This document shows, piece by piece, positions 1 through 64,000 of a DNA stretch of 64,000 nucleotides; the first letter of the stretch is position 1, and every line of letters starts with the position of its first letter. The notes below the pieces were generated by a model that did not search any database, was not told the origin of the DNA, and worked only from the letters and a program-made list of their open reading frames with translations. The translations under genes were made by a program, and so were the position numbers. Source of the DNA: Apostichopus japonicus (lineage: Eukaryota; Echinodermata; Holothuroidea; Aspidochirotida; Stichopodidae); assembly GCF_037975245.1 (NCBI RefSeq), contig NC_092572.1:1959501-2023500 (forward strand), written 5' to 3'.

Positions 1-3000
1 GATTAGTAACAACAATTCTTATTATTTAAATAGATTGTCAAACAAACATTGAGATGAGAAACAAATCTGAATTAACTGTGTTCAAAGGGAGTACTGAATC
101 GGCATCCATTAGTTGCAACAATGTTTAGTTTATCCTGAATCGTAACTAGCAAGTGCGAAATCCTAGAAATACAGCTCTAAGTTGAGAAAAGTTCTTACAA
201 TCAACATTTACAGTATGCCTTTACTCCATGATCAAATTCGTTAACAATGTGCACATATGCATATCAATTACATTGAAAAAATACTTCAAGTTCTCCACAC
301 TACGTAACTTTACGACAAGTGATATAAAACAGGTGAAAATGCTCAAAACATTTTGGACGACTTAGATCAAGGTTAGAGAGAACTTTTCAGCTAAGCCTCA
401 AAACAGCATTGGTGGAATGGCGGGGGGAGGGGTGCTCCTTTAGAAATTAGGACTTGACCATTCCTTCTCTTTTTACACTTAACGCCAAACGTTTTATCTA
501 TTGACCATGAATAAAGTTCCATTTCGTTTGAAACACTGAGGTTTAAAACAAGAAAGTTGAGTGCTATGTAAATGTTTCAAATTATCCTTGGATTGGACCA
601 TCCCACAATTTATGTAGGCATTAACTACTATACTGCTTAACTGATATAAAGTGATCAATAATATAGAAAAATCGATTCTGAAACGTTTCCAGTTCGTTTG
701 AAGAAGCTATTCATTTGTAAAGGAAAGTCGAAAGTGAACAGCATGGAACGTTTCCATAATTTCCGGGTAGATGTGTGTATTAGTGCTGTGAAAGTGCGAC
801 ACGTGATCTTAACATGCTCGACTGCTGATATATTGCAACTTTGTAAATCCATTCGTGGTGCGTTGTCCGTTAATCGTTTATCAAGCGTGTTTGTCAGAAA
901 ATACATAGTGTTTTATTCAGTTTCCTTCTTAAACTATGTAAACGATGCCACTAAACGGATGATGGCTTACCATTTTACAAGATACAAAATACACCTGTGT
1001 GACATAGTAATAGCTTTATCTTTGCACACCATAAATTTTACAATAATTTTATAGGGAAATATTGTTTCTCAAATAGATGTTTTGGTTTCAAAACAAAACA
1101 AATATCAAGAAAGCAATGTTGGTGCCCCTCATAAATTGTTGGTGCCCCTCCAACTCGGAGTATCTGCTTCCCAAGGGCACAAACATTTCAGTAAAGCCGT
1201 CTATCTAACATTTCGGTCTTATCAAAGCCAGCATGGTGAAAAATATTGACGGCTTGGCTTCGTGGGTAAGTGACTAACATAAGATTGTACAACATTTACG
1301 AACATGCTAAGAATACCTTGTTTATTTTGTGCAAAAAGTAAGAACAACTGTGTTAGTCTCGGCTAAAATCCAGTGAGTTGTAATCCATTAAAACTACATT
1401 TTTCACACTAAATTCGAGCTAATATGCTGCATCAAGTGTTTATATATTTGAAAATGAAAGATATTTTGACAATAACATCAGGATTTTGTCAAAACCTGGT
1501 TGTTATAACGTAGGCACCCTAGTGCCAGCCTTTTTTTCGGGTGTAAGAAGATGGCGCTAGTGACATTTATATCGCTGCAAAACGTATTGTTCTTTTCAGG
1601 TGCGATATGGCTTCTATCTTTACATTTCTGTGTCACATGTACCTACGGGATTCACTTACAATATACTCTGCAGTCAAGTACACTATGAATATTCAATATG
1701 CAAAAATATCACTATATAACTAGTTGGAATTTTCCATTTTTATTGGGGGCTGGGAAAGATTATACTTTAAAAGGTATATGTATTATAACAGTGTAAACAG
1801 TGTACTTGCGATTATAGTTTTTCGACCAAACCACCTTTGTCATAATGATAGAGAGCAGAAAGTTAAAGGTTATTTTGCACGCCTTAGATGTGGAATTGGG
1901 AGGAAGTGTGAGTAGTAGGGAAGAAGTAGGGAGAAGTAGGAAGGTGTAGGGAGGGTAACTGTAGCTTAAAAGGTAACTGAACTCCAAGGATATTCTCGGC
2001 GTGAAATGAACTCCAAAAGAGGAACTACAGGTCAGCTGGGCTTCTCCCTGAAGGTGTGGTATTTTAGGTTAAAGAATGATCCCCAAGATGAGCTACATCA
2101 TTCCAAACGGTAACCTCTTGAAACCACGTTGTACATAATGACCATCATTATAAATTTTAAAATAGGGATGGGTGACGTTTAATTGGTAGAAGTGTCTGCC
2201 TGACAGATATTTCGGCTCCATAACGTAAAAGTCAAACAAATCTGTTTAAAAATTGTGTAATATTTCAATATATGATATAATGTACACTCCCACGCTATCG
2301 CAAGAACATTTAAGCAACATATGTTGGGATTGTTTACACCATGAAAGTACTTTAGAACTTCATTATGTTTTCACTTAGATTAGTTAAATACCAATAGACC
2401 TGTGTTTGATGCAGTATTGTAGTACTAAAGAAGTGTTTAGTGCTGTGTAACCAAGTAGTACTCAGTACTAGCACGTGATATAAAGTACTCATAAATTACA
2501 GTACTCGTACTCATCAGTGAGAACTCTTATTCGGATGCATAAATGCTCACACTCGAACTCGATTTAAAGCATATGATTCTCGATTAGGATGAGCACTTAA
2601 TGAGTACTTGAAAGTACTTCGTGAAAAGAGAGCTATGTTCTTTTGAAGTATTAACAAGAAACCGACTATATACTACTTAAAATACCAAACATATTCTGCT
2701 TTAAATTGTGATGTACTATGTTGCTTTAAGTTGCAACCTCTAAAAGCATGACACTAACTGACAAAATAATAGGGAAATTAATGCAGATAACTGAAGTTGG
2801 TTAAAAAGAAGGTTAATATTTTCTAGTATAAACATATTATCCTTTTACGTACGACTTAATCATTAATCATAAAGTTAACATAACAGCTCATAAGACAAAA
2901 CTACTTATAAATACATCCTTTGAAGAAGCAAGAAAATATGAACTCAAAGTAGACATCAGTGTGATGACAGAACAATAAAGTAAACAAAAAGGTATGCCTA

Positions 3001-6000
3001 CACTTCAATTATAAAACTATTCCACAGTCCATTAATACCAAGTCAAAGTATATGTTCTCCTGCTGCTTTTTGGCGCTTTTCCTGAAGGAGAACAATCGGG
3101 CGGATATATTGACTCTAATAGGAGTATGCTACATACAGTACTATGAAGACTATTCACCAATAATGGTGCATTGGTATTTATTCAGGAATGACTACAGTGG
3201 AAAGTAAACACAAGTTAAATGATCTTGATAGTTTGAATAAGTGGCAATTATACATATAATCTGAGAACGTTACAAAATAGATATTATAAACGGTAGTAGT
3301 TTGTGAGCGTAGGACAATTATTGAGGACTGGACGAGACTTTAAACTATGTAAAGCTGTTACTTGCGACTTGTCCTAAGTGTGATCACGCCTCGTTTCATT
3401 TCACCACTGACCTTTCTCGTCAGCCAGCTTCAAGGATCTATCGTACCGCTTGGTAACTGAATGACATTAACATCGATGTCCTACAAAAAATTGTAAATGT
3501 GTCACTCTCCGGGCTCATATCCTCGTTGTCTCTTAGTGACCCCTGTATTTTTCGAATTGGTCAATCAATACAACAGTGAAGTCAGGAATGACTCTGATAA
3601 TGATCATACACTATGTTGACTTTGTGTATTGAACGTCGTCACCTGATTGTATAAGCAAATCTCGGAACGAAGTCATGTTAGCTTCATATTTATTTCATAG
3701 AGCTGACAACTAAGTGGATGACAACATCAAGTACATTACGCAGATATTTCGTACACAAAAAAATATGTTAACCCAATCTCCACTCCGCTCGAACTTTAAG
3801 AACGTTTTATATAAAAGAGTGAATAAAATGTAACACGTTAGTTTTGCCTTTTTAAGATCATGAAACTGTAATTAAAGTTGAAACGAAATGCTTTTTGCTA
3901 AGAACTGCAAAAGTAAATTGAGCATGCTTTGGTGCAACTCGACTGATTACGTTCCTCAATTACGACATTCTTGCTGATAATTGTTGAAAAAGTCTTAATA
4001 ACTCAATGAAATATCCTGTTTTGGGGTTTCATATACAAACCATTGAATAATAGTAAACGTATTACTTAAAACGTTTAACTAAGTTATTAAAATCTATTAA
4101 CTATTTTGTGCCTTCTTAGGAGCTGAAAGCGGTAATGACGTTTCTAAAGCAATAATCAACGTTTTGGCCTGTGCGACAACGTATAAACCCAATGATGTGC
4201 TCTAAGTTATCCTTTAATTAACAGGTAATATACGAGGCTGACAAAGATGACTCCATACGTATAACGTTCTAGGTTAGTGGACACTTGACACTCAATCCAT
4301 GTTTATTTGACCATACTTCGTAGCTTATTCCTTTCGGCAATAAGAAATCCACTAACCATGTAAGCTTAAAGACGGTACCAATTTACTCGAGGGTAAGTTA
4401 ATGATATTCTTTTCAGTTGGTGTGAATTAAGTTTTCTTTAATTTTTCTTTCAAATTAAGTATAATTAGCTTGTACTGCGTAGGAAATTTTCGTACAGTGA
4501 TAATGTATGAGCAATTTGTGTGGCGTCCTAAAACGACATCATTTTTGGCTGAGCAAATACACAGTCACATATATCACATAATAAGTCCATCACTAGTAAG
4601 CACAACGTCTCTTTTTATAAGTGTCTAATGGTTTTGTTTACAAATCTTTGCACATTTCTGCGTTCAGTGAAGAAAATTCTGAAATGTTCTGATAATTTTT
4701 GACAATATTAGCCATAATGGATGCGACCTCACGGCTGCATTGAATCTTTATTAGAAACCAAGAGAGTCCCTTAATCGAGATCATCAAGTATTTACAGTTG
4801 TTGCTTCAAATTTACAAAATGAAAACCAATATTGCAACACGCATAGCTCCAAAGGCTAAATACGTCGTTGTTTCTTTATCTAAAACAATTATAAACCCTC
4901 TTTAAATAGCATTGTCGATATATATATATACTCCATATCAATATTGTCAGTGGTAATTAAGAACGACCTTTGTCATTGACACATTTGCTAAGTAAATGAG
5001 AGAAAACACAGGGTAAAGATAATTTGAGGTAACCACAAGGTCATTGCTACATTAAGTAAAACTCATTTTGGTCATGAACCACGAGCTCTCGTTGTCATCG
5101 ACTACAGGGCTATGTGACCTGTACTCGGTGGGTGCGATGGAATGCTATCATTCACATACTTAGAGGACATCAATAAAATACTAATCACATGTGCAGACTA
5201 CGTTAGCCTTGTCAGCAGCATTGTCGTTTAGTAACGCATAACGATTGCCTATAAAAGGAAATTAGTTTTGAAAGCCAATTCCTGTTTTCGATAATAGACA
5301 AAGTGCGTTTTGAAAACAAGCAGATGACATTGTGAAAAAATAGTCGAAATTTGCCAACAACAAACTTGGAATCTCCGTGATTAAAAGGGCAACTTCCGGT
5401 TTGGGTACCGTAGTATCTGTAAAACTTTTTTTGAGAGAATACCCCACAACCACTGTTTTTTTGTTTTTCATTTCTTTTATAAGATTCTACCTCACAGTGC
5501 AAGCATTTTAGAACAGGTTGAACTAAGACGAAACAGAATTAGGATACAAATAAGAGTGGAGCTTTTAGCTGTAACAAAACAAACTTTTCACAAAAAATCT
5601 TTCCATACAACGTGTATCAGGTTTAGAAAGCTCATTCTTCCCTTTCTAGCAGCTTACAACGCCCAATATAAGGGCCTATTTTGGTAACAGTCGTAAGGAA
5701 ATGTGATGCAATAAATGAGGAAGCGCACAATGCGGGTGACTGTTGGAGATTTCCAGGTTTTCCAAACACAGCACAAGTTTTGTGAAAATATCAAACAAAG
5801 AGAAACGTGAAAATGGCTTTGCAAGTATACCTACATTATTCGTATTTTAGTTTATATATTTACTTCGGGTGGGAGGGGGGGGGGGCTGAATTGCTCTAAC
5901 GGGGTTAAGGAGGCAAATATCCTAGAAGCGGCAGCGTTTACATATAGTAGGTATTGTTTTGGAAACGATTTTCAAGTGCATGTTACAAATTGAAATACTC

Positions 6001-7432
6001 TGAACTCATTTTAGGATGTATCGTCTTCAATGCCTTTTTTATTTGAAATATTTGAAAGCAAATAATCCCCTTGCTCCTATCTTGACTCTTGACAATTTTT
6101 ATAGAGCGGCAAAAAGTGCACCCCAGTACTAGAAGCCCCCCCAAAAAACGAGCATACAAAGCCGATTACATTACTAATTTAATTTGCTATTGTAATGCCC
6201 CTGTACCCCGGCCGAGCCGTAGCGTGGGTTATCAGGCAGCTGGAGGCCACCTGATATCAGGGCAGGGAAAAGGGGGAGGCGAAGACTAATGCTAGCAGGG
6301 CTTGAACTAATACAACTGCAAAATAGAACAAAAGTAAGTGGAATGGTGCGTGAATGGGCAACATATCGCATGGTAATAACTCGGGGAAACATATTCTGAG
6401 TAGCCGTGGGCGTGTTCGAAATACGGGGTACACGCATCCAGAACACCCCAGGGCGTAAGACCATTTGCAGTTGCTGGTCAAAGTCAGCGACTCTTTCCAG
6501 ATTTTCTTTCGAATTTCACAGCAAAAAATGGAACACATGAACACATGGACATGTTTATAGTAGAGAGCTATTAACCCAAATTCATTTATTTTGAAATTAC
6601 TAGCGATATCATAAGAACATACACACAAAATTTGCTCAAGGGGGGTGGTGGGCGATACCCCCCCCCCTCTCCCCTTCGCTTCGCACCTGTATTGGCCTCA
6701 ACCTGTACGCTCGAAAGGCATGCATATGAATTTTATGCAGGATGTGGTATATCCTGTAATTTTATTGACGTGAATGCCAAGACCATCAGTGGGTGGCAAC
6801 ATAGTGTATGAGTCAGATAATATTGGTTAGGTTTCAAACCCTTTACGTGTATTAGCAAAATACTGTATGCTGAGGATGATTTGGATGACGGTGGGGGTAG
6901 AAATGGAGGAAACATCATCTCTTTCCTCTTACTTAGAAGCAGTTTGTTTAACACAGCTGATCACATCAATGTTTTGAATATACCAAAAACGGACTGGGAA
7001 GTAATACCAGAAACTAATTTGGTGTCAGAAACAAACAATGCTACTACACTAGGACATCGATTGCTTTTCATCTTTTTTGTTTCGTCAGTACTTGGGCCGT
7101 TCTTTGTGTTTTCGGGATGAAATTAGATGTTTTTATTCACTCTTCATAAAATGAGGTTATTCTGCTACTGCAATTTGATTCTATGTAATCTGCCATAATT
7201 CAGTATGACGTTTCCATAACAATTCATATAAATCTATTCTAGGGCACAGTTCTATAGACAGTTAAAACTAACGCTATTAGAATGGAAGTAATCTAACTAA
7301 GCTAGGATAAGAACTATATGTGGGCCTACATTAAATATAATCATTATATCGAGAGCTGCGTACTGTACTTATCAAGTTGGTTCATACTGAATATTAAACT
7401 GTTAGTTTTGTTATAGCGCGTCATACAGTATA
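1..7432. other. Non-coding region without a recognised gene
   Basis: Only short open frames occur here, and none shows a domain, signal peptide or consistent splice pattern. Visible low-complexity features are a G-run near 5872-5884, a C-rich patch near 6658-6675, a short TA tract near 4918-4931, a direct duplication of 'ttggtgcccctc' near 1119-1151, and a stretch at about 2420-2640 rich in GTACT/AGTAC words. The GC-rich patch at 6120-6700 differs in composition from its surroundings and may be a decayed transposon. I could not find its ends. Confidence 0.6.
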
Positions 7433-7790
7433 CACTGAAAAATTAAATTGGTTCACCGACTAACATAACGTTAGTCCATCTGGTGCCTCTCCCGACTTAC
7501 ATAGCCTTAGCCAGTTGCTATACTGACTAATTTATTCCTTAGTCAGTTGAATTTCTTAGTCGGTCATCTTAGTCCGTCAGCTTAGTCGATCATCAATTTC
7601 TTAGTCGGTAAATGTATATTAGTCAGTTACATTAGTTGATGACATTAGTCGGTCTTTACCGACTAATTTATATGAGCCACCGACTAGTTTATAGCAGGTT
7701 TTACATTAGTCAGGATGGTGCCTCTCCCGACTAACCTTTCTTAGTCGGTATCGACTGACGAGTTGCACTGACTAGAATCACTGAAAGAAT
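7433..7790. repeat. Left subterminal repeat array of the 4.5 kb CACTA element
   Basis: A dense run of TTAGTC, TTAGTCGGT and GACTAA words on both strands directly follows the CACTG terminus. The phrase 'ggtgcctctcccgact' occurs twice (near 7480 and 7720). In plant CACTA elements such subterminal arrays bind the TnpA-type protein. The same role here is inference. Confidence 0.7.
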
Positions 7791-8450
7791 TAAACCCGAC
7801 TAGTTTCACTGATTAGCATCACTGAAAGAAAAGAGAGCAGAAGAAGCACAAATAATGTGTACGTTGGCAGTATTTATTTCTGATAAAACTTCTGATGTCT
7901 ACAAAGGCTGACTTTCGACAGATAGAGAAGAAATCACTGTAAACAAAAATCTGAAAATATGATTTAATTCCAACAAAGTTAAGACAAGTTAATGGATTAA
8001 ACATGAATCGCAAAAGTATAGCACTGCACAATAATGCAAAGTTGAATCTTGGGCAAGGGTTCCTCATGACTTTCGTTTTAAAGTGGTACCCCAAATCGAC
8101 ACCAGTTAAGTCTTCACGAACAAAGAGTGTTTCTCTTAACTACAAATGGCCTCCCACTTGTCTTCAGGAAGCCAAAATCTGCACCATTATTGACCTGTGA
8201 ACAGAAAATATGATATACGTGTAAGCACAGATACAGATATAGCACATGATAACGCACGTTATCCTAAACATACATTTACATTAAAATTTTCTAACATATT
8301 GGGAGGTATACATTTAAATCTAGGTCCCTCAAATTATAAGCCAGGAATAGCAGCTTTACCAAATAATTATTAGCTTTGCACAGCATAACACCAAGTTTTT
8401 TTTTCAAAGCTTAATAATTATGTTAATCATGTTAATAATGATCCCAATTG

Positions 8451-9690
8451 ACCGGGAGCCCTGAGGGTTTGGTTAGCTGGGAAGGTAACCAATTGCCTTG
8501 TACATCACAATGTTCACAGTGCATTCCTGCATATGAAACCAGACGACTGGCAAACCGACTGTGGTGGGTGTGGCTTGGAGAGCAATTTTAAAGTCACCTG
8601 ATAGCTAACCTAGATCAGTTTTCATGGTAACCACATCAAAGTAAGTACAATGTGTCAGGTATGGCCCAAAGAGCAACAAATGGCCATTGCCAGTAATTAT
8701 TGGTGGTGGGGTACCCCTGCCAGTGATCTATAATAGACCCCTCAAGGCTGACCTAGGTCAGCTCATGAGGTAACCACATGAAACCTACTGGAAAATGTTG
8801 GTTAGGACTTCAGATACTACTGATGGGCATTTCCAGTAATTTATATTGGTGGGGTACCCCTGCCAGTAGACCCCCAAAATGCTCATCACCTCATTGACCT
8901 AGGTCAGTTCATGATGCAACCAGTTGAAAACTTACTGGAAAATGATAGGTATCACTTCATATGCAAGGGATGGGCATTTCCAGTAATTTATATTGGTGGG
9001 GTACCCATGCCAGTAGACCCCCAAAATGCCCATTCCCTCATTGACCTAGGTCAGCTCATGAGATAACCAGTTGAAAAATTACTGGAAAATGATAGGTATT
9101 ACTTCATATGTAAGGGATGGGCATTTCCAGTCATTTACATTGGTGGGGTAACCCTGCCAGTAGACCCCCAAAATGCCCATCCCCCATTGACCTAGATTAG
9201 CTCATGAGGTAACCAGTTGAAAAATTACTGTAAAATGATTGGCAGGACTCTATATGTAGGGATGGGCATTTCCAGTAATTTATATTACTGGGGTACCCCT
9301 GCCAGTAGACCCCCAAAATGCCCCCCCCCCCTCATTGATCTAAGTCAGCTCATGATTTAACCAGTTGAAAACTACTGGAAAATGATTGACAGGATTCTAT
9401 ATGTAAGGGATGGGCGGACTCTGGCAGTGGTGGCCCACCAATATAAAATACTGGAAATGCCCATCCTTACATATGAAGTGATACCTATCATTTTCCTGTA
9501 GGTTTCAACTGGTCAAATCATGAGCTCACCTAGGTCAATGAGGGGATGGGCATATTGGGGGTCTACTGGCAGGGGTACCCCACCAATAAAAAACACTGGC
9601 AATGCCCATCCCTTGTATCATTGTGAACATTGTGATGTACCAGGCAATTGGTTACCTTCCCAGCTAACCAAACCCTCTGGACTCCCGCTC
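8451..9690. repeat. Foldback repeat: inverted arms enclosing tandem units of about 147 bp
   Basis: Arms at about 8451-8521 and 9619-9690 are near-identical inverted copies of roughly 70 bp (both contain 'ggtttggttagctgggaagg' or its complement). Between them a unit of about 147 bp repeats directly, with equivalent points near 8681, 8824, 8972, 9119, 9264 and 9412. Each unit carries 'gggcatttccagtaattta' followed by 'ggggtacccctgccagtaga', with some variation. At about 9420-9610 the same unit appears in reverse complement. The block resembles a Foldback-type element or an amplified terminal repeat nested in the CACTA element. Confidence 0.75.
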
Positions 9691-9840
9691 TACAGATCAG
9701 TGAAAATTTGACCAAACTTATGAAGCTTGCACGTAAATGATATACTAGACTGTTTTTTTTTAAACAGGTTATGCAAAGTATCTTTAATATCATTAAACAG
9801 TTGGGTACAATAGTTAAACTCACTCTTCCATCTTTTTTCT

Positions 9841-10038
9841 CTATGGCACTTGTTCCTTTGCTTTTTGGACTCTTGGATAAACTCTTTTGTTCTGCGAAGG
9901 GTACCAATATATCATCTTAAAACATGTCTTTAAGCCATATGTAACACAGTTCTCCTCTCCTGTTGTTGCCTCCACACTGGTGTCGTACATCACAGGAAAC
10001 CTCACCCTTGACTTAGATATTTGGCTTTTCAATTCCTG
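9841..10038 (-). other. Exon-like open segment on the minus strand, unrecognised
   Basis: On the minus strand a strong acceptor (pyrimidine-rich stretch ending TTTTCCAG) stops at 10039. It is followed by an open frame of about 65 codons starting QELKSQISKS, with cysteines and aromatic residues, ending in a stop at 9841-9843. No downstream donor or partner exon was convincing. It could be a decayed transposase exon or a host exon captured by the CACTA element. The family is not recognised. Confidence 0.25.
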
Positions 10039-11654
10039 CTGGAAAAGAGAAACAGCAAAGTATTCATCATTTGAAGAAAAAAAAATAAAGTTGTCACCAC
10101 AAAGTTATGTGAGATTTGCTTCCACTATAGTCTCAAAAAACAATCCCAAAGTTTGAAGCAGACTGTATAAAGCTGAAAATTTGAACGAGAGTGTCATCAC
10201 CATTGCAACCAGAATCAAATGCACAGAATACAGAGATAATAAAACATGGGCTAAATCTTTGTTTGTTTTTATGATCTTTAAAAATATAAAATTTTAGAAA
10301 CAGAAATGCACTGAGCCAACTTATTTATAGGCCTAATCGTTTTTAGTTGTTATTTTGCTTGCTCACATAACAAGCCTGTTTAGACCTAGGCTAGAGGAGA
10401 ATCAGTACTTCGTTACACTAAGTTTGTCTTTCGGTCATTTTGATTTAGTCTTACTAGTAGTACTAAAGTACATAATGGACCGGCGAAGACTAGAGAATAC
10501 CCAGAATTTTAGCAACTGCGTTAAACTGTATCAACTGATGTATTATTTACGTCAATACGTTTCATTCAATCTAGGATCATAAAGAGAAAACTAATTAATC
10601 TTAACCTTTAAACTTTGCTACTAAACAGATATGCTTTAATTACAAATAAATGTCAAAAAAACATCATAATCTACAAATCGATGCATATACATATACATAA
10701 ACAGAATAATTTGAATTCGCGCAAGTGAACCCTGCACTACATTGGACAGGAAAAAACGTGCAATTAGACCAAACTAAACATACTAAGTTTTCCGTTACTT
10801 CTACATAAAATATCAATACAAATACAACAACTTACTCTTTTGGCAGTATACTAAAAGCACATGTTATAATAACTTCAGACTATCAAGCTTTCGGTTAATA
10901 CTTCTCACAGTAAACAAGTCGACCGTGAAGGAATGTCGCAATTGTTTCCTGGGCGTGACCGGAAATTAAATACTAAAAAATGATAAATGAAAAGGTTAAA
11001 TAGAACTGAATAGAACTGACTGCTCGCAACATATAATACCGTTGACTAGCCAACATAATTTGTTCAGCCTACTGTGACTGTACGTTTGAAGGTCTAGCCT
11101 TGCTTATTCAATATCACAAAGCCTACCCATTTGGATTCACATGGGAAATTACAGGAAATCTTTACCAAATGAGTGTAGACTTCAAATAAACTATTGAGAC
11201 TTATAGTTCCAGCATTTGTTTGGGAACAAATTAGAAGATTATGTGCCACTGTTCAATCTAGCCCAATACACACATAACACATTGTTAATTGGTGTTTAGA
11301 ATGCACACTTTAGTGTTGAGAATGCACTTCAGTACCCAGTAGAAGCCTATAGGCTACTCACTGTCATTGCACTTGTGTATTGCGAAACGCCAGCGTGACA
11401 ACGGTAGCGTTACACTAACCATAATACAGTACTAGTGTCAGTGGCCTAACAATTAACTTTAATTTTACCTTCAAGTTAAAGGAATAACAGGTAGGCCGAT
11501 GATGGCAGTTAATACCTCCATTCTTCTAAAGACCTTTTTGTGTGATTTACGGTTGAAAGTTGCTTAGAGCGATCGTATGAAACTATGCCAAGTCCAGCAA
11601 GCTGCCGTTGCCTCTCGGTTTCCAAATTGAAGTGAATCGAAGTGGGTTAAAATA

Positions 11655-11909
11655 CATTAGTCCCGCGACACCGACTAAGCTACGATTATGGCGTAAATCG
11701 GGTGTCCGTAGCGTTCTTAGTCCATGGGTTAAAATACCTTAGTCCGTCGCCACCGACTAAGCTGCGATAATATTTTCCTTAGTCAGTGTAAACTGACTAA
11801 AAAGCAGCGATGAAACTAAAATTTTTGCTAGTACGTGTGCATTGACTAACGTTACAGACTAATTTAACGTTAGTCCGTGGCAATATTGACTAGTTTATTT
11901 TTTTCAGTG
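11655..11909. repeat. Right subterminal repeat array of the 4.5 kb CACTA element
   Basis: Repeated 'ttagtccg', 'accgactaagctgcga' and 'gactaacgtta' words end in TTTTTTCAGTG. The same words occur in inverted orientation at the left end. This array sits immediately before the 5' end of the Ig-pseudokinase gene. Confidence 0.65.
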
Positions 11910-11998
11910 TAGCTACATTAGTTCACGAGAAGTGTATCCGATAATAATTTGTCATATTCACAGTGTATTGAATTATTACAACGAGAGCAATTAACGTC

Positions 11999-14900
11999 AT
12001 GTCTCACTTACGGTCAATGTTATATTGCTTATTCTGTGCTCCTTTAATCTTCAACGGTAAGTATATCCTTGCATGAAGTCTGGTTTCAAACAAATGTTAT
12101 ATAACAAACTGCTGAACTTCTCACCTAATTATTTTGTAGATGAACAAAAACGTGCAGCTAAAGCTTGCAATGAAGTCGATGAGACTCAACCATTTCCGAC
12201 TATCGTATGTAAGGTGATGCCTGAGGATCCTGTCTGCCTTGTTTGTCCAGTTTATCAAGACGTTGACGTGGAGTGGTTTACCGCTGAGACTCGAATTGCG
12301 TACGGAAACTTTTATGTGGGGCAATATAACGAGTTTAACGTAAACATCTGCCATCAGACGAACGCTTCTTTACGTTTTAAAAGTTGTAGAGATGAACTGA
12401 AATATTTTCAATGTCGGCAGGGGAAGAAAATTTTGGGAGAGTTCATTTGTGAACAAGAAGGTGAGTACATTACATTGTTTCTTTAGATGGTATTTGCCAA
12501 TCACATTGCATTGGATAGAGAAGCGACACATATTAGCAAAAGGCACGTATGTACCTAATGTTCGGAGTAAGTTTCAAGTATACAGTTAGCTCGTTGTCTT
12601 TAACATACGATTAAGGCTATATAATTTATTTTTAATGTTTCTATAGACAAACCTAAAAAACAATGTAATTTTTATGTCGTTTGTTAGTAGTTATATAAAG
12701 CAGTGCCTTATGTCACTTATGTAGGGAATGTGTGCTGAAGAGCTCACCGTATACATTTAGCTTAATATTTTTATAAAACTCGTGACAAAAACTTCACCTT
12801 GCAAAGGTACAATACAAACAACTGTGAAAAGCTGTAACATATATGTGTTTCTTTCTACCCGTACTTTGTGCTTTCAGAAATACTAATCATCGAAAGAGAC
12901 AGTGAAACGATATAAGATGATACTCTAACACGTCACGAGGATATAGTCATACGTCTACGATGCTTAGCTCAACGGGTGTTGCCACCGTTAACGATGGAAT
13001 GGTTTGTTGATAGTAAAAGGGTCTATACAGAAAGTTTCTTCCAGTATCGCAGTGAGGAGACTAACTTTTCGATATCACTGGAAATATATACAGGAACTAT
13101 AATAACGTCTATCACATGCGTGGCCTATGGAAATTATATACTAAATATGAGTCGTTCAATATCTGTCGTAGAAGGTGAGGACATTCGATAAAATTTTACT
13201 TTTTTTTCATAAGTATCATTTGTACTTTGACTGTAGACTGCTTGGTGACTCCCCAAAACCTATCCGATACTCTGCAATAATCGGACTTTCAGGTTAATGA
13301 TTTTATAGACTAACGACACTAGTAGTTACCTATTTTCTATGCTTCATTCGTGTGTTTAACACAATAACTAGAAAATTCACATTATGAACTTAGAGCTACT
13401 CGTTTATGCCACGTATATGTATTTAACGTATCCAGTTTACGACGGATATTAGTTTAAATTTAAATATTAATACCGGAAACATCGTCACTACAAAAATATG
13501 AACATGATATCAAAATGTTCAGTGTGGATATTTTTTTTGTCATTTTGTACTTCCTTTGAAGTCAAACAAGGCGATGCATTAGTGATGTATGGAAATAAAT
13601 AATGCATACACTGCAACTGTATTCACTATATACTTTTCATATTATTTCCAATAATTATCCATTTACTTAACTGCATTAAGAGAATCAAATTTTGTTCTGC
13701 TGACCAGCTAATGCATTCTAGGCAACAATAATTCCAGGCAACAATAATTTGAATCACAAAAGCAGAATGCTTCTCACCTTACACCAAAGTAAAAGATAAG
13801 TCTGCAACTGAATATATCGAATTTTCAGGATAGCTGCCAAATCGCAACACAACAACTACCTTAACAATTATAACTCTCGAGCCCGCAGCGATAGCATGTT
13901 ACATGTTGTGTATATGCAATAACAAATACAGAAAATCATATATAATTTTATATAATGCTCTACATGTGATCTTCAAACGTCATTCAATTCAAAATAAAAC
14001 ATTATAACCATGCTCTTTAATACCAAACAAGGTCGTATCATAACTAACAGCCATGTCATTAAAGCATGATAAATGAATATCACATATACTGCAGATAAAT
14101 ATTGCATTGTATTCAACACAATATTTAATTGACAACATGTCCTACACTGTAGCTGTTGGAGACCATATCATTCAGTTTTGTTTTGTGTTGTGTCTAACGG
14201 ACTGATCTAATGGAATGTGTGCTAAAATAGTCCAATCACTGTAATTAGTGACAAGGCTCTAAAGTTAGAATGGACAATTCTCAGAATTAATTGTATTACA
14301 GGAATGCAAAATGTAATGGTGGTAGCATAGTATCAATGTTTTATGCACACAGTCATCCTGTAAGTTATGAATAAAATCATCCTACAGGTTATTCAAGTAC
14401 ATATTGTAATATGTAATGAAAATAGGGTAACACCTACACAACACGAAGGTGGACAGTTTTGTGTGCCAGTGCGCTTACATAGTCTCTATAGTTTTGTGTA
14501 ACTTTGTGGCAAGACTAACGAACGATTGGTATTGAGAACACACCTTAACAGTTATACGAACATATTTGTATGAATTCAATATAGAATAACATACAATGTA
14601 ACCATATTTTTAATTTCATTTTATGTTCTTTTGTCTGGTATTTGCAATAGTATTATACAACATATTTTTTTTGACATAATTCAGATGTTTAGGTGGGCAG
14701 CATATGTCTGTGTAACGATATATTACTTAACAGGATATTGAATGAGGACAATGAACTATAAAAATGAAACGGAACACTGTGCTTGCCTATAGTCACCATC
14801 TAAACATCCCTTATTTTGTATATATAAGATACAAAATAAGTTATAATTTTTTTAAAGGTGTAAAAAGCCATACGAGGAAGTAAACTTAGTAATCTGATTC

Positions 14901-17900
14901 TATATAGGTCAAGCACATTATTCTACGAAAGCTTTTGATCCAGTTCTAACTATGAAAAAATAGGTTTTAGTCAAGTGGTTTGATGCAGTTTCGTAAGTTG
15001 TTTCCCTTAATAAGTAACATGAGGTCAACATTTAATTATTCTCTTGATTTGAGAACAATACGAATAATTTAATCAAACCCGGTAATTGACAAACACGTTC
15101 ATGATGTTTTCATGACTGCAGACATGACAGACGTTAAAACAATAGGGCTCACATTTTCCAGTCTTCGACCGAGCGGGTAAATGTTTCACCCATGGTTATT
15201 TGCACCAAAAACTAACTATTTCTTTCTTTGTCCCACAGACACTCTACATACAACCCAAACTCCGGAAGAGTTACAACCACGGCAATTAGAAAACACGTGG
15301 GTCACAGCGGTTGTTGTATTCGGTTTGATTTCCAGTGGCCTGTTTGTCTGTGTTTATATCACAGTCAGACAATTTAGATGTAGGTAAACGTGTTGTAAAT
15401 ACCTTTGATATTTAAAGTTAATGAAGAGAAATATGAATCATTTGTTTTATATATGCTTACGATGTCAAATGATATCGCACTGTGTCAAATATGATAAAAA
15501 ATTAAACCAAGGCAAAGAAGCACTATCCAGGGGTAGCTATGAGTTATTCGACATGACTCGCGCATTTTTTTGTGTAATTACGGTAGGCATTATCTTTCGT
15601 TCACACTTTAAATAAATAACATCGCCAGATAGCGAAATGAAAGACCATGCATGGTATGTTTAACAAGGGTTTACTGATTGCAATACATTTTCGATCGGTA
15701 CATTATAATAATCAGCTTCGCCTCTTAACGACTAATCATGTCACAATGCACTTGTATAGAGATGCTTCACGCAAGGAGGTTTTACAATTTGATTTCAAAT
15801 TAAGCAAATTATATAAAATAAGTATCCAATATACATCTCATGATATAGCTCTACGATTGGGTAGTAATTATGTTACCAACAAAGTAATAGTAATCAGAAT
15901 TTTTTGTTTTGTTACGTACTCTCATTTTGGAGGGATTTCATTACTTCTCTGTCCATGTACATTTCCAGTAACAAGAAACAGGCAAGGGTGAGTATTATTT
16001 TTTTTAAAAATCCAATTGTTCATCCCCCCAATTACTATTGTAGTTCGCACTTGGACGTCTGTATTAAATGTTGTTAGTTTGTTAGCTTTGGAACTTAGTC
16101 AAATGACCATCAACGTTGATAATGCTAAGCACTAGTTATACTCTGCTTTTAATTAAATATTTTCTGTTTGGTTTAGAAATATCAACTCAAGTAACCAAAT
16201 GAACGTACTCGATAAAGACGTCTTAGACACCGAACAATCAAGTAAGATATATTTTCATGTCCTGTCAGTTTCTGAATTCGATTTACGTATTAATGGATTA
16301 TAATACTATGATGAACGTTGATTTGATTTTAAGCACGATTTCATATGCAACAAAATAAGAAACAGATTGGGATTATCGAATAACATGCATTTGTTAAACT
16401 TCACATGTGGCTGCACTCTCTTTCAAATTCAACAATTCTAACAATAAATAATGGTGCACTTCAAAGTAAAAAAAAAAAAATGCTTTAATTTGTAAATTGT
16501 TAACAACTTGATGGTTTATTCTGGATGTCTAATGTGTATTTACTTATTTTTTCATAATCAAGTATCAAATACTTTATCACCATGAAAACAATTGAAATAG
16601 ATATAAACTAGAAACTAAAGCAGTTGTATAAGATAAAACATCGACTTTATTATTTTTCAGTTAAACGAAAGAAGACATTGACAGAAGGGAGGTAAGCAAT
16701 GTTCTTAATGTTCTTTACAACTGTATAACGGAACTGCCAAGCTTTAAACTAATCGACATACTGAATGTTAAACTTTATTCTAGTTAAGATAATTACAGAT
16801 AATTGGCATTGATATTATGACAAGTAATGACATGGGTTATTGTGATACGAGGAAGTATTCATGTAAGTTCACGGTTATCGTCACTGATTTTTGTAGTAGG
16901 AAAGAATTACCAAAGATACCTGTTGACGAGGAAAACTCACAAAACTCCCACAATTCTGGAGGAAGTGAACCTAGTAAGTTAATTCAAAATATCGATAAGT
17001 AATTTAAATAAATCAATTAAAATGTAAAAACAGATTCATATTATTTATTACACATCGCAAGCACTAAACAAGAGATGCAGGTAACATTTGCCAACGAGAG
17101 TGTAGTCCGTATATCTATAGAAGGAAATTGATACAACTGTTCGATACTTATGTCATTGTGTTATACAGTCCACCAAGAGTAAATTGTTACTGAGGGTAAT
17201 ATGAAGCCACTGTGTATTAATAAATACTGAGTAATTAAAAGATACACTCTCAAATAGGTTATTTGTAGTACTATTTCGTGAGTAATTTGCATGTTTATCA
17301 CTTTAAGATATTTTTGTTCTCTTTTGCAGATTATTATTCTACAGCTGATGTAATTTCAGGAAAAGATTCCCGGATTTTGAATGAGAATGATATTTCCATC
17401 ATTATGAATATCAAGATAGGAAAAATCTACAAAAGATGGATGGGATCTATTCATCTTGCTAATGAGACCAATAAGTGTGTTGTAGTAACAACTCTAACAG
17501 GCTAGTAACATTATGTTATACAATTATTGTACTTATTTAGTTTCAGGGCCAAGGTCAGATATTATATAATACAACGTCTGTATCGATTTTTGTGTGCAAC
17601 AACGGTAAATTGTTGGCAATGTGCCCCTTTAAAATATCAGTTAAAGATGAGAGGGGAATAAATGACATTGTATACCAGTCCTAACTATATATTGATTCGT
17701 GACTGTTTATGGTTCTGTTTCTAGAAACACTTTTTAGAAAGAAAGAAATTCATTGGGAGGGTTTCATCAGAAAATGTCTCGAATTACCAGTATCGAACCA
17801 TCTAGCGAAGATCGAGGCTATATCTATACAAAGCAGTGAGTTGTTATTGTCCATATTTTATTAATCAAGTTATATATAGTATATTGTTAATCTATGTTAG

Positions 17901-20900
17901 TGGGATATAAACAAAGCGAAATAAAGTCTATACCCCAATATTTGTTCCGTTTTTAAAACTCCAAGTGTGACTATGTCCGCCAAGTGGAATAAAAAGAAAA
18001 TGCAAATACCAATGATCTGATATGATCTTCTGGTCATAATATATATGTGAACAAGAAGCTTTATATGCAGGACATTCAACATATGTTTACGTATTTTACT
18101 ATAAACACGTTTTCTTTAACGTACTTTCTTCTATTTTGTCTCTTGTATTGTTTAAGATAAACTGTTTCTTATCAGTGAACACCTCGTTTGTGAAAGTATG
18201 CACAAAGTCTTATCACGTGACACTAAAGATGAAAAGGACTTATACTGCTGTAGCTCATTATCAGTTCCTGACGTCATCAAACATATATCAGGAATTTTGG
18301 AAGGAATGGACATTATAAATACGTTCGGGGTAAGTAATAATAAAACCTTTGCATTCAATATGTAGCAACCTAACAACGTATTTTCATATAGCTGTCTGAT
18401 TATTGAGTATTATCGGCATCGTCAATGTTTATTAAAACCTATCTTTCTGTATAAAAGATCATTTCTAAGTGAACAACGTGTTACAATTTTGTCTCAAATT
18501 ACCCGTTTGTGCTTCTCCACACATGAATCTAACTTATTGTTTTTTCTTCTTCGTTTAGTTCCTTCACCCTGGCATAACAACGGAAAAGGTTTTGCTAACA
18601 AAAGGAGGGCAGGTCAAATTATTTGACTTCTGTCTGGCTCGCGATGCACCGAAAATAGCTGCTCTCAAGAAAGAAAAGGTAAAATGTACAATGTAATTAT
18701 ATATTAAATACAAGATTATGATAACATAATGTGTTTAACGGACAAAAAGATTATATCATCCAGTCAAAGCACAGTCAGCGTTATATCCTGGTGTAAGACA
18801 CATCCGTACCCTTGAAAACTGTAAGCAAAAATGGCCTGAGGTTTTTCTTTGGAATAGTGCTACACGTTTAGGCTTGTGCGTTCAAACTTTATATCGATTT
18901 CTCAATGTTAAAACATTTTACAATTATCTGTGTCATATTAACTTATTATTGGTATAACGAGGTCTATGATGTACATATATAACAAAGAACAACATAAACA
19001 CATTAATTTAGCCTTCAGCGGGATTGCTTTTTATTTCAAAGTGCCTCGATTAAATATTGAATAATAGTTTGCAATAATATGCATGACTTGTTTGCGTCTT
19101 TGTACTTAATGAAGTCAGAGCAACTTCTTCTTTATTACGCCTTACCATAATTTGATAAAGTTATCCACACACTCACTTTAACAATGTCACAATGTAATAA
19201 TTAGTTTTAGAAAATAAAATGTCGCCCATTGCAGCAGCATTGTTTATCTTGCAGCTAATTTAATTGTGGTTTCATACAACATTTTTTTTCATATTTATTT
19301 TTTACATAAGATTCGTTCCGTGACTTTGAATCAATTCCCACCTGAAATGTTGATGTTAAATCAATATACGGAATCCAGTGACGTGTGGTCTACAGCAGTA
19401 GTAATATGGGAGATTATGAAAGCTGGTAAATCAAACTAAATTCTTATCAAAACTTAGGCAGTTGCATAAAGAGAAAGTATTGACACTTATTCAATGTTGT
19501 AGCATTAAATTAAACTGAATATACCCATGTCACATTTACAACAAAAGGTATCCGGTGATGTTCTTTACTGTAAATATACATGTGAATATAAAGACACCTT
19601 GCGATTTTTCACATGGGATACCGGGGATACCGTCGACTTGATACCGATTGTAATTTTTGTATAATTACAATTTTCCTTCACGGACGACTTAAAATAATGT
19701 ATTCATCTTGGAATCAAATAATTAAGGACAATTTCTTGGTACTTGTTGAACCTCAAGCATTATGCAGTGTGTAGAAGCAATGTAGTGTTTTCGATTAATA
19801 GGGAGAATAATAGGGAGAGAAGTTATGACAAGTTAATCAGGAACAGAAAAGACGGATTATTGAGGTACTCATTAAGAAATATTTCCGTATTAGTTGTCTG
19901 TTTGAGATTACCTCTTAACTAATTAATCACATTATCAAGTATACCATACCAGTAGTTTGACTTTAACCGCAGCTCATTAGGTTTACTGATATTATCAAAA
20001 CGTGTATATAAAATGTAAATTATAACATAGCTAGAGTATATCTAGTCCGCTGCCCGCTCCACATTTGATTTAGGAGGCATGGTTACTCTGGTGTTTGCTC
20101 AGTCTTCAGTATCAATGATTCTAAAAAACTACTTTTGTTAGGAATCCCACCATTTCCGGTTGACCGGGAAGTTAGATTTGACGAGGACATAATCAAACCA
20201 TCAGTACCCTGGCCCGAGAAGTACTTACAGTTAAGGTTAGAAAGCATTATACCTCTTCCATAATCTAGTTTATTGCCAATATGACACTTTTAATATGTTA
20301 TTATAACACAACAATATAGTAACCGCATAGTGTAAAACCGTTATACACCGTGTTCGAGTTTTGTATCTGGATGTAGAACTGGGAACATTTGGAAAAAGGA
20401 TTATGGAACATAGGAAGAAGTTACTCAGTTATGTTCTTACATTTTGGTTTTACTAAGTGTATTATGCAATGCAGACAACATAGTACTTTAAGGAACACTG
20501 ACTTTCTCCCATACAAAAAGATAAGTAAATGTTTTCATTGTCGATTATGATACAGATATGTAGTCCTTTTTTCAGTTGTGTTTTTCAGTTGTCGTTTTAC
20601 TTAACCGATTGATAGCGCAAAACATTTAATAATGCCTTAATTCGTTTCAAGCATATGTAGTTTACAATGTATTAAGATCTACAAAGTAGATTCACATCTC
20701 GTTCATTCAATTTTTGTCGTCTATTTCTCAATTATTTACAGAGATAAAATCTTGTTCGATTGTTGGAATTATAACTGTTCTCTTCGACCTTCCATTCATC
20801 AATTGAGAGCAACATTCGTAGCTGTAAGTAACTCATTACTCATCTTTGGAACAAAATTTATAAATCATTCCATAACATGATGAGAAATAACAACAGTATG

Positions 20901-21203
20901 CGATACCGTCACACTTTGCTGAGTGGAGTGCTTTGCTCTTTGGAATATTTCAACTCAGCCTTTTTTGGTGCAAAAACGCAAAATGGACAAAGAAGGCACT
21001 TTAACTAATAATTACTTAAAACTTAATGTTAATTGATTTTATATCCTACAGTACGTACTGATATTATCCCTCAACAGATATTTGAGAAATTAATCACGGA
21101 CAGTTTTTATGAGATACCGATACCTACGACGTATTTACCTATGAGAGCCCCTGATACCGCTCAACCTACTTATCCAGATCCAATCTACCATTCTGGAATG
21201 TAA
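11999..21203 (+). CDS. Ig-Ig-TM receptor with degenerate tyrosine kinase domain (in-frame stop in exon 3)
   Basis: Fifteen exons join in one phase-consistent frame of 662 codons: 11999-12056, 12140-12460, 12878-13174, 15239-15383, 16177-16241, 16661-16691, 16897-16973, 17330-17500, 17725-17835, 18157-18329, 18559-18678, 19311-19425, 20142-20235, 20742-20823 and 21078-21203. Residues 1-19 form a signal peptide. Residues 20-126 and 127-225 are Ig-like domains, about 247-268 is a membrane helix, and about 332-620 is a tyrosine-kinase fold. The catalytic residues are lost: the VAIK lysine position reads VVTTL, HRD reads HPG (486-488), the catalytic-loop Asn is Lys, and DFG reads DFC (506-508). 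Fold markers remain, including PPEM, SSDVWS, WEI and LRPS. A pseudokinase is therefore expected. The tail carries YEIP and YLPM (639-642), the latter a possible SH2-binding YxxM. The intron after 17500 uses a GC donor. Codon 139 is TAA (12913-12915), so the gene is a recent pseudogene, carries a sequence error, or makes a short one-Ig product. The start was chosen because it is the only Met opening a signal peptide in phase. Confidence 0.85.
12140..13174 (+). other. Two Ig-like domain exons of the pseudokinase receptor
   Basis: Exon 12140-12460 and exon 12878-13174 each begin and end in phase 1, the classic shuffling-compatible Ig exon. The first has paired cysteines around a VEWF core tryptophan. 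The second has LRCLA, then MEWFV, then ITCVAYG, giving the C-W-C pattern. The stop TAA at 12913-12915 lies near the start of the second domain, 35 bases after the acceptor. Confidence 0.8.
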
Positions 21204-24200
21204 ACTGGGTGTTGCAGGAATCTGAAATTGGATGTCATTGCTGGACGGTACGGTATCTGGGGATCCCCAGATGCTGCGGGAGTTACCTACAAGAATATTA
21301 TAGTTACTCCATATTATCATATTCGAACACCGTTGTTAACCCTTCAAGTAAGATCCAGCTGGCTGAGTTCATAATTGAACAAATCGTTTTGAATTTCGAT
21401 AGATTTTTTACCATACAGATACACATTACGAAAGAATGGTAACCTTTTATGAATTTATGTATTTTGCAACAGCCGAGTTAGTGATGTCCATATGCCATAG
21501 CTAAATACATGTATTTTTGTTTCAATTAAAAATAGTCGGTGTAAATTTGCCGGGGCGGACACATTTTCTGTTTAATAATGTCGAAGGGGGCCGGGGGGGG
21601 GGGGTTGCGGGAACTGTTGCACCGTACGTAACTTCCTCCCATATGCAGAAGTGGCCCTTACAGAAAGCTGATGAGGTAATAAAGATATACGAGGTGACTC
21701 ACCAAATGTCATTTCCGAAGTTTGTTGCGTTTATTTTACAATCTATGATTTCCTATAAATGTAATCAAGAAAATGTTGTATCTTTTAAAATTTCATTGCG
21801 TGATTAGTAAACCGCAAAAGTGTGGTCGGAGATGAGAAGTCAGCTTGTAGAAAAGGAATGTTATATTCTGTTACACATCACCTTTAACTTCAGATAAGTA
21901 CTAGCACAATGCTTTTCTATAACTCTATCGAAGACAAACATTAAATAAAAAACTGGATTTGCGACTATTCCATACACGTTAAATCACGTGTCTGGTAAAC
22001 GTTGAAAATCTCCATTATCCACAGGTAAGTTCATATTTATCATAGCAAATATTATGTTTTTTCCATAGAGTAGACTTACGAAGAAACAAATCGGAGCCAG
22101 ATAAAAAATATAAAAAAAAAAACTTGAAAAGCCACTATTTTGGCATATGCATCTAGTCTTCTTACATTTGATCATTTATTTTTCATGCGAGACAGAATAG
22201 AACTAAGCTACATGTGCATGATGCACGGTGTACCATTATATGATCCTTTGCAACAAAATATCTAACCGCAATTATGATATTTACTGTAAAATTAATAAAT
22301 CGAAATTTATCCTACGCCAAACGTATCCTAATGGAGTCACAGAGCGGTCATTCAGTTAGTATGTGGATTTACTTTTCTCACGTGAGGGAAGGGTCGACGG
22401 TTGTAGCAAAACTTGGAAAGAGTAGGATTTTTGACGATACTATTTGGTTTTTGAAAGAAAAAACATGTATTTCACATTGTTTTACATAATTTACCGTTGT
22501 ATAAGCCTCCATGATGTAAACAGCACGAACAACATAATATGACATGTGAAATATGTAAACGACTTATAAGGATTACGAATTTGATTTAACATGAAACTTC
22601 ACATGCAAAGCGTTCATACACTGAAGCTATTACAGGACAATATGTCATTCCCAAAAAAGATCCGTGATCAAAAGCGACCTTCCAAAACATCATCATGGGA
22701 AAAGCTGCCACAATAACCATGAAATAATCAAAAAGTGTATTCTATGTTTATTTGCGTTTATTCTATTTTCATACGAAATTAACGTTATTTGATTACTCCA
22801 AATATTAATGTGATGTTCGCTTCTGTCAACCAATGATATTATATTTTTAAGATACTGAAGAAGTTACCTGTTCAGAGACTACCGCATCATAACATCGAAA
22901 CGACTACACACCAATAAGTATCAATTTTACTCATTACGTTTGCTGTTGTCCTCGAATATGAAATTAAACGAAAACTTGAAAAATAGAAATAATATTAACG
23001 AATAAGTTTGTGACGTCATATGGAAACTGCAAATGTAACTTACAACATAACAAATACGGTACAAAAACTAAGTGCTCTCAAACTCTCAAACTAAGGCAAT
23101 CAATGGCGGTGAGAATATTCTTCATACACAATATGCACTAAAGATAACATGTAAGTAAAATATCGACAAGACATTTTCGCCGTGATCTTCAGACAATACC
23201 GGGCATGAAAAAAAACAAGACATGCTTTAGTGGCATGCTGGTTTCAGAACCCTAACCATTTTTTGTTGTCATGAGAACAAAACAAAACCTTAGTAGCATT
23301 ACGTTGTATATGCATAGGCGAGGAGTATGAGAGGCTTGTTAGGTGAAGGTATGCCTTGGCCGCAATGGCCGCTCCTAAATTATACAGAGATAAAGATTCA
23401 CAGGAATCTTTAAAAGATCAAAAGGACGTGTGGATAACAGAAAACGAAATTCGTCACAGCAGGATAGGGTAAGTATGCAGATAATTACATTTGTATTGAA
23501 CGACCAAAATAAGACTCACAAAGGATGTAACTATAGACACACAAAAAATACGTGCACTAAAATAAGAAACATGCCAAAAATAAACCTATTTTCGTATTCT
23601 CTATGGTCTAATACACTTGACACACTCAGTTATTCACAACACATCACGACATGAAGTCTACATATATCACTGCGATCCTTTCAATTATTCATTTATATTT
23701 AGAAAATGAAAAAAAGAAGGATACTCCCTCATATTGACATTTCATAATCCTCAACATATCTAATGAGCCAATTGAATAGAATATTTTACATTCAGTACTA
23801 CCGCATACATATGATGTATAGTGACTAAACATGTTTTCATCATCAAAGGTCACTGCACTTTCTGTAATCATAGCAGTTAATTTATACTGCTCATACAACT
23901 TAGTAGAATATACGTGATCATGGTAACATAATTCTCCACCAAATTAAGTTATTTATTGTATAAGGTTAGGTATGAAAAATTCTAACATAATAATAAAGAA
24001 AGTGATTATATGTTCATCAAAATGATATAGTGCTAAATGCACAATCTTAGTGTATGCTATCAAAATGCCGCTTAATGAAGATATGTCAGATAGGTTCTGG
24101 CTTAGTCTTACAATTGATTTATGGATTTAATCATCGACAGTTCATAACCACTAACATTGAACATATTGAATAATTAATATCATGATCCTCGTTAAACTCG

Positions 24201-24973
24201 GATCTGGTATAATTTTACACTTACGTACTCATTCCTTGGGTACAATCATCCGATGTACATATCGGATGCATTGAAAGATGTACCTCAATTGTTTTATTCC
24301 TACACAGTCGAAAGTTGTGTTTACTTGTATTAAGATTTAATTGGTGAAGGATTCATCAAACAGATGTGTATCCAACCGGTTTGGTTAGCATAACTTCAGT
24401 GAAACAAGAGGCTATTTTCTTAACAAATTTTTCACTGTTTGACACTGCATCTTAAATGTGATTTATATGATTTGTTGTTTTTGTTTTGGTCTCGTGACCT
24501 TTACGAAACAAATATGCTGCGTGTCGCTCTTTTCCATGTTTAATTATGTTGTTTCTCTTGTAGGTGCTATACTTCACTTGTCGCTGTTGTCATTTTATTA
24601 TTCCACTCTCCATCTTCGGATAATCGTTCGAAAGTATTACTTTCATTTGTGCGTAACACTGCCAAGTAAAATAAAACATTCATTATTAAAATAGCTGATA
24701 TTACATATGATATAGCACATTATTTCATGCAAAAAACTGAATTCAATCTTTTAAAAAACAACTGAAGATTTTCAATTATAATACCTGTTTTGTACTGCTT
24801 TTATTATTTCATTATAAATATGAAGTGGTCATCGATAATCACTTTGTTTCCAAAGATTATACAGAGACTTAATTGTTAACGGAAGCAAAAACATTTAATT
24901 GGTGTTGCCCACAATTGACAAGGTGCATTATGAAATTGTTTTAATATTTTAATAACGAAGGATAACATGCTAA
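21204..24973. other. Intergenic segment between two convergent receptor genes
   Basis: This holds the 3' flanks of the Ig-pseudokinase gene (+) and the Ig-NACHT gene (-). Candidate poly(A) signals are AATAAA at 21678-21683 and 21944-21949 for the plus gene. For the minus gene there is TTTATT at 24800-24805 (AATAAA on the minus strand), about 170 bp beyond the stop. A G-run lies near 21587-21604. No further exon with matching phase or domain was found. Confidence 0.5.
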
Positions 24974-27900
24974 TTAGGTTCCTCCACATCGTTTAACTTT
25001 TTTCTTAAGGTGCTTAAAATGTATAAACTCGATATTACCTTCTAAATTACCAATATTCTGTAGTTCGTCTTTAGAAAAATTTTCTGGAACTTTGCTGTTA
25101 TGAAACCTTTTAGAAAGAAAAGGTAAACAGTTCTATGAATTTATACAGGCCGACTTTCTAACTTATGTATCGCATTTGGTACTCTTTATACTTCATAAAA
25201 ATGTAGTTTTGGATGACTTCAGAAAGGGCATCAACATATATCAATATAGATGTTTATGATTGTTTAAGGGGTGAAAAACAATTAACACCTAGAAATGTCT
25301 CATGGGTACTAACGCTACACAACACTGTAGAGAAAAGCGAAGTGTCCAAAACACATGTGGAGAAAGCAGATAGGATTAAAATCTACTTACTCTATTGTTA
25401 TCTTCATCTGTTGAAAAGTTCTTATGACAGCTTTGAATTGATCTTTTTCTGCTAAATTAACCCCGTGAAAGACAAGCCGTTCGTAGATGGTTGGTAAATT
25501 GCTCAATTGAACAATTGGGAAGTCTCCATGTATCTCCAAAGAACCAATCGTGATCTGTTGGTATAAAATAAAATTAAACAATGAATTTTTTTTTGTTTCG
25601 GCATTACGTTATTATATTAAAAAACAGTATTTTCGCCGTTCGAGTTGATTGTGATGTATTTTGAGGCACAAAAAAAAGAGTTTGTGAGGCTCAAATGCAT
25701 TCCCATGCGGCAGATCTGACAACAGGGATACTTGGCGTGTGATGGGTTCGGAAAAAAAAACTTCGAATAAAACTGAAAGATATGTGATAACTATGTCTGC
25801 ATTTGAACGCACACTCTTCAATATGAGAGGGAAAATGTTATGAAACTGCTTATCTTTAACGCGCTAAGCCTGTACATGTGAATATAGAAATGATAGATAG
25901 GTAGTATCGATCATAGCAAGATCTTCATGGTAACCCAGCATGTGTCCCTGCTGAGGGGAACATAATGAGGCTGATACGGCCAAGTTAACGCCATGTATGG
26001 CAACAGGGACGAGTTTCTTACATAGATATGCAACGATTTGACTGAGGACTTAAGCATATCGATCACACAATTTAAGAACTGGATAATTATATTTTATTTG
26101 AAACTTCTCTCTGAAAAGTTGTAAATTTCACTAATTTTGCTTGCTTTCTAATCCACATGGTTGTTTATTCTAACTATGAACAATAGTTGGTAACGATAAA
26201 GTTGCAACATATCTATCTCACAAGCAAGAGGAAACAGTGGTTCACATTTATAGCACACTATTCAGTGTACTTTGATATCTTTCTAATACAAATAAGACTC
26301 CTAAAACGTTTCTTTCATAAACAAATTGACAAATTTGACGTAGTTCGTTTTTTTATAACTACCAATCTATATATGGCGTTTGATTTTACTTTAATAATTT
26401 TTGTTTCAGAATTAATACCGTGTCACAGTGTATTAAATAATCTATTTCTTATCTGAAATAGTGTAGTTCGAAATTTTGGAATTTCAATCTGACAACCAAA
26501 CAAAGTCACCAAAATGTAACAAAATGAAACTAATGCAAATTTGAATACTTCAGCGATATTAGAAATAGCAGCACAATTCACGAAACTCCGCCTACCTGTT
26601 TTAGAAATTTAAGTTCAACGCACCTTATGCCCTAATCTGCCACGTGAAAAAACTTCTGGTGATGGCTTGTTGATGTTCAAATATATCTCAAAGGGGAGGG
26701 AAACCCCATTCAACATACAATCCTACCCATACCGGCAGTCCGTGACTTTAGGTTATTACTTTATAATACAATGTATAATTCAGGATATATATCGCAAAAG
26801 TTATTCACAAGGATGCTTAAGTATAATCTATATAAATAAAACAATACTTGCATTTTCTCTTTTCATAAATATAATAATCCTTACCTTTGTCTCTTTACAA
26901 CTCTTCAACAAGTGTAGAATTGCCTCCTGGTGATACTCATCTGGCATGTGCCTGAACAGTAACTTCTTCATGTGTAACATGTTAGCGTATTTCCTGTACT
27001 CCTCCTCATCATGTGTCCCTACTTCCAGCAAACATGCTAATAGATCAAAGTTACCAGATTTTACAAGAGTCTCCGTGCTTTGCGTCTTCTCTGTACTAAA
27101 CCGGAACAAATGATCCGCCAGTGGTTTGTTATCTTCATTGCAGTTATTTAAGTAAATAGAGGCAAAGAACCTTGCAATTAATGGAGATCTAGAAAGATAA
27201 TCACTCCATCCATCGGTAATTATATCTTCCATATGAGTTTTCCAAGCATTCGATATATCTTCTGAATGTTTGGCATTCAAGGGTCTTTCCTCAGGATCAA
27301 CGTCTTTGCCTTTTTCTTCGTGTTGTTTTTTTTCCAAACGTACATGTTTTTGCTTCTCTTTGTCATTCTGTTTACTTTCTTTTAGTTGCCTAAATCTTTT
27401 GAAGAACAAATTTCTGTGTGACTCAGTAAACCCGACCACGTCTACCCTTGTGTAAGTTGTGTTCATAATTTTTACGTAATGGTCGAGTTTACGGGAAGTG
27501 ACCCAAATGTTCATCTTGCTAAAGTCAGCAACATCACCCTCTAATACCTGCTTTATAGTTAATCTCCTCCCCTTGCCATCATTTGTTACAGTATTATGAA
27601 GCCTTGACCAATTGCTAATTCCATCTAACATCACAATGCTCTTTTTTCTTTGAAGTTCTAAAATAATTCTGTTAGCTTCTGCCGCAGACTTTTTGCGTCC
27701 CAAAAATGTCATGAGTTCCTCCAATATGCAAGCATCTTTTGGAACATTCTCAAGTTGAAAATAGATCAGAATATAATCTTTAAAAATTTCTCCTTTGCTC
27801 CATTTTCTTGACATATCCCGAAATAAATGTGATTTGCCAATACCAGGCTCGCCAACAAATAATACTCGGTTACCCTGGTCGCCCTTGGATAATGCAGCAA

Positions 27901-30900
27901 TCAGTTCATCGGCATTATTCACACGTGATATTTCGTTGTTTGTGTATGTTATCGTGTACTGACAGTCACTACAATAACTGTTTATTGAAGAGATATCTGT
28001 CAATTCTTCCAACAACGTCTTCTGTTTAACTTCTTTCAACAGGGTTCCTATCGAGAAAGAATATGAGAAAGACGATTATTTCAAATGTTTATGTAATTTA
28101 TTTCCATCAATTTATTTCCAAAAATTGGTTTTGAATTTACATTCAGCTGCTTCAATAATATCTAAAAGGTACAACTATTATTTACTGTCAACCCTTTCAC
28201 AATTATGAAGAAAAAGCGAGGTTGTTATTTCTGTAATAACAATAGTCTCTTAAATGTCGACGTATGATGTAACATGTGATGCAAACAAAATTTTGCAAAA
28301 AGAGCATCCGTCACATTCACCTATCACTTGCAAAGTACGACAATAAGTTTTTTTTTGTTTACATTGTTCCAAAACGTTACGAAATATTCAACCATTTCCA
28401 TACAATTGATCGTCAATCACCAAAGTTTCTCACATGTGAGAAAACACGCTATACTCTTACACTCCCTCTTACAGGACTACATTGATATATAAAAAATAAC
28501 AACGTACACCTTACTTCACGTTACTAAAATGAGGGTTGTGCTCTTGGCCAAATATATAATTGTCGATATGTCCTGTTGTAAAAACATGCTACCTTGAAGG
28601 AAACTATATTGTCGAGCTTCATTGTAACCCCATGAAAGAGGGTACATTGAAAAAAGATCAAAACATGGTATTTGCTGAATTATCGAGTAACACTAATATG
28701 AATCATAACATAACTAATGTATCTTCTTGTCAAGATGATGTGTTGGACACTAAACTTGTTATCACGTCAAAAAACACGACATGTGTTAACTTGTCAAAAC
28801 TGACATGGCACCTTAACACAATGTATCAATTAGTCGACATGCCGTGTCGCGTATACTAAGAAGGTAAATCTACAGCACTCTTTTTCCCTTCAGAGCCTCC
28901 ATTAATAACCGTGTACATTGATGTCACTAAAATGAAGGAGAACTGCATGTTTTTTTCTTTGCAGATGCAATTAACAAAATTCAAAATGAATCTTCAAAGT
29001 ATATACAACTTCATAAGGAAAACTAATTTACATATACCTTTCCATCCACCGTGGCGACGATGAAGCTTGTAGCAAAATACGGCGAGGCTAAGAGTTAATA
29101 TCCCTGAAGCACACGTTAATATTACTAGCGTTGAAGAGCTGATCGGCTTTGTGTTGTCTTCATCGCAGCTCTCTGAAAAAGGATCCATGTTTTTGGTAAG
29201 TACATTGGACGAATCCCTTGAAAATAAATGACTACAAGTTTATTAACACCCCCAAATTTCATAAAGTCAACAAGTTATCTGGTTAGTACAACATTTGGTT
29301 TGTAAGTTCTCAGCTATGTATTGAACCCTTGCGACTACCTCACCTACAGTGTTCTACTCGGAAGTCAAGAAGGTACGTAAGTATCAACTCAGGGATGACG
29401 TGTACTCACGAATGTACCTACCTTGTCTATCGCACCGCTAGTTATGAATCTTTTCAGGATGAAAAGGTGTCAAGAAGAAGGACTTCATCCGAATAATATT
29501 TAATAAGTACGCTTTGCAGCTGCATGTCATCACTCAGATTGTTCTGACAAAATGCGCCATGTTTTAAAGAAATGTCACCTGTTTTGTGTACATGTTTCTT
29601 TGACATTAACATAAGTTTCACATAATTTCGCGTATAGACAAAATAACATAATACGGACCTCCTTTCAGGACATCTAAACCAATGTAACAAGTATACATAT
29701 TTGTACAAATGGGGAAACGACAGCATAAACGAGTAAGTCATGCTAAATGAGCAATGCATCGCGTATTAAAGCGTGCACCGTGTACGGCATATCTTCTTAC
29801 AATTTCGAGTGGGTATATCCACCCTACAAGGTATTGAAAGGCTGTCCCGGTTTTATTATGCAAAATATGTGTTGTGTTGACAAGTGGGTCAAGGTAATCA
29901 TATCTCGTCTTTCACTACATAGAATTAGATATGAACTCTCAATAGCTGTGTTTATGTAAGATGTAGTGTGTAATTTGAATTTTGAAAGAAGCTTTCCAAT
30001 TGACATATTTGATATAGTTAGTTCGATTCTCTCGTAAACGTAATAAAGGTTGGTTAACTTACTATGAAAAAGTTAAGCCCATCCCAAAGTTCCCATCCAT
30101 CACCATATTCTATAGGTTTAGTCGTTAGAATGATTTAGAGAGTTATGCGGCATCGATATATATCCATTTTAAACAATTTTTTGATAAAGCTTTTGCATAG
30201 CGTTTATAGCCGATACCAAACAGCTGTCATTCTTGGCGACTGCAGTACGTTTCCCTTGATTTAAGAGTAGTTACTGTTAACAAATTTTCATGTTTGAAAT
30301 GGAAACACGTTTTTTTTCTTCAAACTAATCAGTTTTATCGTAAAGTCTCAATCATTTTATTAATGAAAAACCGCAAACAACATTCATTCTTACCGGACCG
30401 TACTTGAACTGTTGTATTTCCAATTGTCAATAGTTTGTGGTCGTAGAAAACAGAACAATTAAAGGTAATATATTCTGCACATGTTAATTCGAAGAGAATA
30501 GTAGTAGATATTTCCCAGGTATCCGTTGTAAGAGTCTTGATCGCTGATGATGCCGTCTCGGTGTAGTTAATATTATCTCCTTCGACATTCCAATACAAAG
30601 TAACATTCGGGCGTACCTGTTCTATATAACAAGTTAAAGTGGTTGGGACCTTTGATTTAATTGTTACGGTACATTCATCGCAGCTACGGCAAGACTGAAC
30701 GATAGCGCATGGAGGCGTCGGTGTAACTTTAATAAAATAAATATGAAACATAGAATGATTATTCTTAGTGGGTTGTGCAGCTAGATTTAATTAAAATAAA
30801 TACTTCTAATAATCACAATGAATGTGGGGGAACAGCGTAAATCTAACTTTAAAGGAAGATATTGTTAAAGGCCACGTTATGTCATCAGACCTCGATCTCA

Positions 30901-32428
30901 ACTTCTTAAAGTTCAGTTTTAACGTGAATGAAGTTATGTAAAGACTAGTTACTTCAAAATTATATAAGCGCCTAAATCTTAATTCTCAAAGTATAAAAAG
31001 GACTTAAAGATCAAACAACATTTTTACGACGAACATAATAATTGTAATACATTTCCACTTGACTAATGTAACATTGAAATTAAGGAAATAAGGTTATTGT
31101 CATCATGCAGACTCCAAATAACAAGTCTAAGAACATACTCACCTGTTATTAAAACTGAAATAGACCGTCTCCATATTGTGCCATTCTCAAAAATTACAGC
31201 AAATGTATATATGGCCTCGTGTTCCAGCTTAGCATTGATAATTTTCATGTTTCCTTCAGAGGTGATGTCATAATGGTCATCGTCATATTTCTCCCCACCT
31301 TTTACACCATTCTCTAATCTAAGGATTGGTTGAGTGTGGGATGCTGAACCCTTGTACCAATAGTATTTTTGCACGTTACCGACAATCATGCAGTATATGG
31401 TTTCTGTATCCATTCTTTCGACGCTCTGCCTCAAAGGACAATTTTGGCCAAAACCTGTAGGTAAAGTAATGAGATCATTTTAAAATTATCTAGTGGGTTT
31501 AAACAATGTTGCTTATAGCAGTAGGAATGAAAAAACTTAACTTCCATGGACATACTAACGATCAATTAAGTATCTTCTACTTACCGTTTGTGCATTAAGA
31601 TGTGATTCAGTTCAGAATAAACACATATCTACTCATTTCAAGCAGAGTAACAGTTGTATAAAGGTCATATGTCTGCTATTGGGGTTTCATGAAATAAATT
31701 TTTACATAAGATATTACTATTTACAACACTTAAAATGTTTCCTACATGTTTAATATGCTTAAAACTTTCCACTAGCACGTATTATTATTATTTAGTAAAA
31801 ATACTGTGGGCCACTTCCTTCCGTATGGTCATGGAAAAGTGATGAATGCATATTTGACAAAGATTAAGGAATAAATTACTGTCGCCAATGTTTCTGATAT
31901 CTCGCGAATATTAAGTTGTCACGAAGGAAGCAACGCATTGGAAGTCTGTCATATGTATAGCATAAGAATTTAGAGTGCAAAGGTTATAACAGCCACACTT
32001 TGACGTCTACATGTGTTTGATGTAACTGTGTACTAACATTGTGTATTTGTACATAAATTTATTGTTTCTTTTACACCTGTAGTGATATAGCTATATGTGT
32101 CTATACGTCGAAGTAATGTCAAACCATAACAACGTCCCTCAATTGTAATCATTCTATGAAATCACATGAGCTTAACACACATAGGGTTAGACTACAGTTC
32201 AATCTTCTATAATTACACAATTGATAATTAGTCATCAAATGTAAATTGTAGTACCAGTAAACATCATAAAAGTGAACAATTTCCCTAATACATACTACGA
32301 AATGAAGAGTTCCGTTAATGGGCGGGTTCAATTACAGGCACTCAACGGGCTTATCATGTAATGTACAATGTTGCATCTTCATTACCTTGCTCCAGAAGGA
32401 TGAATAACACGAAAACTGACCAAACCAT
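24974..32428 (-). CDS. Membrane receptor Ig-Ig-TM-NACHT-LRR-like (760 aa)
   Basis: Seven minus-strand exons give an uninterrupted 761-codon frame: 32428-32386, 31454-31143, 30726-30394, 29172-29038, 28047-26885, 25554-25391 and 25106-24974. Every junction has an AG acceptor and GT donor, and all phases agree (1,1,1,1,0,2). Residues 1-14 start a hydrophobic signal peptide. Residues 15-118 are a V-like Ig domain, 119-229 a second Ig domain, about 244-264 a membrane helix followed by HRRHGG, and 275-662 a NACHT NTPase. The NACHT has Walker A GEPGIGKS at 340-347, Walker B IVMLDG at 412-417 and the sensor-like stretch NIWVTSR at 454-460. A Lys/Glu-rich insert lies at about 494-538. Residues 663-760 are LRR-like. 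No death or CARD domain is present. NACHT proteins oligomerise on NTP binding. A surface receptor feeding such a switch is inferred from architecture alone. An acceptor-like AG before 32454 suggests an upstream non-coding exon. No start-to-stop defect was seen. Confidence 0.85.
26885..28047 (-). other. NACHT exon of the Ig-NACHT receptor
   Basis: This single 1163-nt exon carries the whole NTPase. It enters in phase 1 from the membrane exon and leaves in phase 0. The acceptor reads TCGATAG and the donor GTAAGG. Walker A, Walker B and the following WVTSR motif stand in the usual NACHT order and spacing. The first codons give TLLKEVKQK, with no in-frame ATG near the exon start, which supports the exon being reached by splicing and not starting its own protein. 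Confidence 0.85.
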
Positions 32429-32517
32429 TATAAAGACGAAGTGTCAGATGATGTCTGAAATAGGAAATAACAATATGTTAGCCATAATAAATATATGAAA
32501 TGACAAGGTTATTTCAG

Positions 32518-35276
32518 CCATTTGGTAAAACGTGTTTCCACGTTGATTTGAATCAGTATACAGAATCCAGTGACGTGTGGTCTACAGCAGTGGTAATATG
32601 GGAGATTATGGCAGCAGGTAAGAAAGAATTACAAGTCGAAACAACTCTAAAATAATAATAATAATTCAAAAACATTGTTTGGTTGGTCTAATATTTATAT
32701 TATCAGTAAATTGAAATAAATATATTAACTTTCAAGTCAGCCTCAAGATACATTTTCTACAAAGATACTTCAATCATATAGGATTCGCAATATATGCAAT
32801 TATTTTAATTTTCAGTGATACTGATTGATAAGAAAAGAAATTAAGAGCAAAAGTAATGAGCTATCAAATAAAATAAAAAAAACGCTTAGTAGACCCACAT
32901 AGTAAATCTATTGCACTAACGAACCGATCATATATGGTAAACTGTGTTATAATATTAACCAATTCAGTGCATTCTACTTATATATTACATGTTGTACATA
33001 TAAATATTATGAATGTTTCCACCTTTATTAGGAAACCCACCATTTCCAGTCGACCAGGAAGTTAGATTTAACAAGGAAACGGTCACACCATTAGTACCCT
33101 GGCCGGAGAAGTACTTACAGATAAAGTTAAGACCCAATCTTGAAACTTGTCAAATTATCGCTTTCCAAAATACTTGATTGCAACAGGACGTGCAATGTAT
33201 CATTTGAAACAAATATTGGCATATTGTGTATTGCAGCTGTATATAAAATCACGATGACTGTGTTAATGCGAGCACGCGTATAACCTACTGAGCTGAATAT
33301 ATTCATTAATTTGACTTTATTATACATCGAAGATAATACATTTACTTTGAGTAGTGCTTTCATTTTGCGAGTTATCCTAGTTTTTAGTAGTGCATGGGAG
33401 CTGCCATTTCGTAAACCAGTGATGTCATATACCACTAGATCTGATATATCTTACTTTCTTTCATATTTCAAAGGAAACTGTTATGACATTTTAATTCTCA
33501 TTTCATTCAATTATTTGTTTATTCACAACTTTACAAGAGAGACAAAAAGTATATATATAAATCGATTACAAGCTGTGAAAGTAAGTGCATTAAAAACCAT
33601 GGTGGACTTAAAAAAAAATAACGTAGTCCCTTGTGCGAAAAGAAACATAAAAAGTACTACATTTAAAAATAACCGACCTTTCCCCACTAATACTAATCTC
33701 ACACCGGTCCCAAAACTAAGTTTTGTTCATGCAGTTTGTCATGAGCAACTATCAGTAACAACAGTATCGGTAACAACAAATAAATTCAAGAATGTAGCAG
33801 CACTTTGACGTAAACAGTTCCTAATAAATTTACTTTAATATGTCATGGTATTTAACTTATTACATTGTCTTGTACAATGGTAATGACAACTAGAAAATGA
33901 AGCAAACAATTGTTGAAAGAGTAAGTAACTAAGTTATGACACGATCAAAAACCAAAAGTTGTCATGATACCAATGCCTGAATTGTATCATATTAAGAGGC
34001 TCAATATGTTACATTAAGTATTTAAAAACCCAACTCAATTTTAGAAAATAAACAATGTAATAAGCCAAGAATAACGTAAGCACTTGAGGACATGTGGCTC
34101 GGTGATGTCATACTTTGCTTGATCAACCCTTCTGTATACTGTGTGATAGAACATTCAATTTCTGTGACATATATCTAATGGAGCAAGTTCTTCTTAGCTG
34201 CCTGTGGAAGGTGATAGGCACAGTTTATCCCTAACACCTATACTAATAACAATTGTTGCGTTGGTGTGTCCACTTATTTATTTGCCATTTGGTATTTGAA
34301 ATCATAGATTTACTTTAACAAATAATAGCGTAAAGTCAACTCTTGAGAATACCTAGCCGAAAAAATGATACCGGAAATATAAATTAAGCAATGCGTTGAT
34401 TCGTTTTACATGAAGAATTAAAACTAGATTACAATGTCTGATTCAGTTATTGGATATTTCTCCATTATATTTAGAAATAAAATCTTGTTTGATTGCTGGA
34501 ATCATAACTCTTCTCTCCGACCTTCTATTCATCATTTGAGGGAGACGTTCGTTGCTGTAAGTACCCCAGTAGTACCCCATTACTCATCTTTAGAATAGTT
34601 ATGACAAAACAGGTAATATATTTGGTTCATGGCGTTTTGAGGTTTTTTAGTATATTGATTTGAGTGTTCAGCATTCAGTTCAGGTATGTATACCTGAACT
34701 TTGACAAGGAGTTACTCACTGCAATGTTACAATATGTCATATACTGGATGTGTTGTAAGGAAATGTTAAAGTACTAAATTAAAATGCAAATCTTCAACTT
34801 TACTTCACGAGCGGTTCCTCCTTTTTTTAACTGGTTCTCGGACCTTTATGCGTGCCAAATAAACTATCAGCCACGGTCCTTGTGTTAGTGTGAGTGTATT
34901 ATGTCTTACAAGTTCTTTATAACGTACTTTGAGAGACGTGTTCCTATGCATCTTGTTTGCAAATATCTGACAATGATCTCCTAATAACCACATTGTGAGT
35001 CATAGAAACCGTTTTGTTTACATTTTGTATCATACCAATCAGAACAACTCATGTACCTTTGAGATATATTGTATATATAGCATTATAAATACTATGAATA
35101 TGTTGCCAGCAACCCAAAAAAAAAAACACATATATATTTTCTGTTAACAGATATTTGAGAAATTAATCGCGGACAGTTCTTACGAGATACCAATACCTAC
35201 GACGTATTTACCTATGAGAGCCCCTCGTACCGCTCAACCTACCTATGCAGAACACATATACCATGCTGGAGTGTGA
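32518..35276 (+). pseudogene. 5'-truncated second copy of the last four kinase exons
   Basis: Exons at 32518-32617, 33032-33125, 34475-34556 and 35151-35276 match the last four exons of the Ig-pseudokinase gene. The last three have identical lengths (94, 82 and 126 nt) and all have flanking AG/GT signals. Shared stretches include QYTESSDVWST, PWPEKYLQ, LRPSIH and TTYLPMRAP. All four remain open, and the copy ends with its own TGA. The first exon has diverged upstream of QYTESS and has lost the PPE motif, although an acceptor (ATTTCAG) and an open frame in the right phase are present. No catalytic-loop, N-lobe, membrane or Ig exons precede it. It could be a partial duplication that is no longer expressed, or an alternative 3' end reached by very long splicing. 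Confidence 0.7.
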
Positions 35277-38200
35277 ATTGCAGTAAACTAGGCTTTGTAG
35301 ATCATTGGTGAGCGTTACTATACCCAAACAGCCCCGAAACCTGTTAGAGTTACTTGCTCGGAAGATTAATGTACTGGGAAGTAGACCCAGGTGTACCTGG
35401 TTCTGTCATACATTTCATGTTACCTTGACCACCTCGGATGCTTTTTGCTACATATGAAGACATCTTTCGTGCAGTACAGTTGAATGGGGGTGTTGTTTCA
35501 TAACAACTTCCTGGTTGAATTACATGCAAAGATGTCCTCACTGTTATCAACATAAGCGTAACAATGACAGACATTTGTCATGTCATGCTTTATATGTGTT
35601 GAGTAACACGGAAAAATAATTATTAATTCATACTAGTATGACATTTTAATAAACATGGAACTATTTGTACCTAAACATTAACAATGTCTACGTTATTCCT
35701 ACTAGATTTGCGACAACTAGCTGTTGAAGTGAATTATATCAAGTCAGTGTGATTAGCTAATCTTTCTCATAGGAATGATGAGATATTGCAGTTCATTCGC
35801 CAGTTGGGTCATTTACAGCTATGTCGGTTGCCACCTGACAACCTGCTTTCGGGGTCAAACATGGTTGGGCTCTGGAATTCAATGACTAAAGGGAGGGGTC
35901 AAACGTGTCCGTGTGTATATGTTTGGTGGGCGTGTGTAAGTGTGTCAGCAAGCAGTATAATGGAAGACTATATCTCCAGAAGAACACAATAAATGTATTT
36001 TATACTTGGTATGCTTTTATCAGTCAGAGGTAGTATATGATCATGGTTGTTTTTGGTGGAGGTCGTATATTTAATGCATTTCTAACTGTTATAGCATTGT
36101 CCCATGTGGTATAATACATCATGGTTGTAGTGTGCAAGTACATATTACCCCAGCATCATAACATTGATTATTGAGGATGGTTTCAACAGATAGAAATCAG
36201 TGAAATATAACTTGTGATATAAATATTAATAGGCTAACAGCTAATGTTGGTAATTTGTAAAAGTATGGTGTATGGTGCCTGACCCTACCCCTTCATCGGT
36301 AGACTATCTATAGGAAATGGAAGTAACACAGCATGTGTCACTGATTACCGCTCTGTACTAGTAGCATAGACTAACCTTAAGGTCCTCAAATAGTCCATGA
36401 CGATCTCCTCTTCCCATATCATCAACCACCATATAGTCCGTGGATGGAATACATGTCACCAAACTTGAGTATTATTTCATTCCTCATTGTTGTCCCAAGT
36501 GCTGTAAGAGGGTTACACTAACTTCCTCACTTAGTAAAAAAGTATATGTTGCCATAATTTTCATATCTGTAATTATTAAAATAAATTATTTGGTATTCGT
36601 AATTTGCTCAGTGAACACTTCAAACGGTACCTTACTGCAGCCTTTACAATAGTTACAGTCCCCCTAAGTGTTGTTTACATATTGTATATCCTAATAGTCA
36701 TATGCAGGTATGTGGAAAAGGAAATACTTCATAGTCCTGAATATCTCAGAAACATGAACCAGATACAAAAAATAGCATAATTTGAAAGTAAATGTACATT
36801 TCCTTTAATATATGGTTTTCAGCGCATACTAGAATATTGTACCAAATACCATAGAACTGTATTATTATTATTTAAGGGCATGTTCATGTTTTTTTTTTTA
36901 CTATTTAAGTTGATATTTTGGAGAACATTTAAAATTACACAAGCGGGTTAAAATGACTCGGATTAAGATGAATTCAGACTTGAGCCAGAGTCCAGTCAAG
37001 TCTGTTCTAATGTACTATGATGATCACTTATCGATAAAAAAATGTTTTCTTTATAATCATACTCAATATTATTTGTCATTTACAATTTGCTGCAGTAATA
37101 TCAGCTATTCAAGACAAATCTGTATTGCAGTCATGTATATACAGATGTTGAATTTTCTATAGGCCTTTACACCAAATGTCCTTGTGATTGTCCATCTGGG
37201 GAAAATCGTACCTCTGCCGCTGGACACGATCAGTGACTTATGATATAACACCGGAACAAATTCCACAAGGATGAATATTTTGCTTTGCACCCTTGGCATA
37301 ACATATATCACTCATGCGAAGTTATTTGACTACCCCTCCCATTTAACAATACATTTGGGGAAAACTATATGTTATTAGCATTGTTTGGTCCCTCACACTT
37401 TGAAAGTATGTTATCAGAAGCGAAAAGGTGCCGTCCAACATTTCAATAGCCCCCCCCCCACACACACACATCAGCGCGCCCAAATTTACAGTACTCACTG
37501 ATTCAGTATTGAGATCCCCATTCTCACATACGTACAGCAATGTGTCCACAAAATGCGGTCCACAGTGGAGTAGTACCGTAAACAATCTAGGGCGCACCTA
37601 CTACCTCCACGTTTTTGTTTTCGGATGATTCTCTCATCAGAGACGAACTCTTATCAGGTTAGGCACCCCATCCTATCCCTACCCCAGACGCGTTCCCTTC
37701 GACACCATTCCAGGTTTTCAGGGGCCAGTAGCCTCCACTCTGGGGCAAACTATTTCAACAGAAGAACCAATAAAAATCAGTGACATATAGATAAAAACGT
37801 CACAAAATGGAAGCTTAGGCGCCGTACGGTCCATCACCCGAATCACGTATTCGACACAGTAACTACTGCGTAAACTGATAAAATAGATCAACTTACGGGA
37901 CATCACTTTTGTAATTCATGGAACCTTTGTGTGCATTAAGGGACCAAACTCAGTGACCTGTTACTTTTAAGAAGTTACGTGAAGTTTTGTTTTTATGAGT
38001 AAAAAGCAGACATCGTGGACTACCACTGCAGCCGATTTGTAGTATGTTTAGTTTGAGAGAGGGGTTTGAATGTAACATTAAGCATATTGCCATAAATGCC
38101 TAGACCCAAGCTTTGGAAGTGGTCGTTTGGACATATTTGAGTCGCCGTCATTTCTTGTATGTAATAGGTATGACTTGAAATGTCTTATCATGATTAAAGA

Positions 38201-38479
38201 TACGCTTAGATGTTATCACTGCAATTTGCAAGAATAACGCTTTCGCGAACATGATATAGTAACACAGTATAATAGCACGTTTCCCTAAATTTGAGAAACA
38301 CACTGGGTTGAGGGGCAAATTTAAAGAAAACATTACTCTAAAAATAAAGATGCTATCATAGTACAAGTATTTTTTTTAATAGAAAAACACCGCTATCGCC
38401 CTAAATGTTACTTTTTGATATGTTACCCGAAGTTTTGTACCAAAGAGTTCATTCACATAGGGCGACATGTATATGTGTA
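35277..38479. other. Intergenic region, no gene recognised
   Basis: No recognised domain is present. A C-run followed by CA repeats lies at about 37449-37470. One short minus-strand frame (35350-35574) is listed separately. The remaining open frames are short and look like chance. Confidence 0.5.
35350..35574 (-). CDS. Small hypothetical ORF, 74 aa
   Basis: An ATG-started minus-strand frame begins with a hydrophobic stretch (MSVIVTLMLI) and has three cysteines, one NCT glycosylation-type site and a C-terminal SQYINLPSK. It could be a small secreted peptide, a stray receptor exon or chance. It ends in TAA without splice signals. The family is not recognised. It sits 74 bp past the stop of the duplicated kinase tail, on the opposite strand. 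Confidence 0.25.
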   Translation of the reverse strand: MSVIVTLMLITVRTSLHVIQPGSCYETTPPFNCTARKMSSYVAKSIRGGQGNMKCMTEPGTPGSTSQYINLPSK

Positions 38480-38981
38480 ATTGATCAATTAGTTAATTCA
38501 ATTATTTGGTATGAATTTTGCAAAGGGATTTGTACATAAAGCACGCATACTGAATTCCCAACAATGGTCTAGTGTGGCAAAATAACATTAAATCGACAAT
38601 GTCGCCCGAAGTGTTATTTTATGCCATACCGCCTCAAATTGTGTGTAAAGAGTTAAATTCACTTATGGCGACATGTAATTATTTTGTTAATTAAATTCAT
38701 TTGTTTATGTTATTTTTAAAAGGATTTTTAATTGATCAATTAGTTAATTCAATTATTTGGTATGAATTTTGCAAAGGGATTTGTACATAAAGCACGCATA
38801 CTGAATTCCCAACAATGGTCTAGTGTGGCAAAATAACATTAAATCGACAATGTCGCCCGAAGTGTTATTTTATGCCATACCGCCTCAAATTGTGTGTAAA
38901 GAGTTAAATTCACTTATGGCGACATGTAATTATTTTGTTAATTAAATTCATTTGTTTATGTTATTTTTAAAAGGATTTTTA
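38480..38981. repeat. Perfect 251-bp tandem duplication
   Basis: The segment 38480-38730 is repeated directly at 38731-38981. I read no difference between copies. Each begins attgatcaattag and ends aaaaggattttta (the second copy runs on as attaaaag). Diverged relatives of parts of the unit ('tgtcgccctaaatgtt', 'ggcgacatgta') occur just upstream (38390-38470) and downstream (39005-39040). This suggests an older repeat region with one recent duplication. Confidence 0.9.
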
Positions 38982-41900
38982 TTAAAAGCACCCGTACTGG
39001 AATTTACATTAAATCGCCAATGTCGCCCTAAATGTTTTTTTTTTTCTTTTTTAAACTGTATATCCCAATGGTATAATGCAAAATATGAATCACCAAGAGC
39101 GTTGCGTTGCCAAGACATAGTACAGTTATGCATGCAAGATTAATATATTGTCATTGCAATGCTCGGGACTTGCTCTACTTGAACTTTGGATTCAAAGCTG
39201 AATATAAAGCTTGTTGGGTGGTAAACTTATATTAGCAAATACCATGTGGAACACATTGTGGGCTAGAAGTAACCCCAAAATAACCTTTTTTTAAGAGTTA
39301 AATAATCATATATAAACGGTTTTAGGACAAAGAAGGTATTACGTATTACTTGAAACCTAGCTTTTGTTTTAATAATAAGTGTCGTTGTTATCAGTTTATT
39401 TGGGTACTTCACATTTGATACTGAAATGACAGATCAAGATTTCATATGATATGCGTCATTCATCGATTGGTCAACCACTGTGCGTCATGTTCGTGGCCAC
39501 AGTTCATTGATGAACATATTTATGAATAGAATGGGAAACGATTTCATCGACACCTGGCTAGATTAGATTACGTGCGAAGAAATCATTACTCTGTTCAAGA
39601 CAGTAACTCGAATGCACCAAATTAGGAAAAAACATTTGCAGTGTCAGTGTAAGCAGTATGATGCTTCTTTCATTTAAAGCGACTGGCCATGTTTTCAGTT
39701 CAAGATCTTCGATCTATAAAATGAAGTCAGCATTTGAAAATGTTCCAACGTGCGCAACTTTCTTGACAAACGACAACAGTTCTGTTTTTAGCCGGAATTT
39801 ATATTGTAGACTTCATTTCATTTATGTACTTGTTTTATCACAACTTTCAGGTGATAATTTTAAGCTTATATCAAGCAACAAAAATACAAAGAGTTGTAAA
39901 AGGAAGTGCTCTAAAAAACCTCCCGACCCCTGCCTGACTTTCTCATCTTTCCCTATTCATAACTCCCAGCTATAACCCACCCGCTCATTCAAAACCTTCC
40001 ATCCCTACTCCCACCCAAAATTCGGTTGAAACCTTTGACTTGCAACAATACAGTCGTTTAGTTTTTATTCTCGCGTAGCAGCGAAGTTGGCTAAATTGAT
40101 CATAATTTATGTGTATTGCGTCACTTTGTACAGTAGTGTGCTATCGATGGAAAACAACTTTCTCTCTCCAGACCCTCTCAATATGTATTTGGGAGTCAGT
40201 AAATTATTGTTATTTCCATTCGTGTGAATCGACAAGTGTATTCATTTCCCATCAAAACTACGTTTGAATACATTTACCAATGAACGATTATGCTTTTACA
40301 GTCTGAAAAGAGTTTGTCAGTCTTGGATAAAATGAAAGCAATACTTGAAAGTAATGTGCTTAGCCGACAAATCTTGAAGCGACTGATATAAGAGGCTTAG
40401 TCGTGGAGGAGTAGTACGCGACACTATGACTTTTGCAGTTGCAAGTGGTGAAGGGAGTTCTGAAATGCCGTGGCATTGAATACGCCATCTCATAGCACCA
40501 TAAAAATATTAATTTATAACGTATGTTATTACTAGCCATGTGAGATGGCGTACTCCACATAGAGTTTATATCAATCGGCTGGGGATTTTCAGAGAAGAAC
40601 TGCCGAACAGCATCAGGAGAATATCCTTTTGAGATGTTATCAAACAAAATGTGTCTTTTCTTATGACAAGTACACATGAAGACAAATGTAATAGGGTCAC
40701 TTGAGGGAATGTTTGAATTATTTCGGCCCCCCAGGTTCACTTTAAAAAAAAATGTTTAAAACTAAGTAAAGAGGTTTGTTTACAAGTGGCGGAAAACAAT
40801 CAGGATCTCATAGCGAAATATAAAACGAAAATGCGATGAATGATCAACTTGTCAGCTACACAGTGATTGGTAGGGTCAGCTAGAGAGGACTTAAGATGAC
40901 TAAGAATCTGTATTACTTTGACGATATAAATCAATGAAACAGTTATATCAATGTGTCAGATGCGGGTCATTTCCTATCATGGTTTATTCATTTGCCAATA
41001 AAATGTCAATGATATAAAGACGGGCAGCTACAATGGTCCAATAGTTCGTTGTTTGTTTCACCCCTAACACCTTCCTGTTTGAAATAGTCTTGAAGGATTT
41101 TATTTTTCCAAACAAGTAGAATAAAGACAGAATTACAGCAATGTGTTACAAAGCGTGATAATGCCCACAGTTGTTGATACATTGTAAGCATTTGGTTGTG
41201 TAATTCAAAAGGGCAGCAGGTCATTTCATCGGTATTATGAACAATTTTAAGTTGAAAAACTAAGCTAGTGAATACAAAACATTGCTTGGGTATTAGCGAC
41301 ATTTGTCCACACTTCCACATATCACGTTTAATAAACATTACTCTACTACGGTTTATGTTAAGGAGTAATTTTCGCAGAAAATTATGAATTAATAAAATCC
41401 CACTTCAACATCTGCTGTGTAGATTATGTATCATATATAACGACCTTTATCTAGGTTTAACCATGGGCTCTCCATATGCTATCGTCATCCATTAATTATG
41501 ATGTGAGTATACTATACCCGTTTGTGTACGTTACCCAGGCACGTGGTAAATCTATGACAAGGGACTGGTAACGTGTACGCTTAATTTAACTGAAGTCAAT
41601 ACTGCGTTAGCCTAGTCGTCAGTCGTCAAACAAGAAATATAGCTATAGTTTATGATACCTCACTAGTTTTAAAAAGCAACCCAACTCCTTTTTTTTTAGA
41701 AAGCGTTGGGTGTTTAATGGATTCTATGACTATATGCTAACTGGCAAATGTTTCCATGACAGAATTGTTTAATCCTAAGTCTTATCATCTTTAACTCAAT
41801 TCACATAAGTAGCACTAAAAAAAGCGGTTTGAATTTTCACTTCTAAAGCAGCAGTGCAGTTGACTGAGTTATAACTAAACAGGCATCACACGGAAATATC

Positions 41901-43467
41901 ATTGTGGAGATAATATAATGCATATTAGTTACATTCAACTCCTCCCTAACCAAACGAGCGATTCATATGATTTATACCATGAAGAAAGATTGATGAGTAG
42001 CCCAATGGCACGAAAATTATTGTATGTTCTCACAGGCAATTATATAGAATACGTGCTAAAGAAAAGCTAAGAACCTCATGTAATAGTCTAAATTCGAAAT
42101 GCATTGTGCTGGAATTCAACCCGAATCCTCGACTTTTGACTTTCTGCACCCCTGCCTCCCAAGGAAAGCACTTCATAATTTTAATATTAATACAATTCAG
42201 GGGTCATTCATTCCAATTATCTTCTTGTAGGTTAATTACCTCCCTCGATAAGAGATTAATTTTACATTGAACTTAACACATAGGGCTTTTATATGAATAT
42301 ATTATTTGTAAATGAGATTTGTGCTAATAACGGTCAAAGTATTACCGGTGTTCAACAGAACAGAAAGAAAGACAAATAAAAATAAATAATAATTTTTATT
42401 TTTACAAATTTAATTTCTTGGTATTAGCTGATTGAAGGCATGATTTATGCCACTTTGTCGTCTATCGTTTATCCAGCCGTTTTTCATCCTTTATCAGTAA
42501 TATTTTTTATATATAGCTATTGAGATTGTTATTTTAAGAAATTGCTGGGCACCAACTGAGTAAGTGCGATCAATCGAAAGTACTGACTGTCTATATGTGT
42601 ATCTCAATGTATTTTAAGTTTGTTTGAGTTTCAGTTAGCCCCTAAAAATATCCAACTATGAACGTAACATCAAAACTTCTAACATTTACACATATATGAT
42701 AAACGTTAGCTAAAATCTAAAACTGAATTTATAGTTTGGCTACAATTTCACACAAAAGAATATGGAAAGTCCATGTCCATGACCCCAGTGACTCTCCAGC
42801 ACAAGCAGAAGTCATACAGGTAAAACCCCTTACAAACAATGTGAATAGCAAGAAGGCTACCAATTGTTAAATCACTCACGTTTGTTGATTGAATTACTAA
42901 TTGATGCTTTCGATAATATTAAAATGGTTGATTGCAGTAGCTGTATTGAAAAAAACATACGATGTAGGTACAATAAGAACAAACAATATATGGAGTTGAA
43001 TTTCTTATCTCTAATGCTTGTTATATGACAACAATGATGTCACGACTAACTTGTTTGCAATTTTCCAAGTTTGACAATTATTGTATATCCTACCAACTCC
43101 TTTCTATCCGATTTTCCTCCCAAGATTTATTTAGCTGATATGTATCGAGTGGTAATTCCCGACTATATGTTATTTTCCAGTTGCATGCACAGATTCCTAT
43201 AATATCTTAATATCTTGAGATAATAGAGGTGGTACTTCGTTGCTAGGCAACATGGCTAATTGTCCCTTTAGGGAAGCTGACACCGTAAACTTTGAACAAT
43301 AAATAATTAGTCCTTTGGATATGTTGTTGAAGGCTAACCTACAATTACTCTAGCCAAGGAGCTACCAACATTAAACCTGTATAACTATATGTCAATGATC
43401 TGTTTATGCTATGCTAGGCTTAGGTAATGGATGGGCTTACAGAAAATACTCAATGAGGAAATTGGTG
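38982..43467. other. Intergenic region, no gene recognised
   Basis: AT-rich sequence with scattered short frames. A perfect 12-bp inverted repeat (tacgccatctca at 40481-40492 and its complement at 40541-40552) could form a stem with a 48-nt loop. One exon-like minus-strand frame (about 40360-40739) is listed separately. Confidence 0.5.
40360..40739 (-). other. Exon-like open frame on the minus strand, unrecognised
   Basis: A minus-strand frame of about 126 codons follows a T-rich stretch ending TTTAAAG that could serve as an acceptor. It has no in-frame ATG at its beginning. It includes CTCHKKRH and SPDAVRQFF. A possible donor (GCTAGTAATA) occurs within it. No domain is recognised, and no neighbouring exon was found. 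It may be a transposon remnant or chance. Confidence 0.2.
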
Positions 43468-43640
43468 CACTGTAAACATTAGTTAGTCACGAATGGCAAA
43501 ATTCTAGTCACAGTGACTAGATTTAGCTAGTCATTACCAATTCGTTAGTTGCAGACCAATTTGCATGGTCGCTCGACTAACATAAATTAGTCACATAAAT
43601 TTGTACGAACTTTGTTGACAATCACTATGCATGTCATGTA
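43468..43640. repeat. Left terminal and subterminal repeats of the 13.5 kb element
   Basis: The CACTG terminus is followed by GTTAGTCAC, CTAGTCACAGTGACTAG (a palindrome), GCTAGTCATTACC, CGACTAACATAAATTAGTCAC and similar words. The arrangement mirrors the right end and parallels the 4.5 kb element at 7433. Confidence 0.75.
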
Positions 43641-43814
43641 TGTAAGCGTGACGAGAATGTTCTAGTCTTCTGTTTGTTTACTTTCTATAGCTTTCAGCTT
43701 TGACCAATGACGTCATTATTTTTACCCAATCATCGTACCGTAGAATACCGTCTGCTCAGCTGATCAGAGATCAAAAATTCAGACGACGGCCGCCGATTAT
43801 ATGTATACTGTATA

Positions 43815-43836
43815 CACGTACGTACGTACGTACGTG
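43815..43836. repeat. ACGT tetranucleotide microsatellite
   Basis: Repeated ACGT units run here, followed by two 'acgtggt' variants. The tract lies in the left part of the CACTA element, upstream of its first coding exon. Confidence 0.9.
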
Positions 43837-43931
43837 GTACGTGGTACATTGCGTAACTGCAGATAGAAAAGTGCTATCAGCAAATAAGAAGATTCTTAAC
43901 CACTTAACCAAATTTCAGAAGCATTTTCAAA

Positions 43932-46900
43932 ATGTCGTCAGTTCGGTAAGTTCAATCACAACTGAAATTTTATTAAATAATAATTGACATAATGTTCAAG
44001 GAAGGTTTGAATATCCGCGATATGTTTTGCTGGAAAGTATTTATTAATTAATAACGTTAGGCCTCAGTAAGCATAACTGTTGCCAACGCTAGGCCGAAAC
44101 TAGGAGTTAAGTCTATAGTAGCAGTAATACACACTTATACGACAATTATGATATAAATGTGTATGATTAGCTAGTATACTATATTCTATAATGTTGCGAA
44201 AGCCTGTGGTGTAGGCTAGCCTACGTCAAGTTTCTAGACACTTCGTGGACACGCCACCCCAGCCTGCATTTCGTGCACTCTGAACTGAAGAACTTCGTCG
44301 TGGAATTTACTTTAGGTCTTAGGCCTAGAAGGTACTTTAAATTCTTGGCGTACCTTCGGTGTGAGTATAAAATGAAATGCAGCCTGGACACCAACTAGTC
44401 CACTACCAACTCAGACTCGTCCACACGCCAACTACTAGTCAACTCTCCCTGTTGGTGTCAGGTCCACTAGCTACCAACTCGATCACTAACAACTCATTCA
44501 CTACCATTATACCAAGTAGTTCACTCCCCTATTCGTTAACTCGCCAACCCGTGCTCTACATATGCATACCTATTATCAGCAAACTCCAACCAATAACACT
44601 AAAAAGCTTCTTGTTGTAAATTGTACAGTATGCAGTATATACAGTAGTAAGGCCCTAACTTGTCCCCATGTGCGTTTCACTTACCATATATATATTTCAT
44701 CACAAGGGCAGTTCTGACATATCTTTTCCCCCATAGAGGCTAGGAGGCCTATATCATTTTCTTACATTGAAACATTTGCTGTACAGTGATGGGGGGGGGG
44801 GGGACTAACATAGCATATATGTTGTGATCCCTTACCTAAGAACATTTCTTATATCGGTCACCCCACCAAAAGAAAATACCCCACATCTAAAAAATTATTA
44901 ATTAATAATCAATAATAAAAAATCAATAATAAGCATAGCCAGGACTGAACTTTAGGGGGCATGACATCCAACTGTGGGCATTCAAATATTGTAGGCGAGT
45001 TGGTAGTAGACGAGTTGACATAGTGACTAGAGACTCTTTTGGATGAATTGTATCAATTAAATGCAAAATCATGTCATGATATTTAGAAACAACTGACCTA
45101 GCCTATGTTACCGATCGGATCTTAAAATTTGGGATCTAGCTTATTCCTATTTTCCAGTACCATATTGGTCAGAAAATAATGTTTGGCACAGGTGTAGGCC
45201 ATAATTGGTATTGATTGAATATTTTCTATTAGGATAATTGAGAAATATAAGAAAGTTCAACCAGACTTGACAAGTTTGTGTTGTTATGGGATAACTAACA
45301 GTACGGTACATGTGTTCCAAGTCCTTTTTTCACGAGGATTAACAATGAAGTCTGGTGAGTTTTGGTGACCAGCCAATACATGCAGTTGTTGAGTTCACAA
45401 AGAATGACCAAAATTAATAGTTAATAAAGATGCTCAAAAGTAACAGTTTTTATCATTTTGAGAAACTCACAGAATGATACAGCAATTTCATGCAGTTTAC
45501 TTTTTCATGCATTTATGTGTTATTAAAATTTGTTACAGTTATTTTCCATTTGTCTCATGCAGATATACCATTTCATTGAACAGGGAGATTGCCATATCAG
45601 CTTCTCAATTGTGCTAGAGATTATATTACATGCCTATGTTCATTTTCATTTAACACCAAAATTTCCTGTCCATTTTCATGATATATTTTACAAATGAATG
45701 TAAAAAAGAAATGAAGGAATTGGTAACATATTTTTGAGCAGAATTTATTGAACATCTAGCTGCCACTACCACAATGCTAACTTCGGTCATCTATCTTTTA
45801 CAACCTTGGGCGAAATAGTTAATAGCAAAATTTTCAAACGTATTAACAATATAGTTGACATTTCAAACTTCAACACTATGGTAAATTTCCCATGTTGTCA
45901 GTGCCAGTTCACCACACAAAGCTTTTTAAAGTTATTACGACATTATAGATACATGCATAAAAGTCCAGACAGTAAAATCACTTGTAACATAAACAGTTGT
46001 CATCGTACTTTCAGTTCAACAAGGAGCTTTCAAAGACATATCAGACAAAAGCATTCTCTATTTTGGGCCCAATATGGTAGACAAAGAAATGATGCAAATA
46101 TTAATGTCAACAATGATGATGAACAGATTGATGACTTTGAACAAGAAGAACATCCAAATCCTGTTGGCCAGTTGAATAATCCTAATCTTGTTGCAGTTGA
46201 AAGTAGCACAGAAGAGCAAGTTGCAGCATTTCTTATTGGTTTGCGAGAAAACTTTAAAGTTTGCCATGAAGCTTGTAACTTTGTTGCCACTGAGATGCAA
46301 AATCTGCTTCTCGAGTTCAGTGCCGATATGCAAATGAAAGTTAACTCTGCACTTCAAAATGAAAATATTGATCCTACTCTGATGGATCATTACAACATAT
46401 TTGGGGAAAGCTCCCTTTGGAGGTCATTGGATCATTTCAGTGATGCAAGGCATGTAAATTCTTTCTGTGCACAAACTTTGGATTTTGTTGAACCAGTTGA
46501 ATACCTATTGGGAGTTGGAGCAAATGGCAAAGAAAAAACTTTTCAATATATTGATATATTGGAAACGATCAAGTTATTGCTCAAACAGGATGACATTTTT
46601 GCTGAGGTGGTAAATGGACATCTAAGTCCTGACAGCTCCCTACAGGACTATTGCGATGGGGCTCTTTGTAAAAATAACCCATTATTGGCTGAATCACAAA
46701 ATATTCAAATTCAACTGTATCATGACGACTTTTGTGTGGCTAATCCACTTGGAAATAAAGTAAAAAATCTGAAGTTTTCAGCATTCTATTTTCTCATTGG
46801 TAACATAAGCCCAAAGTTGAGATCAAAATTGCATGTTATTCAACTGTCTTTGCTGTGTCAAACTGAATGTGTTAAAGAATTTGGACTTCACAAAGTGTTA

Positions 46901-49900
46901 GCCCCTCTGGTAGCAGACCTCAAAAAATTGGAAAGAGATGGCATTATTGTTGAGAAAGATGGTGCTGAACATAATATCAAGGGTACTCTTTCCATGATTG
47001 TAGCAGACAATTTGGCTGCACATACTGTTGGTGGCTTTCAAGAGAGTTTCAACACCTTTCGTCCCTGTAGGTTCTGCCTTGTAACAAGAGGGGAAATAAA
47101 GGAACACATGAATGCAAATTCAGTTACGAAAAGGACAAGTGCATCATATGACCAACAAGCCAGGATGGCAGAAAACATTCCAGAAATTGCTGGGATGTAT
47201 GGTCTTAAGAAATCATCCATTTTTAATGTGTTGCAGTATTTCCATGTAGTTAATGGGTTACCTTCAGATATTGCACATGACTTATTTGAAGGCATTGTAC
47301 CTTGTGTATTGGAAAAAGTAATTTTGCATTGTGTTCAAGAAAATTTATTTTCTCTTGAACAACTCAACACAGAAATTGACATCTTCCCATATGAAGGCAC
47401 AGACAAGGTTAATAAGCCTACAAAGATGAAAACTAATGTTCACAGGTTCAAAGTGAAACAAAATGCCATTCAAACATGGTGTCTTTTAAGGCTTCTTCCA
47501 TTGATGGTTGGTAAGCATGTGCCAGTTGGTGACAACATTTGGAAGTTGTTACAGCTGATTGCTGACGTTGTGGAGTTAGTTGTGGCTCCACACACAAATG
47601 TTGTCCTAAGTGAATTTTTAGCTGATTTAATAGAGTCATTCTTAATTTATTATTTTGTGTTATTTCCGAATGACTCTATGACTCCCAAGTTCCACTACAT
47701 GATCCATTATCCCCATCAGATGCTGCAGTTTGGTCCATTAGTGCATTGCTGGACATTACGATTTGAAGGGAAACATCTGTATTTTAAGGAATTGTCACAT
47801 AGAACAAAGAATAGAAGGAATATTTGCAAAACACTGGCAAACAGGCATGAATATTATCAGTCTTGGTTTCGAACTAAAAGAAATTTTCTTTCAAAGGGAC
47901 ATGTTGAACATTCTTTTGGCAACTTGTATCCTATCAGGTTAATGCTTAAGTCCATCCAGGATGTGTTGCTACCAGTTACTGGTGAAGCAGAAATGGTCTA
48001 CACAGCAAAGAAAGCTGAATGCAATGGTACTTCCTATTGGAAAGGATGTGCAGTGACAACTGATGTAGGTCCAGAGGGTTTAATTAAATTTGGCATTGTT
48101 GAACTTATTTGCCTGATTGGTGGTACGGTTTATTTTGTGTGTAGGCAAACTACTACATCTGATTACTGCAATCATCTTCATGCTTACGTCCTCAATGGCA
48201 CCGGCCAATATTCACTAAGAACTACTGACAGTCTTCTGGATCACTATCCTCTCAGTGTGTATCCATGCCAGGGAAATGAACAAAGTATTGTAGTAATTAG
48301 ACATTACATCCTACTACCATAGTAGTGCCTTTGGGTCTTATGGCTAGTTTTTGGTGACATTTAAGCATACACCACTGTCAATGGGTTGTAAACATACCTG
48401 TACATACCACCACTAACTCTCTCATTTGACTCAACCAAAACACAGTCGTGTATAAATTTGTTGTCAGGACTGTCAGATAGCCAAAAATCAGATTTGCTTC
48501 AACCTTCACAATATTGATTCACATTTGTCAACATTCAATAATAAAATTAAAAAAATATGGCAAGGAATCACTATGCACAGTTGCGTGCTTGTTTATTCTC
48601 TTGATTCGTTCTCTCTCATTAAATACAATCACAAATGGGACAGACAAGAATTATTCTTAAGGCTCAATTATTTAAATAAACATATATTATTGAAAATCAA
48701 AACAGCTCACCATTATTGAATGAAATTGCCACACTGGTAAGTGGTAGTTTGACTATGTGCAATAAATTCTGCAAGTAAACATGTTCCTACAGTAAATCCT
48801 AAATGGCACAATGGAGCGGCATTTAATTACCTGGTATGTGTTCGTTTTGCTATGAAAATTTATATCTTGTATTCCAGATATCTTTTCATGTATGGCAATG
48901 AAAACAAAAAAATAGAAAGAGAAGGCAGTAATACAAAAGAACAATTGGAAGTCAAGGCTTCTGAAGTGTTCCAACTGAAGGAAAAATTTAAGCTGCAGTG
49001 TTGGGATAGGAGCTTTGAAGAATGGAGGGACCTTGAACCCCAAGAAGCATTTCCAACTAACACAAAGTCTTTGATAATTTTGTTATCTGCTTCTCAATGC
49101 ACTTCAAGTTCTAATCGGTAAGAATTTTTGTTACTCCTATCCATGTCCAAAGTGGTAAAATAATGCCAAATTTGGCTAATTCTGGCCAAACAATGGAAAA
49201 AATAGTAACAGACGCATAGTGACTCAAATTTGCAAAATATGCTCAGCAGACATGTTTTTAGCTCACATATTAAGTGGGAGCTATCGTGATCTTACTGCGT
49301 CTATCCATCTCTATCACTCTGTCAACAATTTGTTTCAAAGTTACCTCCTGCATAGTGCATACATACTTGGACAGAATTTGATGAAACTTGGACACGATTT
49401 ATCGTTCAAGTAGGTAGGATTTAGATTGTTTACTACTGTACAGCCCACGTCCAGCAACGCATCACTCAGCCTATAGACTGTCAGTATCTGATCGACTGTT
49501 GTTACAACACCGTTCAAAATGCATTGCACTGACATTTAGCTACGAGTCTCATTTGTTTTCCGGGTACATTATTAGAAACTTTTATTTATATATTTATTTA
49601 TTTTACATTAAAGGGTATACTCGGTTAGCGTAAAGCTAATCTCCCCCCGAGGCCCTGAAATAAAATAACTAAGAGTGAAATGAAAAAATATAATCATATA
49701 AAATAATAATTATAATAATAAAAAAATAAGACGACAATGAATATAAAATAGAAAGTTTAAAAGTATTTGAAGACTTGGCATTCTTACACTTCATTGATAA
49801 TTCGTTCCATTCCTTAAGAGCAACATATGAAAATGTTTCTTGGTGATACTGGGTATTACCACCCTCTAAAAATGAATTATTTCGTGTGGTGGACCTTACA

Positions 49901-52900
49901 CTTGCTTGGGTATACTGTAACTAAACAAGGGAAAGTTGGACTTAACTCAAACTTGGTATATAGATTTTTTTTGAATAAGTACAGTTAGGATGGTCATACA
50001 GACTTAGGATGGTCATAGGTCACCTGTGGGCCGTTATGGGCCATTTTGTGGAAATACGCAAAATGCTTCTTCTCCTACAGATTCCATGGTACAATGTTGA
50101 GGGTTTGTCACGATAGTACTATGGAAGTTTTACCTTCAGGGTGTTCATGAATTTGAGATCAAAGATCAACTAGGGGTCTTTTGTGGCCCGGGCCGCGGCC
50201 CTATATTTTCAAATTGCTCCTGTTCGTACAGTGTATGGCCAGTTATAATGAAACTTGGTCTCGACGTTCCTCGGGATGAGAGTTACGAGGGGTGTTCGGA
50301 AAATTGAGGTCAATGGTCATTTAGGGGGTCATCTGGGGTCATTCTTTGTAATATTTTCAAATATCTCAATCTCCCCAAGATTTTGATGGATCATATTCAA
50401 AGTTGAACTGATGATTGTTGGATTGTGTATGAATAAGGTGATGCCTAATAATTTTTGGTCAAAAGTTAATTAATTACAATTAATCCCAATTGTTTAAAAA
50501 AATCTGAGCCTTCACCTATTGCCAAAGCTCCTTTAATTTGTCTCCCAGTCTCTGCAGTGTTTGTTTACATTTGTGGTTAAGCTCTGCAGAGGCTGTTAGT
50601 GGAATTAAAGCAGGACTGGGAGTTGTTATTAACTGTTGAACTGTAAGCATGGGAGCCCTATAGCCAATCATCACTTGCCGATTCTTAGAAGTCTTTGAGC
50701 CGTATGTAGGCAGCCAGCCAAAATTTTGGCAAGGAGTGCTTCAGGTCTGCTCAGGTAGAGGGGAGAAAGTTTAATAGGGTAGGTCAGTGGTATTGTTTGA
50801 GAGAGTGGGTAAAATAGGATTTAAAGGCGGAAAATAGGAATTATAGCCAGTGGTGTGGCCAGGATTCTGCTAACGGAGGGGGGGGGGGGGGTTATCCCTC
50901 ATGGGCCCAAAATTGGTGGAATTTGAAAAATGGCCTGAAATTTGGTGGGCCATAAAGTTTTGTGGGCCCTACATTTTTAAGCTCGAAAAGGTATGAGCTT
51001 CTGCACCATTGGTGCTCTAGTTTGTGTCAAGAGGTTGGCATCTCTGGTTATATGTATCATTATTTTGTTTGTACAGATGCCCTCTTGCTAGTGACGTGTC
51101 ACCATCACTTTTGACAGATCCACCACCAAACCTCCCAACCTCATCTGCAAGTACAATTTTTTCAACTCGTACTGACTCCAACTGGGACCTTCATTTTCAG
51201 CTACCAGAGTTTTCATCGGCTATTGTTGATAAACTTCAAACTGGGTCTCCACCTCTGAAAGAAGCAGAACGGTCTGCGATGCTGGAAGCCATCTACAATG
51301 CAGTCAAAGTATATACTTAGTAAGTGCATTTTGAGGGAATAAATAGTTCAGTAGAAGAAATAAATTTGATATGTGCCAGTTTGTGCAGTGCAATTACCTT
51401 TTGATGTTTTAACATGGCAAGGAATCACTAAACATTTTGGTTTTCTGGTTTATTTTTTGATAGTTACCCGAAGACTATGCAGTATGAGCGTATTATTCAG
51501 AAGTTGTTTAAAGTCTACCCCAAGCTTGCCAACCAGCCAAATATGTCAACAGGAGATGTTCAGGTATGTCAGCAGTATATATATATTTAGTGAGCATTTT
51601 TTCATGAGGGGGTTTGAATGCCTGCTCTGACAGATCCATGGTCTAATTTTTCTTCTTTTCTCTGTTTAGGTTGGGGGGGGGGGGGATGGGATGGAGTAGG
51701 GAAAGCAAAATTAGTGTTGAGAGTACCAAAAGCATGGTAAAGTAATTAAATGTAATGCATGTTTGGGAGATAAGTAGGAGAAAGAACGCAGATAACATTT
51801 TTTTGAGCGGGTAACCATGTGGGCAACTATTTACAGATAGGTAATGAAGTGAAAATCTGTACTACCTCATTAACTAACCAATTTGTCCATGTTACTTACA
51901 ACTGTACATAGACATGGACATGGATGCTATTGTATGCTTTATTTCTCATCCAATATTACTTTTTTATCAGCCTAGCTCACCATTCTCCATGGGCACGCTC
52001 CCTTTCATACCCCCTCGACAGAAAATGGCTACATTGCTTAAAAGTTTGGTCGAGTAGTGTGAGTAGAATTAAATTATTCAATTAGGAAAAAGTTGAGTAA
52101 TGTAAATAAACACTAATTGTCAGTTTACTTTATTTTGCAGTCCATCTGGAAAATCAGACTTCAATACAAATTTTCAAATGCAAGGAAGAGGGAGGACAGC
52201 TCACTCCCTGTGGTGCAGTCACGGAAAAGAGTGAGACCATCTCTTCATCTTTCCCAAGTGCCTGCTGCCCGAAAAACTCCACCACAATGGGGTATGATTA
52301 ACTATCTCCCACAAAGACAAGAATCAGAGGATGACAAGTCCATTGAATCCCATATTCAGTGGTTGAGAAGGGAGAACGCCAAGAAGAAACCTCACTACTC
52401 CAGGGTGACAGAGGCAATGTCAGCAACATTCTCAGATCGAAGACAACTGATTGTTAAAGAAGGTGTTTCTGTGAAGCAGGTCCAGGAGCTGTACCCATGG
52501 CTTTTCGATGAAGATGAGGTATTTACTTTCAGTTTATACAGCTCCTTTCAATTACCAACCAGTGTAGTTTTTTTCTGTTGTATTCGTTATTAGACAAAAA
52601 AATTAGGGGGCGGCCACTATTTTTTTTTGGGGGGGGGCGGCAAGATCCACCCAGGGGTGGCAACTTACACTCAGGGGGGCCCCTACAACCCCCCTGGAGT
52701 ACACTGCATGATGACGTATGTATATGTGTCCATGATGACTTGCTTGTAAACACAATATCTCAAGATAGCATAGTGCATATATAGAGGAACCTTATACCCG
52801 GGCTGGGGGGTACACACACCTTAAAATGTTACGTACTGTGCCCCAGGATAAGATTTGTGATTGTCCAAAAATGGGGAATACAAACATGTTGACCTTCGTC

Positions 52901-55062
52901 TGCAGTACCCCATAATAAAATGACTGGAGATGACACTAAATGTGTGCCACCTGAGGTCAATGGAGGTCAAACACTTAAAAACTGGAAACTCATCTGGTTA
53001 TTTTAACAGGAACTGCTATCACTAACCTCATAGTAATGTTGACACTGATACAGTCATTACAATTTATTTCATTTTGTTGTTATGTAGAACTCTTTTCTTC
53101 ATTTTCCAACATAGAATATAATCACCAAACTTTTTTAATTTCTTGTTCAATTTTCAGATAATTTTGGAATTCCAGAGAATTGGATCCTCCTCAATTACGG
53201 ACCTGATACATGATGGCTTCACCAAATATGCTGATGCTATTGTAACAACGGTGAAGAATAAGAAAAGCCGACCAAACCTTGTAGACAAAGCTATTGGAGA
53301 CATTTTGAAATATAAGGATGAGAGCACAAGGCATGGTTAGTATTTTATTGCATGAAGGTAGAAAAAAAATATCAAGCGAACACAGACAGGAAATTTGTTC
53401 ATAAACAACAACGCTTCCTTAGTATGATCAGTGTTTATAAACAACAGCATGTGAGTCGTTAGTGTACTTTAACATCAATAGAACATGACATTTTCAAGCG
53501 ATAATATTTTGAGGCGTTAGGACCTCTTGGGTCGTGGCTTGGGTTCCTGGGATATTCATTAGTTCATGGGTAAAAAAGTTGCCGACCGCTGGTCTAGAGA
53601 GCAGTGGCGTAGTAAGTGGGGGAAGTCCGCCCTGCAGGGTACCAGTCAGGGGAGTGCCAAGCGGCACACAGCCCCCAAAATAATAATAAAATTATATCAT
53701 AATAAGATATATTCTCAAAGGGGATACCCCCCCCCTTAGACCCCTCCTCAGAGTGGCATCCTTGCATGGGGGACTAAAGAAGGACCCACCTATTCTAGGT
53801 AGCCACTGCTAGAGAGCTCTGTAACACTTCAGTCAGGTCAAATTGATGGTTTGTATTAACTGTGTGAGTCAAGTGTCCATTGCCACACCACTCACATAAC
53901 CGTTGATCATGGTCAAACTTCAAATGTAATAAGCTAGGCCTATCTGATCTTGTCTTCATTTGTGTTTCAAATATATTGTAAGAAAACACCTCTGAGGAGT
54001 GAGGATATCATGATATTTAATATTAAAGGGAATTACAAAACAGTTTCACCTATGTTTTTTTTTATAGAGGCCACTAAATATGCTGCAGTGATTGCAGTAC
54101 CAACCCTTGTTAACGAGAAGTTGGAAAATATGCTCTCGGTGGTTGATGAAACTGTAAGTAACTTATATATATAATGGATAATTACCCTAAATTTATCTCA
54201 TATTTTTCTTATGGGTTGTCATTAACTTCCCCCTTTATAATTAAATTGAAGGGAAACAAAAGACAAACTGATATGTGTAGGAGTTTCATTAAACAATAAA
54301 TGGAAACGTTCCTTGTAAAGGACCTTTTAGCATCAACAACTAGTTCTGTCTGAGTTGAATAAAGTATCTGAAGAAAAGCAAGGAAATTTTAATAATATAT
54401 TAAGGCAAATAAATTCATTAAATTTTTGCCTTGGAGGCTGTGGACTCTGCCTCGGAGGCTGTTGCCTCAACCACAACTGCAACACTGCATATTAATGACA
54501 TTTTAACGTTTGTACTGTGATACCATTGAAATTTATCCATGTAAGGAAAATGACTCATAATGTTAACAAAATTTGTCAATGATATGTAATATCGTCTTTA
54601 ATGCTATTATTAAACATACTATATATTAAATAATTACATATTTAATATGGTAACTTGCACAATCCTTCCTAAAAACATGACGTTTGCTTTGACTACATGG
54701 GTTCAAATCCCATCCTGGATCTGCCATTGTGCTTCCTAAAATAATTGGTTACTTATTCATTTCATTTTCTTTGTTGGCAGCATGAAGTTAAACTTCCAGT
54801 GATCATGGAAATGTTTGAAGGTGAAGAAGAAGTCAGCAGCTACACAGTTAAAGTTGATGGCTTCAAAGTCACAGAATCATCCAATTTAATGTCAGCTTTT
54901 GCTGTCTACTTGGCTACATTTTATATATTTAACTTGGTTTATCCAACAGCTCTGAAGAAAACCCTAAACTTCTACCAGAGGATGATTTTAAACATCCAGG
55001 ATGGACTCGCAGTTGACAAGACAGTTATGAGAGTTGTAGAAAAAATAAATATGAATATGTAA
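43932..55062 (+). CDS. Second CACTA gene: 8-exon accessory protein (TnpA-like role proposed; resembles fish SAMD3-like transposon proteins)
   Basis: Exons 43932-43945, 48878-49117, 51077-51319, 51464-51563, 52141-52518, 53158-53335, 54068-54153 and 54781-55062 join into 507 codons with no stop, and every phase agrees. Exon 1 codes only MSSV plus part of an Arg and splices over 4.9 kb, across the transposase, into YLFMYGNE. The middle has an acidic and proline-rich stretch, then YPKTMQYERIIQKLF and WKIRLQYKF, a basic segment (SRKRVRPS), then LYPWLF, EFQRI, and a conserved-looking C-terminal block with VYLATFYIFNLVYP. This order matches proteins I know from fish genomes annotated as SAMD3-like or uncharacterised, which travel with the finger transposase. 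No SAM domain is obvious. AATAAA lies at 55150-55155, 88 bp past the stop. Its function is not established. A DNA-binding role at the subterminal repeats is inferred from the En/Spm parallel. Confidence 0.75.
45878..48322 (+). CDS. CACTA-type transposase with N-terminal C2H2 fingers (814 aa)
   Basis: One intronless frame. I start at the ATG at 45878 because the frame upstream contains no ATG, and this Met directly precedes the first finger. Two C2H2-like fingers occupy about residues 5-62 (CCQCQF...H...H and CNINSCHRTF...H...H). An acidic linker follows (DDEQIDDFEQEE). The large C-terminal domain has the order seen in related animal transposon proteins: VADNLAAHTVGGF, CRFC, PSDIAHDLFEGIVP, PKFHYMIHYPHQML, and FGPLVHCWTLRFEGKH. 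The acidic residues in ADN and HDLFEG are candidates for the DDE-type triad by analogy with Tnp2 proteins, not proven. It sits in intron 1 of the accessory gene. A poly(A) signal candidate AATAAA is near 48540. The frame is full length, so the protein may be active. Confidence 0.8.
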   Translation: MVNFPCCQCQFTTQSFLKLLRHYRYMHKSPDSKITCNINSCHRTFSSTRSFQRHIRQKHSLFWAQYGRQRNDANINVNNDDEQIDDFEQEEHPNPVGQLNNPNLVAVESSTEEQVAAFLIGLRENFKVCHEACNFVATEMQNLLLEFSADMQMKVNSALQNENIDPTLMDHYNIFGESSLWRSLDHFSDARHVNSFCAQTLDFVEPVEYLLGVGANGKEKTFQYIDILETIKLLLKQDDIFAEVVNGHLSPDSSLQDYCDGALCKNNPLLAESQNIQIQLYHDDFCVANPLGNKVKNLKFSAFYFLIGNISPKLRSKLHVIQLSLLCQTECVKEFGLHKVLAPLVADLKKLERDGIIVEKDGAEHNIKGTLSMIVADNLAAHTVGGFQESFNTFRPCRFCLVTRGEIKEHMNANSVTKRTSASYDQQARMAENIPEIAGMYGLKKSSIFNVLQYFHVVNGLPSDIAHDLFEGIVPCVLEKVILHCVQENLFSLEQLNTEIDIFPYEGTDKVNKPTKMKTNVHRFKVKQNAIQTWCLLRLLPLMVGKHVPVGDNIWKLLQLIADVVELVVAPHTNVVLSEFLADLIESFLIYYFVLFPNDSMTPKFHYMIHYPHQMLQFGPLVHCWTLRFEGKHLYFKELSHRTKNRRNICKTLANRHEYYQSWFRTKRNFLSKGHVEHSFGNLYPIRLMLKSIQDVLLPVTGEAEMVYTAKKAECNGTSYWKGCAVTTDVGPEGLIKFGIVELICLIGGTVYFVCRQTTTSDYCNHLHAYVLNGTGQYSLRTTDSLLDHYPLSVYPCQGNEQSIVVIRHYILLP
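49575..49912 (-). mobile_element. 5'-truncated LINE 3' end (minus strand)
   Basis: Read on the minus strand, the segment encodes a degraded reverse-transcriptase C-terminus (RSTTRNNSFLEGGNTQYHQE, then SYVALK, a one-base frameshift, then WNELSMKCKNAK). This is followed by a short 3' UTR with CTCGGGGGGAGATTAGC and an AAATAAATA-type tail. It lies in intron 2 of the transposon accessory gene, so it inserted into the CACTA element. Confidence 0.6.
50848..50990. mobile_element. Possible hAT-like MITE fragment
   Basis: It starts CAGTGGTGTGGCCAGG, similar to the CAGTGGCGTAG end of the complete MITE at 53602, and continues with a G-run and 'tgggccc' words. I could not find a matching right end or target duplication. 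Confidence 0.25.
53602..53808. mobile_element. hAT-type MITE (207 bp) with perfect 8-bp target duplication
   Basis: Ends CAGTGGC and GCCACTG form inverted repeats. Both sides carry CTAGAGAG (53594-53601 and 53809-53816), an 8-bp duplication diagnostic of hAT-type insertion. The interior is GC-rich and non-coding. It lies in intron 6 of the transposon accessory gene. Confidence 0.85.
54675..54731 (+). repeat. 57-bp insert carrying a tRNA-like T-arm, flanked by 10-bp direct repeats
   Basis: CTTCCTAAAA occurs at 54665-54674 and again at 54732-54741. The insert between them contains ATGGG-TTCAAAT-CCCAT, a perfect 5-bp stem with a 7-nt loop as in a tRNA T-arm and Pol III B box, followed by a 3' stretch ending TGCCA. 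It could be a tRNA 3' fragment or a very short SINE copied in by a LINE. It lies in intron 7 of the accessory gene. Confidence 0.5.
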
Positions 55063-55244
55063 ATATCGTATGTTGGTCGCTTGAACTTTCACCCCAATGG
55101 TGTGAGCACGTACAGAAATGTTGTGTCTTGTTCTTGTAGTAGTTATGATAATAAAACCGTACATTCAATATAAGGAACAATCTGTGATATACAGTGCGCA
55201 TTATGCAATCAGTGAACTAACCACAGTACGTAAAGACATACAGA

Positions 55245-55410
55245 AGTTGTGGTGGAATGGCTAGGGCACTGAACACATGATTCCATGATCGTGGGTTCAT
55301 GTACCAACCTGGTCGATTTGTATGTATCTTTAATGAAGACACTTAATCTCAATTGCCTGTATTTACTCAGGTGTATAGGGTACCCTGAGAGGTAATTAAA
55401 AAATATACTT
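55245..55410 (+). mobile_element. tRNA-derived SINE
   Basis: An A-box-like TGGCTAGGGCACTG and a B-box-like GGTTCATGTACC are spaced as in a tRNA. They are followed by a body (tgtatctttaatgaagacac, ttaatctcaattgcc) resembling the body of deuterostome tRNA SINEs. It lies about 180 bp past the stop of the accessory gene. Boundaries are approximate, and no target duplication was identified. Confidence 0.6.
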
Positions 55411-56699
55411 GTCTAGCCATATACGTACACATAATACTGCACACCGGTTATATTCAATAATGCACACCGGTCATACTACTAGTATATGCTATAATGCATG
55501 CCTAAGCCCCACATAAGTGTAGTGTATAAGATTATTGTTTGTGTACTTGCGCACACGTTTGGGATCAAGCAAAGATCAAATTATCAGCAAATGATTTTCG
55601 ATATATCGGGCAAGTCTTTAACATGGACTTCAGTGTACTTGGAAATAATTACAATGATTAAATGAGGTTAGTGTGATTGAATGTGGGGACCTCATTTAAA
55701 ATGTACCCCCAAAAAATTGACCTAGAAGGTAATTGTCTACCAGTCAAGACATAGCTTATGGTTTGTGATAAAGTACTTCTAGAAATGTTGTAACTATACT
55801 TTGTTTTCTGTTCCACCCTAGTGTTGCTTCAATGATAATAACATGTTCAACTTGCATGTTCTGCAATAATATTGTACCATCACATCTCATGGTCAGAAAC
55901 TCAGAATAATATCACTTCCAAGTTCATAAAATGACTTATATTATTCTTTTGTTTTAAATGTAGTTGTCAGATGTTGTTAGACATAGAAATTTAATCTCTG
56001 GTCAATGGTTCTCTTTAAAGCTCACTTTTTGGTTTAGCTTGTCATGGTAATATTTTTATTTATCATCCTAATTCGAGATGATGATTATAAGTGTATTTTC
56101 TGGCCCTTTTAACAGCTAAGGTCATATAGAGCTACTCAAGGCCTTTTTATACCATTTGACTTAACATGGGGTATTATTTTTATAAATAAATTATAAATAG
56201 TTATATGATATATTGTTTTGTGTATATTAAATCTATGTTATGTATATTTATATTAAAATATTAATTAAGATAATTTAGTTGGCTGAAGTTCTATTTTTAT
56301 ATTTGAGCTGTGTACTCCCAAACTTTCCCTTTATCTGTCTGTCCACATCTTTTCCATGCTGCTATTTTGATGAAACTGATGGAGCCCATAATGATGCATG
56401 ATCTAATTGTTTGAAAACTCTTGAACACTTCCAACTTAGGAGCGTTTCAAAGTAATCCCATGAGTAGTCTCAGATGTTTTATCGGAGAAGATTTTGACAT
56501 TTTTGTAAAGATAAGTTTTCCCAATTGTCCAATAAATATATATTTCAGTTTTAAATGTTCTTTAACCTTTAGTGTTTGTTACTGTTCTTTATGAGATGAC
56601 TTTTAAATGGAATGTTTATTTGTCACATTTTGCATTAATATTGAATGTTAATAAAAATTACCATGAAACTTACAATGTGTGTCACTATCTCATTTCTTA

Positions 56700-56960
56700 A
56701 CTAATCAGTACTTAATCTTAAACTAGTCTTGTGACCTAAATAAGTAGTCACAGTTGCAATGACTAACATTTTTAGTCACTGGACTAAGCTTTGGTCGATA
56801 GAGGCATCGTAGTAGGACTAATTTTAATTAGTCAGAAAACTCAATTTAATTAGTCACAAAACTAATGTTATATAGTCAAATGACTAGAAAAAACTGGTCG
56901 ATAGAGACATCGTTGTGACTAATTTTTTTTAGTCATATTGACTAACTATTGTTTACAGTG
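56700..56960. repeat. Right terminal and subterminal repeats of the 13.5 kb element
   Basis: Repeated AGTCACTGGACTAA, ATTAGTCAGAAAACT, TTAGTCACAAAACTAATG and GACTAATT words end in GTTTACAGTG. A longer unit 'ggtcgatagaggcatcg' at about 56793 recurs with one change at about 56900. Confidence 0.75.
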
Positions 56961-57535
56961 TGGGCAAATTACAAGAAATAGTACATTGATTCTCATGAGA
57001 CAACGCTTGCGTACATCGATGATGCATAGCATAAAAAACTGAGAAATATGAGTTCTGAGAAAACTTGACATCGAGAAGGATCTCACTGCTAGTATCAAAC
57101 GTACAAGTTACGTTACATATATGTAATCAAAAACAAAAAACAACCGAATTATATCAAAATTTCTCCTTTCCTATTGTTTTGAACTATTTAGTCCGAGAGG
57201 GATATGACCTAACCGTTACCCAATATTGGATTAATTAGCAGCGCTATTTGCTGGCAGCTCTACACATCTTACTCGTAAAAGTTTCGTATTTTATCTATCA
57301 AGATAGCATTTTCTGTGTAATGTACTTTCATACTTGTTAGCATAACCATCCTGGAGTTTATTGGATTATTCAATTTTGGCAAGTTGTGGCTGGATTTTGG
57401 AATAATCTTGAATATTTTTATTGCCTTCCAAAGGATCATTGCAAATTCTGCCTATGCACTTTACTTCCATGGCTTTCGCATTGCATACTCTAGTAGCGTT
57501 CTCCATTCTTTAAGGTACCTGGTATAAAGGAATCT

Positions 57536-60500
57536 GTGACTACTCAGCCATGTAAAAGACCTTTTGTTGATACCTTTCGTTTAAGGAGGCAACGAACAAG
57601 GAGAGGAACAAAAGCTGGTTGCAGGTTTAAAAGACCTATTCTATCTTTGGTCAATGTTAGATCTTGTCAACAGAAAACTGTAAGTAACATTTTTGTGTCG
57701 AGGGGAGTGGATTTTACCAATCTTGTTGATCTTTCTTTCTTACAAAGCGCTCCTTACAAAATCAATGATAATGATGACCGTTTTATTCAAACTTTGATAC
57801 GTCCAAGATTTTATCGCCACACACAAACTAGTAAAACTGTAACTAGCATTAATCTTGTTGTAATCAATTGCAAAGATGAATCTAAGGGCCCTGATCCTCA
57901 ACCATTATCTGTTTGTTTGATTAATGTTCGATCAGTTAAAAACAAAGCTGTGTCAGTTGCCGACTATGTTTCCTCAGAGAAAATTGATGTCCTTGCAATT
58001 ACTGAGACATGGCTAAGGGAACCAACAGACAACCATACATTACGCAATCTTGTTCCTAATGATTATTATTTTAAACATATACCTCGTCAAGCTAACAGGC
58101 CTGGTGGAGGTGTTGGCATTCTATACAATTCCTGTTTAACTGTGGAAGTGATAAGCTCAAATCGAAATAGCGGTTTCACTCATTTTGAACATATGAACTG
58201 CAGGGTCAGTAACAAGAATTCTCAATTTATTATGTGCGTCGTTTACAGACCCCCACCCTCTACCAAAAACGGACTCAAAAATACAGTATTTTTTGATGAA
58301 TGGTCGCAATTTTTGGAGAGTCTTGCCTCGTCCATTGATAAGGTTGTTATTGTTGGCGATGTTAATTTTCATCTCGATAAAGCAAATGATCTTAGTGCCA
58401 AGCGGTTCTGCAATTTGCTTAATGCTTACAGTTTTGTGCAAAACATTACTGGACCCACCCAACGTGCGGGCCACACACTAGACACTGTTATAACCAACGA
58501 GTCCGCATCGAGTGGTTTTCTTTCTGGATCTCCGATAATCACCGATCCTAATCTTGGTGATGCCAATGGAAACTTAACCTGCGACCACTATGCTGTGCAT
58601 TTCAACCTTGACATGTGTAAACCAAAGCATCCACGTAAATGTATAACGTACCGAAGGTATCGCTCTATACAAATTTCAGACTTAGTGGATGACATAAGGA
58701 ATAATCCCGAGCTGATGGTTACGAATCGTTCATTATGTGATTTGGTTGACATTTACAATAGCCAGTTGACACGCCTAATGGATATTCATGCACCAATAAT
58801 CACGAAGTATATCACATTGCGCCCTAATGCACCTTGGTATTCTGATAGATTGAGAGATGCGAAACATAAGCGCCGTAAAGCTGAAAGAGTCTGGAGAAAA
58901 TCAAAACTTACTGTTCATTTTCTGATTTACAAACAATCGTGCCGCAATGTAAGTAAATTACTTGTCAAAGAAAAACAAAACTATTACTCAACTAAGATTA
59001 CTGAATGTGGTAACGACATGAAGCAACTCTTTCAATTGACTCGCCACATTATGGGAGAAAATAGTAGCTTAACCTTGCCCGATCACACCTCGGCCGAGAA
59101 TCTCGCAAATCAATTCAATGAGTTTTTCATAGATAAAGTTGCTTCCATTCACCAACGTTTCGATAATAACGTCAGTTGGACGGACATAATGGAAGCCGAT
59201 GTTACCTTTAATGGAGAATGCCTTTCACAATTTGAACCCACCAATGAGACTGAGATACGGGAATTAATTCTTCGTGTACCAAATAAATCGTGTTCTATGG
59301 ATCCTTTGCCAACATGGATATTGAAGAGGTGTGTTGATGTTTTGCTCCCAATTATTACAGCCATTGTTAATAAATCCCTAGCCGAGTCTCTCGTTCCGCC
59401 ATCATTCAAACAGTCGTGTGTAACTCCACTCCTGAAAAAAAACTGGACTGAACAAAGACTCTCTTTTAAATTACCGACCTGTTTCGCAATTACCATTTGT
59501 GTCGAAATTAGTTGAAAGAGTCGTTGCAAACAGATTAAGTCACCACCTAGCTGTAAATGCACTGCACGATACCTACCAGTCTGCCTACAGGCAACATCAC
59601 TCAACGGAGTCCGCTCTTTTGAAGGTGCAGAACGACATAGCAGTTTCACTTGATTCGAAGTTTAATGTGGCTCTTATCTTACTTGACTTGTCCGCTGCTT
59701 TCGATGTCATCGACCACCAAATTTTGTTTTAACGTCTGGAAAAAACTTTTGGGGTTACACTAAATGCATTCAGCTGGTTTAAATCTTATATGACAGGAAG
59801 AAAGCAATGGGTCAAAATTGGCCAGACTTCGTCGACAGCTGTACAACTTAGCACTGGCGTCCCACAAGGCTCAGTACTTGGCCCCATCATTTATTGTATG
59901 TTCACCAAACCACTGTGTGAAATCATAAAGCGTCACCAAGTCCACTACCACTGCTACGCCGATGATACGCAACTCTGTTTACAGTTCGATCCCAAAATGC
60001 CATGACAGAAATACAAGAAAAGTTGCAGGAATGTGTAAACAATGTTGGGATGTGGTTGAGGAGAAACAAACTTATGTTAAATGATGTTAAAACGGAACTT
60101 ATTATTTTTTCACCTAAAACCCAATTGAAAGACGATGTAACTCCGCACATTACAGTTGGGCACAATACCATTTATCCTGCATCTATTGTTAAGAATTTAG
60201 GAGTTTACTTTGACTCTCATCTTACCATGGAGACCCAAGTTAATCATATTATCAAGTCTTGCTATTTCCATATTCGTAATATAGGTAGAATAAGAGATTT
60301 CATTACAACTGATGCATGTAAAATACTGGTTGAACCCCTCGTTACCTCTCGCTTCGATTATTGCAATTCTTTACTATTTGGTATTTCACAGTCTCTAACA
60401 AACCGCCTACAACGCACACAAAATTGTGCAGCTCGCCTTATATCTAGAACTCCTCGTCGCAACCATATATCTCCTGTACTGTATGAACTACATTGGTTAC

Positions 60501-61069
60501 CTGTACGTTTTAGATCAAAATTTAAGATTCTTTTTCTTACCTTTAAGGCTCTTAATCACTTGACCCCTAGTTACATCACCAATGAGACCATACCTTATAT
60601 TCCGCCTAGATCCTTACGCTCATTGAATAAAAATTTACTTAGTGTGCCTTCTACCCGATCATCAACATATGAATTTAAACGTTTTGATTATACTGCTGCC
60701 ACATTATGGAATAATTTACCCCAGGGCATATGCAATATTAATATAGACTTAACGCTATTCAAGAAATTACTTAAAACACTGTTTTTCAGAGCTGCCAACA
60801 CAGATTAATGTACTTATTTTATACTTGCTGTACATACTTAATTTATGTGTTATTATTGTATTTTAGTCATAATTTTTCTATTTATTTTTCTATTTATGTT
60901 TTAATATTTCTATTTTTCTATACAATCTTAACTTTTATATCCTTTTTAACTCTTTTTTTACTTTTAACAAATTTTTTATCTTTTGCTGTAAAGCGCTTTA
61001 GAGCAATTTTTTAATTGAATAAGGCGCTATATAAATCTCGTGTAATAATAATAAAAAAAAATAATAATA
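57536..61069 (+). mobile_element. Broken non-LTR retrotransposon (L2/CR1-like LINE)
   Basis: An endonuclease comes first (NVRSVKNKA, ITETWL, GGVGILY, VVYRPPP, VIVGDVNFHLD, then CDHYAVHF at the usual SDH position). A reverse transcriptase follows with LILLDLSAAFDVID, GVPQGSVLGP and YADDTQL, then a LINE-type C-terminus. The frame shifts at the A-run at 59434-59441, has a stop TAA at 59730-59732, and shifts again near 60000, so it cannot make one protein. No ATG opens the frame near 57536, and the true 5' end is uncertain. The 3' end 'aaggcgctatataaat' followed by AAT repeats near 61046-61069 is the sort seen in L2-type elements. Clade assignment within the jockey superfamily is tentative. Confidence 0.8.
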
Positions 61070-64000
61070 TGTGTTTTGGTTGTTGCATAATGAAGAAACA
61101 GTTCTACAATTTCATTTAAATTTCAGTTAAAAAAAATGCAATAATAACAAAATTGAAACAAATAGAAAATAATGCAATATTAAAAAGTGAAAAACAGTTT
61201 CCAAACATATATTGCATCGTAAACGCACAACAAGAAAAGTTATACTTTGCTTTCTCCTTATTGACAATTCCATTTTGTTAGTGGGCAATTCCTCAGTTAC
61301 TCGTTTTGCACTTTAGGCAATATTTGGTAACCATAGCTACTGTAATTTGGACACCGATGCGTTGTTTAGTTTATTTCTAGTATGGTGCACAACCTAGAGA
61401 TTCATAGTTTATGAATGAAAAGAGAAAGCTAAATCATCATTCTTTTGTTTTCATTTTACGAGCAAGCAAACCTTGAAAGGTCTTCGATTGTTGGCAACTT
61501 CGGGTTTTCCCAGTGCCTTAACTATTTGATAATGTACGTAGTAGATGCTGTGCTTATGGCTGGGTCCATTTCCAGTAACGCACAGCCCTTGACGTCATTG
61601 AAACCAATATGTCTTGCTGTGAGGCAATGCCGATGGCTTCTCCTGGGAACAGCGAACCGTCATAATCAACAACATACAAGACCCCCACCATGTTCTTCGG
61701 TTGTGCGGCTTTGAGATCTGGGTACACTCACTTAGCTAGCTCCAAACTGTCCTTTGACAAGGTGAACAACTCTAGATGGGAATTGATTACATTATTGTGA
61801 TGCATTCGTCGAATGCCTGAAGTTGGTTTAGCATTGGTAAACACAGTTCCTGGTTCTAAACTTTTGTTTCGCTCAGCGATATCTGCACTGGTCATTTTTT
61901 TCACAATGACACCTTTCTTAGAACTCAGCATAAGTCACAAAAAGATGTAGCCTCATTGATTATTTTCTTTCGACTGGATACAGTAGACCAGACATGTCAT
62001 TTGCCCATCTCCCCCCCCCCCCCTCCCCCTAACACTACCAGCAACTAAGAGTGATACAAATTATGTTTGCATATACACAATACATAAAAAGTGCCCCACG
62101 TGAGGTTTGTAGGTTATTGTTTGCGTAAGTGACCAGCTATCTCAAATAAAACTCCTAACACTTTGTTTTATGTAGGTAATTTACCTACCAACAAGTGTAG
62201 GGTGATATCACCCACAATCCATGTTCTCTTATCTCTGAGATACATCCTGACACACAACTATCGATGTATATAGGTCTCGTATTGAAATATAAAATCTTTG
62301 ACCAAAAACGTTCGAATGTTTTGCAAGTATATAGAATTGGTCTAAATAAGGAACAGTACAAGAAAAAGCTTCCCTATAAATGTTACAACACCAAGCCAAC
62401 TGCTGTATATTTCTACAGTGAATCTTCACGAGGGTGTGCTTTTAAATCTCTGGAACTGTTATTGCATGTCATGCTGCATTTGGTTAACAGTTAAACATTT
62501 ACCTCTACCTAATGTAGCCATTAGCAAGTTGGAGTATAAAATATATAGGTAACGTGTCTTTGGTAAGTCACACTATTTTACAATCTTACAATTTTAGCAA
62601 AGATGACATAATTTGAAATATTGGTTACTCGCATCACATATGGTCACGTTATTCGCATTACATATGGTCCTGTTACTCGAGTTACAATGTTTGAGTCCTC
62701 ACTGACCCACCGTACAGTGGACTTGTCACATCTATTGTTCCGATTGCGTCACATGCCTCTGCTTACATACTATAGTTTATGATGAAGATGACGACGACGA
62801 TTAACGATCACGATGACGACAATGACGACGATGATATAAAAAACATTTCAGACAAATAAATGAAAATTGATTACTATTACATCATGTCTGTTGCATTTTA
62901 AATAATAGGTTTTGTTCACCTTCAATTGAGTTTCGTGTATAGCATATTAACCCATTAATCGTTTTGCTACTAATCATTTTTCCTTTAAAATACCAAACCA
63001 CCTTAAAGTGCACATGTCAGAGAATCATTGACTGAATCAAATAGACAATTCGACGCGAAACGTTGATAATTCTATACAATAACCATATAAAGGATCTGTA
63101 GTTATTTTTTAATAAAAGCCAAAAATCATATACAAATGAAACAAAATATTTACATTTAAAGAAAGTTTTAACATTGAGATTACACCATCTCCAAATATCG
63201 AAATATAACGTCAACACTGCAATATAAAACACTCAGAAAACACGGAGGAAATATCACCAAATAAATTGACAACCCGCTTCAATTATAGGATTATAACAAT
63301 AATGATCGATAAAGCGGTTATGTGCAATTTTTCCTTCATTCATGTCGCTGTTATTCTTTTTGAATTATTCGCGCGTATTTGTCACAATTAATGCCTTAAT
63401 ATTCGTAACTGTTGCTAGCTCAATAATGGCCTACTGTTCCTGCTACTCGATTGGTTATTGGCTAATTACGTTGAAATCGTTGAATATACATTCTGAAATA
63501 TTCGCTATGCAACTTGGTGCTCTGTAAGTGTGACTCCGTAGAATAGCGTGCGGTACCATGGAAATACTATTAAGTTATGTTAACAGGTTAACTGTCACAA
63601 TTCTTCCTAGCCAGCTTGAAGATAAATGTACAATGAACTACGGTAATATTACGTCATTATCTGAATACAATTAACTAATGAACTGTAAACTCATGTATAA
63701 ATCTTAATTAACAAACACATGTAAAGGTTTTGTGTGATTTAGAGTGACTAGACGAGGTATTACACAAGTTCGTCATTAAAATATATGTTACCATACTATA
63801 ATTTCTGTTGGCATTTGGCAACATGTTGCTTCTCTATTATATATTGTACTTCAAGAATGGATACTATTAGGTACGCATCTGCTGTTTGTGAACGTTTCAC
63901 AAAGGGAGCTACTTGATTATCTGCTCGCTGGTATTTTATTATTAACATTACACGATAAGTATTTTCATGCAGATATGAAACTGAAACCCAACACTCTGTC
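61070..64000. other. Non-coding region, no gene recognised
   Basis: There is a C-run at about 62011-62034, a GAY-rich trinucleotide tract at about 62779-62837, and two similar phrases 'gcatcacatatggtcacgtta' and 'gcattacatatggtcctgtta' near 62631-62675. No frame shows a domain. Confidence 0.5.
62779..62837. repeat. GAT/GAC trinucleotide-rich microsatellite
   Basis: Imperfect runs of GAT and GAC triplets with two short interruptions. No open reading context with splice signals was seen. Confidence 0.8.

Follow-up and report, generated by a model that had tools for sequence, protein, structure and literature searches.

Gene structure and its paralogues

The gene described here lies at 32428-24974 on the minus strand of the window (the whole stretch of 64,000 nucleotides of Apostichopus japonicus DNA that was analysed). 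It is composed of seven exons, listed in Table 1, with GT-AG boundaries throughout and phases that agree at every junction (exons 1-6 leave phases 1, 1, 1, 1, 0 and 2 in order), and encodes 760 amino acids. This is in agreement with the preliminary description, which had proposed seven phase-matched exons on this strand, all of which were found where it had placed them. The predicted product would consist of a signal peptide, a V-set Ig domain, a C-type Ig domain, a single membrane helix, a cytosolic NACHT region and a short tail.

Table 1. Features of the Ig-TM-NACHT gene, in window coordinates. Complete genes are those in which exons 2-6 are complete and open.
Feature	Position	Strand	Details
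Exon 1, start codon and signal peptide (MVWSVFVLFILLEQ)	32386..32428	minus	leaves phase 1
Exon 2, Ig1, V-set	31143..31454	minus	312 nt, phase 1-1; 312 nt in 9/9 complete genes
Exon 3, Ig2, C-type Ig with extra conserved cysteines	30394..30726	minus	333 nt, phase 1-1
Part of intron 3 alignable to L002	29173..30163	minus	30163 converted from alignment position 4138
Exon 4, membrane helix, then basic stretch	29038..29172	minus	phase 1-1
Intron 4, TM-NACHT junction	28048..29037	minus	990 nt
Exon 5, NACHT and the region after it	26885..28047	minus	Walker A GEPGIGKS; degenerate Walker B IVMLDGISNW
Exon 6, conserved 54-residue tail segment	25391..25554	minus	164 nt in 9/9 complete genes
Exon 7, last 44 residues and stop	24974..25106	minus	

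The gene belongs to a tandem array of related paralogues on one chromosome. The 66 genome matches listed share the minus strand, and 64 of them fall in C12:1.12-2.21 Mb. Fifteen loci were examined, namely the window gene and L001-L014. In nine of these, the window gene included, exons 2-6 (Ig, Ig, TM, NACHT and exon 6) are complete and open, with order, strand and phase conserved. Because order and phases are kept in these 9/15 loci, the Ig-TM-NACHT arrangement is not a chance fusion of adjacent genes, and the earlier proposal that the Ig pair, the membrane helix and the NACHT belong to one gene is borne out. In the nine complete genes, every one of exons 2-6 has an AG acceptor and exon 3 is invariably 333 nt long, while exon 5 is followed by GC instead of GT in five. 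An exon resembling exon 1, with an identical donor, was found at L001 and L004 only. Elsewhere in the genome there are further Ig-TM-NACHT loci at L018 and L020, and probably at L023.

Ig ectodomain

The first Ig domain matches the Pfam V-set model at 23.1 bits within the whole protein, just below the cut-off of 26, and at 27.2 bits, just above it, when its exon is searched alone. All 12 of the aligned Ig1 exons match V-set at an E value of 0.1 or better. The second Ig domain scores 16.2 bits against C1-set, below the threshold of 21; for 9 of 12 Ig2 copies the E value against C1-set is 1 or lower, the best being 1.1e-5. In a profile search of Ig2 against PDB, the 60 matches listed are all by name antibody chains or other Ig-superfamily proteins. 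The predicted structure of Ig2 is of low confidence (pLDDT 55), and a fold search with this model has MHC, beta-2 microglobulin and TCR-complex chains among the 50 matches listed, with no E value as low as 0.001.

Membrane segment and the junction with NACHT

The protein has one predicted transmembrane segment, followed by KLHRRHGGWK. A scan of the sequence between exons 3 and 5 returned the TM exon as the sole exon, with an identical acceptor and a slightly nearer donor. Among the ten loci that have both exons 4 and 5, the intron between them ranges from 326 to 2667 nt.

It might be that two genes meet here, the first for an Ig receptor with a short tail, whose last exon is exon 4, and the second a cytosolic NACHT gene that begins in intron 4. 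Exon 4 is open in frame for about a dozen residues beyond its donor and then reaches a stop, and retention of intron 4 would yield just such a short-tailed receptor. In the window gene this intron has 23 stretches running from ATG to GT in the needed phase, two of them with a consensus-like donor, and consensus-like alternative first exons of 3 to 13 codons occur in 5 of the 10 loci (the window gene, L002, L006, L007 and L008). However, the two in the window gene encode just 3 and 7 codons, and intron 4 of L003 (386 nt) and of L009 (580 nt) contains no ATG-to-GT candidate first exon in the needed phase. In all nine complete genes exon 5 comes next after exon 4, with the phase maintained, and AjNLRC4, from the same species, has been published with Ig, TM and NACHT in a single protein (PMC8699970). 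Within exon 5, a methionine ahead of the P-loop lysine is absent from the window gene and present in 4 of the 10 loci (L001, L002, L005 and L006). We regard a division into two genes as very improbable. It is only marginally more credible that the window gene is a pseudogene or an unexpressed copy of the family. The neighbouring loci L005 and L014 are indeed broken, their NACHT exons interrupted by stops or frameshifts, and the second Ig of L005 is split over two frames, but the window copy is open throughout and has good splice sites. In addition, its exons 2, 3 and 5 give dN/dS values of 0.24-0.64 against L001, L003 and L004. For these three exons dN/dS is below 1 in all eight computable pairs; values for short exons are noisy and some exceed 1 (exon 4, 2.47; exon 6, 1.3 for L006-L007, 1.03 for window-L001).

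To judge from the sequence, it is very likely that the window gene encodes a single spliced Ig-TM-NACHT protein. The predicted type-I membrane receptor, in which one gene supplies both the Ig ectodomain and the cytosolic NACHT, is supported.

NACHT region and C-terminal tail

The NACHT region scores 40.4 bits against a Pfam cut-off of 26.7, and its profile matches in PDB include NLRP9, NLRP3 and NLRP1. An AlphaFold2 model of NACHT made with 13 paralogues has a mean pLDDT of 43, too low for the model to be used. The Walker motifs had been described as both intact. This holds for Walker A (GEPGIGKS) and fails for Walker B (IVMLDGISN), which has no acidic pair after DG. The acidic pair (DGxDE) is missing from all 15 cluster loci, the window gene having DGISN, and is present by pattern in seven of eight loci outside the cluster, the eighth (L021) having DGLEE. 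Since the Walker B acids are missing, the cluster NACHT may bind nucleotide and hydrolyse it poorly, and its role may therefore be that of a scaffold for clustering, not of an ATPase that cycles. On this evidence we put the chance that ATP hydrolysis is impaired at about even.

The LRR-like end suggested previously was rejected. A Pfam search with E values up to 10 gives no LRR match, and just 98 residues follow the NACHT exon. A search of PDB with the exon 6 profile returned three sequences with E values up to 10, and no LRR protein is among them. One or two degenerate repeats may still sit in exon 6. In the same Pfam search of the window protein CARD and a death-fold N-terminus are likewise absent; the N-terminal position, where canonical NLRs carry a death-fold, is held by the Ig domains and TM. 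At L022, a locus of the same genome, the NACHT is preceded by a Death domain.

Probable exchange of ectodomains

At the DNA level, L002 and the window gene share 78% identity in a 3.5-kb stretch that spans intron 3 to exon 5. Upstream of position 30163, which takes in exons 2-3 and introns 1-2, no DNA match was found at E 1e-6 with a 60-nt minimum, and the two Ig domains of L002 have identities of just 36% and 24%. We infer a breakpoint of ectodomain exchange near 30163-30394, in intron 3. The broken locus L005 has an L002-type second Ig together with a NACHT that is 89% identical to that of the window gene over its first 297 residues. Over the array of about 1.1 Mb, closely similar TM-NACHT parts are joined to two unlike Ig ectodomains, and related copies in the cluster appear to swap their outer parts. 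This combination of an array, similar TM-NACHT parts with two unlike ectodomains, and a break in intron 3 was not found in the literature searched.

The low Ig identity of L002 could alternatively result from very fast evolution, with no exchange. This would be consistent with the Ig tree, where L002 is on a long branch and groups with the window set with support of 63/57, and where exchange is neither shown nor rejected. Fast evolution of the Ig domains is nonetheless unlikely, because the DNA match ends at 30163 and leaves introns 1 and 2 unmatched too, and because of the pairing seen in L005. In the NACHT tree, a grouping that keeps the eight non-L002 genes together was rejected (p-AU 0.013), the group having been chosen after the identities were known.

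If exchange is accepted, phase-1 introns would allow an Ig-pair ectodomain to move as a unit between genes with a common TM-NACHT chassis, and tail exons to move independently of it. We suggest, tentatively and with less than even confidence, that the C12 array is a recombining recognition locus, in which Ig-pair ectodomains and tail exons are exchanged on a non-hydrolysing TM-NACHT clustering chassis. Specificity would then evolve via shuffling, like that of other polymorphic receptor clusters, but tied to NACHT.

Relationship to AjNLRC4 and other known systems

The preliminary description knew of no named family with the order Ig-TM-NACHT. There is one: AjNLRC4 of Apostichopus japonicus was published in 2021 as an Ig-TM-NACHT phagocytic receptor (PMC8699970). 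It is reported there to dimerise upon bacterial challenge, which the authors ascribe to its Ig domains, and to drive phagocytosis, with beta-actin and Arp2/3 as partners leading to bacterial uptake. Its gene was placed on C16 at 4.50 Mb and is a distant paralogue of the window gene. In single pairwise comparisons, the first Ig domains are 26% identical over 92 columns (E 3e-10), the last Ig of AjNLRC4 and window Ig2 are 38% identical over just 39 columns (E 1e-5), and the NACHT regions are 27% identical over 167 columns (E 7e-11). Among searches with the seven window exons at E 0.5, Ig1 missed AjNLRC4 and matched it by direct comparison alone.

Both proteins, as far as AjNLRC4 is described, have an Ig ectodomain, then TM and a cytosolic NACHT, without CARD or LRR, and in both the TM and NACHT exons join in phase 1. 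AjNLRC4 differs in its contig, in the divergence of its NACHT and in its Walker B, which is LDGFDE against LDGISN; in its published description it also has two Ig domains, with another TM following NACHT (PMC8699970). The exon model of AjNLRC4 made here has four Ig-like segments, read by eye, where the paper gives two. Its NACHT starts 92 residues after the start of TM compared with 117 published, and the model may therefore lack a small exon.

Two other reports describe related arrangements. AjNLR-new (PIK48001.1; PMC13133943, 2026) is another A. japonicus gene whose single product combines Ig, TM and NACHT, and differs, by its description, in having 1197 residues, two TMs and a reported topology with intracellular Ig and extracellular NACHT. 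For the holothurian Chiridota heheva, six NLRs are reported that carry further domains, V-set Ig among them, and were not identified in sea urchin (PMC8913654, 2022); those with V-set likewise join it to NACHT, and the source gives these NLRs by count alone. With canonical metazoan NLRs (NLRP, NOD, NAIP/NLRC4) the window gene has NACHT in common; it differs in having a membrane anchor and an Ig ectodomain, with no death-fold or LRR array found. By its predicted architecture, the window gene is a further member of the published AjNLRC4-type Ig-TM-NACHT receptors.

Functional interpretation

The window product is probably a surface immune or recognition receptor, as judged from its domains. In the proposed mechanism, the Ig pair would bind a microbial or cell-surface ligand, receptors would be gathered by the ligand, and their NACHT regions, once clustered, would recruit cytosolic partners, for which beta-actin and Arp2/3 in AjNLRC4 provide a precedent. 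The explanation that we favour, with moderate confidence, is that this is a working gene of the holothurian AjNLRC4-type membrane receptor family, in which a ligand-clustered NACHT would recruit such partners. That the window receptor takes up bacteria by the AjNLRC4 route is possible by analogy, at rather less than even chances. This functional reading is borrowed from AjNLRC4, whose NACHT has the low identity given above and keeps the acidic pair.

The genome evidence indicates that Ig-TM-NACHT receptors are a multigene class in a sea cucumber, with one branch in a tandem array. They form a natural set for asking whether an extracellular Ig pair controls NACHT. The need for ATP hydrolysis can also be addressed, by comparing the C12 genes without the acidic pair with AjNLRC4, which has it.

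The printed primers for the intracellular construct of AjNLRC4 (AjNLRC4-IN) match a different gene, a discrepancy that bears on extending the actin model of that paper to the whole family. The printed AjNLRC4 siRNA has one genome match with up to one mismatch, on C9 and away from the AjNLRC4 gene; by eye, it has two mismatches to the spliced Ig4-TM junction of our AjNLRC4 exon model.

Gene model and domains

The seven-exon minus-strand model in the preliminary description was rebuilt from the sequence, and gives a protein of 760 residues that runs from a start codon to a stop at 24974. The splice sites are AG acceptors and GT donors, in phases 1, 1, 1, 1, 0 and 2. Nearly all of the earlier observation holds. 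The NACHT domain that it proposed matches Pfam above cut-off in the window protein. The V-set Ig lies slightly below cut-off in the whole protein, and slightly above it when the first Ig exon (Ig1) is scored by itself; all 12 Ig1 exons scored (12 of 12) have V-set matches with E of 0.1 or lower. The second Ig exon (Ig2) of the window copy gives a weaker, sub-threshold match to C1-set, and 9 of 12 Ig2 exons match C1-set at E 1 or better (top E 1.1e-5). In a PDB profile search with Ig2, the 60 matches listed were by name all antibody chains or other Ig-superfamily proteins. A single transmembrane (TM) segment is followed by a basic stretch.

The claim of intact Walker A and B motifs has to be corrected in its Walker B half. 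The acidic pair is absent from the window gene and from all 14 other cluster loci (L001-L014), whose motif instead reads DG, a hydrophobic residue, Ser or Thr, and Asn. By pattern, DGxDE is found in seven of eight loci outside the cluster, the eighth (L021) having DGLEE. Loss of the Walker B acids weakens hydrolysis in P-loop ATPases generally, and may do so in this cluster.

A paralogue cluster with conserved exons

A genome search with the 760-residue window protein listed at least 66 matches, all on the minus strand of contig C12, and 64 of the matches listed fall within 1.12-2.21 Mb. Fourteen stretches of this region were analyzed together with the window copy (15 loci). Exons 2-6 are complete and open, in a single order, in 9/15 loci including the window copy. 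All nine have AG acceptors, exons 2, 3 and 6 are 312, 333 and 164 nt long, and the lengths of the TM and NACHT exons differ only by multiples of three. Boundaries were searched close to the alignment ends and in the expected phase, a restriction that favors agreement; they fall at the expected base in the nine genes, except for the end of exon 5 in L001, L002, L003, L004 and L009, where GC replaces the GT donor (5/9) and the end was fixed by alignment. Among eight pairs, dN/dS is below 1 for exons 2, 3 and 5 in every computable case, and is noisy for the short exons 4 and 6, exceeding 1 in some pairs.

L005 has a broken NACHT exon, and its first Ig was not found. L010 and L011 have a NACHT exon, upstream of which a search found no Ig match. 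Both Ig exons are present in L012-L014, together with a more distant NACHT that is broken in L014. A scan for TM exons found one each in L013 and L014, a candidate in L010, and none in L012 and L011. Among the matches listed, seven Ig-TM-NACHT genes have a second NACHT match of lower identity about 10-30 kb upstream, as if paired; of these upstream matches, L010 and L011 were examined.

Mosaic structure

L002 is 83% identical to the window gene in the NACHT exon and 86% in the TM exon, as against 36% and 24% in the Ig exons. DNA similarity between the two starts at 30163, within intron 3 of the window gene, and none was found upstream of this point, introns included, which suggests a breakpoint of L002 in intron 3. 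The NACHT of L005 is 89% identical to that of the window over its first 297 residues, and its second Ig, read in two frames, is of the L002 type. In L006-L008, Ig1 is 77-79% identical to that of the window and NACHT only 54-57%. In exon 6, L004 is 89% identical to L002 and 54% to the window gene. Trees do not by themselves prove exchange, for which the putative DNA breakpoint is better evidence. Neither the mosaic structure nor the Walker B change of this cluster was found among the matches listed in searches of open-licence PubMed Central papers.

The junction of the TM and NACHT exons

A NACHT protein might instead start downstream of the TM exon. In the window copy, translated exon 5 has no Met until residue 78, past the P-loop lysine at residue 71, so that an internally started NACHT would lack Walker A; this order fails in 4/10 loci (L001, L002, L005 and L006). 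Alternative first exons were sought within intron 4, which is 326-2667 nt long across the ten loci having exons 4 and 5. The introns of L003 (386 nt) and L009 (580 nt) have no ATG-to-GT stretch of the required phase, and neither of the two in L004 has a consensus-like donor. The window intron has 23 such stretches, two of them consensus-like (3 and 7 codons), and consensus-like candidates of 3 to 13 codons also occur in L002, L006, L007 and L008. Ig, TM and NACHT are joined in a single protein in AjNLRC4, the A. japonicus phagocytic receptor, according to the available text of PMC8699970. The TM exon of the window gene is very likely spliced to the NACHT exon.

Relationship to AjNLRC4

The preliminary description knew of no named family with this domain order, but AjNLRC4 has been published with Ig, TM and NACHT. 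The available text describes a membrane receptor with extracellular Ig-like and Ig domains, a TM at 483-503, an intracellular NACHT at 600-757 and a second TM at 776-795, and reports that it binds microbes, dimerizes after Vibrio challenge, binds beta-actin and drives uptake (PMC8699970). The ectodomain and qPCR primers in that text locate the gene to contig C16; among the primers tested, two match there exactly and two with a single mismatch. In our exon model of this locus, four Ig-like segments (by eye) are followed by a TM exon and a NACHT exon. These two exons join in phase 1, the phase of the corresponding junction in the window gene. With an assumed 24-residue signal exon, the TM falls at the published position and NACHT 25 residues early, so a small exon may have been missed.

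In direct comparisons, the window Ig1 aligns over 92 columns with the first Ig of AjNLRC4 at 26% identity (E 3e-10), Ig2 over only 39 columns with the last Ig at 38% (E 1e-5), and NACHT over 167 columns at 27% (E 7e-11). These similarities make the window gene a distant paralogue of the published receptor. In the exon searches, the top cluster members against AjNLRC4 were L003 for Ig1 (E 7e-9) and L004 for Ig2 (E 4e-5), and the window Ig1 gave no AjNLRC4 match at E 0.5. If surface location, microbe binding and dimerization are taken over from AjNLRC4 by analogy, ligand-driven clustering via the Ig pair would bring the NACHT regions together, and these could recruit cytosolic partners for uptake or signaling.

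Both primers printed in the available text for the intracellular construct, AjNLRC4-IN, match contig C14 exactly, 3 kb apart (PMC8699970). The gene there (L016) has a ZZ zinc finger, and Pfam finds nothing in its first coding frame. From its appearance, it is presumably similar to p62/sequestosome. Either the primer table is in error or the wrong construct was made, and perhaps only the table is at fault. The actin result for AjNLRC4, as reported in that text, depends on this construct (PMC8699970).

Other Ig-NACHT genes

The literature also describes another Ig-TM-NACHT gene of A. japonicus, whose topology is unusual (PMC13133943), and, in Chiridota heheva, NLRs carrying a V-set domain, a type not identified in sea urchin (PMC8913654). 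NACHT is abundant in this genome, with 106 scored matches among 487 first-look candidates. Seven other NACHT exons were inspected upstream, listing open frames of at least 62 aa. In three of the seven (L018, L020 and L023), NACHT is preceded by Ig-like exons and a TM-like segment; Pfam confirms the Ig in L018 and L020, and the L023 segment, without a Pfam match, was called Ig because it resembles the last Ig exon of the others. A Death domain is present in L022, and Death-type and Ig-TM types thus occur in one genome. No Pfam match was found for two upstream frames tested in L021 or the single frame tested in L019, and no Ig exon was seen by eye upstream in L019 or L017. A search with part of AjNLRC4 listed additional matches to the double-Ig exon of that gene on C11, C12 (25 Mb) and C16 (41-46 Mb).

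Locations of the genes, loci and open frames discussed
Feature	Location	Strand	Observation
Window gene	window 32428-24974	minus	Ig-Ig-TM-NACHT
L010	C12, 2.07 Mb	minus	NACHT exon 42% identical to that of the window
L011	C12, 1.46 Mb	minus	NACHT exon 38% identical to that of the window
AjNLRC4	C16, ~4.50 Mb		located by primers
L016	C14:1474164-1477174		exact AjNLRC4-IN primer matches; not the C16 NACHT gene
Open frame	window 12061-12483	plus	cysteine-rich, 141 aa; Ig-like by eye, without Pfam match
Open frame	window 45752-48319	plus	856 aa; weak zinc-finger matches only; transposon-like by appearance
Open frame	window 57497-59512	plus	resembles non-LTR retrotransposon remains; endonuclease domain
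Open frame	window 59966-60805	plus	resembles non-LTR retrotransposon remains; no Pfam match
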